DNA of 49,217 nt from Pseudomonadota bacterium. Its GTDB lineage: Bacteria > Pseudomonadota > Alphaproteobacteria > UBA2136 > JASBTF01. Below the pieces are notes generated by a model. That model was not told the origin of the DNA, ran no database searches, and was given only the letters and a program-made list of their open reading frames with translations. The stretch covers positions 1-49,217 of the forward strand of contig JASBTF010000002.1 in NCBI GenBank assembly GCA_030148545.1. Reading direction: 5' to 3'. Positions 1 to 49,217 of the stretch are shown in pieces (within the stretch, counting starts at the first letter, position 1; each line of letters begins with the position of its first letter). Made by a program: the position numbers and the translations under genes.

Positions 1-3000
1 ATATTTTCTAATTGGGCAAGTTCGGCTGCAGTTAGGGTGGTATCGCTCACACGTTGCACCACTGTTGGCACATTGGTAAGGCCATACCAGTCGAGGCTGC
101 TGGCGGTTACGTTAGTTAGGGCTGAACCGTCACCGCTAAAGGCTGTTGCTGTAATGGTGCTTGCTGCTTCTACACCACCGTTGGCAAAAATAACGCCATC
201 AATTGTTTGGGTGCCTGATACATTTAAGCCACCAGTAATAGTGAGCGTACCATCCACCAAGGCATCGCCTGTGGTGTTCAAGGTTGTTACGGTAGCTGCT
301 GCTGGTACGTTAGCACCAATGACAGTGCCATCAATAGCGCCGCCGTTAATGTCCACCGTGGCTGCAGTGAGTGTACCGCCACCAAAACCTGCGTTACCGT
401 TTACAGTGAGGCCGGTTAGCGTGCCAAGGCTGGTCACATTTGGTTGGGCCGCAGTTTGCAGTGTACCAGTAAGGTTGGTAGCTAAAATACTTGGTGCCTG
501 CACGCTGGTGGTTGCTGTAATAGCACCACTTAGCTGCAAGCCTGCAGTGCTCAATGTGCCGTAACGGGCGCCTTCAAGGTCAAACGCTACAACGCCAGCG
601 CCTACACCATTATCAATCACGGTTACACTGCTATCGTCAGCATAAATACTAGTACCATCAAAGGTTTGGCTGCTGCCGGTAATGGCAATACCATCGGCAT
701 ATATGGTACCACTAATGTTGGCTTGGTCGGCAGCTACGGTGCCTACTACTTGCAATTCAAAGTCGGGCGATTCGGTGCCAATACCTACGTTACCGCCCAT
801 AATGGCCATCACATTAGCATCGGAAACTGTGGTGCCTGATTGGTCATCCAGCGCAATACCAAAGCTGTTATTACCACTTACGGTAATGCCCTGGCCAAGT
901 GCCACACTACGTGTGCCTTGTGCACGGTTACTATCACCCAGTGCAATGCCGTAATCACCATCGGCCTGTGTGTCGTAACCTAAACCTATACTATAGTCGC
1001 CCATGTTTTCATCATTCCACTGGGCGCCGCTTACAGCACCAGCACGGAACGCTGATTTGTTCGGGAAGAACACCAAGCGTGTACCCGCACCTTCTAAGCT
1101 ACTTGGTAGGGTGGTTTGCGCCACATCACCAGGGTTAATGGCTGGCAGTACACCAAATACCTTACGAGCTAACACACGCTGGGTGGTCAGCTGCAACATA
1201 GAGTCATCATCTACCGCTAGGTTAATCACACCTGTGCCGCTGTCGGTCACACGTACTTCGGAGTCATCCTGCTGAATAACGCTCTCGTTACCAGAAACAG
1301 CTAAGCGCTGCCACGCAGCACCGTTACAATATTCAACCCCACCGCCGCTCGACGTGCTGTAGCGAATTGCACCACTGAGGCTTAGGTCGCTACAATCTTC
1401 GCCGCCGTCAGCAATCATCAACGTGCCGCTTACTTGCAATGCAGTAACACTGTTTGTAATACCAATACCAACTCTATCGGTTGAAAGGTCGGCAAAGATA
1501 ACACCGCCGAGGTTCATGTAATTTGTTGTGTTGGCACTTGGTACATCTGCACCAGCACCTAGCAAGATATTATTACCGCCATCATCTAAAGTAAGGCCTG
1601 CTTGGTGACCAATAATAACATTGCTGGAACCTGTTGTGAGACCAAAGCCCGAGCCAGCACCAATCAGAATATTATTGCTGTAGCTGTTAGCCGCCGTACC
1701 AATACCCGCTGCATTACCAATAACCACGTTGTCGGCACCACTTTGGTTTTGGAAACCAGCTTGATAACCAATACCCACATTACCAGAACCACTACTGTTA
1801 GCACCCAAAGCAGCACGACCCAATGCTACGTTGTTAGCACCAGTATTATTAGTAGTAAGCGCCGCATAACCCACAGCGGTGTTCGCGTTACCTGCATTTA
1901 CAGCACCTGCTGCACCACCAACCAACACGTTTTGCTGACCGTTAGTACTGATACCCACACCAACTTGTAGGTTATTGGTGCCTTCGTTATCTAAAATAGT
2001 GTTACCGCCAATGGCGTAGCTGGTGGTGGTATCAATACGACCGGCGACATCCAGCTGGTCGTCCGCAGCGTTGGTACCAATCGCTACATTACCCGTTTGC
2101 TTATAAATAAGGTTAGCTGCACCCTTGGTCCAGTTTTGTGCCTCAGATTCCCAGTCACCTGAAACACTATTAAACACAATTACTTCATCATCGTTTGGTG
2201 CGGCAGCACTCACATTGCCCAGATCATCCAGCATGATAGGGTCAGCGGCACTACCTGCATCGGCAGTACAGTTCAGGCGGGTGCCATCGAAGGTCAGAAC
2301 ATGGTCGGCGGCACAAGCAACAGTAAGGTTGGTAGAGGCGTCAATCTTGGCCCAGGTTTGCACTTCTGGGTCTAGCTCGTTACCTGGTACCCAAGTAGAA
2401 CCGTTGTAACGCAAAATACTGGTACCACCGGCACCGGAGGTGTTTACGTCGGTCATGTCGCTCACAACAGGGGCGCGGTCTACCCAGTTGCTGCCATCGT
2501 AGTACAAGAAATCTCCACTCGCGGCTGAACTAATGTTCACATCGTTCAGGTCGTTCATTTCAATGTCAAAGCTGTTACTAGAAAGCTCACCATCAATAGC
2601 GATATCGCCAGTGATACGTGCATTACCATCTACGTACAAACGGTAACTACCCGGTGTGTTACCAATACCTACGTTACCACCGTCAAAAATTGGGGCACCG
2701 TCACAAATCACCTGCGTACCATCGGAGTAACACATGTTGGTAGCCGTTAATGTGCCTACCTCTGGGTCTTTTTCCGCATGAGTTACCCAGCCGCTACCAT
2801 CGTACATCAGCACGTCATCAACAGCTGGAGCAGTAGTATCTAGGTCTACATCACCAAGCTCACCAAGCAAAATAGCACGGCCTGGACCACCAATATCTGG
2901 CTGACATTCCCACACCTCGTCGGTGTCGTTCCACATCAGTTTTTCAGTATCGGTACAGAAAATAGGTGCATCGCGGTTACAAATCACGTTGGTGCCGTCG

Positions 3001-3680
3001 TTGTAACACCATTTGCCATCTTCACGTACGGTAATGGTTGGGTCTACCTCAACCTCTACCCCTGCATCGTCAGTTACACAGCTAAATTCGTTACCACTTG
3101 CCTTTAAAACCTCCTTCAGGCCACAACTTGGTAGCGGGGTTTTAGCAAAATCTTCAACGGTTGGGTCGACTTCTTCCAACAGACCAAGGTCAACGCGACA
3201 CTCAAACCCATCGCCACTACCATTGGTGGTTAGTACCTGAGCGCCAGTACAGTTAGGGAGAGGTGTTTTAGCAAACTCAAGTACCGTTGGGTCAATCTCC
3301 GCGGCAATACCTTCATCTTCCGCACAAATAAAGCGCACACCGTTGGTACGTAGCACCTGCCCCGGTGCACAAACAGGGAGAGAACTTTTTGCAAAGTCCA
3401 TAACAGTTGGGTCGATCTCGCTATCACAAACCCAGCTATCGCCATCCCAGCGCAGCTTATTGCCACTACCAGTACAGGCGGAAATTTCTTCAAATGCATG
3501 GGGTTCAATACGTTCGACTTCTTCTTGGAGAACGCCAATATCGGACTCAGCACGCGTAACGCGCGCATCCTGACGTGCGTTTTGCAACCCACGCCCACCA
3601 CTCTGGGTGAAAAAAGCCTCCTGCGCAGCGGCACTCTGGCCGAGCAACAAGAGTATAGCGATGATGAGGTTTTTCCTCAC
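1..3680 (-). CDS. Large exported fibre/adhesin-like protein, C-terminus outside window
   Basis: An uninterrupted minus-strand frame of about 1,226 codons runs off the left edge. I start it at GTG 3680, preceded by a GGAGG-type ribosome site and followed by a clear signal peptide (MRKNLIIAILLLLG..., cleavage near AAAQ). After a short coiled-coil-like stretch come three cysteine-bearing repeats with the motif DPTVxxFAKxxLPxC. Further on are beta-rich repeats of NTAVGYAAL and NNVALGRAAL type, then YadA-head-like repeats (YSIGLG, YGIALG, SVALG). Near the edge is GDGSALTNVTA, typical of phage-tail-fibre-like bacterial proteins that end in a peptidase S74 (endosialidase chaperone) domain. That domain would lie outside the window, so the family call is inference. 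Likely role: a trimeric surface or secreted fibre. Codons are regular throughout with no frameshift. Confidence 0.8.
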   Translation of the reverse strand, partial: MRKNLIIAILLLLGQSAAAQEAFFTQSGGRGLQNARQDARVTRAESDIGVLQEEVERIEPHAFEEISACTGSGNKLRWDGDSWVCDSEIDPTVMDFAKSSLPVCAPGQVLRTNGVRFICAEDEGIAAEIDPTVLEFAKTPLPNCTGAQVLTTNGSGDGFECRVDLGLLEEVDPTVEDFAKTPLPSCGLKEVLKASGNEFSCVTDDAGVEVEVDPTITVREDGKWCYNDGTNVICNRDAPIFCTDTEKLMWNDTDEVWECQPDIGGPGRAILLGELGDVDLDTTAPAVDDVLMYDGSGWVTHAEKDPEVGTLTATNMCYSDGTQVICDGAPIFDGGNVGIGNTPGSYRLYVDGNARITGDIAIDGELSSNSFDIEMNDLNDVNISSAASGDFLYYDGSNWVDRAPVVSDMTDVNTSGAGGTSILRYNGSTWVPGNELDPEVQTWAKIDASTNLTVACAADHVLTFDGTRLNCTADAGSAADPIMLDDLGNVSAAAPNDDEVIVFNSVSGDWESEAQNWTKGAANLIYKQTGNVAIGTNAADDQLDVAGRIDTTTSYAIGGNTILDNEGTNNLQVGVGISTNGQQNVLVGGAAGAVNAGNANTAVGYAALTTNNTGANNVALGRAALGANSSGSGNVGIGYQAGFQNQSGADNVVIGNAAGIGTAANSYSNNILIGAGSGFGLTTGSSNVIIGHQAGLTLDDGGNNILLGAGADVPSANTTNYMNLGGVIFADLSTDRVGIGITNSVTALQVSGTLMIADGGEDCSDLSLSGAIRYSTSSGGGVEYCNGAAWQRLAVSGNESVIQQDDSEVRVTDSGTGVINLAVDDDSMLQLTTQRVLARKVFGVLPAINPGDVAQTTLPSSLEGAGTRLVFFPNKSAFRAGAVSGAQWNDENMGDYSIGLGYDTQADGDYGIALGDSNRAQGTRSVALGQGITVSGNNSFGIALDDQSGTTVSDANVMAIMGGNVGIGTESPDFELQVVGTVAADQANISGTIYADGIAITGSSQTFDGTSIYADDSSVTVIDNGVGAGVVAFDLEGARYGTLSTAGLQLSGAITATTSVQAPSILATNLTGTLQTAAQPNVTSLGTLTGLTVNGNAGFGGGTLTAATVDINGGAIDGTVIGANVPAAATVTTLNTTGDALVDGTLTITGGLNVSGTQTIDGVIFANGGVEAASTITATAFSGDGSALTNVTASSLDWYGLTNVPTVVQRVSDTTLTAAELAQLEN

Positions 3681-3874
3681 TCTCCCTCCGAATATTTAAC
3701 TGCAGCTTTATTCTTATTGGACGCTGCACGACTTTATACTGACAGGAAACAGTCTATTATAGCCAGTACTTCCCCGCCTCGCTGCCTAGTTGAAAGGCAA
3801 AAAAATAGCCACCTGTGCTTTTTGCGCATCTATTTTATGAATACAGCTTGACCCAAAACGCTAAATCCGTTTGA
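3681..3874. other. Divergent intergenic region between fibre gene and wecB
   Basis: This 194-base gap separates two divergently transcribed genes and so must hold both promoters. A TTGACC box lies near 3848, but I see no convincing -10 at the right spacing. A small ACTG...CAGT hairpin lies around 3738-3753. No gene is visible. Confidence 0.4.
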
Positions 3875-5080
3875 GTGAGCGCTATGCAGCAAAGTGTAAG
3901 GAAAGCTCTTGTTATTGTCGGTACACGACCGGAGGCTATTAAGGTCGCACCGGTAATTCGTGCTATGAAGCAAGACCCCCGCTTTAACGTTAAAGTGTGT
4001 GCAACAGGGCAACACGATGAGCTGCTCTACCAGGTGCTGGATTGGTTTAATATTTCTCCTGACTACCGCCTGCGGGTGATGGAACACAAACAGCCACTAG
4101 CGTTGCTAGCCAGTAAGCTGCTCAACGGTTTGCAACAAGTTATTGAAAAAGAACGCCCAGATGTGGTGATTGTACAAGGTGATACCACCACCACCTTTAT
4201 TGGCGCGCTTGCCGCCTACTATGGGTTTGACTACTACATTCGCCGTGATATCCCCGCCGGTGCCCGCACCGAAGTAGCGCACATTGAAGCCGGCCTGCGC
4301 ACCCACGACAACTATGCTCCCTTCCCAGAGGAAGGTAACCGCCGCATTGTAAGCCAAGTAACCGATTGGCACTTTGCCCCCACACAAGATGCAGCGGATG
4401 TATTAGCTGAAGAAAAAATTACCAGCGGCGTGCATATTACCGGTAACACTGTGATTGATGCTCTGTTTGAAACTACCAAACTGCTTGCTGAAAAGCCACG
4501 CAACCCAGTGCCACAGCTTAACCCTGATAAAAAAATGGTGTTGGTCACTGCCCACCGCCGCGAGAACTATGGCGAAGGGTTTGAACGTGTTTTCCAAGCT
4601 ATTCGCCACCTTGCCGACACGCAAGATATTGAGTTTGTGTACCCCGTTCACCTTAACCGCCATGTGCGAGACAGCGCCGAACGCTACCTGATGGGTATTG
4701 ATAATATTCACCTAATTGAGCCGCAGGATTACCCGAATTTTGTATCGCTCATGCAGCAAAGCCATTTGATTTTGAGCGATTCCGGCGGTGTGCAAGAAGA
4801 AGCGCCCAGCCTGGGCAAGCCAGTACTGGTACTGCGCGATGTGACCGAGCGCATGGAAGCCGCCAAAGTAGGTACTGTTAAGCTGGTAGGAACCAACACC
4901 GATAAAATTATTACCGAAGCTGAAACACTGCTCGCTAGCGATGCGGCGTATCAGGCCATGTCTCAAATCAACAACCCGTATGGGGATGGCCATGCCAGCG
5001 AGCGTATTTTGAACATTCTGGCTGGTGATGATGTGAGCAAAAATACCTTTATCTACAAAAAAAGTAAAAAAGCGGCGTAA
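3875..5080 (+). CDS. wecB: UDP-N-acetylglucosamine 2-epimerase (non-hydrolysing)
   Basis: Interconverts UDP-GlcNAc and UDP-ManNAc in the cytoplasm, supplying ManNAc units for surface polysaccharide. Family signatures in order: GTRPEAIK (16-23), QGDTTTT (101-107), HIEAGLRT (136-143), PFPEEGNRR (149-157), GNTVID (190-195), TAHRREN (225-231) and DSGGVQEE (302-309). Length (401 aa) is slightly above the usual ~375. The excess includes an insertion of roughly a dozen residues (about 117-132, with IRRDIPAGART) just before HIEAGLRT, and a lysine-rich tail. Start is GTG 3875; ATG 3884 is an equally possible start and neither has a strong ribosome site. It stands alone, so the pathway it feeds is not shown here. 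Confidence 0.93.
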   Translation: MSAMQQSVRKALVIVGTRPEAIKVAPVIRAMKQDPRFNVKVCATGQHDELLYQVLDWFNISPDYRLRVMEHKQPLALLASKLLNGLQQVIEKERPDVVIVQGDTTTTFIGALAAYYGFDYYIRRDIPAGARTEVAHIEAGLRTHDNYAPFPEEGNRRIVSQVTDWHFAPTQDAADVLAEEKITSGVHITGNTVIDALFETTKLLAEKPRNPVPQLNPDKKMVLVTAHRRENYGEGFERVFQAIRHLADTQDIEFVYPVHLNRHVRDSAERYLMGIDNIHLIEPQDYPNFVSLMQQSHLILSDSGGVQEEAPSLGKPVLVLRDVTERMEAAKVGTVKLVGTNTDKIITEAETLLASDAAYQAMSQINNPYGDGHASERILNILAGDDVSKNTFIYKKSKKAA

Positions 5081-5106
5081 GGCCTACGATAACCCAAAAA
5101 ATCACA

Positions 5107-5136
5107 TAGATTGCTTCGCTACACTCGCAATGACGA
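5107..5136. repeat. Short palindromic element with ATTGC...GCAAT stem
   Basis: An ATTGC/GCAAT stem encloses TTCGCTACACTC and is followed by GACGAG. From memory this resembles short intergenic palindromes common in several intracellular and environmental bacteria. Only one copy is visible here, so repeat status is inference. Confidence 0.35.
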
Positions 5137-5212
5137 GATTTACAGCAAACCCTTCAAATACCTAGGTGGGTACTAGGCCACAAAACTGATGTAAACACCA
5201 GCGCTGCGGGCC

Positions 5213-5294
5213 CGGCATCCTAATTGCGGATGCAATTAGTTGCCGCGGATCCAAGGTGTCCTTGGTGCCTTGCGGCAGCTTTGCTGACCGCAAG
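5213..5294 (-). repeat. Three-hairpin intergenic repeat, copy 1
   Basis: Read on the minus strand: hairpin a (5269-5294; outer CTTGCGG/CCGCAAG, inner CAGC around the loop), hairpin b (5251-5265; CCAAGG/CCTTGG), hairpin c (5213-5245; outer CGGCA/TGCCG, an A opposite GA, inner CTAATTGC/GCAATTAG, loop ATCC). The b-c part is almost identical to copies at 18058-18110 and 22562-22614. It sits between the convergent 3' ends of wecB and lolA. Confidence 0.85.
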
Positions 5295-5308
5295 AGCATT
5301 GCAAATTT

Positions 5309-5920
5309 CTAATTATCTAAGGGGTGCTGTTCAGCAACGAATTTGAACAAACCCGGATCCAACTGCGCATTTTCAGCAATAGCGCTAAAACCTACATGCA
5401 CACGGCGATCGAGCGGGTCGATGGTTACAAGCTCTTGCAATTGTAATGGTTCACGACGGAACACAAGCAGCATCTCCTTCAGTGGCTGCAACCCGCCCGC
5501 ACTAGGAAAACTGAGCGCTACCGTGACATGCTTATCTGATGTTGCGATATTACTCACGCGTGTTTTATCGGTCTCTAGGCGCCATTCTTTTTGGCTAAGC
5601 AACCCTAAAAACCCAACATTGCGCGGAACCTGAGTAATTTGATGGGTTACTGCATCATAAAAAAACACCCGACTCCCGGTACCAACCAGCGTGGCAGAGG
5701 TCGGTTGCGCATACTGCCAACGAAAGCGACCCGGCTTTTGGTAGCTAAACGTACCCGTACGCCATTGGCCACTATGAAAAACGACTTCAGTAAAATCGGC
5801 CTGTAAGCTACTCAGGCTGTTCAGGTAACTTTCCACGTGCTGTAACCATTGCTCCGCATCTTCCTGTGCGTGCAGCAATGGTGTGCAAAATAGGCTGAGC
5901 AGCAATAAAACTTTTTTCAT
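5309..5920 (-). CDS. lolA: Outer-membrane lipoprotein carrier protein LolA
   Basis: Periplasmic chaperone that takes lipoproteins from LolCDE in the inner membrane and hands them to the outer membrane. I prefer ATG 5920, which gives a normal signal peptide (MKKVLLLLSLF..., cleavage near LLHAQ); an upstream GTG at 5944 would add eight residues before it. The mature part shows LolA features: a helix with LNSLSSLQADFTE, then GTFSYQKPGRFRWQY (the FxxxKPGxxRWxY signature), a YDAVTHQITQVP strand and PL...I-P rich strands. About 203 aa, normal for the family. It converges on wecB across a 228-base gap holding a structured repeat. No clear Shine-Dalgarno precedes either start. Confidence 0.9.
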   Translation of the reverse strand: MKKVLLLLSLFCTPLLHAQEDAEQWLQHVESYLNSLSSLQADFTEVVFHSGQWRTGTFSYQKPGRFRWQYAQPTSATLVGTGSRVFFYDAVTHQITQVPRNVGFLGLLSQKEWRLETDKTRVSNIATSDKHVTVALSFPSAGGLQPLKEMLLVFRREPLQLQELVTIDPLDRRVHVGFSAIAENAQLDPGLFKFVAEQHPLDN

Positions 5921-5966
5921 ACTAAGGAGTGTAGCCGAGGACACATAACTTTGCTAGGGTAGGCAC

Positions 5967-6602
5967 ATGCTTGAAGGACCTGCACTGACCCCACCAAACC
6001 CAAAATATGCTGTTATTTTATTACATGGATACGGCGCTGATGGCCAAAACCTGTTAGATTTAGCCTATTTTTTTGAAAAATTCCTCCCAATGGATATTTT
6101 TGGCGATATTGCATGGTTTGCACCTAATGCTCCAGACCCCACGCCGTATAACGAAGGCTACCAGTGGTTTGATATTGAAGAAGGCCGTTTTGCTGATAAA
6201 CCAGGGTTGGAAGCCAGCCGCGATGAGATTGACCAGCTGGTAGAACACATTAGACAGGAATATGGCATTGAGAAATATATTCTACTAGGTTTTTCCCAAG
6301 GTGGTATGACCAGTTTGTTCAGCGCACCACACCTGCAAACAACACCTACCGGTGTGATCAGCTACGCAGGAATGCTGTTGTTTGAAGATAAATACCCACA
6401 ACAGCCAGCACATATCCCACATTTGCTATTGCATGGCGAGGCCGACCCAGTAGTGGAACCAGAAGGTATTGAATCCGCAAAGGCAGAACTAGAACAGCGC
6501 GGGCAAGCTGTTACAGCACACACCTTCCCAGACGTAGAGCACTTTATTGCGCCCGAGGCAATGCCGCTAATGGCCGAATTCATTGAAACTCATTTAACAT
6601 AA
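5967..6602 (+). CDS. Phospholipase/carboxylesterase-family alpha/beta hydrolase
   Basis: A cytosolic serine esterase of the YpfH / acyl-protein thioesterase-like family (PF02230). The fold markers are LLHGYGADGQNL (18-30, oxyanion loop) and GFSQGG (108-113) with nucleophile Ser110. GEADPVV follows with Asp160, then VEHFIAP with His192, completing the triad. Length 211 aa is typical. There is no signal peptide. The start ATG is preceded by a GGGTAGG ribosome site. The gene is divergent from lolA, with only about 46 bases between start codons, so both promoters must overlap. The natural substrate cannot be told from sequence. Confidence 0.87.
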   Translation: MLEGPALTPPNPKYAVILLHGYGADGQNLLDLAYFFEKFLPMDIFGDIAWFAPNAPDPTPYNEGYQWFDIEEGRFADKPGLEASRDEIDQLVEHIRQEYGIEKYILLGFSQGGMTSLFSAPHLQTTPTGVISYAGMLLFEDKYPQQPAHIPHLLLHGEADPVVEPEGIESAKAELEQRGQAVTAHTFPDVEHFIAPEAMPLMAEFIETHLT

Positions 6603-6617
6603 TAACTAGCGCTTAAT

Positions 6618-6660
6618 AAAAAAATACCCCCCGCAACATGAGCTACGGGGGGGGGGGGGG
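6618..6660. terminator. Convergent terminator-like hairpin with a 14-G homopolymer
   Basis: An A-run, six C (6627-6632), a short loop, then fourteen consecutive G (6647-6660) lie between two convergent genes. The C6/G6 part can form a terminator stem. The surplus G makes the tract prone to slippage or to a homopolymer sequencing error. Confidence 0.6.
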
Positions 6661-6664
6661 TGAT

Positions 6665-7870
6665 CTATGCAGGTTTTACACCTGGAATATATGGCACAAT
6701 TTGGTTGGTGCCCTGAATGCGATAGCGTGGGTTTTTAACCCAACCAATGTTCGCCGCAAACAAAATCAGGGTACCATTACGGTCCAGCACCCGGTCAACA
6801 AACTTGTGCGGGTCACCATGAATGGCCAACCCTTCAAAAGTATGGTGTTCGTTATGCCACGCCTCACCACCAGTGAGCAGGTTCAACCACCACACATCAC
6901 GTGCTGAGGTGCCTACTCCATCTTTATTGTGAGGCTGTGCGCCCCACAGGTGGTTCCAACTGTTGATGAAGTGCGTCATACCATGTTGGTGTGCACGCCC
7001 AGCGTGACAGCCCAACATAAACACCGCAAACCATTCTACAGTAAACAAGCTTACCCCAAACGGCAGTACTACACAGGCAGAAACCAGCCACAACAGCGGT
7101 GGAATACCAACTTGCTGCATCAACACCACTTTCCAGTGATTGTCATGGTGATGCTGCAATATTGGGTCATTGGCACGGTTTTTCCACACAGGGTTTGTGG
7201 TCAACCACACTTCTGCTTCTGGCGATACTTCACGCGCGCGGGCGTCAAGCATCCAACCCACGTGTGACCACGTAAAGCCGAGAAACTGCTCCCACCGTGT
7301 ACCCTTATCCGGTTCAAACTGAACCAGCGGGTTATTGTAGGGAGAATAACGGTCAAAGCCCCATTGATCACCAAACTTGTGGTGTAGCCTGTGTTCAGGT
7401 GTCCATGTATTTGGGTCCATTTGCAGCGCCATAGCGGCCCAGTTTGCAAAAACACGAGTCATGGTTTTTACATGGGTAAGCTGGAAAGCGTTATGGCTAA
7501 AATACCGATGGTGGGCAACGCCCACTGCACCTTCCACCACACCCCATGAGATTACGGCAATAATAGCCGTAACCACCCACTGTGTTGGCGAGAAAAATCC
7601 CGACAAAGCAAACCACGTAGCAATACCAGTTATGGAGAGCGGCGCCACAATAAGCACTACAGCTGCAGCCCACTGTACCCGCCCACCTGTGAACAACAGA
7701 TAAGCAACGTACCCCACGGCCCATAGCGGCAGTATCACTAGGCTCAATAATGCAAATACCAAGTTAACAACTGAGCCCACACAAAGGGAGGTGACCCAGC
7801 AAAGTAAGTTATAAACAGCACCCCACATGCGACTAAGCACGGAGGGCTGCGCATGTTGAAGATGAGACAT
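6665..7870 (-). CDS. Acyl-CoA/fatty-acid delta-9-type desaturase
   Basis: Membrane di-iron enzyme that introduces a cis double bond into saturated acyl chains, adjusting membrane fluidity. All three histidine boxes of the stearoyl-CoA desaturase family are present: HRYFSH (121-126), HRLHH (160-164) and HNEHH in the EAWHNEHHTFEG stretch near the C-terminus. Hydrophobic segments at about 20-60, 68-90 and 98-115 and a further pair around 255-290 give the usual membrane topology. Length 401 aa fits. The ATG has a good GGAGG site six bases upstream. Electron donor and chain specificity cannot be read from the sequence. It is transcribed away from the GcrA-like gene. Confidence 0.92.
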   Translation of the reverse strand: MSHLQHAQPSVLSRMWGAVYNLLCWVTSLCVGSVVNLVFALLSLVILPLWAVGYVAYLLFTGGRVQWAAAVVLIVAPLSITGIATWFALSGFFSPTQWVVTAIIAVISWGVVEGAVGVAHHRYFSHNAFQLTHVKTMTRVFANWAAMALQMDPNTWTPEHRLHHKFGDQWGFDRYSPYNNPLVQFEPDKGTRWEQFLGFTWSHVGWMLDARAREVSPEAEVWLTTNPVWKNRANDPILQHHHDNHWKVVLMQQVGIPPLLWLVSACVVLPFGVSLFTVEWFAVFMLGCHAGRAHQHGMTHFINSWNHLWGAQPHNKDGVGTSARDVWWLNLLTGGEAWHNEHHTFEGLAIHGDPHKFVDRVLDRNGTLILFAANIGWVKNPRYRIQGTNQIVPYIPGVKPA

Positions 7871-7963
7871 GAAAGTCCTCCTAGAGAATCAGGCCGCAAA
7901 GGCCGAGAAACAGAACGCGTGAATTGGCAGATACCATACTGAAAGCCACACCACGACGCAAGC

Positions 7964-7992
7964 TTGACGTTAAACTGTATGCAGTATATAAG
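7964..7992 (+). promoter_or_regulatory. Sigma-70-type promoter for the GcrA-like gene
   Basis: A TTGACG box (7964-7969) and a TATAAG box (7987-7992) are 17 bases apart, close to consensus. Transcription would begin near 7999 and leave a short leader before ATG 8038. This is inferred from sequence pattern only. Confidence 0.5.
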
Positions 7993-8037
7993 CGTTTCAA
8001 ACTTTATACCGTTCACCCTCTTCATTGGAGGCAAAGC

Positions 8038-8727
8038 ATGACACACACAACAACCGCTGACTGGGCAAGTTTGAAAGGTGTAGCAGAGCTCTTTAAAGCT
8101 CTCACAGCTAAAGGGGCATCACACCCACGTATTGCTGAATATGTTACGCAGCACATCGCTATTACAGAAAATATTCATGTGACTGCTGAACAAATCAGCG
8201 CTGCCCTTATTGCTCATTCTCACAAAAAACTGTTTGGTGAGGCTCAGCCATTTGCAAGCCCACCTCAAATCAAGGAACCTCTCAGGTGGATATATCGCGA
8301 CGAAGTATTAGCCTGTATTTATGCGCTATATCTCCAGCGAACCGACGCTCAACTTGTTGATATTATCAACAAGCGCTATCGTACAGAAGACGATATGGTA
8401 ATCAGCAAGCATCACATCTCCAATTTACGAACCCATTATGGTTGGAGTAAACAAGGCCTAGCACGAATCAATACAGACTTTAATATACGGCGCATTTCGC
8501 GTGATGCGGACTCTCGTAGAGATAACGAGGCTCGCAAAGCAAGTGCGCAAGCGCGCGATAACAACCTCGCACCGCCCAAAGGTGGGGGGCCGTTTGCCTT
8601 AGCAAACCTACCTCGTGGCGGGTGTAAACGCATTATTGGCGACCCCAGCAATGTTAAAGTATGGTGCGGAGACCCCCAAAAACCCAACTCTTCTTACTGT
8701 GCAGCACATGCGCCACCATGTGGCTAA
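8038..8727 (+). CDS. GcrA-like regulator with two helix-turn-helix-like segments
   Basis: Start is ATG 8038, chosen because GGAGG lies just upstream and a sigma-70-like promoter precedes it; the frame is open further upstream but that part overlaps the promoter. The 229-residue product ends in the cysteine/histidine module of alphaproteobacterial GcrA: Cys196, IGDP (200-203), Cys210-Gly, SSYC (Cys221) and His224. GcrA normally has one N-terminal DNA-binding domain. Here two segments look helix-turn-helix-like, about residues 12-62 (VTAEQISAALIAHS) and 85-140 (VISKHHISNLRTHYGWS), joined to the C-terminus by a basic, charged linker. GcrA binds RNA polymerase sigma-70 at methylated promoters, so a DNA-linked regulatory role is likely. 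It is not canonical GcrA. Confidence 0.72.
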   Translation: MTHTTTADWASLKGVAELFKALTAKGASHPRIAEYVTQHIAITENIHVTAEQISAALIAHSHKKLFGEAQPFASPPQIKEPLRWIYRDEVLACIYALYLQRTDAQLVDIINKRYRTEDDMVISKHHISNLRTHYGWSKQGLARINTDFNIRRISRDADSRRDNEARKASAQARDNNLAPPKGGGPFALANLPRGGCKRIIGDPSNVKVWCGDPQKPNSSYCAAHAPPCG

Positions 8728-8734
8728 GACTTAA

Positions 8735-8767
8735 AATAACTCCACCATTTGGTGGGGTTATTTTTTT
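8735..8767 (+). terminator. Rho-independent terminator after the GcrA-like gene
   Basis: AATAAC-CCACC and GGTGG-TTATT arms around an ATTT loop are followed by seven T. It lies just after the stop codon, and its right end overlaps the last codons of the convergent Trm112-like gene. Confidence 0.8.
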
Positions 8768-8967
8768 GTGCTGGGCTGAGTGTTCAACGCGCGCGCTTCT
8801 TCTGGTAACAGTACCGGGATACCATCACGCACCGGGAAGGCCAGCTGTGTGGCAGCACTTATGAGCTCTTGCTTTTTAGCATCGTACGTCAGCGTTGTTT
8901 TGGTCAGCGGACATACCAACAGTTCAAGTAGTTTGGCGTTTACTGCTGGCGATTCTTTACGTGGCAT
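8758..8967 (-). CDS. Trm112/YcaR-family small protein (UPF0434)
   Basis: A 69-residue protein of the Trm112p-like family (PF03966). It matches the family from [14 protein letters not shown] through [10 protein letters not shown] and on to [16 protein letters not shown]. In this branch the zinc-ribbon cysteines are mostly lost: only the Cys of VCPL remains. ATG 8967 is preferred over an in-frame TTG two codons upstream. In yeast and archaea Trm112 activates methyltransferases; the bacterial short form has no firmly assigned role. Its 3' end overlaps the terminator of the convergent GcrA-like gene. Confidence 0.85.
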
Positions 8968-9242
8968 GGGCAAAGCTTAACAAACTCAGCACTTTCACGC
9001 AAAAAGGTCTCACAAAACCCGCCTAAATATCTAGAACTTTACAGTCTGAGGGTGGGATAATGGGATGGCTGGGTGCTCTTTCAACGCTGAAATAGGCTAA
9101 ATAGCGCTTGGCCAAAAAGGTTTATGCGAAGTTTAGCGTTAATGGCCCGCTGTCCCAAATCGCCAGCGGCGATTGGTCAGCGCGGGGGGGGTGTCCCCAC
9201 CAGTGTGTTGCAGCTTAGCTGACAACACACTGTTATATTTCC
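8968..9242. other. Intergenic stretch with a strong hairpin near dksA
   Basis: No coding frame of note. It contains a perfect 10-base-pair hairpin (CAGTGTGTTG at 9201-9210 with CAACACACTG at 9223-9232) just beyond the dksA stop. The T-rich flank lies on the plus-strand side (TTATATTT), so it is not an ideal terminator for dksA, which reads on the minus strand. A run of eight G lies at 9184-9191. No tRNA or known small RNA was recognised. Confidence 0.45.
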
Positions 9243-9695
9243 TCAACCGGCGTAGCTGTTTTCGCGCTTTTCCTGACGCTGCTTCGCCTCGATAGAGAGC
9301 GTAGCGATTGGGCGTGCCAGCAAGCGTTTAATGCCAATTGGGTCGCCTGATTCTTCGCAGTAGCCAAACTCACCTTCGGCAATGCGGCCTAGTGCCTCAT
9401 TAATTTTGTTGATTAGCTTGCGCTCACGATCGCGGGTACGTAGCTCTACAGCTTGCTCGTACTCAATTGTTGCTTGGTCGGCTGGGTCAGCCTCGATACT
9501 GCTGAACTCGCGCAGGTCGTTAAGTGTTTCGGCACTTTCTTGCTCTAGGTCTTCACGCCATTTGATGAGCTGATCACGAAAATACGCCAATTGCTTGGGG
9601 TTCATGTACTCTTCAGCGTCGGTAGGGATGTAGCCTTCTTCGTACTCTGGTAAGGCTTGGAGTGCATCGGTATTAGTCATTGCAGGCACTTTCAT
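9243..9695 (-). CDS. dksA: DksA-family RNA polymerase secondary-channel regulator
   Basis: Modulates transcription initiation with ppGpp. The sequence shows the acidic N-terminus, the coiled-coil with DPADQATIEYEQAVELRTRDRERKL split over two helices, and the GYCEESGDPIG...RLLARP C-terminal module. The coiled-coil tip residues (D-ADQA) are as expected. Only the first zinc-finger cysteine is present; the usual later cysteines are replaced (ATLSIEAKQ), so the zinc finger is probably non-functional, as in many alphaproteobacterial homologues. Length 150 aa. ATG 9695 gives MKVPAMTN; an internal ATG (9680) is an alternative start. It is followed by a hairpin. Confidence 0.92.
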   Translation of the reverse strand: MKVPAMTNTDALQALPEYEEGYIPTDAEEYMNPKQLAYFRDQLIKWREDLEQESAETLNDLREFSSIEADPADQATIEYEQAVELRTRDRERKLINKINEALGRIAEGEFGYCEESGDPIGIKRLLARPIATLSIEAKQRQEKRENSYAG

Positions 9696-9762
9696 TACTC
9701 ATATATCTCTACAATTCTAACAAGGGGTACGGCCTACGCCAAGAAAAAGTACGGCTAAAAGG

Positions 9763-10050
9763 TCACTTTTTGTCATTTTTTTCCAAATTTGGGTCAGTCA
9801 ACGCCATTAAGTGCTTTAAAAAATGTGGCATTTTGGGCTCAACATCGCGCACCTTAGTATCCAACCAGGTGTTTTGTTGGCGCCAACTACGCACCCAGCG
9901 TTGTGCGCGGGTACTTTCCGCAATCAATAGTGCCAAACCACACAAAATGAGCAACCAACCAATAGGCACGGGCAATACAAAAATAGCTAAGCCAAGCACC
10001 AAGCACAGCACAGCTAAAATGAGTTTTGACCAACGCAGCAGAAATTTCAT
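9763..10050 (-). CDS. Small two-helix membrane protein, PGPGW-like
   Basis: A 95-residue protein with a basic N-terminus and two adjacent hydrophobic helices (about 8-25 and 28-47) separated by PVPIGW. A soluble basic/amphipathic tail (RAQRWVRSWRQQ..., ending LEKNDKK) follows. The arrangement and the P-x-P-x-G-W turn resemble the PGPGW family of putative transmembrane proteins, whose function is unknown. ATG 10050 is preferred because it begins directly at the basic n-region; ATG 10083 would add eleven residues. Neither has a clear ribosome site. Confidence 0.65.
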   Translation of the reverse strand: MKFLLRWSKLILAVLCLVLGLAIFVLPVPIGWLLILCGLALLIAESTRAQRWVRSWRQQNTWLDTKVRDVEPKMPHFLKHLMALTDPNLEKNDKK

Positions 10051-10098
10051 GATGCGACACTGTAACGGAGTGCTGTGCAGCATACAAGCTTAGTCAGG

Positions 10099-10683
10099 CT
10101 AATAGGCGTACTTAATGGAGCAGCCGTATGCTGTGGTTTCGGCTGGGTTTGCAGCTTGGCCATTTTTTAAGCTTTCCAGCGCAGCGGTTACATAGTTGGT
10201 GGCATTAGGAATATCGGACTGGCGGAAGCTGCGGATATTATCAATCGAGCCTTTATAATAGAGCTCTTGGCTGGGGCTAATCACATACATATGTGGTGTG
10301 TTGGTGGCGCCAAACTGGCGACCTACGCTACCATCTTCATCACGCAACACTGCGGTGCCAGCAAAGCTTTCGGCTGCTACTTTTTGCACGGCATCAGCAT
10401 CGGTAAGGTGGCCTTGTTTACCCGGTGCTGAGGAAATAATGCTCAGCCACACCACATCATTTGCCAGTGCTTCTTGCTGCAGGCGCTGCATTTCGCCCGC
10501 ATCATAAAACTTACGCACAAATGGGCAGCCGTAGTTGGTCCACTCCAGCACAACGGTTTTACCTTTATAGTCAGACAGCTTATGCACCTTGCCATGCTGG
10601 TCGGGCAGAGTGAAATCTGCAACAGGTGCTGCATGTGCCAAAAATGGCAGTAATACGGCAGATACTAGGCTAAAAAAGCGCAT
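10099..10683 (-). CDS. Exported thioredoxin-fold (AhpC/TSA-redoxin) protein
   Basis: Signal peptide MRFFSLVSAVLLPFLAHA is followed by a redoxin domain: ADFTLPDQHGK, LSDYKGKTVVLEW, YGCPFVRKFY with Cys53, and a TPHMYVI cis-proline strand. The active-site region has one cysteine (GCPFV) instead of CxxC; a second cysteine lies at 188 in GCSIKY near the C-terminus. The spacing suggests a one-cysteine or atypical two-cysteine peroxidase or thiol reductase in the periplasm. GAGG eight bases before ATG supports the start. Length 194 aa. It is divergent from the GAF gene. Substrate is unknown. Confidence 0.82.
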   Translation of the reverse strand: MRFFSLVSAVLLPFLAHAAPVADFTLPDQHGKVHKLSDYKGKTVVLEWTNYGCPFVRKFYDAGEMQRLQQEALANDVVWLSIISSAPGKQGHLTDADAVQKVAAESFAGTAVLRDEDGSVGRQFGATNTPHMYVISPSQELYYKGSIDNIRSFRQSDIPNATNYVTAALESLKNGQAANPAETTAYGCSIKYAY

Positions 10684-10791
10684 TTTATTTCCTCACTATT
10701 TATAAAAACTTCAACCGCATTATAACAAACCGCGGCAGCTTGGCCACAGGGTGTGCCAAGGTTTTGTCATAAACAACTGCTAGAGGTGGAT

Positions 10792-11439
10792 TTGACACAC
10801 GAAGCTCCTAAAATAACCACAACAATAAGGCCAACAACTAAGGAAATTGCTGTGAGCTTGCTTGACGAAATTGTGCAGCTGTTGGGACACCAACAAGATT
10901 TTAGCACCGACCGTGTGCTAGACGTTATTTTGGCCAAACTACGCCGCCACACTATGGCCGAAGCCGGTAGCATTTTTATTGCCCGCCCTGCTGGTACCGA
11001 CTGCCACGAGCTAACCGCCATGGCACTACATAACGATGCTGTGCCGCTAGAACCCGCTCAGTTTACCATGCCGATTGATTTGGTTTCTATTGTTGGTTAC
11101 GTAGCTTCCACCGCTGAAGTGCTAGAAATTGACGATGTGTATGACCTACCCCTGGATGCACCGTACAGCTTTAACAACGCATTTGACCAAAAACACGGCT
11201 ACAACACCAAATCTATGGTGGCGTTCCCGTTGCTGAATTTCCAAAACAAGGTGGTTGGTGCTGTACAGCTGATGAACCACATTAAAGAAATGGATGACGG
11301 GGTACCACGTTATGGTAGTTTCCCGCTCTCTACCATTGATGACATTAAGAGCGTGATGACAATGTTAGGTGTCATTGTAGAATCGGTTGACTTACGCAAC
11401 GAGATTCAGCGCTTACGCCAGGAACATGGCGCTGCATAA
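10792..11439 (+). CDS. GAF-domain protein, first gene of the FecR/cyclase operon
   Basis: A cytoplasmic 215-residue protein occupied by one GAF domain: a leading helix (LLDEIVQLL), AEAGSIFIARP, then SIVGYVASTAEVLEIDDVYDLP, TKSMVAFPLLN and VVGAVQLMN. These are the classic small-molecule-sensing GAF signatures. No output domain is fused. I prefer TTG 10792, which has GAGG five bases upstream; GTG 10753 is the alternative and adds 13 residues. The stop overlaps the next gene by 14 bases, implying co-translation. GAF domains often bind cyclic nucleotides, and a cyclase is encoded three genes downstream, but binding here is inference. Confidence 0.82.
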   Translation: MTHEAPKITTTIRPTTKEIAVSLLDEIVQLLGHQQDFSTDRVLDVILAKLRRHTMAEAGSIFIARPAGTDCHELTAMALHNDAVPLEPAQFTMPIDLVSIVGYVASTAEVLEIDDVYDLPLDAPYSFNNAFDQKHGYNTKSMVAFPLLNFQNKVVGAVQLMNHIKEMDDGVPRYGSFPLSTIDDIKSVMTMLGVIVESVDLRNEIQRLRQEHGAA

Positions 11440-12745
11440 AAGCCTTTTGGCAGCCAGCGCTGCCCTACTGGTTACCCTGCCCACCCTGGCGCAGGATGTT
11501 TCCGCCACCACTGCTGTTGAGCCACTAGCCCCACAAGAGCAACTGGCCGAGCTATTTACCCAAATCCGTGAAAACCCTAAAGACCTTAAGGCTAACTTTG
11601 CCTATGGCCAGCTGGCTTACAAAATGGGCAAATACGACGAAGCCATGGCCGCCTATGAGCGGATGCTGATTATTAACTCCGACCTACCACGGGTAAAGCT
11701 AGAGCTAGGTTTGGTGCACATGGCACTCAACAACGATGCCAAGGCTGAAGAGCTGTTTAACGAAGTAGCAGCAGGCAACCCACCCGAAAATGTGCAGAAA
11801 AATATTGATACCGTTTTAGCCGAGCTACGCAAACGCCAAGTAAAACACAAGCTAGGTGGCGCGGTGATTACAGGTATTAACTTTGACAGCAACGCCAACG
11901 CCGCCGCCAGTAGTGGTGAGGTAGACCTACTTGGCGTGAGTATTCCGCTGGGAAGCAACTCCCAAAAGGCGAGTGATGAACACCGCTATGCCGCACTAAG
12001 CTTGCACCACAGTTACCGCCTACCACTGCAAGGAAAGCAGGAGTGGGTTACCGATGGATTGCTCTATAAAACAGACCAAAGCAGCATGGGCAACCTAGAT
12101 ACCACGCTGAAAAACATTGGGAGCGGCCCAGTGTTTACCTTACCCACATGGAAAAGTGAGTTTGGGCTAAAATACACCTATACCGATATTAACCTTGCCC
12201 GGGCCGACTACCAAATTAGCCGCCGCTACAGTGGCCACTGGAAATACACCCTACACCCCAAAGTGCAAGTACAGTTAGCACTAGGACACGAAGTACGCCG
12301 CTACCGCAATACCGATAGTGCCACCACTAACGAACTACGTAACGGACAAGCAACCGACGCCACACTTACCACCCGCTTTGCAATGACTCCTAAAGATATG
12401 CTGAGCATTGCGATTGGGCGCACACAGGTAAATACACAAGTTGCCTATTACGATAATACACAAGACGCACTAACCATTAGCTACATGCGGCAGCTCCCTA
12501 AAAACGTGATGATGACGCTCAGCATGGGGCACACCGTAACAGGGTATGATGATGTAGAAACACTGGTAAACCCAAACACGGTACGCCAAGACCACCAACG
12601 CTCTTACGGGATTAGCTTTATGCGTCCTCTATGGAAAGGCATTGTAGGTTCTGCAGGTTATACATGGCGCGATGTAGACTCTAATATTCAAAATTATACC
12701 TACACCAACGAGCGCTGGTCATTCTCGCTGACCAAAGGGTTCTGA
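11426..12745 (+). CDS. TPR plus outer-membrane beta-barrel protein, Slam/type XI secretion-like (DUF560)
   Basis: Signal peptide MALHKSLLAASAALLVTLPTLA is followed by a periplasmic helical part with two TPR-like repeats (about 35-110: NFAYGQLAYKMGKYDEA, LGLVHMALNNDAKAEELF). A long beta-rich C-terminal half has alternating aromatic strands and ends in phenylalanine (SFSLTKGF), as outer-membrane barrels do. The transition GAVITGINFDSNANAA resembles the start of the DUF560 barrel. Slam (surface lipoprotein assembly modulator) and other type XI OMPs share this TPR-barrel plan and export TbpB-like substrates. The next gene encodes a TbpB-like barrel, which strongly supports the match. Start ATG 11426 fits the signal peptide. 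A generic TPR/porin protein is the alternative. Confidence 0.72.
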   Translation: MALHKSLLAASAALLVTLPTLAQDVSATTAVEPLAPQEQLAELFTQIRENPKDLKANFAYGQLAYKMGKYDEAMAAYERMLIINSDLPRVKLELGLVHMALNNDAKAEELFNEVAAGNPPENVQKNIDTVLAELRKRQVKHKLGGAVITGINFDSNANAAASSGEVDLLGVSIPLGSNSQKASDEHRYAALSLHHSYRLPLQGKQEWVTDGLLYKTDQSSMGNLDTTLKNIGSGPVFTLPTWKSEFGLKYTYTDINLARADYQISRRYSGHWKYTLHPKVQVQLALGHEVRRYRNTDSATTNELRNGQATDATLTTRFAMTPKDMLSIAIGRTQVNTQVAYYDNTQDALTISYMRQLPKNVMMTLSMGHTVTGYDDVETLVNPNTVRQDHQRSYGISFMRPLWKGIVGSAGYTWRDVDSNIQNYTYTNERWSFSLTKGF

Positions 12746-12804
12746 TGATGCAGTTTTTTACTTTTGCCCACCCCCATAAGCATCAGAACAACGGGACTAA
12801 ACCC

Positions 12805-15800
12805 ATGCGTAAGCTATTGTTATTTGCACTGCTGATTTTAACCGCCACACCGCTATGGGCGGCAGAGAAAATTGGTATTGTTTCGGCCGTACGCGGTGAA
12901 GCTTTTGCCATAAATGATGCTGGCGAAAAACTACCGCTGGAGATTCAATCTCCCGTATTTGCAGGACAAGAAATTATCACCAGCGAAAACACGCGCGTGC
13001 AGCTTATTTTGGAAGATGACAGCGTTTATACTATTGGTCATAATGCCGCACTTACGCTTGATGAATTTGTTTACGACCCAAGCACCAATAAAGGTAAGAG
13101 TGTGGTGGGCTCGGTACGCGGGGTAATGAAGTTTGTTACCGGTAAAATTGCCAAAGAAAACCCTAAAAACGTAAGCGTTAAAACACCATTTGCCACCATT
13201 GGGGTACGTGGCTCTGGTGGTATTGTACAGGTACAACCAAACGGCCAAACTTTGGTTGGGCTTACCCAATGTTGTTTAGATGTTAGCGCCAATGGTAGCG
13301 ATGCCCCACCGGTACCGCTAGATAATGTAAACAGCTTTACACGCGTGGATAACCCACAACAACCTCCCACACCACCAGCACCCATGACACCTGAAATTAC
13401 TGCCAACCTAAACGGTGCACTGGGCGAAAGCGAGGGCGACGAGGCCGAAGGTGATGAAGGCGGTGCAAACGAACCAGCTCCTGAAGCAGAACAAGAAGAG
13501 CAAGGCGAGCAAGAACAAAAACCTGAACAACCTGCCGCTGAAGAAGGTGACAATGGTGAAGGCAGTGAAGATGGTAATAACCCACCACCAGCCAAACGCG
13601 ATGAACCCGCTGGCGAACCAAATGACGATGGTGGTAACGAACCTGCTGCCGAACCCCGTGGTGAACCCAAAGGCGAACAAGGTGAACCGCAGCCGCGTGG
13701 CCCAGAAAACGCACCTGAAGGTGAACAACAAGCCAATAACCCAGAGCCACAACAACGTGGCGAGGCACCCCAGCCTACTGCGCGTACAGAAGACGGCAAC
13801 CAGCCACCAGCACCGCGCCGTGCCGCTGCGCCACAACCAAACCAACCACAACAGCCAACTGGTAACGCACCACCGCCGCCACAGCCTGCGGCAAACACAC
13901 CACCACCGGCTCCTGTAAACACCGCAGCCCCTGCGCCAGCGCCTGTACCTGTGCCACCACCACCGACCGACTTAGGGCTTACCAACGTGCCACTAGCAGC
14001 ACCAGAACCGGTAATTGCACCCATTACACTGGAGCAACCAGTTGTTTTAGATAGTGCACTTACCAATGTAGACACCAGCCAAGTTAACCAAGACCAAGTT
14101 GTTGAAAACAAAGACGATTTTTTGGACCAAAGCGCCAACTTTACCATGAATGGTTTGTATGTACGCCGCTCGGCGGGGGCTAATGCCTCGCAAGATGAGT
14201 CGGGCCGTATTGAAGCCGGACGCCTAAGCGGTGGTGGTTTTGCCACCCGCTTTACCCCGCTAGACAGTGGCGGCACCCCCATTACCACCGATGAGTTTAA
14301 AGGTGTGCTCCCTAACGCACCTCTCAACGGGCGCTTTAACGTGCAACCATTCCTATTTGAAAACCATACCCTAACCGGCGAAGGGTATGCCGCAGGTAAT
14401 GGCGATATGTACTTTTACGATCTCACCACCAGTACTGGTGACCAGCTCTCGTTTGTGGTGGGTAACCGCCTAACGGGCAGCCAGCTTCCAACAGCTGGGC
14501 AAAGCAACTATGCATGGATACCTGACCCACTGGCCAATAACGCTGGTTTCTTCCAGAGTGGTCAACTAGATGAACTGGCCGATGCCAACGCACGTACCAG
14601 TGGCGACCTTGGCTTGCTTATTGATTGGGATTTAGGCGGCTGGATGAGCGCTGACTTATACCTACATGATGATGGCAACCGCATTTTACCACGCTTGAGC
14701 GTTGGTTTTGGTGACGTAGATAGCAGCGCCAACAACAGTAACTTGCTCACAGGTGATACCTACCTATGGACCTTAGCCGATGGTGGCGATGCAGGCACTG
14801 CTAAAACCGACTTTGTGTTTGGTAGTGGTGGCGATGTAACCGGGCTGACCATGGAACTGGGCAGTGGTACCGATAAAATTATGCAAATTGCTGTAGAGCA
14901 AGGCCCAACTGACCGCGGCCAAGATTTGTTAGATGCACCAACAACCAACAGCTCGCTCTCGAGCCACCGTGGTTTTATGGCTGGGCATTTACGTTACGAA
15001 GATGCAGGCGGGCATAAATATGCCGCTCTCACAACATCTAACGGTAGTAATAAAATGAACCTCATTCGCAACGCGACCACCGGAGAGGTAGGTGGTTTTG
15101 CACAACTAAATGTGGTTGATGCCCCTAACGACAATATTGATCTACACAGCTTAACGCTCTACGCCGGTGAGCACGGCATTAGCGGTAAAGATGAAGGCAC
15201 AAGCGCCTTGGTAAGCAACCGCGTATTTGTGATGGAAGCAACCGCCGCAAGCTACGATGATTCTGGTGCTGACCCAACTTTCCAAAGTGCTGCTGTTGAT
15301 GGCTTTGCCATCAGCGAATTTGCAACCGACGCCCTGTGTGCAGACTGTCAACACAGCCAATGGGGTGTATGGGCGGTAGATATCACTCGCGATAGCGGTA
15401 ATGCCTATATAGATACAGCACTGCTACCGTTTGTAGAAGGCCAGCTTGCCAGCTCTGGCGATGTTGCTGCACGTAATGGTGTAACTGTAAATTATAGTGG
15501 TGATATGTTTGGTAGCGTACATAACCGCACCACCAATGCCCTTACCCACCATACTGGCGATTTCACCCTAGATGGCACCTTTGGCACAGGCTTTACCTTT
15601 GATGGGGAACTAGGCGGCTACGATATTGATGCCACCATTACCCATGGTAGTGGCACCAACTCCTTTAATGCTACTGGATTTCAGGTAGATAGCCAAACAG
15701 CCACAACAAGTGCTATTCATGGTGCCTTCTTTGGTGCGGGTGCAACCGAGGTGGGTGGTAACTTCCACTTTATTGACCCGAACGATGCCAACATTAACGC

Positions 15801-15828
15801 CACCGGTGTTTTCCATGGTGCTGAATAA
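12805..15828 (+). CDS. FecR-domain protein with acidic/proline linker and TbpB-like C-terminal barrel
   Basis: An exported protein of about 1,007 aa. A signal peptide (MRKLLLFALLILTATPLWA, cleaved at AWA-like site; no lipobox) precedes a FecR domain, about 22-160 (VSAVRGEAFAIN, LEDDSVYTIGHNAALTLDEF, SVKTPFATIGVRG). Next is a very acidic, then proline-rich, linker (about 195-395). A central beta-rich region follows. The final ~110 residues carry GAFFGAGATEVGGNF, matching the G-x-F-Y/F-G-x-x-A-x-E-x-G-G signature of TbpB-type beta-barrels. FecR domains normally relay or sense in the periplasm; TbpB barrels are Slam cargo. ATG 12805 starts at the signal peptide. ATG 12745, which overlaps the previous stop, would add 20 residues and could be used through coupling. 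The ligand is unknown. Confidence 0.78.
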   Translation: MRKLLLFALLILTATPLWAAEKIGIVSAVRGEAFAINDAGEKLPLEIQSPVFAGQEIITSENTRVQLILEDDSVYTIGHNAALTLDEFVYDPSTNKGKSVVGSVRGVMKFVTGKIAKENPKNVSVKTPFATIGVRGSGGIVQVQPNGQTLVGLTQCCLDVSANGSDAPPVPLDNVNSFTRVDNPQQPPTPPAPMTPEITANLNGALGESEGDEAEGDEGGANEPAPEAEQEEQGEQEQKPEQPAAEEGDNGEGSEDGNNPPPAKRDEPAGEPNDDGGNEPAAEPRGEPKGEQGEPQPRGPENAPEGEQQANNPEPQQRGEAPQPTARTEDGNQPPAPRRAAAPQPNQPQQPTGNAPPPPQPAANTPPPAPVNTAAPAPAPVPVPPPPTDLGLTNVPLAAPEPVIAPITLEQPVVLDSALTNVDTSQVNQDQVVENKDDFLDQSANFTMNGLYVRRSAGANASQDESGRIEAGRLSGGGFATRFTPLDSGGTPITTDEFKGVLPNAPLNGRFNVQPFLFENHTLTGEGYAAGNGDMYFYDLTTSTGDQLSFVVGNRLTGSQLPTAGQSNYAWIPDPLANNAGFFQSGQLDELADANARTSGDLGLLIDWDLGGWMSADLYLHDDGNRILPRLSVGFGDVDSSANNSNLLTGDTYLWTLADGGDAGTAKTDFVFGSGGDVTGLTMELGSGTDKIMQIAVEQGPTDRGQDLLDAPTTNSSLSSHRGFMAGHLRYEDAGGHKYAALTTSNGSNKMNLIRNATTGEVGGFAQLNVVDAPNDNIDLHSLTLYAGEHGISGKDEGTSALVSNRVFVMEATAASYDDSGADPTFQSAAVDGFAISEFATDALCADCQHSQWGVWAVDITRDSGNAYIDTALLPFVEGQLASSGDVAARNGVTVNYSGDMFGSVHNRTTNALTHHTGDFTLDGTFGTGFTFDGELGGYDIDATITHGSGTNSFNATGFQVDSQTATTSAIHGAFFGAGATEVGGNFHFIDPNDANINATGVFHGAE

Positions 15829-15852
15829 TAAAAACAATATGTTCACCCCAAC

Positions 15853-18027
15853 ATGGCGCAGGGCCAATTAGTACGCACGCTTAGTAGCTGGGTAATGCAC
15901 GCCTTGCCATGGCTGGTTTTGCTCGGCTTGCTGATGATGCAGCAAAACCCGCCGCACATGGTGCGCATGCTACAGCTTAAAACGTTTGATACCTACCAGC
16001 AGCTATGGCCGCGCGAGCTACCAGAAGACCCACCCGTATATGTGGTAGATGCCGATGAAAAAAGCTTGGATGCTTTGGGTCAATGGCCTTGGCCACGCAG
16101 CATTTATGCTGAATTGACCGATAAAATTTTGCAAGCTGGCGCCGTAGCTGTTGGTTACGATATTCTGTTTGCCGAGCCCGACCGCACTGCGCCACAACGC
16201 ATTAGCCAACACTGGCCCACCACACCAGCGCTAGAGCAGCAGTTGCAAGTTTTGCCCGACCCCGATGATGCACTAGAAAACGCCATTCATAACAAACCAG
16301 TTGTGCTTGGGTTTACCTTTGCTTTTGGCCATACCGAGGCCGCAGACGACAGTGTGAATTTTCAGCCACCTGTGCCCATGGCATTACCACAGCATGCCTA
16401 CCCATGGCTGCCCACCGCCAGCCGTGCTATTCGCAACCTCTCAGGGCTAGAAGATAAAGCCACAGGCATGGGTTGGTTTGGTTATATTCCTGACCCTGAC
16501 AACATTGTGCGCCGCGTACCAACCATGGTGCGTTTTGGTGAACATGCTTTTCCACCGCTATCGCTAGAACTACTGCGCTTAGGGCTCAACAGTCGCCAAC
16601 TGGCCGGCCGTGCGGATGAAGGCGGTATGCAGGCCGTAAAAGTGGGCAACTACGTATTACCAACCGATGCACATGGGTTGTTCTGGCTAAAATATCGCCC
16701 GTTTAGCGACAAGATTTATATTTCCGCAAGCGATGTTATGGATGGCACCGTAGGCGCCGAAACTTTGCAAAACAAACTGGTGCTGATGGGCACCAGCGCC
16801 ATGGGCTTGCTAGATTTGCGAACCACACCGCTAGAGTCCGCCATTCCGGGGGTGGATGTTCATGTACAAATTATTGAGACTATTTTAGCGCAAGATTTTA
16901 TCCGCCGGCCAAACTGGCTACCCACTGCTGAACTGTTTTTTGTGCTGCTGGTTGGTGCGCTGATGATTATTACTATTGAGCGCTTTGGCGCTTTTTCCGC
17001 AGCGCTTGGTTTTGTGGCTATTACCGCCGCTGTGTTGAGCTCTAGCATTTACTTTTTTATCAATAACGGGTTACTACTAGATGCCACCTACCCCTTGCTG
17101 GCCCTACTGGTTATTTATCTGCTGCAAACCGTGCTTAAATACCGCCGTGAGGAAGCGCAACGTCGGCAAATTAAAGGGACGTTCGAGCAATATTTATCAC
17201 CCACATTGGTTGGCCAGCTGGCCGACCACCCAGAACAGCTTACCCTTGGCGGGGAACAAAAAGAGCTCACACTTTTATTTAGCGATATTCGCGGATTCAC
17301 CACACTGAGCGAAGGTTTTGCTGCGGAGGAACTCACTAACTTTATTAACGAATACCTCACCCCGATGACAGATATTATCCTTGAGCAGCAGGGGACGATT
17401 GATAAATACATGGGCGACGCCATTATGGCGTTTTGGAACGCCCCGCTAGATGTACCCAACCATGCCCAACAGTCCGTTACCGCAGCCCTTATTATGTTAG
17501 AAAAACTGGCTGAAATGAACAACACTTGGCAACAAAAAGGGATGCCAAAAATTGACGTGGGTATTGGTATCCACACCGGTGAGAGCTGTGTGGGGAACAT
17601 GGGGAGCGACCAACGCTTTGACTATACCGTACTGGGCGATGCGGTGAACTTGGCCAGCCGCCTGGAAGGCAGCAGTAAGTATTATGGCCTACCGCTCATT
17701 ATTAGTAGTGATACTGTGGCCCAGCTGGATGAAAACTTAGTAACGATCCCGATTGACCGCGTGCAAGTGAAAGGCAAAACCGAACCGGTGGATGTGTTTA
17801 CCGTGCTCAGCCGCACGGCCGACCACAACACCAAAGCCGATGCTGATAGCATGCATAAGGCACTAGAGCTATTCCGCGCCCGCAAGTGGGACGACGCCTT
17901 AAGCTGCATTGAACAGCTAGAGCACCTGCCAACAATTCAAGCACTTTACCGCAAGCGCATTGCTGAGTTCAAAAAAAACCCACCACCACCTGAATGGAAT
18001 GGTACTACCGAACGCAGGTCTAAATAA
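15853..18027 (+). CDS. CHASE2-domain class III adenylate/guanylate cyclase
   Basis: N-terminal transmembrane helix (about 12-28), then an extracytoplasmic CHASE2 sensor (about 35-350: VYVVDADEKSLDALGQWPWPRS, AVGYDILFAEPDR, LVLMGTSAMGL). Three closely spaced transmembrane helices (about 360-425) and a cytoplasmic class III cyclase domain (about 470-640) follow. Catalytic residues are visible: the metal-binding aspartates Asp478 (FSDIRGFT) and Asp522 (YMGDAIMAFW), Lys518 in the base-recognition position, Asp596 and Asn599 in GDAVNLASRLE, and Arg604. The Lys/Asp pair favours ATP, so cAMP is likely. It starts 25 bases after the FecR-like gene and closes the operon. A charged, Pro-rich tail follows the cyclase domain. 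Confidence 0.93.
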   Translation: MAQGQLVRTLSSWVMHALPWLVLLGLLMMQQNPPHMVRMLQLKTFDTYQQLWPRELPEDPPVYVVDADEKSLDALGQWPWPRSIYAELTDKILQAGAVAVGYDILFAEPDRTAPQRISQHWPTTPALEQQLQVLPDPDDALENAIHNKPVVLGFTFAFGHTEAADDSVNFQPPVPMALPQHAYPWLPTASRAIRNLSGLEDKATGMGWFGYIPDPDNIVRRVPTMVRFGEHAFPPLSLELLRLGLNSRQLAGRADEGGMQAVKVGNYVLPTDAHGLFWLKYRPFSDKIYISASDVMDGTVGAETLQNKLVLMGTSAMGLLDLRTTPLESAIPGVDVHVQIIETILAQDFIRRPNWLPTAELFFVLLVGALMIITIERFGAFSAALGFVAITAAVLSSSIYFFINNGLLLDATYPLLALLVIYLLQTVLKYRREEAQRRQIKGTFEQYLSPTLVGQLADHPEQLTLGGEQKELTLLFSDIRGFTTLSEGFAAEELTNFINEYLTPMTDIILEQQGTIDKYMGDAIMAFWNAPLDVPNHAQQSVTAALIMLEKLAEMNNTWQQKGMPKIDVGIGIHTGESCVGNMGSDQRFDYTVLGDAVNLASRLEGSSKYYGLPLIISSDTVAQLDENLVTIPIDRVQVKGKTEPVDVFTVLSRTADHNTKADADSMHKALELFRARKWDDALSCIEQLEHLPTIQALYRKRIAEFKKNPPPPEWNGTTERRSK

Positions 18028-18031
18028 CTGC

Positions 18032-18110
18032 GTGGTCGGCAAAGCCGCCACTTGTTACCAAGGGCACCTTGGATCCGCGGCAACTAATTGCATCCGCAAT
18101 TAGGATGCCG
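18032..18110 (+). repeat. Three-hairpin intergenic repeat, copy 2
   Basis: Hairpin a 18032-18051 (GTGG/CCAC, inner CGGC AAA GCCG), hairpin b 18058-18072 (CCAAGG/CCTTGG), hairpin c 18078-18110 (CGGCA/TGCCG outer, A opposite GA, CTAATTGC/GCAATTAG inner, loop ATCC). It follows the cyclase gene directly and may end its transcript. Copy 2 has the same orientation as the upstream gene. Confidence 0.85.
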
Positions 18111-18178
18111 ACTCACAACACATCACATAAAACAAACCTTACTTTGGATTATAGCTATCTTAAGCTACAGTGCTGGCC

Positions 18179-19696
18179 ATGAAGCTGCCTAAACAACTGC
18201 GTCCTCTTGCTACAATGCGTGCTGCGTTGCTCATTTTAGCAGCGTTGGCAATAGCCAGCGTGGCAGGCACGTTTGTTACCCAACAACTACCAACCGAGGA
18301 ATACATCACCGTTTATGGACCATTTTGGACCGAGGTATTTGGCCTAATTGGCTTGTTTGATGTGTATCGCGCACCATGGTTTGTAGCGTTGCTGGCTATA
18401 CTGCTTACCTCTGTAACCAGTTGTTTGTTCACCAATGGCCCGGGTATGTGGCGGCAGCTGCAAAAACCCAAACGCGTGCCCGGCGCAAAAGCGCTCAGCA
18501 GTTGGGAGCAAACCCTAGCACCCAAAAACTATGCTGAGCAGTTAGCACAGCTTGGCTTCCGTAAAATTATTGATAACGAGGCCGGTGAGCTATGGCGCCA
18601 AGGGGCCCCCAACCGTATTGGCTATTACTTTACCCACATAGGTATTGTGCTACTCTGCATTGCAGGGTTGCTCACTGCGGGTATTGGCTGGCAAGGCATG
18701 GTGATTTTACGCGAAGGTGAAAGCACCAACACAGCCCATGTGATTCGCAAGGATGCCATGCGCGAAAAAGAGCTGCCGTTTACACTACACAGCGAGGGAT
18801 TTAGCACCAGGCACTTCCCCAGCGGCATGCCTAGCCAGCACCAAACCGAGCTACGCGCCACCATAGGCGGGCAACAAACCACGCACACTGTAGCGGTAAA
18901 CCATCCCATTCGCATTGCTGACTACCGCATTTACCAAACCAGCTTTGGCGATGGTGCCAGTGCCGTAACCGTCACCGTGCAGGACCTATTTGCTGGCGAG
19001 CACTCTCCTCAACTGCAGGGCAACGTGTACCAAACACTGAGCCATCCGTTTGGAGGTACTATTGAACTCACCGACTACCGGCTTACCACGGTGGAGTCGG
19101 TATTTGCTGATGCCGCACAAAAAGCACCTGAGTTCCGCGATTTTGGCCCATCACTAGACTATACCGTGACAGTGCCCGACCGTGCGCCACGCTTGCTGCG
19201 CAGCTACCAAAACGTGCCAAACTTGGTAGCAGTGGCCGATGATACAGGAAATTTTGCCCCCCTATACCTAGGGTTACGCTTGGATGAACCACTAGGCTGG
19301 GCCACAGTAAGCACCATTTTGCAAAACCTACCCAATGGCAGTAGCCCAACCGAGTTGCTACAACAACATGCCCACCTAGAGCTGAGCCAGCTACCCGAAT
19401 TGGAACGACTAGACACCGCATTTAAAATCTTACAAGCGGTGCAAGTGTTAAGCACTCATGACCTGCGCACCGTGCTACAGCTGCACAGTAGTGAACAACG
19501 CCAATACAGCGCGCTGATGGTGCGCTACGACCCCGGTGCCACGCTATTTTGGGTGGCCAGCGTACTGCTCTCGCTCGGCGTGTTACTAATGGTGTATTTC
19601 CACTACCGTCGGATCTGGGTAATCAGCAACACGCTTTACCTGCGCTCTAACCGTGGTAAGAGCGATTGCACCAAGCTTATTAACCAGCTGGGCTAA
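18179..19696 (+). CDS. resB: ResB-like cytochrome c biogenesis protein
   Basis: System II cytochrome c assembly factor (ResB/Ccs1, PF05140), which with ResC/CcsA moves heme and ligates it to apocytochromes outside the membrane. Features are an N-terminal TM helix (18-37, ALLILAALAIASVAGTF), the EYITVYGPFWTEVFGLIGLFDVYRAPWF segment typical of ResB (split here by TM2), a SVTSCLF stretch, TM3 near 150-170 (THIGIVLLCIAGLLT), a large extracytoplasmic beta-rich domain (NHPIRIADYRIYQTSFG), and a final TM (about 458-480). Length 505 aa. ATG 18179 is preferred over GTG 18170. No ResC partner is in the window. Confidence 0.85.
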   Translation: MKLPKQLRPLATMRAALLILAALAIASVAGTFVTQQLPTEEYITVYGPFWTEVFGLIGLFDVYRAPWFVALLAILLTSVTSCLFTNGPGMWRQLQKPKRVPGAKALSSWEQTLAPKNYAEQLAQLGFRKIIDNEAGELWRQGAPNRIGYYFTHIGIVLLCIAGLLTAGIGWQGMVILREGESTNTAHVIRKDAMREKELPFTLHSEGFSTRHFPSGMPSQHQTELRATIGGQQTTHTVAVNHPIRIADYRIYQTSFGDGASAVTVTVQDLFAGEHSPQLQGNVYQTLSHPFGGTIELTDYRLTTVESVFADAAQKAPEFRDFGPSLDYTVTVPDRAPRLLRSYQNVPNLVAVADDTGNFAPLYLGLRLDEPLGWATVSTILQNLPNGSSPTELLQQHAHLELSQLPELERLDTAFKILQAVQVLSTHDLRTVLQLHSSEQRQYSALMVRYDPGATLFWVASVLLSLGVLLMVYFHYRRIWVISNTLYLRSNRGKSDCTKLINQLG

Positions 19697-19748
19697 GTTG
19701 TCAGTTTTTCTTTCCTGATCTTTCCATAAGTTTTTGGAAGGAACGGAC

Positions 19749-20096
19749 ATGAAACTGCTTATTTTATTCAGCTTTGAGGAATACTTGCTCGCTGCCTATG
19801 CACTGGTGGGTATGGTCTCTGCCGTTGGGTATGGTCCACAAATTTGGACGCTGATTGTTTCTACCGGTCGCTCTAAAGGCACACCTATTTCCACTTGGAG
19901 CCTATGGGCGATAGAAGCTTGTGTAACTTTTGCCTATGCTATTTTCATTCTCAAAAACACAGCCACAATTATTTTGGTGGGGGTAGACCTGTTAGCAGCT
20001 GTAATCATTACCATACTTACGATTTACAACCGCTTTTACCGATTTCGTACCGTGGGAGCAGACCTACCCACACGCCCATTGCAAAACGCGGCCTAG
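19749..20096 (+). CDS. PQ-loop/SemiSWEET-like small membrane protein
   Basis: 115 residues with three or four hydrophobic helices: about 3-25 (EEYLLAAYALVGMVSAV), 28-38 (PQIWTLIVSTGRSKG), 48-67 and 72-95. The PQ-loop signature is visible as GYGPQI followed by SKGTPISTWSLW, matching one half of a SWEET/PQ-loop transporter repeat. Single-repeat bacterial versions (SemiSWEETs, ~90 aa) act as dimers and move sugars. Here the helix count and the extra N-terminus are slightly unusual. ATG 19749 follows a GGAAGGAA site. Substrate is not determinable. Confidence 0.72.
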   Translation: MKLLILFSFEEYLLAAYALVGMVSAVGYGPQIWTLIVSTGRSKGTPISTWSLWAIEACVTFAYAIFILKNTATIILVGVDLLAAVIITILTIYNRFYRFRTVGADLPTRPLQNAA

Positions 20097-20097
20097 G

Positions 20098-21315
20098 CTA
20101 TTCTCCACCCTCAATCACTTGGAGTTTTTCACCAGTGGCCGTGCGCAGCTTAGGGTCGCTGGCTTCTAGTTGAGCAATTTGCTGTAGTGGTTTTTCTAGC
20201 ATGCGACGGCGCGGGCCGGTGAGCTCATCGTACGCGCGCTGACTTTCATCCAGCTTTTTGCCCACCTTATCCATCGCACCTGTGAATTTATCCCACTGAG
20301 ATTTAAATGTACCGAGAAGCTTGAGGATTTCCCCCGTATGGCGCTCGAGGTGGAAATTATCCACCGCTTGGCGAATCACCGCCAAAATGGCGTAGAGTGT
20401 AAGCGGCGAGCAGAGGATGATTTTTTTGCTCAATGCATCGTCCAGCAAGGTTGGGTCGTGCTCCTGCACAAAGCTATATACTTGCTCGTTTGGAATAAAC
20501 ACCAGTACATAATCCAGCGTTTCATCGTTGGTGTAGGCACGTTTAGAAACATCGGTAATCGCCGTGCGTGCATCCTTCAAGAACTGTTGGCGCTTGGACG
20601 CTTTCTCGGATTCATTATCGGAGTTCAGATACGCCAAGTAGTTCTCCAACGGGAATTTTACATCCATATGCACCACCCGCTCGTTAGGCAGGTAGAAAGT
20701 ATAGTCTGGCCGTGCGGTGGTGCCGCTGGCATCGCTCAAATGGCTTTGCTTGCGGTAGTTAATACCTTCCACAAAGCCAGACAGGCGCAACACATCTTCC
20801 GCCATACGCTCACCCCATTGGCCGCGTACACGGCTGTTGGTGAGGGCAGTTTGTAGTTCATGCGTGGTCTCCCGCAAGCGGCGGGTCTCGGTGTTAGATT
20901 TTTCCAACTCTTGGCTCAGTTGACCAAATTTAATCTTACGATCTTGCTCCAGCTCGCCAACCATTTTGTTCACCTTTTCCAGCTCACCTTTCATACTGGT
21001 GAGGGTTTGGTCAATCAGCTGTTTTTTGCCATCCAATTCGGTTTTGTGGTGCTGACTTTGTTGACCCAAACGCTCCTTAGCAATTTCAAAAAATTGCTCC
21101 GTGCTTTTGCCTAAAGCTTCGGCACTCAGCGCGGCAAAACTATCCTTCAGCTGGCTTACTAAATTTTCAGTTTCTTGCTGTTTTTGCTCCAATGCCTGTT
21201 GGTGTAGTTGGGCACGGTCCCGCTGGCGTTGGTTCAGCACCCACCATACAACCGCACCACCTGCTGCTGCACCCAATAACAATCCGATAACAAAAAGGCT
21301 AAAACTTATCCACAT
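20098..21315 (-). CDS. rmuC: RmuC-family DNA recombination protein
   Basis: Inner-membrane-anchored protein with a nuclease-like fold, linked in E. coli to limiting recombination at inverted repeats. A single N-terminal TM helix (4-25, ISFSLFVIGLLLGAAAGGAVVWWV) is followed by a long coiled coil (about 30-160, rich in Q/E/L heptads), then the conserved RmuC core: VRGQWGERMAEDVLRLSGF, RPDYTFYLPNERVVHMDVKFPLENYLAY broken by loops, FIPNEQVYSF and CSPLTLYAILAVIRQA. Length 405 aa is typical. The stop is two bases from the PQ-loop stop, so the genes converge tightly. The gene and dnaN are divergent. Confidence 0.93.
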   Translation of the reverse strand: MWISFSLFVIGLLLGAAAGGAVVWWVLNQRQRDRAQLHQQALEQKQQETENLVSQLKDSFAALSAEALGKSTEQFFEIAKERLGQQSQHHKTELDGKKQLIDQTLTSMKGELEKVNKMVGELEQDRKIKFGQLSQELEKSNTETRRLRETTHELQTALTNSRVRGQWGERMAEDVLRLSGFVEGINYRKQSHLSDASGTTARPDYTFYLPNERVVHMDVKFPLENYLAYLNSDNESEKASKRQQFLKDARTAITDVSKRAYTNDETLDYVLVFIPNEQVYSFVQEHDPTLLDDALSKKIILCSPLTLYAILAVIRQAVDNFHLERHTGEILKLLGTFKSQWDKFTGAMDKVGKKLDESQRAYDELTGPRRRMLEKPLQQIAQLEASDPKLRTATGEKLQVIEGGE

Positions 21316-21411
21316 ACCCCCTTATAACACAACGTTTAGGAGTTGAATATGCAGTGCTGCCATGGTAAAAACAGACACCGTTAAAGAATTTGATTGGGGA
21401 AAGAAACGTTC

Positions 21412-22527
21412 ATGAAATTATCCATCTCGCGCGAGACCTTGTTTAAAAACCTGAAATACGCCCAAGCCGTGGTGGAAAAGCGCACCAGCATTGCTATTTT
21501 GAGCAACGTAAAACTGGTTGCCGCCGATAACCAACTCACCATGACCGCTACCGACAACGACATTGCGATTCAAGGTAAATGCGAAGCCTTTGTGGATGAC
21601 AACGGCGCCACCACCGTGAACGCACAAAAGTTTTTTGAGATTGTAAGCAAAATCCCTGAAGGGGTAATGGTTAACATTGAGCTGACCGATAACGGCAACC
21701 GCATGGCGATTACTGCGGGCAAGGCCAAGTTCAGCCTGGCATGCCTAAGTGCCGAAGCCTTCCCCGACATGAGCACTGTGGACGGTGGCACCAGCTTTAC
21801 CATGAGTGGTAATGAGCTAAAACGCCTGCTCAGCAAATCTGTTTTTGCTGCCAGTACCGACGATACCCGTGCCTACCTCAACGGTATTTATCTGCATATT
21901 GCAAACACTGATGATGGCCAAAACCTGCGCGCTGTGGCAACCGATGGCCACCGTTTGGCACAAGTAGATAACACTGTGCCCGAAGGCGCAGCCGACATGC
22001 CAAGTGTGATTTTGCCACGTAAAACTGTGGGCGAACTGCGCAAACTGGCCGAGGGTGAAGAGCAAATTAGCCTCACCATTACCGAAAAGAAAATTCAAGC
22101 CGAAGCTGGCGACTTGGTGTTCACCAGCAAAGTTGTGGATGGCACCTTCCCTGACTACGACCGCGTGATTCCTAAGGACAACAATGCCAACATGGATGTA
22201 TCTCGCCGTAGTTTGATGGCCGCGGTGGACCGTGTAGCAATTTTGAGCCACGAGAAATCTCGCTCTGTGCGTTTTGCCCTAAGCAACGACAACTTGCTGA
22301 TTACTGCCAACAACCCCGACCAAGAAAACGCAGCCGAAGAACTAAAAGTAAACTACGGTAGCGATGGCTTGGAAATTGGCTTTAACGCCCGTTACGTGGC
22401 CGACATTGGCCAACAAGCCGAGGGCGATGACCTGCAATTCTGCTTTAAGGACGGTGCTAGCCCCGTAATTGTGACCGACCCAACCGACAACGCGGCATTA
22501 TTCGTCGTTATGCCAATGCGGATTTAG
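21412..22527 (+). CDS. dnaN: DNA polymerase III beta sliding clamp
   Basis: Ring-shaped processivity clamp. The full three-domain sequence is present: MKLSISRETLFKNLKYAQAVVEKR, SNVKLVAADNQLTMTATDNDIAI, FTMSGNELKRLLSKSVFAASTDDTRAYLNGIYL (boundaries of domain 2) and LITANNPDQENAAEEL. It ends FVVMPMRI, close to the usual (M)PMRL/M C-terminus. 371 aa. ATG 21412 begins the canonical N-terminus and has GGGGAAAG upstream. dnaN stands alone here: neither dnaA nor recF is adjacent, which is common in alphaproteobacteria. It is separated from the EVE gene by a structured repeat. Confidence 0.98.
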   Translation: MKLSISRETLFKNLKYAQAVVEKRTSIAILSNVKLVAADNQLTMTATDNDIAIQGKCEAFVDDNGATTVNAQKFFEIVSKIPEGVMVNIELTDNGNRMAITAGKAKFSLACLSAEAFPDMSTVDGGTSFTMSGNELKRLLSKSVFAASTDDTRAYLNGIYLHIANTDDGQNLRAVATDGHRLAQVDNTVPEGAADMPSVILPRKTVGELRKLAEGEEQISLTITEKKIQAEAGDLVFTSKVVDGTFPDYDRVIPKDNNANMDVSRRSLMAAVDRVAILSHEKSRSVRFALSNDNLLITANNPDQENAAEELKVNYGSDGLEIGFNARYVADIGQQAEGDDLQFCFKDGASPVIVTDPTDNAALFVVMPMRI

Positions 22528-22533
22528 AATGCT

Positions 22534-22614
22534 CTTACCTTGGCAAAGCCAAGGTAAGGCACCAAGGACACCTTGGATCCGCGGCAACTAATTGCATCCG
22601 CAATTAGGATGCCG
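22534..22614 (+). repeat. Three-hairpin intergenic repeat, copy 3
   Basis: Hairpin a 22534-22558 is a perfect 11-base-pair stem (CTTACCTTGGC, loop AAA, GCCAAGGTAAG). Hairpin b is 22562-22576 (CCAAGG/CCTTGG) and hairpin c is 22582-22614 (CGGCA/TGCCG outer, CTAATTGC/GCAATTAG inner, A opposite GA). It lies directly after the dnaN stop and may act as its terminator. Confidence 0.87.
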
Positions 22615-22675
22615 AACCCACCAAACTACGAGTTTATTGAAACACATATTGGTGTGCATAAACCATTAAAGGTGA

Positions 22676-23116
22676 CTACTCCCCGGCGAGCTCCAGCACA
22701 ATTTGCCATTCTTCAGGCGTTACGGGCTGAACACTGAGCCGCATGGAAGTGACCAGCGACATATCCTGCAGGCGTGGATCGGCCTTAACTTGGGCAAGAG
22801 TCACTGGGTTTTTGAGTTTGCGCACCGGTTTAATGTCAGGCATCAGCCATGGGTTTTTGAGTTCACCTTTGGCGTTGGGTTTAGGGGTGAACGTGTGGTC
22901 GGGGTAGGCTTCCTTCACCACCTCGGCAATACCAACAATGTCTTTGCCTTCATTAGAATGATAAAAGAAGATTTGGTCACCTACCTTCATCTCCGCCAAG
23001 TTGTTACGCGCCACATAGTTGCGGATACCGTCCCAGTGTTCCACCTTGTCACGCACCAAATCGTCCCAACTATATTTGTAGGGTTCACTTTTACACAGCC
23101 AATATTTCATACTCAT
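22676..23116 (-). CDS. EVE-domain protein
   Basis: A 146-residue EVE (PUA-superfamily) protein, a family that binds modified bases in DNA or RNA. Signatures are MKYWLCKSEPYKYSWDDL at the N-terminus, WDGIRNYVARNNL, GDQIFFYHSNEGKDIVGIAEV and WLMPDIKPV. The aromatic cage residues (Trp in WDGIRN, the Y/F of FFYHS) appear intact. ATG 23116 and ATG 23110 are both possible starts. The bacterial role is not settled; in other genomes the family appears beside modification-dependent restriction, which is not seen here. It is convergent with dnaN. Confidence 0.9.
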   Translation of the reverse strand: MSMKYWLCKSEPYKYSWDDLVRDKVEHWDGIRNYVARNNLAEMKVGDQIFFYHSNEGKDIVGIAEVVKEAYPDHTFTPKPNAKGELKNPWLMPDIKPVRKLKNPVTLAQVKADPRLQDMSLVTSMRLSVQPVTPEEWQIVLELAGE

Positions 23117-23125
23117 AGCATAAAA

Positions 23126-23161
23126 AGAAACACCCCCAGCCGCAAGGCTGGGGGTGTTTTA
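23126..23161 (-). terminator. Strong rho-independent terminator
   Basis: A 13-base-pair stem (AACACCCCCAGCC with GGCTGGGGGTGTT) around a GCAA loop has T-rich sequence beyond it on the minus strand (TTTCTTTTT). It follows the orphan gene at 23181-23690 and keeps its transcript from entering the EVE gene. Confidence 0.85.
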
Positions 23162-23180
23162 ATATTCAGAATCATCCAGC

Positions 23181-23690
23181 TTAAGTCGCTGCTGAATCCT
23201 CTTCCGGATAGTTCAAAATTTCAGACAAAACGAAGTTGTCCATCGGGCGTGGTGACACAATATACGCTGCACCATCAGCCACCATGAACGACTGTGGCAC
23301 AATTGGAATCCAATTTTCAACATCTTCAACAAGCTGGCAAACCTCCAGCTCGCCACAATCCGTAACTTTTATGGTGCCGTCCATGATTTGCTTACCGGTA
23401 AACACCCATGAAACTTCCGGTTTATCAGGCCGCGTTACCACCATACGTACAATCGGGCCAATCTGCTCAACATCACGCTGATGTACCACGTTGCCACCCA
23501 GAACATCATCTTCCATAAAAGGAAGGCCCACTAAGTACAGGTCACCACATTTTAGCAGATAGCGTTCCGGATCAACAAACACACCAAACATATTGGCAAG
23601 TGCCACACTGGCATAACCATCGGTCAAGGTTTCACCAGGAGTGTTGACCGGGAGTGGTGGATAAAGGTTAGAGTTAAGGTGAGATTGCAT
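23181..23690 (-). CDS. Orphan hypothetical protein, 169 aa
   Basis: No family recognised. The product is soluble, acidic and mixed alpha/beta with no signal peptide or TM segment. Visible stretches include YASVALANMFGVFVDPERYLL, LYLVGLPFMEDDVLGG, PEVSWVFTGKQIMDG and YIVSPRPMDNFVLSEIL. Four cysteines are scattered (K-C-G-D, T-D-C-G-E, E-V-C-Q and others). Support that it is real: a strong AAGGAG ribosome site eight bases before ATG, a consensus-like promoter at 23741-23769, and a strong terminator after it. It is a self-contained single-gene unit between EVE and def. Function unknown; the AT-richer style suggests a lineage-specific gene. Confidence 0.75.
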   Translation of the reverse strand: MQSHLNSNLYPPLPVNTPGETLTDGYASVALANMFGVFVDPERYLLKCGDLYLVGLPFMEDDVLGGNVVHQRDVEQIGPIVRMVVTRPDKPEVSWVFTGKQIMDGTIKVTDCGELEVCQLVEDVENWIPIVPQSFMVADGAAYIVSPRPMDNFVLSEILNYPEEDSAAT

Positions 23691-23740
23691 AGCTAAAACT
23701 CCTTTTTGCTATGCAAACCGAATGAGAAAAAGATGTATAA

Positions 23741-23769
23741 TGAATACAGAAAGTACTCCGAGGCGTCAA
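23741..23769 (-). promoter_or_regulatory. Putative sigma-70 promoter of orphan gene
   Basis: On the minus strand TTGACG (23764-23769) and TATTCA (23741-23746) are spaced by 17 bases. A TATAC lies slightly further on. Transcription would begin about 45 bases before ATG 23690. Confidence 0.4.
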
Positions 23770-23775
23770 TAGCCG

Positions 23776-24348
23776 TTAGAGGATATGACTATCAGACTCT
23801 TCAACTTTGTAATTAATTTGTGCGCCTTGCTTGCGCAGCTTTTGGTATTTTTTCCACGCGCGCATTTGCTGCACGCGGCTTAGCTTTTCGGGGAACAAAA
23901 TACCATCTAGGTGATTAATCTCGTGCTGAATGCAGCTGGCCAACCAGTTACCACCTACAGTAATTTCCTGCTTATCGCCTTGTTCATCCAAATACTGCAC
24001 TGTTACCTTAAATGGGCGTTCCACACTCATGTACAAATTCGGCACGCTTAGGCAGCCTTCCTCCACCACTTGCCATTCAGCATCATCCAACGCGGTAATT
24101 TCAGGGTTCACCATCGCCAGTGGCATTTTCACACTAGGGTCGGGGTTATGCTCACCTAAATCAAACACCACCACCCGGCGCAAATCACCAATTTGGGTTG
24201 AGGCCAGCGCCACACCGTTGCCGGTAGCACGCAAGGTGTCGAACATATCGGTAATGAGTTGTCGGACACTGTCATCCACTTTTTCCACAGCTGACGCCAC
24301 ACGCTTTAAGCGTGGGTCGGGCGCAATGAGTATTGGTTTAACAGCCAT
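23776..24348 (-). CDS. def: Peptide deformylase
   Basis: Removes the N-formyl group from nascent proteins. Three motifs are present: GVALASTQIG (a variant of GxGLAAxQIG), EEGCLSVP with the metal-binding Cys, and QHEINHLDGILF carrying HExxH. The residue between E and the second H region is Asn (HEINH) where Asp is usual, a conservative variation. Length 190 aa with a basic C-terminal extension (WKKYQKLRKQ). Start ATG 24348. It is divergent from the 3-hydroxyacyl-CoA dehydrogenase gene. In many alphaproteobacteria def neighbours fmt and rmuC; here rmuC lies about 3 kb away and fmt is absent. Confidence 0.95.
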   Translation of the reverse strand: MAVKPILIAPDPRLKRVASAVEKVDDSVRQLITDMFDTLRATGNGVALASTQIGDLRRVVVFDLGEHNPDPSVKMPLAMVNPEITALDDAEWQVVEEGCLSVPNLYMSVERPFKVTVQYLDEQGDKQEITVGGNWLASCIQHEINHLDGILFPEKLSRVQQMRAWKKYQKLRKQGAQINYKVEESDSHIL

Positions 24349-24483
24349 AACTTATTATTTATGGCACTGCTGATTAAAAAGCAAGCAATGGAATTTTGTC
24401 ATTTCTCTGTCAGGTAACATTTAAAGCTGGCATCATAAATCTGCGCACGAGCGAATAATAAAAACAAAAGTGAGATTTTGGTC

Positions 24484-25380
24484 ATGAGCAACACAATTAA
24501 AACCATTGGCGTAATTGGTGCCGGGCAAATGGGTGGCGGTATTGCCCATGTGGCCGCGCAAAACGGGTTTAGCGTTACAGTTATGGATATCTCGGAACCG
24601 GGGTTAGAAAAATGCGTGCAAACCATTGCCAAAAACCTTGACCGCCAGGTGAGTAAGGACAAAATCACCGCTAAAGATAAAGAATCCACACTGAGTAACA
24701 TTAGCACCACTACCAAAATGAGTAGCCTGAAGGATTGCGACTTGGTGATTGAAGCGGCGACCGAGAACGAGGAAGTGAAAAAGAAAATCTTCACCGAGCT
24801 GGATGGTATTTTAAAGCCGGAGGGGATGATTGCGTCGAATACCTCATCTATCTCCATTACCCGTTTGGCGGCTGCAACAGAGCGCCCTGAGCAATTTATT
24901 GGCATGCACTTTATGAACCCCGTGCCAATGATGAAACTGGTAGAGATTATTCGCGGCCTTGCTACCAGCGAAGCCACTTTTAAAGCTGTCGCAACTCTAG
25001 CCGCGCTGATGAACAAAACAGTTGCCACTAGCGAGGATGTACCGGGCTTTATTGTAAACCGCCTACTCCTCCCCATGCTGAACGAGGCCTGTTTTGCGCT
25101 ACAAAACGGCGTGGCTGATGTAGAAAGTATTGATACCGCTCTACAACTTGGTGCTGGCCACCCAATGGGCCCACTTACCTTGGCCGACTTTATTGGGCTG
25201 GACACCTGCCTTGCCATTATGCGCGTGCTACACACCGAACTAGGCGACCCAAAATATCGCCCTTGCCCGCTATTGGTGAAGTATGTAGATGCCGGTTGGT
25301 TGGGTAAAAAATCCGGCAAAGGGTTTTACGACTACAGCGCCGCACAGCCTGTGCCGAGCAAACTGCCTAAAGCGGCATAG
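24484..25380 (+). CDS. 3-hydroxybutyryl-CoA dehydrogenase
   Basis: NAD(P)-dependent oxidoreductase acting on (S)-3-hydroxyacyl-CoA in short-chain fatty-acid or butanoate metabolism. The N-terminal Rossmann motif is GAGQMGGGIA; then come VIEAATEN, SNTSSISI and the catalytic H in GMHFMNPVPMM (Ser and His of the family), followed by E in KLVEII. The C-terminal helical domain has PGFIVNRLLLPMLNEA and GHPMGPLTLADFIGLD. Length 298 aa is normal for HBDH/PaaH. I start at ATG 24484; a TTG two codons upstream is the alternative. No beta-oxidation partner is adjacent, so the pathway is not fixed by context. Confidence 0.93.
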   Translation: MSNTIKTIGVIGAGQMGGGIAHVAAQNGFSVTVMDISEPGLEKCVQTIAKNLDRQVSKDKITAKDKESTLSNISTTTKMSSLKDCDLVIEAATENEEVKKKIFTELDGILKPEGMIASNTSSISITRLAAATERPEQFIGMHFMNPVPMMKLVEIIRGLATSEATFKAVATLAALMNKTVATSEDVPGFIVNRLLLPMLNEACFALQNGVADVESIDTALQLGAGHPMGPLTLADFIGLDTCLAIMRVLHTELGDPKYRPCPLLVKYVDAGWLGKKSGKGFYDYSAAQPVPSKLPKAA

Positions 25381-25394
25381 GTGACATTAATTAC

Positions 25395-25418
25395 AAAAGG
25401 CCCTACGGGGCCTTTTTT
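25395..25418 (+). terminator. Rho-independent terminator after HBDH gene
   Basis: AAAAGGCCC, loop TACG, then GGGCC and six T follow the stop by 14 bases. Confidence 0.87.
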
Positions 25419-25432
25419 GTTATAGTACACCC

Positions 25433-26170
25433 ATGTCCAATCGTTTAGAAACCCTTGTTGCTGCCATTCAATCTGCGGATATGGTGTTTTTTCATGCGCC
25501 AATTTGGAAGGTAAGTGCTGATGAAAAACTTACAGCTGTAAGCCATGAAATTGGTGCAATGCCTAAACAGCCAGTGGATAACTTAGGTCTTGCTTATACT
25601 GAATTGAATGATTCTGCTCAACGCCATGTGCATATTGATTTATTGAAAATATTATTGGATGAATCCAAACGGTTTGCACAACCAAACACCATTAACACCA
25701 CACCACAAGTATGGAACGATAATAACCTGCACCAGCAGATGTTGGATACGCTGGCAGAATACGCACCAACTCTACAACAGCAGGTTACGCTAGAACTCAC
25801 CGAACATGACACACTAACCGATAAGGCTTTAGCATTACTTGGAGAGCTAGATTGGCAATGGGCAATTGATGATGTGGGCAGCCTAGCACATGCCGATTGG
25901 GGATACTTGGAAACACTATGCCAAGTATTAAAACCCACAAAATTTAAGCTGGATGGCAAGCCCACATGGCATGATAACCACCAACAAATGGAACATGATG
26001 TACGTACGTATTTTGACCATTTCACCCCACTGCTACCTGAAAATAGTAGCTTTGTGTTAGAAGGTTTTCCATTTAATGGCGGCACACATAAACAGCCCAA
26101 CCCCGAAATTGCCCCCCTATTGGCTCAGCTGCAACAACACACTACCAAACCTGTTTACGGACAGGTGTAA
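25433..26170 (+). CDS. Degenerate EAL-like protein
   Basis: A 245-residue soluble protein whose middle and end resemble an EAL phosphodiesterase fold without the full active site. VTLELTEHDTL corresponds to the ELTE strand and WAIDDVGSL to the DDFG(T) motif. TKFKLDGKP corresponds to the K-x-D strand and SFVLEGFPFNGG to the AEGVE region. I do not see a clear E-A/V-L motif at the start, where SADMVFFHAPIWKV may occupy its place. Loss of active-site residues would imply a c-di-GMP-binding or protein-interaction role rather than hydrolysis. The start ATG lies only about 15 bases after the upstream terminator, so its promoter must overlap the preceding terminator region. A remote EAL similarity by eye is tentative. 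Confidence 0.6.
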   Translation: MSNRLETLVAAIQSADMVFFHAPIWKVSADEKLTAVSHEIGAMPKQPVDNLGLAYTELNDSAQRHVHIDLLKILLDESKRFAQPNTINTTPQVWNDNNLHQQMLDTLAEYAPTLQQQVTLELTEHDTLTDKALALLGELDWQWAIDDVGSLAHADWGYLETLCQVLKPTKFKLDGKPTWHDNHQQMEHDVRTYFDHFTPLLPENSSFVLEGFPFNGGTHKQPNPEIAPLLAQLQQHTTKPVYGQV

Positions 26171-26218
26171 TAGCACAGGTTTTTTGCTCCAAACAGCAGT
26201 TTCCGCTATGCTTTGGCC

Positions 26219-28069
26219 ATGCACAGTAACCCCGGGCTGATTTTTTTAACGTTGTTGGTACTTTTGCTCTACACACTTGTGGGGCGCTTGGTAACCGCAC
26301 ATGCGGGTGACCGTGCCCACAGCACCACGCCATTTATTAGCTTGCTCGCTGGACTAGGTTTATGGAGCTTGTTTTGGCTGTTTTTAGGTGGCTTTGTTGG
26401 CGCGAGCTATAACCTAGTATTTCTGCTCTTTGTTGGAGGTGGGTTGGCCTTGGTGTTGGGTATGTTCCGCGTGTTTTATATTGATGCCGAGGCCGAACAC
26501 TACTTTACCCAACCGTTTATGGGTCTACTAATTTTACTACCACTACTGCTGTGGGCTAGCAGCAGTTTGCCGCATTTACCAAGCGACACCACACTCACAC
26601 TTAAACATGGCTTAGCTTTACTCACCAACAATGGTTTTACCAACCTGCACAACCTTGGCCAATTTGCCGAGGCACCAAACAGCACGCCATTAGGCCATAT
26701 TTGGGCACTCACCCCGCTTGCTATTGTGCTGCCAAGCCTGCCGCATGCTATTTGGCCTATTGCACAAGTGGTATTGCTGGTTATTACCGCTGGCGCACTG
26801 CTACAGGCTGGTGGCCTTAAGCTGAAGTGGTCTAACCTGCCGTTGCTTACTGGCGCGGCACTGTTGGGTGTACTGGCGCTTAATCCATTTTTTAGTGTAG
26901 AGCTATTATTCTCCAGCTCACCCCACCTGTGGGTAGCTGCGGCCGTACTGGCACTTGCCCTACCGGTGATTGACCCACACCCTCTGCCACGCGGCCTTGC
27001 CACACTACCTAGTGCACTGGTGGCTTGCTGGCTTACCGTGCTGCACCCTGCTGGGCTGTTTTTGGCAGGAATTATTCTGGCATGGTGGTTGGTGCGTTTG
27101 GTGCTAGAGTCCGCCAATACATTACGGTTGAAGGATATTTTTGGCCTTAGCCTACTGGTATGTTTACCGCTTATAACATGGCTGCTGTGGCGTATTACGC
27201 TCAGCAACACTGGTGTGGAGCCCCTATGGCCAACTTGGGTTTGGTTTAGTACCACCACAACCAGTGCTGCTGGCCAGCTGATTTACCTGCTGCTGGACCG
27301 CCCGCTTGCTAGTGCGCTCACCATTACCATACTCGCCAATGCCGCCCGCCAGCTGATTGCCCATGGGCCTATTGCCTTCTTTACCCGCATGACCCCACAA
27401 ACCCTGCCAGCCGCACTGGTTGTTGTGTATCTGTTTGGTATTGCAAGCCAGCTGGGTAGTGGCGGTACAGGTAAGGATTTAGAGCTCGGGCTCATCCACC
27501 TACAGTTTGTGCTACTACTCCCACTGTGGCAACTGACCCGTACTTTATGGCGCCATTTTGGGTTTGAGCAACAAGGCTTCCGCCACCCGTGGCTCATTGG
27601 TGTGGCTCTATTAGCGTTAGTAATTGGCCATGTATGGCTGCAACGTGGCCACTGGCCATTACCACCCACGGCCGAGCAAATTCACGTACAAAAAGTAGGC
27701 ACGGTGCTACGCCGCCAACTGCCAGGCGGGCAGGCAGTTGCCGTGCTCGACCAACCTCAATCACACGGGCAAGCCGCGCATATTCTACGTTATCACTTAG
27801 TTGCTCATACACCTGTGGTGGATATTTCCCCCGTATGGCACAGCACCACCCCCACCCGTGGTGGCCTGCACCAAGCCTTGCGTGAAAGTAAGCTGAAATA
27901 CCTGTGGCTCCACGCGCCAGATGCCCAACAACAACGCTTGCTCAACAGCAGCTTGCAACCCAACCGCAGCTATTTGTTTGAAGTAACCGAGCAAGGCTTA
28001 CACCTACAAACCACCTACCCACACCCCGCTTACACCACCGTGCAACCCACACAGTGGCGCTACCCGTAA
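26219..28069 (+). CDS. Polytopic membrane protein with C-terminal extracytoplasmic domain, unknown
   Basis: A 616-residue integral membrane protein. I count roughly eleven or twelve hydrophobic helices (about 6-24, 38-58, 62-86, 100-118, 160-176, 182-200, 212-232, 240-270, 286-304, 318-345, 400-440 and 462-482). A soluble tail of about 130 residues follows (HVQKVGTVLRRQLPGGQAVAVLDQP...). The topology, many helices then a soluble C-terminal domain, recalls GT-C glycosyltransferases or related polymer-modifying enzymes. I see no diagnostic acidic loop motif, so the class is a guess. ATG 26219 is preferred over a TTG two codons upstream. It follows the EAL-like gene closely and precedes the small lipoprotein gene by 18 bases. 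Confidence 0.7.
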   Translation: MHSNPGLIFLTLLVLLLYTLVGRLVTAHAGDRAHSTTPFISLLAGLGLWSLFWLFLGGFVGASYNLVFLLFVGGGLALVLGMFRVFYIDAEAEHYFTQPFMGLLILLPLLLWASSSLPHLPSDTTLTLKHGLALLTNNGFTNLHNLGQFAEAPNSTPLGHIWALTPLAIVLPSLPHAIWPIAQVVLLVITAGALLQAGGLKLKWSNLPLLTGAALLGVLALNPFFSVELLFSSSPHLWVAAAVLALALPVIDPHPLPRGLATLPSALVACWLTVLHPAGLFLAGIILAWWLVRLVLESANTLRLKDIFGLSLLVCLPLITWLLWRITLSNTGVEPLWPTWVWFSTTTTSAAGQLIYLLLDRPLASALTITILANAARQLIAHGPIAFFTRMTPQTLPAALVVVYLFGIASQLGSGGTGKDLELGLIHLQFVLLLPLWQLTRTLWRHFGFEQQGFRHPWLIGVALLALVIGHVWLQRGHWPLPPTAEQIHVQKVGTVLRRQLPGGQAVAVLDQPQSHGQAAHILRYHLVAHTPVVDISPVWHSTTPTRGGLHQALRESKLKYLWLHAPDAQQQRLLNSSLQPNRSYLFEVTEQGLHLQTTYPHPAYTTVQPTQWRYP

Positions 28070-28087
28070 ACGAATAAGGAAATTATA

Positions 28088-28198
28088 ATGCAAAAAATTC
28101 TACTACTTACACTTATCGCTCTTACCCTCACAGCTTGTGGCCAGCGCGTGCCCGTGCAACCCCCTGCCGACCAAGTTGAAGACAGCAGCGCGTACTAG
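28088..28198 (+). CDS. 36-residue lipoprotein, LptM-like
   Basis: A short frame, ATG 28088 to TAG 28198, encodes MQKILLLTLIALTLTACGQR then VPVQPPADQ and an acidic tail. It has a textbook signal-peptidase II lipobox (LTAC, Cys17) after a hydrophobic stretch, and CG-Q-x-x-P-V-x-x-P matches the start of the mature part of small LptM/YifL lipoproteins (CG...GPLY.PP). LptM in E. coli helps LptDE mature. The usual lysA neighbour is absent, so the match is tentative. An AAGGAAATTATA ribosome region precedes it. It sits 18 bases after the polytopic membrane gene and is likely co-transcribed with it. Confidence 0.7.
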   Translation: MQKILLLTLIALTLTACGQRVPVQPPADQVEDSSAY

Positions 28199-28208
28199 GT
28201 ATAACTTC

Positions 28209-28291
28209 GGAGTCAGCAAAGCTGCTCCTTGCTACTAGGAAGTATCCTGGACCTCCGCCAACCAAGTCACTCCGTGACCTTGGGATGGCGG
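28209..28291 (+). repeat. Three-hairpin intergenic repeat, copy 4 (diverged stems)
   Basis: Hairpin a 28209-28228 (GGAG/CTCC outer, CAGC AAA GCTG inner), hairpin b about 28235-28250 (CTAGGA/TCCTGG), hairpin c 28255-28291 (CCGCCA/TGGCGG outer, A opposite GA, CCAAGTCAC/GTGAC-C-TTGG inner, loop TCC). Order and internal-loop geometry equal copies 1-3 while nearly every stem base differs, so pairing is kept by compensating changes. Confidence 0.8.
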
Positions 28292-28340
28292 CCCACTAAC
28301 CATCAATTTACAAAATTTACCTCGAGCAAACCAACTCTCT

Positions 28341-28367
28341 GAATAGGTAGATTTGCTGTATTTAGGG
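28341..28367 (+). repeat. 27-base direct repeat, copy A
   Basis: Sequence beginning GAATAGGTAGATTTGCTG and ending TATTTAGGG matches 37126-37152 at 25 of 27 positions. In both places it lies 12-17 bases before a long intergenic hairpin, so it may be the border of a repeated unit. Confidence 0.7.
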
Positions 28368-28383
28368 AAGTTGTGCGTGCCTT

Positions 28384-28465
28384 CGTGGTCCCCAGCTCGC
28401 GTAAGCGAGTGGGTCCACGCGGTTCCAAGGTGCCCTTGGCAGCAAGGGGTAACTTTGCTAGCCCC
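28384..28465 (-). repeat. Three-hairpin intergenic repeat, copy 5 (reverse orientation)
   Basis: Read on the minus strand: hairpin a 28446-28465 (GGGG/CCCC, inner loop with GCAAAG), hairpin b 28425-28439 (CCAAGG/CCTTGG), hairpin c 28384-28419 (CGTGG/CCACG outer, A opposite GA, CCCACTCGC/GCGAG-C-TGGG inner, loop TTAC). With copy 4 it forms an inverted pair in one gap, like bacterial interspersed mosaic elements. Confidence 0.8.
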
Positions 28466-28480
28466 GACGCTGTATCAAAA

Positions 28481-29146
28481 TCACTCGAAAAACTCAGCCT
28501 TGAATTCAGAAATACGAGAAAGATCTGGGTTGTAGAATCGGGCTTTCCACGCTGTTTCTTGGCCGGGGTCAAGCTCAGTGAGCATAACTTGCGCTGGCCA
28601 GAAATCCAGCAGCACGCCACGTTCGTCACGCAGGCTTACGCGTACTTCTGGTACACGTACTTGTACTTGGCTGGTGTTGGTTACTGTACCTTCAAAAATC
28701 AATACTGGTAGGGCGCCACCATCATCAATACGACGGGAGATATCACCCATACGCAAACCTGTAGCTGTCACCGGTTGTGGTTGAATGGCCGCCACAGGCA
28801 AGCCAACCGTGCGCGCACCTGCCACAGGCAAGCTAGGTAAGCTCACATTACCTTGTAGTACCAAAAAGCCGGCGCTGCCAATCAACATCAATAATACTAG
28901 CACACCGCCAAACACCATCATAAAGCGCTGCTTACCGGCTGATTTTTCAGCAGCTACAGCTGCGGCATCGGTGTCTTTGCTTTCTTGCTCGGGTGGTAGT
29001 GGTGGTACAGAGCCATCTTCAGATTCTAGCGGTTTTTGGAACCAGCTCTCGCTACAATTGGTGCAACGTACTGTACGCCCCTCGGGCCCAATTTGAGCAG
29101 GGGTCAAGTTATAACGGCTATTACAGTTCGGGCACGATACAATCAT
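28481..29146 (-). CDS. MJ0042-type zinc-ribbon / DUF3426 membrane protein
   Basis: A 221-residue protein: N-terminal zinc ribbon with CPNCNSRYNL and VRCTNCSESWFQK (two CxxC pairs), an acidic spacer, a single TM helix (about 75-97), then an extracytoplasmic DUF3426-like beta-sandwich (VLIFEGTVTN, VRVPEVRVSLRDE, FYNPDLSRI). In alphaproteobacteria this gene typically sits just upstream of ftsE. Here it lies nearby but on the opposite strand, with another gene between. Function is unknown; linkage to ftsEX suggests an envelope or division role. ATG 29146. Confidence 0.87.
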   Translation of the reverse strand: MIVSCPNCNSRYNLTPAQIGPEGRTVRCTNCSESWFQKPLESEDGSVPPLPPEQESKDTDAAAVAAEKSAGKQRFMMVFGGVLVLLMLIGSAGFLVLQGNVSLPSLPVAGARTVGLPVAAIQPQPVTATGLRMGDISRRIDDGGALPVLIFEGTVTNTSQVQVRVPEVRVSLRDERGVLLDFWPAQVMLTELDPGQETAWKARFYNPDLSRISEFKAEFFE

Positions 29147-29210
29147 TCAAGCCGCACTATGCCATAAGCGACTCAAACAAGGCTACAGTTAATTGATTGA
29201 AAAGGTGTAT

Positions 29211-29717
29211 CTACTCAAGTTCGATGTAGCGCATACCGCGTGGCGCACCTGGCTTTACCTTAACACGGCGGTTGCCAGTATGTGTGCCAGATGAAGGCAC
29301 GTTGGTATACGTAGGGCGCGGCGCTACATAGCCTACACCACCAGTTTCGTTCGGTAATTGTGGTGTCACAAAACCTCTGCTCACGCCACCTGACTCATTA
29401 GGTAGGCGCGGCGATAGCGTGTGCCGCTCCACACCACGTGTTTCATTTGGCAAACGCGGTGAAGGATCACGCTGATATGGCAAACCATCTAGGCCGGGAT
29501 TGTTTTTATTACCTGCAGGCAGTGGGCGCTGTACAGGTGTTGGTGGTTTAGTAAACTGATTTGGGTTGGTAACGCGCAGCATTTCTAGCTGAGCAGGTGT
29601 GAGCTGGCCACGAAAATCGCGCATGCTCTCATCATCAATACTATTAAATTGCTGTGGCTCTACCGCTTGTGCGGTTAAACTCAGGCCCAACAACAGTAAA
29701 CATATTCTCATCACCAT
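29211..29717 (-). CDS. Exported protein with PRLPNE tandem repeats
   Basis: 168 aa (start ATG 29717 or, more likely, ATG 29711 directly before the signal peptide MRICLLLLGLSLTAQA). The mature protein is hydrophilic and rich in P, N, G and R. Between about 87 and 140 there are three repeats of about 20 residues with the core P-R/Q-LPNE-T/S-x-GV (PRLPNETRGV, PRLPNESGGV, PQLPNETGGV). An early segment, LTPAQLEMLRVTNP, could be a helix. No family recognised and no cysteines in the mature part. It sits between the zinc-ribbon gene and ftsE, so an envelope role is plausible but not shown. Confidence 0.72.
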   Translation of the reverse strand: MVMRICLLLLGLSLTAQAVEPQQFNSIDDESMRDFRGQLTPAQLEMLRVTNPNQFTKPPTPVQRPLPAGNKNNPGLDGLPYQRDPSPRLPNETRGVERHTLSPRLPNESGGVSRGFVTPQLPNETGGVGYVAPRPTYTNVPSSGTHTGNRRVKVKPGAPRGMRYIELE

Positions 29718-29794
29718 GATTTATCATATAGGGCGCAGTACTGTTTTTTCAAGTGCCTCTTGCGTGATTTGGTGGTTAATCATACGATGCGGCA

Positions 29795-30451
29795 ATGATC
29801 CGCTTCGACAATGTTGTATTTCAATACCCTGGTGCCAGCACACCAGCGGTGGATCGTATCTCGTTTGAGCTTGCACCCGGCACATTCCATTTTTTGTGTG
29901 GCCCAAGCGGTGCTGGTAAAACCACTTTATTCCGCATGATGTACCTAGACTTGCAGCCTACGGGTGGCAGCATTACGGCATTTAACAAAAGTGGGCGCCG
30001 TTTTTCCCGCACTGAAGTTGCCATTCTGCGCCGTAAGATGGGCATTGTGTTCCAAGATTACCGCCTACTGCCGCACCTTACTGTGCAGGAAAATGTGGAG
30101 ATTCCGCTCACCCTGCATGGCCAACCAAGCGCTGCACAGCTCAAAGCCGTAAAAGAAATTTTAGAGTGGGTTGGTTTGGGTCATAAACTTAAAGCCATGC
30201 CGGCCGAGCTATCGGGCGGAGAACAACAGCGTGTAGCTATTGCTCGTGCGGTGGTGAATCGTCCAAAATTCCTCATTGCTGATGAGCCAACAGGTAACGT
30301 GGACGCCCTTATGGGTCGTAAAATTATGCACCTATTTACCGAGCTGCATAAACATGGCACCACCGTGCTGGTTGCCACACACGACCGCGAATTGGTGAAA
30401 AACTTTGGGTTCCCAACCCTGTACCTCGAAAATGGGAAGTTAAAAGTATGA
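29795..30451 (+). CDS. ftsE: Cell-division ATP-binding protein FtsE
   Basis: ATPase of the FtsEX complex, which activates peptidoglycan hydrolases at the septum. Walker A GPSGAGKT (36-43), Q-loop [13 protein letters not shown], signature [16 protein letters not shown], Walker [13 protein letters not shown], and H-loop ATHDRELV are all present. 218 aa is typical of FtsE. The frame overlaps ftsX by four bases (ATGA), a classic coupled arrangement. The start ATG follows a region shared with the divergent PRLPNE gene. Confidence 0.95.
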
Positions 30452-31290
30452 GCATTGCAACCGTAGCCCGCAAAGCGCTTTCGCTACAGAAAGACCCGGT
30501 TTTCCGCCTACTGGTGGTGATGACCGCACTGCTCGGCTGGGTGACCGCCATGGGCTTGGGCGGGCTAGTCATGCTACAACAAACCTACCAAAGCTGGGAG
30601 CTGAACCAAGCGAGCCAATTTAGCGTGTACCTACGTAGCGATGCCAGCGCACAAACCATGGCCAATCTGGTTGTGGATTTGGAGACCCGCCGCGGTGTAG
30701 AGAAAGTGGAAAAAATGACCGATGGTGCCGTAACCGCACTGCTTACCCCCTTACTGGGCGACGATGTACAAAAACAGCCACTGCCACAAGTGTTTAACCT
30801 AACCCTACACAGCACGGCCGACCGCGACGCCCTACGCAACCGCGTCTTGCAGGATTTTCCTACCGCTGAGTTTGACGATGGCAACCAGCTGGTGGCCGAT
30901 GTAGGTGCCCTAGTACGTGCCGTACAATGGGCTGCAGCGGCCTTGGTTACTATTTTGCTGCTCATTATGGGATTATTGGTGGCACTCACCGTGCGTGCTG
31001 GGTTACGTGGGCAAAAACGTAGTTTGTCTATTATGCAATACGTTGGCGCGACCGACAGCTTTTTGGAGTTGATTGTAGTACGCCAAGTGCTATGGCGTAG
31101 CCTGCTTGGTTGGGTGGGGGCGTTGTTGCTTATTGCTGTTTCCTGCGCAGCGTTGTGGAGCAGTGGTATATTAGCTGGTGCACTGTTTAACCCCCTACTG
31201 CTTGCCACCGTGGCGCTGGGGCCATTGCTACTTACCCTCACCACGCTGATTGTTTCTTGGACCACCGCCGGTTGGGTCATCCGCAAATAA
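30448..31290 (+). CDS. ftsX: Cell-division protein FtsX
   Basis: Membrane partner of FtsE. Four TM helices are visible (about 20-42, 152-178, 205-228 and 248-272) with a long extracytoplasmic loop after TM1 (about 45-150). The loop carries the conserved [16 protein letters not shown] segment and a V-EKM pattern. The stretch [28 protein letters not shown], interrupted by helices, is the usual FtsX cytoplasmic loop. 280 aa. Translation is coupled to ftsE by ATGA overlap. Confidence 0.93.
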
Positions 31291-31307
31291 CCTGCTATAC
31301 TCCACCC

Positions 31308-31847
31308 GTGTTACGCACAGGATTAAAAATAATAACACTTGCGCTTGGCCTGTATTTGGCTGGTTTTGCTGTGTATTTCTTCACCCTACCAGCTGCTGGT
31401 AGCGCGCTACGCCCTGCAGAGGTCAGCAAACTTGCCGTGTTTACTGGCGGCAGTAAACGCATTGGCTATGGGGTGCAGCTGGCGGCACAAACACCGCACA
31501 CACCACTACTTATTACTGGTATCCACCCTTCTGTAAGCAACAATACACTCGCCCAGCGCTATGGTCTAGTACTAGGCGCATCCCCCGCCGTTACGCTAGA
31601 CCGCACCGCCACCACCACCCGCGAGAATATTGCCGTGCTACAAAATTGGTCGGCTGATAGCTCGGCCACCATTGGCGTGATTACCGCCCACTACCATGCA
31701 CCACGTGTGCGCGCCTTATTGCAGCAAGTAGCACCACAGCTGGCGCCTAGCGTGCTTATTCTCCCCGTTGTGCCCGACCATGTGCCGCTACACTTTTATG
31801 TACGTGAATATACCAAACTGTTGTTTGCTGCCGCAGGGCTGGTGTAA
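31308..31847 (+). CDS. YdcF-like DUF218 membrane protein
   Basis: A single N-terminal TM helix (about 5-25) followed by a DUF218 domain: AVFTGGSKRIGYGVQLA, PLLITGI, RTATTTRENIA and TAHYHAPRVRALLQQ. 179 aa from GTG 31308; an earlier in-frame start inside ftsX would create an overlap and is less likely. In many alphaproteobacteria this gene follows ftsX and precedes plsC. plsC is missing here. DUF218 proteins (SanA, ElyC, YdcF) affect envelope carrier-lipid metabolism; the exact reaction here is unknown. Confidence 0.82.
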   Translation: MLRTGLKIITLALGLYLAGFAVYFFTLPAAGSALRPAEVSKLAVFTGGSKRIGYGVQLAAQTPHTPLLITGIHPSVSNNTLAQRYGLVLGASPAVTLDRTATTTRENIAVLQNWSADSSATIGVITAHYHAPRVRALLQQVAPQLAPSVLILPVVPDHVPLHFYVREYTKLLFAAAGLV

Positions 31848-31895
31848 GCTACAGTTAATAAGCAACCCCATAAGGGTAAAGAACAAGAAACCGGA

Positions 31896-33593
31896 ATGAT
31901 TTTACGCCATACCATGCCAGCTGCCGCTCCTCTGATTTGTGCTTTATTGCCGCTCCTTAGCGCCTGCCAAAAACCGGCAGAGCCAACCGTGCAGGAGCAA
32001 CCGCTGGACACTTCCACTTACCTGCGTGCTCGCGTAGCAGAAGCTCGTGGCGATATTGGCCTTGCTGCAACCGGCTACCTTTCCACGCTCAGCAGCATGC
32101 CAAACAATGTGGATTTACGCCGCGATGTGTTTGCCACCACACTCTCAGCTGGCGATGTGGAAAATGCCATGCGCATTGCCCGCACTCTCAGCGCTGAAGA
32201 AGCGCCAGAAGCACTGGTGCATGTTGTAAAATCCTTAGCAGAACTGCAAGACAGTAACTACGCCACCGCCCGCGAGCATATGCTACGCGCCCGTGCTACA
32301 GCACCCAACCTACTCCAGTTTGACCTCTACCGCGCGTATATCGACCTCGCCGACGGTGTGGAGCTGGATAACATTATTACCCGCTTGGTAGAGCTAGACA
32401 TTCCCCCTATTTTAGAGGCACAGCGCCTGTACCACTTGGGCCGTTTGCGGGAGCAAGCTGGCTACCTTGATAACGCGGCCGAGCTTTACCACGCTGCACT
32501 CCAAGCCGAACGTGGTGCATTACTACCCACATTGCGTTTGGCGAATCTATACCGCCACCAAGGGCAGGAAGATTTAGCACTAGAAGTACTCTCTCGGTTT
32601 GAGGCCAACAACCCTAACTCTGTGCTTACTCAAAATATTCGCCAACAAATTGCCAGCGGCAAAGCACCAGTGCCATTTAACCCCACATTAAATGATAGCC
32701 TGAGCGATGTATCCTTCGGTTTTGCTTTGCTGATGTGGGTGCAGGGCTATCCATCACCCGCACAGCAGTTGTTACAGCTGAGCCACTGGAATGCACCACA
32801 GGGCTACATTGCCCAGCTGTTTTTGGCCATGTTGGCCGAAGAACAAGGCTTTACCGAACAAGCGCGTGACATTTACACTAATATTCCACAGCGTGAGTTT
32901 ACCTACCTTGCGGCACGGTTACGCCTTGCCGAGCTAGAGCATAATCAAGGCCATACCAAACAGGCAATTAACGCACTAAACGAGCTCATAGATGATGGCT
33001 ACACCCAAAACGCTGTGCGCCAAGTGTTGGGGGATTTACTTTACCGCAGTGGCGATTACCATGCCGCGATTGAGCAGTTCTCCATGTTGCTAGATGATGT
33101 GGCTGAGCCAGCTATTCACCATGCACCACTTTATTTTGCACGTGGTGCCAGCTACGAACGCCTAAAAAATATTGAAAACGCCAGTACCGATTTGGAGCAA
33201 GCCCTACGTTTGCAGCCAGACAACCCTACTGTGCTCAACTACCTGGGCTACATGTGGGCCGACCATGATAAAAACCTAGACCAAGCGCTAGAGCTTGTGG
33301 CCCGTGCACTACTGCTACGCCCTAACGATGGCGCTATTATCGATAGCGTCGGCTGGGTGTATTTTAAACAGGGTGACCATACCCGTGCGCTAAAATACCT
33401 AGAACGTGCGGTGGAACTAGAACCAACCGACCCAGTTATTAACCGCCACCTAGGTGATGTGTATCAAGCAAATGGTCGGACCAAAGAGGCGATGCGCCAA
33501 TGGCGCCGCGCATGGCAGCTAAACCCTGAAGATATGGTAGAGCGCCAAATTCTTAAACAACGCTTAGGCCTTATTGACGCCGCCCGTAAGTAG
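31896..33593 (+). CDS. TPR-repeat lipoprotein
   Basis: 565 residues. A signal peptide with lipobox LLSAC (Cys24) anchors it in a membrane leaflet facing the periplasm. The rest is alpha-helical with TPR-type repeats throughout, clearest at the C-terminus: PDNPTVLNYLGYMWAD, NDGAIIDSVGWVYFKQGDHTRALKYLERAVE split over two helices, and DPVINRHLGDVYQANGRTKEAMRQW. Such large alphaproteobacterial TPR proteins likely scaffold envelope complexes. An ATG at 31914 is a second candidate but would shorten the signal peptide. It follows the ydcF-like gene by 48 bases. Confidence 0.87.
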   Translation: MILRHTMPAAAPLICALLPLLSACQKPAEPTVQEQPLDTSTYLRARVAEARGDIGLAATGYLSTLSSMPNNVDLRRDVFATTLSAGDVENAMRIARTLSAEEAPEALVHVVKSLAELQDSNYATAREHMLRARATAPNLLQFDLYRAYIDLADGVELDNIITRLVELDIPPILEAQRLYHLGRLREQAGYLDNAAELYHAALQAERGALLPTLRLANLYRHQGQEDLALEVLSRFEANNPNSVLTQNIRQQIASGKAPVPFNPTLNDSLSDVSFGFALLMWVQGYPSPAQQLLQLSHWNAPQGYIAQLFLAMLAEEQGFTEQARDIYTNIPQREFTYLAARLRLAELEHNQGHTKQAINALNELIDDGYTQNAVRQVLGDLLYRSGDYHAAIEQFSMLLDDVAEPAIHHAPLYFARGASYERLKNIENASTDLEQALRLQPDNPTVLNYLGYMWADHDKNLDQALELVARALLLRPNDGAIIDSVGWVYFKQGDHTRALKYLERAVELEPTDPVINRHLGDVYQANGRTKEAMRQWRRAWQLNPEDMVERQILKQRLGLIDAARK

Positions 33594-33659
33594 AGGCTTG
33601 CTCTCTTTTCTGTTAAATGGTATCTGTCAGTTACGAATTAACAGAATGGAATAAAAAGC

Positions 33660-34298
33660 ATGTCTGCCCCTAAAATTGCGATCATTAGCGGTTCTCACCG
33701 CCCAGAAAGCCAAAGTGAAAAAGTAGCTAACTACCTTGCAGCTCAGCTAAAGGAAAAACACAACGCTGAGCCCTGGGTGTATGCCTTGGGTAAAGAACCT
33801 CTACCACTATGGGATGAGGGTATGTGGGGTGTAGAAAACCCAGACTTTGCCTTTTGGGACCAATACTGGCAGCCACTTTCTGCCAAATTGCAGGGCTCTG
33901 ACGGTGTGGTGATTATTGCCCCAGAATGGAATGGTACTGCACCTGCTGGGCTGAAAAACTTCTTCCACCTTACATCTGGGCAGGATTTGGGGCACAAACC
34001 AGGCTTGCTGGTAAGTGTTACCGCCTCGGCACACAATGGTGCCTATCCCATTGCCGAACTACGCATGAGCGGCACCAAAAACAACAAACTGGTCTATGTG
34101 CCTGACCACCTGATTATCCGCAACGCTGGTGATATCCTCAACGCTGAACCCACCACAGGTGAACATGCAGGTACCGATAGCTACATGCGCGAACGGATTG
34201 ATTACACCCTAGGTGTGTTCCGCCAATATGTAGACGCCTTAAAACCCCTGCGCGAGCAAGGCGATTGGATTAACGAAAAATATGCCTACGGAATGTAG
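33660..34298 (+). CDS. NADPH-dependent FMN reductase family flavoprotein
   Basis: 212 aa with a flavodoxin-like fold. The phosphate-binding loop is SGSHRPESQSEK (10-21), the GTAPAGLKNFF motif binds flavin, and PEWNGT follows strand 3 as in the family (normally PEYN). It likely reduces FMN or quinones with NAD(P)H. ATG is preceded by an AATGGAATAAAAAG stretch. It ends at a strong terminator. No substrate gene is adjacent. Confidence 0.88.
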   Translation: MSAPKIAIISGSHRPESQSEKVANYLAAQLKEKHNAEPWVYALGKEPLPLWDEGMWGVENPDFAFWDQYWQPLSAKLQGSDGVVIIAPEWNGTAPAGLKNFFHLTSGQDLGHKPGLLVSVTASAHNGAYPIAELRMSGTKNNKLVYVPDHLIIRNAGDILNAEPTTGEHAGTDSYMRERIDYTLGVFRQYVDALKPLREQGDWINEKYAYGM

Positions 34299-34326
34299 AA
34301 AAGCGCGGGTTTCCCCGCGCTTTTTT
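34299..34326. terminator. Bidirectional terminator
   Basis: AAAAGCGCGGG, loop TTT, CCCCGCGC then six T on the plus strand. A-rich bases on the other side let it also stop the convergent orphan gene at 34325-34705. Confidence 0.87.
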
Positions 34327-34705
34327 AAGCTTTTACACTATATTTAACAGGTATTTTCACCTGTCCCCGACCAATCATGTTCACAGTAATCATTTTAGGT
34401 AACCCATCAAAAGGGTTATCCGTATGCTGAAAACTCAACCTTTCGTAAGGTACTGGGCCATCTCTCAAAGAACTATGTCCAGACTCAAACTCAATAGCAC
34501 CTGCAGGTTCTTTCAAGAGCTTACAATGAATTTGCCCCCACTGCCTTGTAGAAGCAATACGCAAGTAAGGCTCTGGAACAATCTCAGCATCCGCCAGCAA
34601 ACTTTTCAGGTTTGGAGCCATATTTGCTAAGGCCGATTTAAAAGTTTCCACACTGTTCGGCTTACCGTTAAACATGTTTTGTAGTTCATTAAAAGTCGCT
34701 CGCAT
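34325..34705 (-). CDS. Orphan hypothetical protein, 126 aa
   Basis: No family recognised. Soluble, with a helical N-terminus (FNELQNMFNGKPNSVETFKS as two helices) and a beta-rich C-terminus (QIHCKLLKEPAG, KMITVNMIGRGQVKIPV). One cysteine. It lies two bases after the stop of the gene at 34708-35160, which makes an operon. It ends at a bidirectional terminator. AT-richer than its neighbours. Confidence 0.62.
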   Translation of the reverse strand: MRATFNELQNMFNGKPNSVETFKSALANMAPNLKSLLADAEIVPEPYLRIASTRQWGQIHCKLLKEPAGAIEFESGHSSLRDGPVPYERLSFQHTDNPFDGLPKMITVNMIGRGQVKIPVKYSVKA

Positions 34706-34707
34706 GC

Positions 34708-35160
34708 TTACCTCGCAATCCTATAACGCAACCGCACAGTGACTTCCAGATTATGTGTTGAACAAGTAACGTCAATTTCAGATGGCAATATTTTTTTAAG
34801 AGGCGGTTGCCCCACATACATACTCTTCAATACATTTTCACGACCGTCAGGACGATACGGGTTGGCCTGACTAACAATACGTGTCACCAACGTATCTGTA
34901 GGAGAACGTGGTAATATTACCTCCAATACACTTCCAATTTTTATTATTGGCCAAATTTGCCAGCGTGGTTTAACACGCAGCTCACTTTTAGCTAAAAGTT
35001 CAGAAATTTCATCAGGGTTATCAACAAAGGTTTCTCCATATGTAGACCATTTACCTTGCCATTCGCCCTTAGCAAAATAATCTAACATTCCATTAAAGCA
35101 GCACGTATCTGGGGTGTACATCATTTCGAGCTCAGCTCGGGTTGCAGTTTTTATTTTCAT
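34708..35160 (-). CDS. Orphan hypothetical protein, 150 aa, operon partner
   Basis: I start at ATG 35160, preceded by GGAG with a six-base spacer, instead of the far-upstream start at 35214. It begins MKIKTATRAELEMMYTPD, then CCFNGMLDYFAKGEWQGKW and an all-beta-looking second half (VLEVILPRSPTDTLVTRIVS, LEVTVRLRYRIAR). Two adjacent cysteines (DTCCF) and one later (DVTCSTH). No recognised domain. It shares a promoter region with sucC (divergent), which also holds a repeat. The two genes look like one acquired or lineage-specific operon. Confidence 0.62.
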   Translation of the reverse strand: MKIKTATRAELEMMYTPDTCCFNGMLDYFAKGEWQGKWSTYGETFVDNPDEISELLAKSELRVKPRWQIWPIIKIGSVLEVILPRSPTDTLVTRIVSQANPYRPDGRENVLKSMYVGQPPLKKILPSEIDVTCSTHNLEVTVRLRYRIAR

Positions 35161-35231
35161 GGGAAACTCCATGCAAGAAAAGATAATGTTGCTAACCTTA
35201 TTGCATACACCCATCTGACTGGCAAGATGTT

Positions 35232-35266
35232 CGTGGTCCCTAGACCACAGCGTGACTAGGTCCGAG
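35232..35266 (-). repeat. Degenerate three-hairpin repeat, copy 7 (hairpin c only)
   Basis: On the minus strand: CCTAG/CTAGG inner stem with CAC/GTG above it, an A on one side and GA on the other, then CCACG. Outer pairing is imperfect and hairpins a and b are missing. It lies in the divergent gap between the orphan operon and sucC, the only copy at a 5' end of both flanking genes. Confidence 0.5.
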
Positions 35267-35340
35267 CAGTCTCATGTTGACCCCACCCGTTGCCGCAGCT
35301 ACAGTGTGGGCAACACAATAAAGAAGCAGGTTCCAAACCC

Positions 35341-36516
35341 ATGAACATCCACGAGTATCAGGCTAAAAAAATTCTTAAAAACTTTGGCGTTGCTGTGCCA
35401 AAAGGTGTGTTTTGCACCACAGCGGACGAAGCAGCAAAAGCGTTCGACACACTGGGCACCCCAGTGGTAGCCGCCAAAGCACAAGTACACGCTGGTGGCC
35501 GCGGTAAAGCGGGTGGCGTGAAAATTTGCAAATCAGCCGATGAAACCAAGGATTTTGCTAAAAGCCTACTCGGCACCCGATTGGTCACACATCAGACCAC
35601 TGCAGAAGGCCAACCAATTGCCGGTATTTACGTGGAAGAGGGTACCGACATTGCAAGCGAGCTATATGTAGCAGTGCTGCTGGACCGTGCGCAAAGTAAG
35701 CCCATTATTATGGCCAGCACCGAAGGCGGTATGGACATTGAAGAAGTGGCTGAAAGCACGCCAGAGAAAATCATTAAAGAAACTATTGACCCTGCCTTTG
35801 GTTTGCAGCCGTTCCAAGCACGTAAAGTGGCTTTTGCACTGGGCCTAAGCCCTGAGCAGGTAAAACACGCAGCTAAGTTCATGATGGCGCTGTACCAAAC
35901 CTATGTGGAAACCGATGCCGACATGGTGGAGATTAACCCGCTCGTGGTTACAGGTGATGACCGCATTGTAGCGCTGGACGCCAAAATGGGCTTTGACGGT
36001 AGCGCACTATACCGCCAACCAGATGTGGAAGCTCTGCGTGACAGCAGCCAAGACGACCCACGTGAAGCCGAGGCCACCAAGCACGACCTAAACTACGTAG
36101 CGCTAGATGGCGACATTGGCTGCATGGTAAACGGCGCTGGCCTTGCTATGGCCAGTATGGATATTATTAAGCACTTTGGTGCTGCACCAGCCAACTTCCT
36201 CGACGTTGGTGGTACCGCCACTGAAGAACGTATTACGGCCGCGCTGAAGCTGATTCTCTCCGACGAAAATGTAAAAGGTATTTTGGTGAACATTTTTGGC
36301 GGCATTGTGAAGTGTGATGTGGTGGCCAGCGGTATTGTTGCCGCCGCGAAGGAAATTAACCTGCACGTGCCATTGGTGGCGCGCTTGGAAGGTACCAATG
36401 TGGAAAAAGGTAAGGAAATTCTGGCCAACAGTGGCCTGCCAATTATCCCTGCCGCCACCTTGGCCGAAGCAGCAGAAAAAATCACCACCGAGGTGCAACA
36501 AGCCAAGGCAGCTTAG
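35341..36516 (+). CDS. sucC: Succinate-CoA ligase (ADP-forming) beta subunit
   Basis: TCA-cycle enzyme; the beta subunit carries the ATP-grasp domain. Signatures are [38 protein letters not shown] (ATP-grasp glycine loop), [17 protein letters not shown] and VEINPLVVT (metal-binding E and N). The C-terminus has [28 protein letters not shown] and [13 protein letters not shown]. 391 aa from ATG 35341; an in-frame start at 35290 would add 17 residues. sucD, normally the next gene, is absent: a terminator follows at once. The alpha subunit must be elsewhere. Confidence 0.95.
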
Positions 36517-36529
36517 ATAAGCCCTCTTT

Positions 36530-36555
36530 AAAAAACCGCCCTTCGGGGCGGTTTT
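36530..36555 (+). terminator. Rho-independent terminator after sucC (repeat copy 1)
   Basis: AAAAAACCGCCC, loop TTCG, then GGGCGGTTTT. The same 26 bases recur at 37051-37076 on the other side of the orphan gene. Confidence 0.88.
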
Positions 36556-36643
36556 GTTCTTGTGCACAATTGTAACTTCTATTAGGTTTGCCACCAAGAA
36601 CCATCAAATTTTTGATTTTATCGCTCAGTAGAGGAGACTCCCC

Positions 36644-37039
36644 ATGAGCACAACTACTACTCGTATTAAAGGTCTTGGTGAAGCTTTTGACCAAGAAGAG
36701 TTCATTAAACTTTTAACTGAATTCCTACCAAAATGGTTTCTTTACCGAAGGCAGGGTATCTACTACACACTGGACTCTGAACTTGTTATTCCACTACGTG
36801 CGATACGCCTTGCACTACACGAAGTTGCGCACTCTGCCTCCCTTAAAGATTTGGGTAAAATGAGATCAGAAAAAAGCACAACCGTTGAAGCTCGGCACGT
36901 TGTTACACAAAAAGCCTTCAAAACCTTGGTTGAGCAAAGCCTTGAAAAACTCAACATCAAGTTTACTGTCAGTAGGCCTGCTGTTAGATATGGCCGAGAA
37001 TCTGTCACCATTTCCTTTGCAGAGCTCCGTAAATTGTAA
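36644..37039 (+). CDS. Orphan hypothetical protein, 131 aa
   Basis: No recognised family. N-terminal helices (EAFDQEEFIKLLTEFLPKWFL) are followed by a mixed region (YYTLDSELVIPLRAIRLAL), a basic helix and a beta strand (VRYGRESVTISFAELRKL). No cysteines. It has a GAGGAG ribosome site nine bases upstream and is flanked on both sides by identical 26-base terminators. This suggests an inserted cassette where sucD might have been. No signal peptide or TM segment is visible. Confidence 0.65.
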   Translation: MSTTTTRIKGLGEAFDQEEFIKLLTEFLPKWFLYRRQGIYYTLDSELVIPLRAIRLALHEVAHSASLKDLGKMRSEKSTTVEARHVVTQKAFKTLVEQSLEKLNIKFTVSRPAVRYGRESVTISFAELRKL

Positions 37040-37050
37040 AATATCTTCTG

Positions 37051-37076
37051 AAAAAACCGCCCTTCGGGGCGGTTTT
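37051..37076 (+). terminator. Rho-independent terminator after orphan gene (repeat copy 2)
   Basis: Identical 26 bases to 36530-36555 (six A, CCGCCC, TTCG, GGGCGG, T). It may serve the orphan gene. Confidence 0.88.
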
Positions 37077-37125
37077 TCTACTATAGGCCAATAACTTTAA
37101 AATTTTTCTAACGATATAATGGTAA

Positions 37126-37152
37126 GAATAAGTAAATTTGCTGTATTTAGGG
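37126..37152 (+). repeat. 27-base direct repeat, copy B
   Basis: Matches 28341-28367 at 25 of 27 positions (GAATAAGTAAATTTGCTG then TATTTAGGG). It is followed after 11 bases by the hairpin at 37164-37215. Confidence 0.7.
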
Positions 37153-37163
37153 GTGCCGGTGCC

Positions 37164-37215
37164 GTGGTGAAGCTGACGACGCGTAGCTAAAACCTACACG
37201 AGGAAGCTGAACCAC
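37164..37215. repeat. Long intergenic hairpin downstream of lepA
   Basis: Outer stem GTGGT/ACCAC, a GA/GA internal loop, AGCT/AGCT, then CG-C-GTAG with CTAC-A-CG around an A-rich loop. It is related in style to the other intergenic elements but lacks the GCAAAG hairpin. Confidence 0.55.
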
Positions 37216-37245
37216 AAAGCGGTGCGCATAAATCAGTAAAGGTGC

Positions 37246-39048
37246 TTATTCGGAAAGCTTGAGGGCAGCGAGAAATGCCTCCTGCGGCACTTCTACCGAA
37301 CCAATGGACTTCATGCGTTTTTTACCCTTCTTCTGCGCTTCTAGCAGTTTGCGCTTACGGGTTACGTCCCCGCCATAACACTTAGCGGTCACGTTTTTGC
37401 GCAGTGCTTTCACACTCTCACGGGCAATAATTTTACCGCCAATGGTCGCTTGCAGCGCTACTTCAAACATTTGTCGCGGAATCAGCTCCTTCAACTTCAC
37501 CAACAGTTGGCGGCCGCGTTGTTCAGCAAAGTCGCGGTGGGTAATCATGCTAAACGCATCTACTGGGTCACCGTTGATCAAAATATTCACCTTCACCAAA
37601 TGGGCATCCTCATACCCTGCTGGTTCGTAGTCGAAACTCGCATAACCACGGGTGAGCGACTTAAGCCGATCGTAAAAGTCCAGCACTACCTCGTTCAATG
37701 GCAGTTTATAGGTCAACATCACACGGCTACCGGTGTGCTGCATGTCCACTTGGTGGCCACGTTTTTCCACACACAAGCCAATAACCGCGCCCACATATTC
37801 ATCTGGCACCATAATGGTGGCTTTAATCAATGGCTCTTGGAACGCACGGATTTTGTTTGGCTCCGGCAAGTCGGCTGGGTTTTCAATTTGCAGCACTTGG
37901 TCTTGCGTGGTTTCCACCCGGTACACCACGTTTGGTGCGGTGGTTACCAAGTCTAGGTCAAACTCACGTTCCAAACGTTCTTGCACAATTTCCATATGTA
38001 ACAACCCAAGGAAACCACAGCGGAACCCGTACCCCAACGCAGCTGAGCTTTCCGCCTGATAGGTAAAACTGGTGTCGTTCACCCGTAGCTTGCCCAACGC
38101 ATCTTTCAGTTTTTCATAATCTTCTGCCTCGGTTGGGTACAAACCACAGAACACTAGAGGCTGCACTTCCTTAAAGCCGGGTAATGGCTCGGCGGCAGGG
38201 TGGTGTACATCAGTAATTGTGTCACCCACATTGGCATCTTCAACCGATTTAATTGCCGCGGTCAGCACACCTACTTCACCTTCATACAAAGCGTCCATCG
38301 TTTTTAGCTCTGGGGTCAGCACACCCACACGCTCAATGGTGTAGCTACGGCCGTTGGACATAAACTGAACCTTCTGCCCTTTCTTCAGCTCACCCTTCAG
38401 TACACGTACCAACACCACCACGCCTAGGTAGTTATCGTACCAAGCGTCTACCAGCAGGGCTTTTAGCTCTTGTTCAGCGGGTACCACTGGCGCCGGCAGG
38501 CGCTCCACCATGGCTTCCAGCAAATTCTCCACACCCAAACCAGTTTTGGCGGATACTTCAACCGCGTCACTGGCATCTAGGCCAATAATTTCTTCAATTT
38601 GCTCTTTTACTTTTTCAGGCTCGGCGGCGGGTAAATCTACCTTGTTGAGCACCGGCAATAGCTCCAAATCTTGCTCCAATGCCATGTAAACATTAGCCAG
38701 CGTTTGTGCTTCCACCCCTTGGCTGGCATCCACCACCAGTAGCGCGCCTTCACACGCCGCCAAACTACGCGAAACCTCGTAGCTAAAGTCCACGTGGCCC
38801 GGGGTATCAATCAGGTTAAACTGATAAGTCTCGCCATTTTTAGCGGTATAATTAAGGCGAATGGCGTTGGCTTTAATGGTAATGCCGCGCTCACGCTCAA
38901 TATCCATGGTATCAAGCAGCTGGCTTTGCATGTTGCGTGTGTCCACACCTTGGCTCAGCTCAATAATACGATCCGCCAACGTCGACTTCCCATGGTCGAT
39001 GTGGGCAATAATACAAAAATTGCGAATATGGTCTTTGCGTACAGTCAT
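37246..39048 (-). CDS. lepA: Elongation factor 4 (LepA)
   Basis: Ribosome-associated GTPase involved in translation and ribosome biogenesis under stress. G-domain motifs: AHIDHGKST (15-23), RERGITIKA switch, DTPGHVDF and NKVDLP. EF-G-like domains III and V follow, and the LepA-specific C-terminal domain has [21 protein letters not shown] (split here). 600 aa, exactly family length. The start ATG is about 80 bases from the divergent comM start. Confidence 0.98.
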
Positions 39049-39130
39049 TACAGGCTATGTAACAAAGTTTACAAGGAAAGTCAGCAAAATCCCTTGATTC
39101 AACCAACAACTTTGAGTTTATATACAGTCC

Positions 39131-40672
39131 ATGAGCTCAGCTGCCAATGTTATTCAGGTTAAAACCGTTGCCCTTACGGGGATAGAAGCCACTACGGTGA
39201 CCGTGCAAGTACAGCTCAGCAAAGGTGTTGTGGCGTTTAATGTGGTTGGGTTGCCCAACAACGCGGTGAAGGAAAGCCGCGAGCGTGTGCGTGGTGCGTT
39301 CCATGCGTTAGGGCTATCACTGCCTGCTAAGCGCATTACCGTTAACCTCGCCCCCGCCGATTTACAAAAAGAAGGTAGTCATTTTGACCTCCCCATCGCT
39401 ATGGGTGTGCTCGCCGCCTTGGGTGTGGTACCTGCCGAGGCAATTGAAAACATTTTCTTCATGGCCGAGTTGGGGCTAGACGGATCATTATTGCCCGTAC
39501 CCGGCACCCTGCCCAGCGCTATTCATGCTCTTGCGGAAGAAGCCAAAGCCTTTACCGTAGCCAAACCCAACGCACCCGAGGCCGCATGGGCCGCCGGGCT
39601 AGATGTTTACGGCTTTACCCACCTGCGCGATATTATTGCCCACTACACAGGCGATACCCCACAACCGGTAACACCACTCCCTCAGCTAGAAGCCCCGTTG
39701 GCGCACACTCAAAAAGATTTACGTGATATCCGCGGCCAAGAAAATGCCAAACGCGCGGCCGAAATTGCCGCCGCGGGTGGCCATAATTTACTGCTCATTG
39801 GGCCACCTGGCAGCGGTAAAAGTATGCTCGCGCAACGCTTACCAGACCTGCTACCACCGCTCACCCCTGCTGAAGCACTGGATGTAAGCATGGTACACTC
39901 TATTGCCGGAACCTTAGGGCGCGAGGGCTTGGTGCGTACCCGCCCTTTCCGCGACCCACACCATAATGCCAGTAGCGCCGCCCTAGCCGGTGGTGGCCCC
40001 AAAGCCAAACCAGGAGAAATGAGCTTAGCCCACCACGGCGTGTTGTTTATGGATGAACTACCCGAGTTTAAACGCGACGTACTAGAAACTCTACGCCAAC
40101 CATTAGAGAGTGGGCAGGTGACCATCAGCCGCGCTAACCACCACTATACCTACCCGGCTAATTTTCAGCTCATTGCGGCGATGAACCCATGCCCTTGCGG
40201 TTACTTGGGCGACCCTAAAAAACAATGTCGCCGTGCCCCTGCGTGTGCCGAACAATACCAAAACCGCCTGAGTGGCCCACTGCTGGACCGTTTTGATTTG
40301 CATGTACATGTCCCCAAAGTAAATGTGGAAGACCTGAATTTGCCACCTGCAAAGGAAGGGTCGGCCAACGTGGCTGAGCGTGTACATGCCGCCCGCGCCC
40401 GCCAAACAGCTCGTTTTGAAGGTACCGAGCTTTCCACCAATGCACAGCTCAGCGGCCAATTGCTCGATGAATACTGTGCGGTAGACGACGCCTCGCGCCA
40501 ATTACTCAACAGCGCTGCCGAACGGTTTGACCTCTCCGCCCGTGCCTACCACCGTGTACTGAAGGTGGCACGCACCATTGCCGATTTGGCAGGTAACCCC
40601 ACCATTACCCGCCAACATGTGGCCGAGGCACTCGGCTACCGTAACCTGCAGGACACAAAACAGGCGGCTTAA
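39131..40672 (+). CDS. comM: ComM/YifB-family Mg-chelatase-like AAA ATPase
   Basis: Hexameric helicase-like ATPase linked to branch migration in natural transformation. An N-terminal Lon-protease-like fold (SKGVVAFNVVGLPNNAVKES, DLPIAMGVLAALG) precedes the AAA domain with Walker A GPPGSGKS (224-231), the Walker B-like LFMDELPEF and sensor motifs (AAMNPCPCGYLGD). A cysteine cluster, CPCG...QCRRAPAC, is also present. 513 aa, normal length. GTP/ATP-binding residues look intact. It ends at a gap of about 320 bases filled with repeats. Confidence 0.95.
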   Translation: MSSAANVIQVKTVALTGIEATTVTVQVQLSKGVVAFNVVGLPNNAVKESRERVRGAFHALGLSLPAKRITVNLAPADLQKEGSHFDLPIAMGVLAALGVVPAEAIENIFFMAELGLDGSLLPVPGTLPSAIHALAEEAKAFTVAKPNAPEAAWAAGLDVYGFTHLRDIIAHYTGDTPQPVTPLPQLEAPLAHTQKDLRDIRGQENAKRAAEIAAAGGHNLLLIGPPGSGKSMLAQRLPDLLPPLTPAEALDVSMVHSIAGTLGREGLVRTRPFRDPHHNASSAALAGGGPKAKPGEMSLAHHGVLFMDELPEFKRDVLETLRQPLESGQVTISRANHHYTYPANFQLIAAMNPCPCGYLGDPKKQCRRAPACAEQYQNRLSGPLLDRFDLHVHVPKVNVEDLNLPPAKEGSANVAERVHAARARQTARFEGTELSTNAQLSGQLLDEYCAVDDASRQLLNSAAERFDLSARAYHRVLKVARTIADLAGNPTITRQHVAEALGYRNLQDTKQAA

Positions 40673-40686
40673 ACAAATAAAATATA

Positions 40687-40860
40687 GTTGCGCAGCCAGC
40701 AAAGCTGCTACGCACTAGTGGGGGAACCTTCCTCCAACTTACCTAAAGATAAGTTTCCGGGACACTCCCTTAAAAAGGATAGTTAATCCTTTTTTGTGAC
40801 TACACCACACCAGCTCGGTCTCCCGCGCTGACCAACTCGCACTGCGAGCTTGGGACAGCG
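40687..40860 (+). repeat. Three-hairpin intergenic repeat, copy 6 with internal insertion
   Basis: Hairpin a about 40687-40715 (TGCG/CGCA, CAGC AAA GCTG) and hairpin c 40826-40860 (CGCTG/CAGCG outer, A opposite GA, CCAACTCGCA/TGCGAG-C-TTGG inner). The region between is expanded to about 110 bases and contains AACTTA/TAAGTT and AAAAAGGAT/ATCCTTTTT hairpins. The latter with its T-run looks like the comM terminator. The copy thus seems to have received an insertion in place of hairpin b. Confidence 0.7.
40772..40795 (+). terminator. Terminator-like hairpin after comM
   Basis: AAAAAGGAT, loop AGTTA, ATCC and a run of T. It lies about 100 bases after the comM stop, within repeat copy 6. Confidence 0.65.
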
Positions 40861-40992
40861 AATCAACACACCCCACTTAAAAAACCTCAATAATCCGCTA
40901 TTTCCACTTGCATCCAATATACAGAAGCGCTAAAAACAGCGCCCTGACTTCCGCATTCCTTTTTTCTTGAGATCACACAGGGAGGATATCTC

Positions 40993-41361
40993 ATGAGTTC
41001 TACAGCACAATCCCTCGATGCAGAAAAATTGAAAAACGCACAACCACTACACATAGCCCGTCACGAAAATATCAGGCCTCGTGTTGGTGAGTTGGGCAGA
41101 AGTATTATCACCACTTTTGGCACCATGCCGGGTGATACAAAAATTTTGTTTTTTTACGATCAAGAACGGAAAATCTTTGCCGCTGCTGCGCCCACTGACT
41201 GTTGCGATCATATGCTTAATAGCGATGACTATGAAAAAATTGGTGAGTTCAGTATCGATCAAATACAACAGTCTGAAGGTAATGTTGATTTCAACCATTT
41301 TTTCATCAACATTATTCAAACTAACACCTTTGAACGCAGGCCCTACCGAGCGCCTCAATAA
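40993..41361 (+). CDS. Orphan hypothetical protein, 122 aa
   Basis: No family recognised. Soluble, with a helical N-terminus, a beta-rich core (TKILFFYDQERKIFAAAAP), two adjacent cysteines (TDCCDHML) and an asparagine-rich C-terminus (DFNHFFINIIQTNTF). An excellent GGGAGG ribosome site lies seven bases before ATG, and a strong terminator follows. It is bounded on both sides by structured repeats. It looks like a self-contained, lineage-specific gene unit. Confidence 0.65.
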   Translation: MSSTAQSLDAEKLKNAQPLHIARHENIRPRVGELGRSIITTFGTMPGDTKILFFYDQERKIFAAAAPTDCCDHMLNSDDYEKIGEFSIDQIQQSEGNVDFNHFFINIIQTNTFERRPYRAPQ

Positions 41362-41362
41362 A

Positions 41363-41406
41363 AAAAATACCCCCGTTAGCATAGCGCTAGCGGGGGTATT
41401 TTTTTT
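41363..41406. terminator. Strong terminator after orphan gene
   Basis: Long stem AATACCCCCG-TAGC with GCTAGCGGGGGTATT, preceded by A-run and followed by eight T. It ends the orphan transcript, and its symmetry allows a role in both directions. Confidence 0.85.
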
Positions 41407-41438
41407 AATTCACCTTCCCAAAAAATTTCTTAATAAGA

Positions 41439-41530
41439 TAAGTGATTCAGTTTATGAGGATCGTGGAAACTCGAGTGTAGTTAGCTACACGAGTCCCGCG
41501 AAAGCCGATAGAAACTGAATAAATCACTTA
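41439..41530. ncRNA. About 92-base extended hairpin, candidate structured RNA or repeat
   Basis: Outer stem TAAGTGATT/AATCACTTA, then CAGTTT/AAACTG, then inner CGTGG/CCGCG, ACTC/GAGT and a perfect GTGTAG-TTAG-CTACAC tip. It lies between the terminator of the orphan gene and the 3' end of the Smr gene. The architecture is unlike the three-hairpin family. Whether it is transcribed is unknown. Confidence 0.45.
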
Positions 41531-41540
41531 GTAAGGAATT

Positions 41541-42152
41541 TTACTTCCTACGCCGTAGGAGTGCATATAATGCCCCACTACCACCATCTTTCGGCTGAGC
41601 GCTGTAAAACCCGAGTACCCCGGGGTGAGCAGCCAACCAACCAGCCATTTGCGACTTAATAATGCCCATGTCACCTTTATCGCCATAACCACGGCCTTTG
41701 CCACAAATAATCAGCACGCAGCGCAAATCCTGCGCCACACAGTCGTGCAGGTAACCCATTAAAGCTTGCCATGCATCGGCCTCATAATAGCCATGCAGGT
41801 CAAACCGACTTTCCCATTCTACTTGGCCTTTGCTGAGTTTGCGACGCACCTTATCGTTAAGGCCACTACGCCAGCCTGCCAAACATTTGGCGGTATTGCT
41901 CACAATATTTAGTGGATCATTGGTGGTGCGAATCGCCTCCGGTACCGAAGGGGCTACTTGAGCTTCATCGCGCGGCATCAGCTCCCATGAGACACCGCTT
42001 GGTTCAGTTGGAGTATCCATCGCATCCCAACCTTCCACTTCATCAGTATCTAGTTTTTCACTAGGTGTTTCCTCACCAGCACGGGTGTGGCGCTTAATGC
42101 GCTTTACCTCTTTAGTGTAGGCACTCCACAGCGGGTCTTTATCCTTAGGCAT
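41541..42152 (-). CDS. Smr-domain protein
   Basis: 203 aa from ATG 42152, which overlaps the hemY stop by eight bases; a farther upstream ATG (42197) would overlap by 53. The C-terminal half is a Smr domain: RFDLHGYYEADA (DLHG motif), CVLIICGKGRGYGDKGD (GKG motif), WLAAHPGVLGFYSAQ, and GGSGALYALLRRRK at the end. Smr domains of this type can nick DNA or RNA. The N-terminus (about 20-110) is charged and poorly structured. It closes a minus-strand operon after hemY. Confidence 0.85.
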   Translation of the reverse strand: MPKDKDPLWSAYTKEVKRIKRHTRAGEETPSEKLDTDEVEGWDAMDTPTEPSGVSWELMPRDEAQVAPSVPEAIRTTNDPLNIVSNTAKCLAGWRSGLNDKVRRKLSKGQVEWESRFDLHGYYEADAWQALMGYLHDCVAQDLRCVLIICGKGRGYGDKGDMGIIKSQMAGWLAAHPGVLGFYSAQPKDGGSGALYALLRRRK

Positions 42153-43422
42153 GGCCGAGTAGCAGGGCGTCGCTTGGCTCTTGCAGTTTTTGCTCACTCA
42201 CACCGGCAAGGTAAGTGCGTTGCCACTGGCGATATGGTTCCACCCAAGCGGCATCAGGCTGCAATGGCGCAGCATCACGTGCTTGTTGGTGCCAGTTTTC
42301 GGCACCAAAGCTTTGCCCTTCCAAACGCGCCAGCATTTCTAGACTTTGTCGGTTAAGGTTGTTTGTAACTAACTCTGCCAAAATCTCCCGTGCACGGGTT
42401 TTATCCTGCGTTTTTTCATATACCAATGCCAGCGCATGTTGCGCTAATGGTTGATATTTTACCGATTTAAGCAATTTTTGCGCTTTTTTAACCAATTTAT
42501 CAGCAGCTATGCGTTGCTGTGTTTGACAACGTAACCATAGCTTAAACAATTCTAAACGTTCTGTTTTTAAAAAGCTTTTTTCTAAATCTTCGCTCAATTT
42601 AGCCATATTTTGGTCGCGCCAACGCACTTCCCACGCTGGGGTAAAATCAGGCAATGCTGTTGTGGCCTGTTTTAACAACTCTAAACGTTTTTTAGCCTCT
42701 GTTTCGGCATGTGCAGCCTGCAACGCATTAAATGCAATCAACCACGGTTGCTGCTCTGGCGGCATAACCCCATTTTTACTTGCTTTTGGTAGTAAAGTGA
42801 GTGTTTTTGCATAGTCGTGCGTGTGTTGCAGCGCCTGCAAACGATCGGCCAGTGCTTGCTTATCATCTGTTTGATTTTTAAGCACTTCTCCCGAATGCCG
42901 TGCCACTGCCTGCCAATCCGCCTGGCGCCGCGCTTGCGCCAACAAAACCCGGTGCGCAAACGGCGCGGTTTCTTTTTGTTCGGTCAATAATTGCAAACGT
43001 GCTTGGGCGGAATTAATATCGCCAAAACGGCTGTAGACAAGTGCTTCCATCAGTTGAGCAACCGGTTGTGCCTCAGGGATATCTTTCAGTTTTTTAACCG
43101 CGCCTTGTGCAACCTTACCTTGGCTTGCCGCCAATGCTTGCAAAGCTGTTGCCGTTGCCTGAAAACCCTCTTTCTCTCGTTTGGCTTGGCGCCAACGTTT
43201 AAGCCGTTTTGGCAACCCATGTAACCATGCCCACAACTGGCCAAAAGCAAAAGTAAATACCAACAGTGCCAACAATAAACCCACCGCAATACCCGCCGGT
43301 GCAGTAAGGGTATAACCAAAACCACTCACGCTCACACCACCACCATGTTGGGCCAACCAAAGCGAACCCGCCATCATCGCGGCGACAATAACAACAAAAC
43401 CAATCAGACGAATCGGTGCCAT
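42145..43422 (-). CDS. hemY: HemY-type TPR membrane protein
   Basis: 425 aa. Two N-terminal TM helices (about 5-23 and 42-66) precede a short basic loop (KRLKRWRQAKREKEGF, the HemY_N signature) and a TPR/helical repeat periplasm- or cytoplasm-facing domain (about 100-400). Alphaproteobacterial HemY sits beside hemD. Its role in tetrapyrrole biosynthesis or protein assembly is not proven; it is not the HemY/HemG protoporphyrinogen oxidase of Gram-positives. Start ATG 43422. Stop overlaps the Smr start. Confidence 0.82.
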   Translation of the reverse strand: MAPIRLIGFVVIVAAMMAGSLWLAQHGGGVSVSGFGYTLTAPAGIAVGLLLALLVFTFAFGQLWAWLHGLPKRLKRWRQAKREKEGFQATATALQALAASQGKVAQGAVKKLKDIPEAQPVAQLMEALVYSRFGDINSAQARLQLLTEQKETAPFAHRVLLAQARRQADWQAVARHSGEVLKNQTDDKQALADRLQALQHTHDYAKTLTLLPKASKNGVMPPEQQPWLIAFNALQAAHAETEAKKRLELLKQATTALPDFTPAWEVRWRDQNMAKLSEDLEKSFLKTERLELFKLWLRCQTQQRIAADKLVKKAQKLLKSVKYQPLAQHALALVYEKTQDKTRAREILAELVTNNLNRQSLEMLARLEGQSFGAENWHQQARDAAPLQPDAAWVEPYRQWQRTYLAGVSEQKLQEPSDALLLGHA

Positions 43423-43425
43423 GGG

Positions 43426-43914
43426 TTATTCTTCCACTTTCTGTAATTTAATAAGGCCACCTAACATTTTTTTAGCTGGTGGTTGTTCTGTTGTAGGTTT
43501 TTCCACCACAGTTTTTGGCTCTACGCGTTGTGGTATTGGCTGTGCCTGCGGTGCTGGCTGTTGCTCCACCACCATTATTTTCTTTACCAAATTTTGTTGC
43601 TGTTGCTGCATGTAAACCAAACCTTGGTTAAGCTGAATCAGCGCTTGCTCCAATTGGTCAATAACTTGTGTGTTGGACACAACCTGTGCACCCACCCGCG
43701 CCATAGCTTGCTGATAGGCAAGGTCATACTCACTTGCTGGTGTTGGCACTGCTGCAGACTGAGTTATTTGAACAGATGCAACCGGCACCACCCCTTGCGG
43801 TAAATAAGGTATTATATAAGGCACCGCTAAACCACCAGCCACACCAGCAACCAACGCCACCACAACTGTACCCAAACCTAGGCTGCTAGATTTTTTTGTA
43901 TTTTGGTCTGCCAT
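43426..43914 (-). CDS. Short membrane-anchored coiled-coil protein in the mitofilin (Mic60) position
   Basis: 162 aa. One TM helix (about 12-36, GLGTVVVALVAGVAGGLAVPYIIPYL split), then a polar part with a short coiled coil (NTQVIDQLEQALIQLNQG, YMQQQQQNLVKKIMV) and a proline/glutamate-rich tail. In most alphaproteobacteria the gene between hemD and hemY encodes Mic60/mitofilin, which shapes inner membranes and is 300-500 aa with a conserved C-terminal domain. That domain is absent here. This may be a truncated relative or an unrelated gene in the same place. ATG 43914 overlaps the hemD end by 37 bases. ATG 43923 is an alternative. Confidence 0.62.
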   Translation of the reverse strand: MADQNTKKSSSLGLGTVVVALVAGVAGGLAVPYIIPYLPQGVVPVASVQITQSAAVPTPASEYDLAYQQAMARVGAQVVSNTQVIDQLEQALIQLNQGLVYMQQQQQNLVKKIMVVEQQPAPQAQPIPQRVEPKTVVEKPTTEQPPAKKMLGGLIKLQKVEE

Positions 43915-44588
43915 GTGTGCCAAAGCTCCTGTTGTGTGGGGTTTGGTGCCACCACAATTTGTTTAAAATCGTTACCTGCTGCGGCAACTTGCTCGCTTAA
44001 TGCCAGTAGAGAAAGGTTATTAATATCCACCCCTGCTTTTTGTGCACACTGCACAAATGTAGCCACCCCTGCTGCCGAATAACCGACCACCCACTGTAAA
44101 ACGTTATGTTTTAAAAGGCTAGTTACTGCGCGCGAAAGCTGCGTTACATAGTGGGTGGTGTAGGCTGTTTGCATCAATACCTGTACACCATTTTGTTGTA
44201 AGGGCTGCCATGCTGCTGGGTCTGCTTGGTCACCAGCTGTATGTAACAATGGGCCTTGTTTATTTTCTGCCACTAGTGCTGTGGCTAAATCCACCGCATT
44301 ACCTTGGCCAACCTTAGCAACATTAAACCCCATGCGCTGTGCCCGTGCTGCTGTTGCAGCACCCACACAATACAAAGGAGTCTCTGTTGATGGTATACTT
44401 AACAATGCACGAAAGCTCGTAACCAGTATACCTTTTACATGTGTTGGTATGGTTACTGGTTGCAATGTTGTTGTGCTTACCACCATACCTTGAGCAACCA
44501 CCCCATGTTGGCGCCAAAAACGTACTGTTGCAGCGCAGCCGTGCTGGCTACGCAAAACAAGTACTATTGGTCGGTATTGATTGCTCAC
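43878..44588 (-). CDS. hemD: Uroporphyrinogen-III synthase
   Basis: Cyclises hydroxymethylbilane to uroporphyrinogen III in heme synthesis. The protein is weakly conserved as usual: PIVLVLRSQHG at the start, ILVTSFRALLS, PLYCVGAATAARAQRMGF, LLHTAGDQADP, VVGYSAAGVATF and LLALSEQVAAAG are recognisable. About 236 aa from GTG 44588; a longer upstream frame exists but runs into the divergent Tim44 gene. Only 28 bases separate the two starts. hemC, its usual upstream partner, is missing here. Confidence 0.78.
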   Translation of the reverse strand: MSNQYRPIVLVLRSQHGCAATVRFWRQHGVVAQGMVVSTTTLQPVTIPTHVKGILVTSFRALLSIPSTETPLYCVGAATAARAQRMGFNVAKVGQGNAVDLATALVAENKQGPLLHTAGDQADPAAWQPLQQNGVQVLMQTAYTTHYVTQLSRAVTSLLKHNVLQWVVGYSAAGVATFVQCAQKAGVDINNLSLLALSEQVAAAGNDFKQIVVAPNPTQQELWHTWQTKIQKNLAA

Positions 44589-44616
44589 AATTGTAGTTTC
44601 GCATATCTTCCTACAT

Positions 44617-45273
44617 ATGGAAAATTTTGCCCTTATTGACGTTCTGATTATTGCTGGCTTGTTGTTTTTTGTAGCGACTCGCTTTTTTAGCCACAAGTTA
44701 CCAAAAACAAAATCCAAAAATGTTAAACGTGGTCGTTTAATTGACTTTCCTCAGCCAGAAGCACCAAAGCAAACACAAGCTAAAAAAGCTAAACCTGCAG
44801 CAGTTAAACCAAAAACACCTACACAAACAACCGGCTTAGCCGCCATTAAAGAACTAGACCCCACCTTTAACCGCAGCCAGTTTGTGGAAGGCGCTAAACA
44901 TGCCTATGGCCTGTACCACAAAGCCTATACCGAAGGTGATGAAGAAACACTGGATAACTTGCTCAGCCCACGTTTGTTTGACGAAGTAATGACCGGCCGT
45001 GACGAGCTAGAAAAAGCCGGACATACAACTTTATACAATGTAAAATCAGTAGATGATGTAACGCTGGTGGATGCGCATATTAGCGGCCAAACCATGATTA
45101 TTGATGTGAAGTATACCGCCAAAACCATTATTGCCGTGCTAGACGAAGCTGGCAAAGCGGTAAAAGGCAAAAAGACTGTACCTGTAGATATTACTGAGAT
45201 TTGGACTTGGGCCCGCAATGCCAGTAGCGAAGACCCCAATTGGGAGTTGGAGCACATTGCTAAGCCATCCTAA
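44617..45273 (+). CDS. Tim44-domain inner-membrane protein (TimA-like)
   Basis: N-terminal TM helix (5-20, ALIDVLIIAGLLFFVA), a basic/Pro-rich linker (about 25-70), then a Tim44-like domain (about 85-215) with FNRSQFVEGAKHAYGLYHKAYTEGD, LLSPRLFDEVM and the beta strands MIIDVKYTAKTI and PVDITEIWTWAR. The alphaproteobacterial homologue is the bacterial ancestor-like relative of mitochondrial Tim44. ATG 44617 is preferred over the ORF's earlier start because it opens the TM helix. Followed after eight bases by mltA. Confidence 0.87.
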   Translation: MENFALIDVLIIAGLLFFVATRFFSHKLPKTKSKNVKRGRLIDFPQPEAPKQTQAKKAKPAAVKPKTPTQTTGLAAIKELDPTFNRSQFVEGAKHAYGLYHKAYTEGDEETLDNLLSPRLFDEVMTGRDELEKAGHTTLYNVKSVDDVTLVDAHISGQTMIIDVKYTAKTIIAVLDEAGKAVKGKKTVPVDITEIWTWARNASSEDPNWELEHIAKPS

Positions 45274-45281
45274 ACACCACT

Positions 45282-46376
45282 ATGTTGCGTAAATTTTTAT
45301 GGAGTGGAATAGCGGCAGTAGTGCTCATAAGCTGTAGTGAGCCAAAACCACCTGCCGATATATATACCCCTGTTAGCTATACTGATATTGAAGGTTGGTC
45401 CACACAAGTGGTGGATACACTTGCTGTATTCACAACAAACTGTAAGCGTTTTAAAACAACTGAAACACCGCTCCACAACAATGAAAACTATGGTACGCAC
45501 AGCTGGTGGCGCCAATTTTGTGAAGAGCTAAAAAACACGCCTGTAGAACAACAACAGGCAGTTTTTGAACAACGCTTACAACCTATGCGTATTGAGGCTG
45601 AGAGTAGTTTTTTTACCGGATATTACACCCCACAGCTGGAAGGTAGCCGAACAAAATCTGCACTATATAATGTACCCCTACGTGGCAAACCAAAAGACCA
45701 CATTACCCTTAACCTCAAGGACTTTGGCTTAGAACCACAAACCATTATTGGTAAAGTGCATGGGCAACGGCTTATTCCCTACGATACTCGCGCTGGTATT
45801 GAACAAGAAGCAGAGGTAGAGGTATTACTTTGGCTCAAAAACGATATTGATAAGTTCTTTTTACAAATTCAGGGAAGCGGTGTTGTTCAGTTAGATGACG
45901 GCACCCTCACCACCGTAGGGTACCTCACCAATAATGGGCACCGTTATGTACCTATTGGCCGTGTACTACGTGACCAAGGTCATTTAGCGCCAGATAATAT
46001 CAGTATGCAGAGTATTCGTGACTGGCTGCAAAACAACCCACAACAACGCCAGCTGATTTTTAATAGCAACCCACGTTATATTTTCTTCCGTGAACTTGCC
46101 GCCCCACAAGGGGCTGCGGGATACGCGCTTACGCCAAACATTAGCCTTGCGATTGACCCCAAATTCCACCCCTATGGGCTACCTGTGTGGGTAAATAGCA
46201 CGCGCACACAAGATTCATCAACATGGCAGCAGCTGATGCTTACCCACGATACGGGTAGTGCTATTAAAGGTGCTGTTCGTGGTGATATATATTTTGGTCA
46301 TACCCAACAAGCTGAACTTTATGCTGGGCACCAGCAATCACCAGGTCAGTTCATTGTATTCTGGCCGAAATTATAG
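45282..46376 (+). CDS. mltA: Membrane-bound lytic murein transglycosylase A
   Basis: Cleaves peptidoglycan between MurNAc and GlcNAc, forming anhydro-MurNAc. A signal peptide with lipobox (VLISC, Cys18) predicts an outer-membrane lipoprotein. MltA domain: FFTGYYTPQLEGS, ESSFF before it, DKFFLQIQGSGVV, GDIYFGHTQQAELYAG (containing the catalytic Asp) and FIVFWP at the end of the 3D domain. 364 aa. It forms a pair with the Tim44 gene and ends directly before the putative origin. Confidence 0.92.
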   Translation: MLRKFLWSGIAAVVLISCSEPKPPADIYTPVSYTDIEGWSTQVVDTLAVFTTNCKRFKTTETPLHNNENYGTHSWWRQFCEELKNTPVEQQQAVFEQRLQPMRIEAESSFFTGYYTPQLEGSRTKSALYNVPLRGKPKDHITLNLKDFGLEPQTIIGKVHGQRLIPYDTRAGIEQEAEVEVLLWLKNDIDKFFLQIQGSGVVQLDDGTLTTVGYLTNNGHRYVPIGRVLRDQGHLAPDNISMQSIRDWLQNNPQQRQLIFNSNPRYIFFRELAAPQGAAGYALTPNISLAIDPKFHPYGLPVWVNSTRTQDSSTWQQLMLTHDTGSAIKGAVRGDIYFGHTQQAELYAGHQQSPGQFIVFWPKL

Positions 46377-46630
46377 CGCTCAATTCTTGTGGATAACTGT
46401 TGTGCATAAATAGGGGGAGGTTTGGGCGAGTTATCCCCTTATCCCCAGATAAAGTATTGTGTACTGGCAAGGCTGTGTGTAAGCGATGACTTACCCCCTG
46501 CTTACAAACATCAACCAACAATTATAACTTTATAAATATAGAGCTTTTTTTAAAGTTATTCGGCTTATCCACAGCACTAATACAACAACAACCTTTTTAT
46601 ATATTTATATTATTTATTTAGAGGGAAGGA
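46377..46630. other. Putative replication origin (oriC) with DnaA boxes
   Basis: 254 bases without a gene between mltA and hemE. Two perfect DnaA boxes: TGTGGATAA at 46388-46396 (minus-strand TTATCCACA) and TTATCCACA at 46565-46573. A consensus-compatible box TGTGCATAA lies at 46401-46409. Weaker TTATCCCC-type sites lie at 46431-46439 and 46439-46447. AT-rich tracts at 46519-46556 and 46590-46621 could unwind. oriC next to hemE is the known alphaproteobacterial pattern, so the call rests on both sequence and context. Confidence 0.78.
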
Positions 46631-47710
46631 TTGGCGTACACGTGCTTTTCGCGTAAAACGTTGAGCATGCTGATGCTAGAAACCTTACAAGGTCATAAAA
46701 CAAACAGACCACCTTTATGGATGATGCGCCAAGCAGGACGCTACTTGCCTGAATATCACCAAGTACGTAACCAAGCAGGGGGTTTTTTACAGGCGTGTTA
46801 CACACCTGATGTTGCTACTGAAATCACCTTACAACCCCTACAGCGTTTTCCGTTAGATGCAGCAATTATCTTCTCCGACATTTTAGTAATTCCTGATGCG
46901 TTAGGTATCGACGTTCAGTTTAAAAAAGGATACGGCCCGCGGGTTGAACACGTACATGATGCAAAACGTCGTCAAAAGCTATTACAGACCGATCCTGCGC
47001 AGGTTATTGAACAGCTCTCTGCTGTGTATCAGGCAATTGGGCAAACACGTGGTGAACTAAACGCAGATAAAACACTCATTGGCTTTAGTGGTGCACCGTG
47101 GACCCTAGCAGCTTACTTGTTTGATGAAGGCCCCAGTAAAGACACACCAAACCTGCGTGCCTTTGCTTATCAAGAACCTCAACAATTTGAAGAGTTATTA
47201 ACACATTTAGCTCAAGCAATTGCACACCACTTAAAAGCTCAGGCCGATGCCGGCGCAAATGTACTAATGTTGTTCGATAGCTGGGCTGGTTTGGTACCAC
47301 CAAACCTGATAAATCAAGCTTTGCTAAAACCTTATAAACTTATTTATCAACAACTTAGTGATTGGGGTATAGAAACAGGACAAGTCCTGTTTTCGAGGAA
47401 TGTGCGTGGTGAAACTTATACGTTGTTAGATAAAGAGCTACCGCAAAATGTAGCTTTTGGTGTGGGTCACACCACCAATTTGGTGCAACTACGCCAGCAA
47501 TTACCAAACCGTGTATTGCAAGGGAACTTAGACCCAGCAGTGCTTATGACCAATGTGGATACTGCACTTGCACATGTGGATAATTTACTTACACATATGA
47601 AAAATAACGACGGTACGTACAGCAACTGGGTGTTTAACCTTGGCCATGGCATTATGCCACAAGCCAAGCCAGAAGTGGTTGCCGCAGTGGTAGATAGGAT
47701 TACATTATAA
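46631..47710 (+). CDS. hemE: Uroporphyrinogen decarboxylase
   Basis: Decarboxylates uroporphyrinogen III to coproporphyrinogen III. Signatures are RPPLWMMRQAGRYLPEY (25-40), IIFSDILVIPDALG, GFSGAPWTLAAYLFD, MLFDSWAGLV and FNLGHGIMP. The conserved Arg, Asp, Tyr and His residues are in place. 359 aa from TTG 46631, which has GAGGGAAGGA upstream; ATG 46667, about 12 codons later, gives a more usual N-terminus but lacks a clear ribosome site. The stop overlaps the polA start (TAATG). Confidence 0.95.
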   Translation: MAYTCFSRKTLSMLMLETLQGHKTNRPPLWMMRQAGRYLPEYHQVRNQAGGFLQACYTPDVATEITLQPLQRFPLDAAIIFSDILVIPDALGIDVQFKKGYGPRVEHVHDAKRRQKLLQTDPAQVIEQLSAVYQAIGQTRGELNADKTLIGFSGAPWTLAAYLFDEGPSKDTPNLRAFAYQEPQQFEELLTHLAQAIAHHLKAQADAGANVLMLFDSWAGLVPPNLINQALLKPYKLIYQQLSDWGIETGQVLFSRNVRGETYTLLDKELPQNVAFGVGHTTNLVQLRQQLPNRVLQGNLDPAVLMTNVDTALAHVDNLLTHMKNNDGTYSNWVFNLGHGIMPQAKPEVVAAVVDRITL

Positions 47711-49217
47711 TGCAACAGCAAAAACATTTAGTTCTTATTGATGGATATCACTTTTTCTTCCGCGCTTTTCATGCTGTACGCGCGCTGAACCGTAGCGATG
47801 GTTTGCCGACCAATGCGTTGTATGGTTTTGCTCAGATGCTGATTCGGGTAGTGCGCGACCTGCAACCCACCCACTGTGCCGTAGCACTAGACAGTAAAGA
47901 GCCAAGTTTTCGTCATGAAATGTTCCCAGCATATAAGGCCAACCGCCCCGAGCCACATGAGGACTTGAAGGCGCAGTTTCCATATGTGCAAGAATTGATT
48001 GAAGGGTTTGATATTCCAGCGCTGAAGCAACCCGGTGTGGAGGCAGATGATATTATTGCGACCTTAGCTACCCAGTATAAAGGTGAGTATAAGGTTACCA
48101 TTGTTTCTTCCGATAAGGATTTATATCAGCTAATTGATGATGCCAGCGTAACCCTGCGCGATACCATGAAGCAAAAAACAATAGACAGCGCCGCGGTGAT
48201 GGAAAAATTTGGCGTAACACCAGAGCAAGTGGGCGATTTGTTGGCGTTGGTGGGCGATAGCTCCGATAATATTCCTGGTGTGCCTGGTGTGGGGCCAAAA
48301 ACGGCAGCAACCCTTTTACAGCAGTACGGCACCATGCAGGAGGTTTTTGCCCATGTGGAAGACATTACCAAACCTAAGTTAAAGCAAAACCTGACCGAAC
48401 ATGTGGAAACGGCAAAGGTTTCGCGCACATTGGTAGAGCTGAAGCGGGATGTAGAACTATCAGTAAATGATCACTCACTTTCCTACGCACCTGATTTTAC
48501 GAAGGCAGCAGCGGCGTTGGAAAAACTTGAGTTTAACAGCCTTGCAAGCCGTTTGTTGGCCAATGGCACTAAACCACGTGCTGTACACCCGGCGTTTCAG
48601 GATGTACCGCCACCTGCAACAGCACCACAGGAAGAACAGCAAGTTGTTGATGTTAAGGCGGAATACCAATGTTTAGATACGGTAGAAAAACTAAAGAGTT
48701 TTATTGCTAAATGCCGTGAGGCAGGCGTATGTGCGGTAGATACTGAAACTACCAGTTTGCACCCACGGGAAGCTAAATTGGTGGGTATTGCACTTGCTTA
48801 TGCAGCGGGTAAAGCGGGGTATGTACCACTGGCACACCAAACTACCGAAGGGTTAGATTTTGGCGATGGTAGTGGTATTCAGCAACTTTCGTTAAAGGAA
48901 ACTCAGGAACTACTAAACCCCTTGTTAGCCGATACAGCTGTGCGCAAGGTTGGCCATAACTTAAAGTATGATTGGCAAATTTTGAAAGCTGCTGGCTTTG
49001 AACTGGCCAATTATGACGACACACTGCTGATGAGTTATGTATTAGATGCTGGTATGCATAACCACGGGCTGGATGATTTGGCCAAGCGCTATTTTGAGCA
49101 TGAGATGATTCCGTTTAAAGAGGTTTGTGGTACTGGGAAAAAGCAAATTACAATTGACCTTGCGCCGCTAGAAACTGTGGTAAACTATGCAGCTGAAGAT
49201 GCGGATTATACATGGCG
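47710..49217 (+). CDS. polA: DNA polymerase I, 5' part only
   Basis: Truncated by the right window edge after about 502 codons. The 5'-3' exonuclease domain comes first: LVLIDGYHFFFRAFHA, ALDSKEPSFRHEMFPAYKANR, GVEADDIIATLA, SSDKDLYQL, DSSDNIPGVPGVGPKTAA (split). A 3'-5' exonuclease domain follows with intact DEDD motifs: Exo I VDTETTSLHP, Exo II VGHNLKYD, and the beginning of Exo III YAAEDADYT. So proofreading is probably active. ATG overlaps the hemE stop (TAATG), suggesting coupling. It replaces the gap-filling repair and Okazaki processing role. Confidence 0.96.
   Translation, partial: MQQQKHLVLIDGYHFFFRAFHAVRALNRSDGLPTNALYGFAQMLIRVVRDLQPTHCAVALDSKEPSFRHEMFPAYKANRPEPHEDLKAQFPYVQELIEGFDIPALKQPGVEADDIIATLATQYKGEYKVTIVSSDKDLYQLIDDASVTLRDTMKQKTIDSAAVMEKFGVTPEQVGDLLALVGDSSDNIPGVPGVGPKTAATLLQQYGTMQEVFAHVEDITKPKLKQNLTEHVETAKVSRTLVELKRDVELSVNDHSLSYAPDFTKAAAALEKLEFNSLASRLLANGTKPRAVHPAFQDVPPPATAPQEEQQVVDVKAEYQCLDTVEKLKSFIAKCREAGVCAVDTETTSLHPREAKLVGIALAYAAGKAGYVPLAHQTTEGLDFGDGSGIQQLSLKETQELLNPLLADTAVRKVGHNLKYDWQILKAAGFELANYDDTLLMSYVLDAGMHNHGLDDLAKRYFEHEMIPFKEVCGTGKKQITIDLAPLETVVNYAAEDADYTW

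Follow-up and report, generated by a model that had tools for sequence, protein, structure and literature searches.

A putative surface-to-cAMP locus in which a type-11-secretion-like outer-membrane protein adjoins a FecR-barrel protein and a CHASE2 cyclase

Four same-strand open reading frames (ORFs) lie tightly packed at positions 10792-18027 (+) of the window, which is the whole stretch of 49,217 nucleotides that was analyzed. They encode, in order, a GAF protein (10792..11439, +), a SlipAM/DUF560-like outer-membrane protein (11426..12745, +), a FecR-TbpB-type fusion protein of 1007 aa (12805..15828, +), and a protein with the plan CHASE2-transmembrane-class III adenylate cyclase (15853..18027, +). 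According to ORF calling, the first two genes overlap by 14 bp, and gaps of 59 bp and 24 bp separate the second gene from the third and the third from the fourth, so that the coordinates agree with the original prediction of four genes packed with overlaps or gaps of at most 59 bases. The SlipAM-like and FecR ORFs probably start at the ATG codons at 11426 and 12805, respectively, and longer mechanical ORFs extend upstream of both. Promoter and terminator counts were not above those of shuffles. With 1.14 Mb in three contigs and a completeness of 86%, the source genome (G000), that of an alphaproteobacterium, is small; it contains a single match each to SlipAM, CHASE2, and class III cyclase.

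Elsewhere in the window, a large minus-strand ORF (3-3695, ~1230 aa), which is truncated by the window start, contains near-repeats such as LEFAKTPLPNC.GAQVLTTN. In loci L022 (5395-7395), L023 (11369-13312), L026 (7567-9396), and L029 (1852-3699), a long membrane-transporter-like ORF is located directly upstream of the GAF gene. These four ORFs, all from relatives, have a common C-terminal motif (GPGGYKYLD..GLPLN), and the window has no such ORF.

The second protein comprises a signal peptide, a TPR domain (residues 36-138), and a barrel (residues 141-439). It matches Pfam SlipAM (PF04575) at 36.3 bits against a cut-off of 22 (6e-9), in addition to TPRs, and the match to TPR_Slam (27.5 bits, 4.4e-6) falls below the cut-off of 35.2; within the exporter clade defined below, PF04575 is matched by 18/54 members. 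The AlphaFold2 model (pLDDT 93.5) consists of the TPR domain and 14 long barrel strands, and it was reported that T11SS (type 11 secretion) proteins have 14 strands versus 16 in PgaA-type polysaccharide exporters (PMC8406197). Foldseek returned OmpG, BcsC, and PelB for this model and did not separate it from them; since the solved structures returned include no Slam, Foldseek alone cannot name the protein an exporter. The BcsC and PelB matches, together with the inclusion of PgaA homologues in PF04575 (PMC8406197), would suit a protein that handles exopolysaccharide, like the TPR and barrel proteins PgaA or BcsC. This explanation is considered very unlikely, given the T11SS-like strand number and the absence of recognizable polysaccharide genes beside the exporter in the ORF list, as read by eye. 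With PF04575 above its cut-off and a 14-strand model, the predicted Slam-like plan of TPRs plus outer-membrane barrel holds, and by profile and model the protein belongs to the SlipAM/DUF560 (type 11 secretion) outer-membrane family, with a predicted export function.

The third protein carries a FecR domain at residues 22-181 (12868..13347, +; model pLDDT ~93), which matches Pfam FecR (PF04773) above the cut-off (3.1e-7); by Foldseek, the N-terminal part of the model matches the signalling domain of PupR, a member of the FecR family (6ovk, rmsd 2.9). It is followed by a linker rich in Pro, Glu, Ala, and Gln (residues 208-436; 13426..14112, +), whose composition and pLDDT <50 indicate disorder, and then by a beta-rich C-terminal half (residues 447-1007; 14143..15825, +). 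The signal peptide, judged by eye, is of the Sec type with an AxA-like end and no Cys, i.e., without a lipobox. Ordinary Sec signals are likewise found on FecR-barrel proteins, and canonical cargo in the surveyed genomes often has a lipobox. Classical FecR anti-sigma proteins are characterized by a cytoplasmic anti-sigma N-terminus, a membrane helix, and a FecI partner. The window protein does not fit this plan, as its FecR domain comes directly after the signal peptide, and no sigma-factor gene was recognized in the window's ORF list read by eye. The N-terminal part also resembles NF033682, the domain of LapA-type retention modules that keeps a secreted protein in the envelope, but this NCBIfam match (1.4e-8, 35.1 bits) is below the curated cut-off of 50, and LapA relies on type I secretion.

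The C-terminal half ends in a cargo-type barrel (residues ~850-1007) that was recognized by Foldseek, a family profile, and hhalign. With Pfam TbpB_B_D the single sequence scores 21.9 bits (2.7e-4), short of the cut-off of 26, and its C-terminus matches NCBIfam slam_lipo at 9e-8, also below the cut-off. A PDB sequence search with the FecR protein alone was uninformative, and family profiles were used instead. A profile of 24 related C-termini found NHBA (1.2e-11), TbpB (1.8e-9), fHbp (1.1e-5), and also LbpB among PDB sequences, and in a profile-profile comparison by hhalign the barrel matched nine canonical cargo proteins with an E-value of 1.8e-16. Foldseek of the AlphaFold model returned TbpB first (3.4e-9), then LbpB, fHbp, HphA, and NHBA, each of them a known or presumed Slam/T11SS cargo. 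Because the comparison with TbpB gave low global TM-scores (0.13-0.26), the claim is limited to the barrel and the beta-rich character and does not extend to the exact two-lobe TbpB fold; superposition on the NHBA barrel gave a TM-score of 0.65. With this limit, profiles and model alike identify the C-terminal end as a TbpB/fHbp/NHBA-type barrel, homologous to canonical T11SS cargo. The architecture originally proposed for the third protein, an N-terminal FecR domain and a C-terminal TbpB-type signature, is therefore confirmed by Pfam, the family profile, and Foldseek, the signature motif GAFFGAGATEVGGNF being located at residues 973-987.

A second motif, CxxC..WGxWA, occupies residues 845-857. 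Its CxxC (residues 845-848), just before WGxWA, is conserved in the six closest FecR-barrel proteins, and a Cys-Cys pair at the end of the FecR domain (residues 156-157) is invariant in 6 orthologues. The window protein has no other cysteines, and these four could form a disulfide, metal, or redox link.

With regard to the fourth protein, the matches to CHASE2 (6.4e-56) and Guanylate_cyc (6.7e-23) both exceed the Pfam cut-offs and are the only ones to these families in the genome. Alignment to Pseudomonas CyaB (3r5g) showed that the catalytic residues D478, D522, K518, T592, N599, and R603 are intact, so that metal, adenine, and transition-state residues are all kept. By homology, the protein is a CHASE2 class III adenylate cyclase with complete catalytic residues, as had been proposed. 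Profile matches thus exist for all four families named in the original prediction (PF04575, the TbpB barrel, FecR, and CHASE2), with that to TbpB being sub-threshold in the single sequence.

The GAF protein (Pfam GAF, 6.6e-9, above the cut-off), whose gene also heads the operon in relatives, is a stand-alone domain in which no signal peptide was seen. Its nearest solved structures in a PDB comparison are cyclic-nucleotide-binding GAF domains, namely those of CyaB2, PDE5, and PDE2 (1ykd, 2.9e-11; PDE5, 1.1e-10). Because its closest likeness is to cAMP- or cGMP-binding GAF domains, it may read the cyclase product cAMP. It was also considered that the GAF protein is the sole cAMP reader, since no CRP-type proteins were found in the source genome, but this absence may reflect the incompleteness of a genome only 86% complete, and the idea is weakened by the presence of CRP-type proteins in operon-bearing relatives.

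The closest described system is NsrA-CyaK of Sinorhizobium, of which the window appears as a split, exporter-based version. In the S. meliloti megaplasmid record, nsrA is located immediately upstream of cyaK, and a Pfam scan detected FecR (66-160) followed by TPRs (378-590) in NsrA, and CHASE2 plus a cyclase domain in CyaK. The NsrA barrel was placed at 600-1200 (PMC7529298), and NsrA and CyaK are both required for an external protein signal to raise cAMP (PMC7529298; PMC13001267). NsrA-CyaK (and CyaD1/D2) thus resemble the window in that FecR, TPRs, and an outer-membrane barrel are encoded beside a CHASE2 cyclase. However, NsrA is one 1200-aa chain without a TbpB-type barrel, whereas the window has two genes, a SlipAM-type barrel, and a FecR protein with a T11SS-cargo end; when the SLM profile was compared with NsrA by hhalign, the TPRs alone aligned (probability 62.5%) and the barrels did not. 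Since NsrA naturally fuses parts that are separate in the window, it can be argued that the FecR protein, the TPR-barrel protein, and the CHASE2 cyclase act in one pathway.

The gene order GAF, exporter, FecR-barrel, cyclase is shared by four families of the order, represented by the window, G002/G007, G004, and G005, and the full operon also occurs in another order (G196); protein identity across the conserved operons is 27-50%. In family f4 (G003, G008), the operon is reduced to GAF, exporter, and CHASE2, and both genomes encode a FecR-barrel protein at another site. The full exporter is divergent from a CHASE2 cyclase (L277, L278) in two MAGs with a Rickettsiales label, whose FecR-barrel gene lies elsewhere, directly downstream of a TPR-only exporter copy (L129 7492-7890, L175 7486-7923) with a signal peptide and TPRs but no barrel. 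All genomes of the order with this exporter type (7/7) also encode the FecR-barrel protein; in family f2 that protein is found in 0/11 genomes, and the SlipAM matches seen in two of these eleven are only weak. Because f2 is one clade, this order-level co-occurrence represents few independent events. FecR-exporter pairs, mostly with CHASE2, were also detected beyond the class, in genomes or MAGs under the labels Nitrospirota, Omnitrophota, Elusimicrobia, Desulfoluna, and Betaproteobacteria. In Desulfoluna, the FecR protein has a C-terminal TbpB_B_D barrel (2.2e-5). A plasmid search yielded two weak SlipAM matches.

Across the class, an exporter profile gave matches in 90/385 sampled genomes, whose neighbourhoods were then scanned with purpose-built profiles. 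The matches were divided into 73 loci scoring >=200 bits (the exporter clade) and 25 lower-scoring loci, mostly canonical SlipAM. Of the 73, 50 have a same-strand FecR gene within 300 bases, 55 have FecR and 35 have CHASE2 at up to 6 kb, and 14 have neither; the 25 more distant loci have FecR in 2 and CHASE2 in 0. Co-occurrence is therefore far above chance (FecR 55/73 and CHASE2 35/73 versus 2/25 and 0/25). Since the loci were selected for similarity to a set of exporters that included known linked cases, linkage is somewhat over-represented among the high-scoring loci, but the contrast is still large. The abundance of FecR (146 matches in 115 genomes) does not explain the linkage, since the rough expectation of its touching a given gene is well below 1%. 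In a quick tree, the FecR-type exporter clade stands apart from the canonical clade (SH-aLRT 98), and the neighbour labels are clustered. That the four genes are chance neighbours without joint action is thus hardly credible: nothing was found in its favour, and the conserved gene order, the co-occurrence even in genomes without linkage, and the precedent of a natural fusion in NsrA all stand against it.

At one further locus (L087 1092-4886), the CHASE2 cyclase frame stays open through the exporter gene, which is read in another frame, to give an open frame of 1265 aa. The two genes may overlap only slightly there, or the cyclase may be read from the next start.

The cargo barrel is strictly paired with the exporter. 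It was detected in 29/64 complete FecR proteins adjoining an exporter and in 0/38 not adjoining one (Fisher 1e-7), and among FecR proteins >=600 aa in 27/31 beside an exporter versus 0/21 elsewhere (Fisher 7e-11); these p-values are optimistic because the barrel profile was trained on the exporter-adjacent group and the sequences are related. Two of the 29 barrel-bearing proteins (L129, L175) adjoin a TPR-only exporter copy. Lone cargo proteins that neighbour canonical SlipAM genes in the surveyed loci are picked up by the same profile as well. On the other hand, the profile search detected no cargo barrel in 35/64 complete FecR proteins beside an exporter, and in some of these the FecR domain is followed by just 125-150 residues. 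The exporter must therefore have some barrel-independent role.

Such barrel-less partners are what would be expected if the SlipAM-like protein were itself the receptor. Its loops would sense the ligand, its TPR domain would hold the periplasmic FecR protein, and FecR would signal to CHASE2 with nothing exported, the TbpB-type end remaining periplasmic or plugging the barrel. NsrA, which senses an outside protein via FecR, TPR, and barrel in one chain (PMC7529298), is a model for this arrangement. It leaves unexplained, however, why cargo-type barrels occur on FecR proteins only beside this exporter clade and why they are homologous to known surface cargo, and we regard it as unlikely, albeit deserving of real weight. 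Less probable still is secretion of the entire FecR-barrel protein, released or kept outside as a ligand binder like soluble haemophilin-type cargo, with a merely co-regulated cyclase. A Sec signal peptide without a lipobox is as in soluble T11SS cargo (class: PMC8406197), but FecR is a periplasmic signalling fold, as the PupR match indicates, and would have no role outside, and FecR-exporter-CHASE2 linkage without a barrel is common.

Two additional groups of FecR proteins were noticed. Some exporter-adjacent proteins bear a second conserved beta-rich tail (motif DFGART, alignment A6; e.g., L112 8706-9230 and L088 7572-8096). The suggestion that this tail is a divergent cargo barrel was unsupported (probability 2.8%), with no detectable relation to the TbpB-type barrel. 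In addition, nine loci (L118, L121, L127, L133, L148, L150, L158, L159, and L177) encode proteins of ~1,600 to >2,900 aa that begin with the same FecR-like region and have no member of this exporter family in their vicinity.

Other described systems share parts of this plan. Like T11SS (Slam/DUF560) loci, the window combines a PF04575 14-strand barrel with TPRs and a partner with the cargo's 8-strand C-terminal barrel; unlike T11SS with TbpB, fHbp, NHBA, or haemophilin cargo, its cargo has an unlipidated FecR signalling domain as the N-terminus and a cyclase as partner. FecR and cyclases are not named in the main texts of two T11SS surveys. In Campylobacterota, a cluster of a CHASE2 cyclase, a FecR outer-membrane protein, and a TPR protein was described (PMC9239204), which differs in having a phosphodiesterase in place of GAF and no reported T11SS or cargo barrel. 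A FecR protein also adjoins a CHASE2 sensor in the BiofilmReg operons of Burkholderia (PMC5192318), but these FecR proteins are LysM fusions, output is through a histidine kinase, and no exporter is present. T11SS with barrel cargo and FecR/barrel/CHASE2 signalling each have precedent, and their joining is, as far as checked, new. The earlier remark that no described system with this gene set is known therefore stands for the joined set, which was not found described, and must be qualified for the gene logic, which is precedented by NsrA-CyaK.

The preferred reading, to which we assign a probability of roughly 0.55, is that the locus is a split NsrA-CyaK-type surface-to-cAMP system built around a type-11-secretion-like exporter, with the barrel outside and FecR in the periplasm. 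Briefly, the exporter would recognize the cargo barrel and move the C-terminal half of the FecR protein outside, while the folded FecR domain could not follow and would stay periplasmic, with the 230-residue Pro/Glu-rich linker spanning the outer membrane. An external ligand bound to the exposed beta lobes would then change the FecR end or the FecR-TPR contact, which would act on the periplasmic CHASE2 domain and alter cAMP synthesis. The cAMP may in turn be read by the GAF protein, which is of the cyclic-nucleotide type. Export of the barrel is indirectly suggested by family membership and by the strict barrel/exporter pairing, and the proposal that it is exported with FecR left in the periplasm is weakened by the roughly half of FecR partners that have no barrel. 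The outside-to-cAMP relay is plausible through the experimental precedent of NsrA-CyaK (PMC7529298, PMC13001267). For the barrel-less partners, the exporter may act like NsrA and itself be the receptor, and both roles could coexist in one family.

These observations touch on two questions, namely by what route signals pass the outer membrane where no TonB-dependent receptor is involved and which ligands CHASE2 cyclases answer. Judging from gene neighbourhoods, the pairing of the exporter with a receptor-like FecR protein is widespread. A broader proposal, held tentatively and at somewhat less than even odds, is that a secretion channel serves as the part of a receptor that crosses the membrane: a T11SS exporter would thread a single dedicated client half-way through the outer membrane, with FecR inside and the binding barrel outside, and the tethered protein would control a CHASE2 cyclase. 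Such systems would be widespread in Alphaproteobacteria and would also occur in other phyla. The module would tie type 11 secretion to signalling instead of nutrient capture or host attack, it suggests functions for SlipAM clades without an assigned cargo, and it is a candidate outer-membrane route to CHASE2 cyclases in many alphaproteobacteria.
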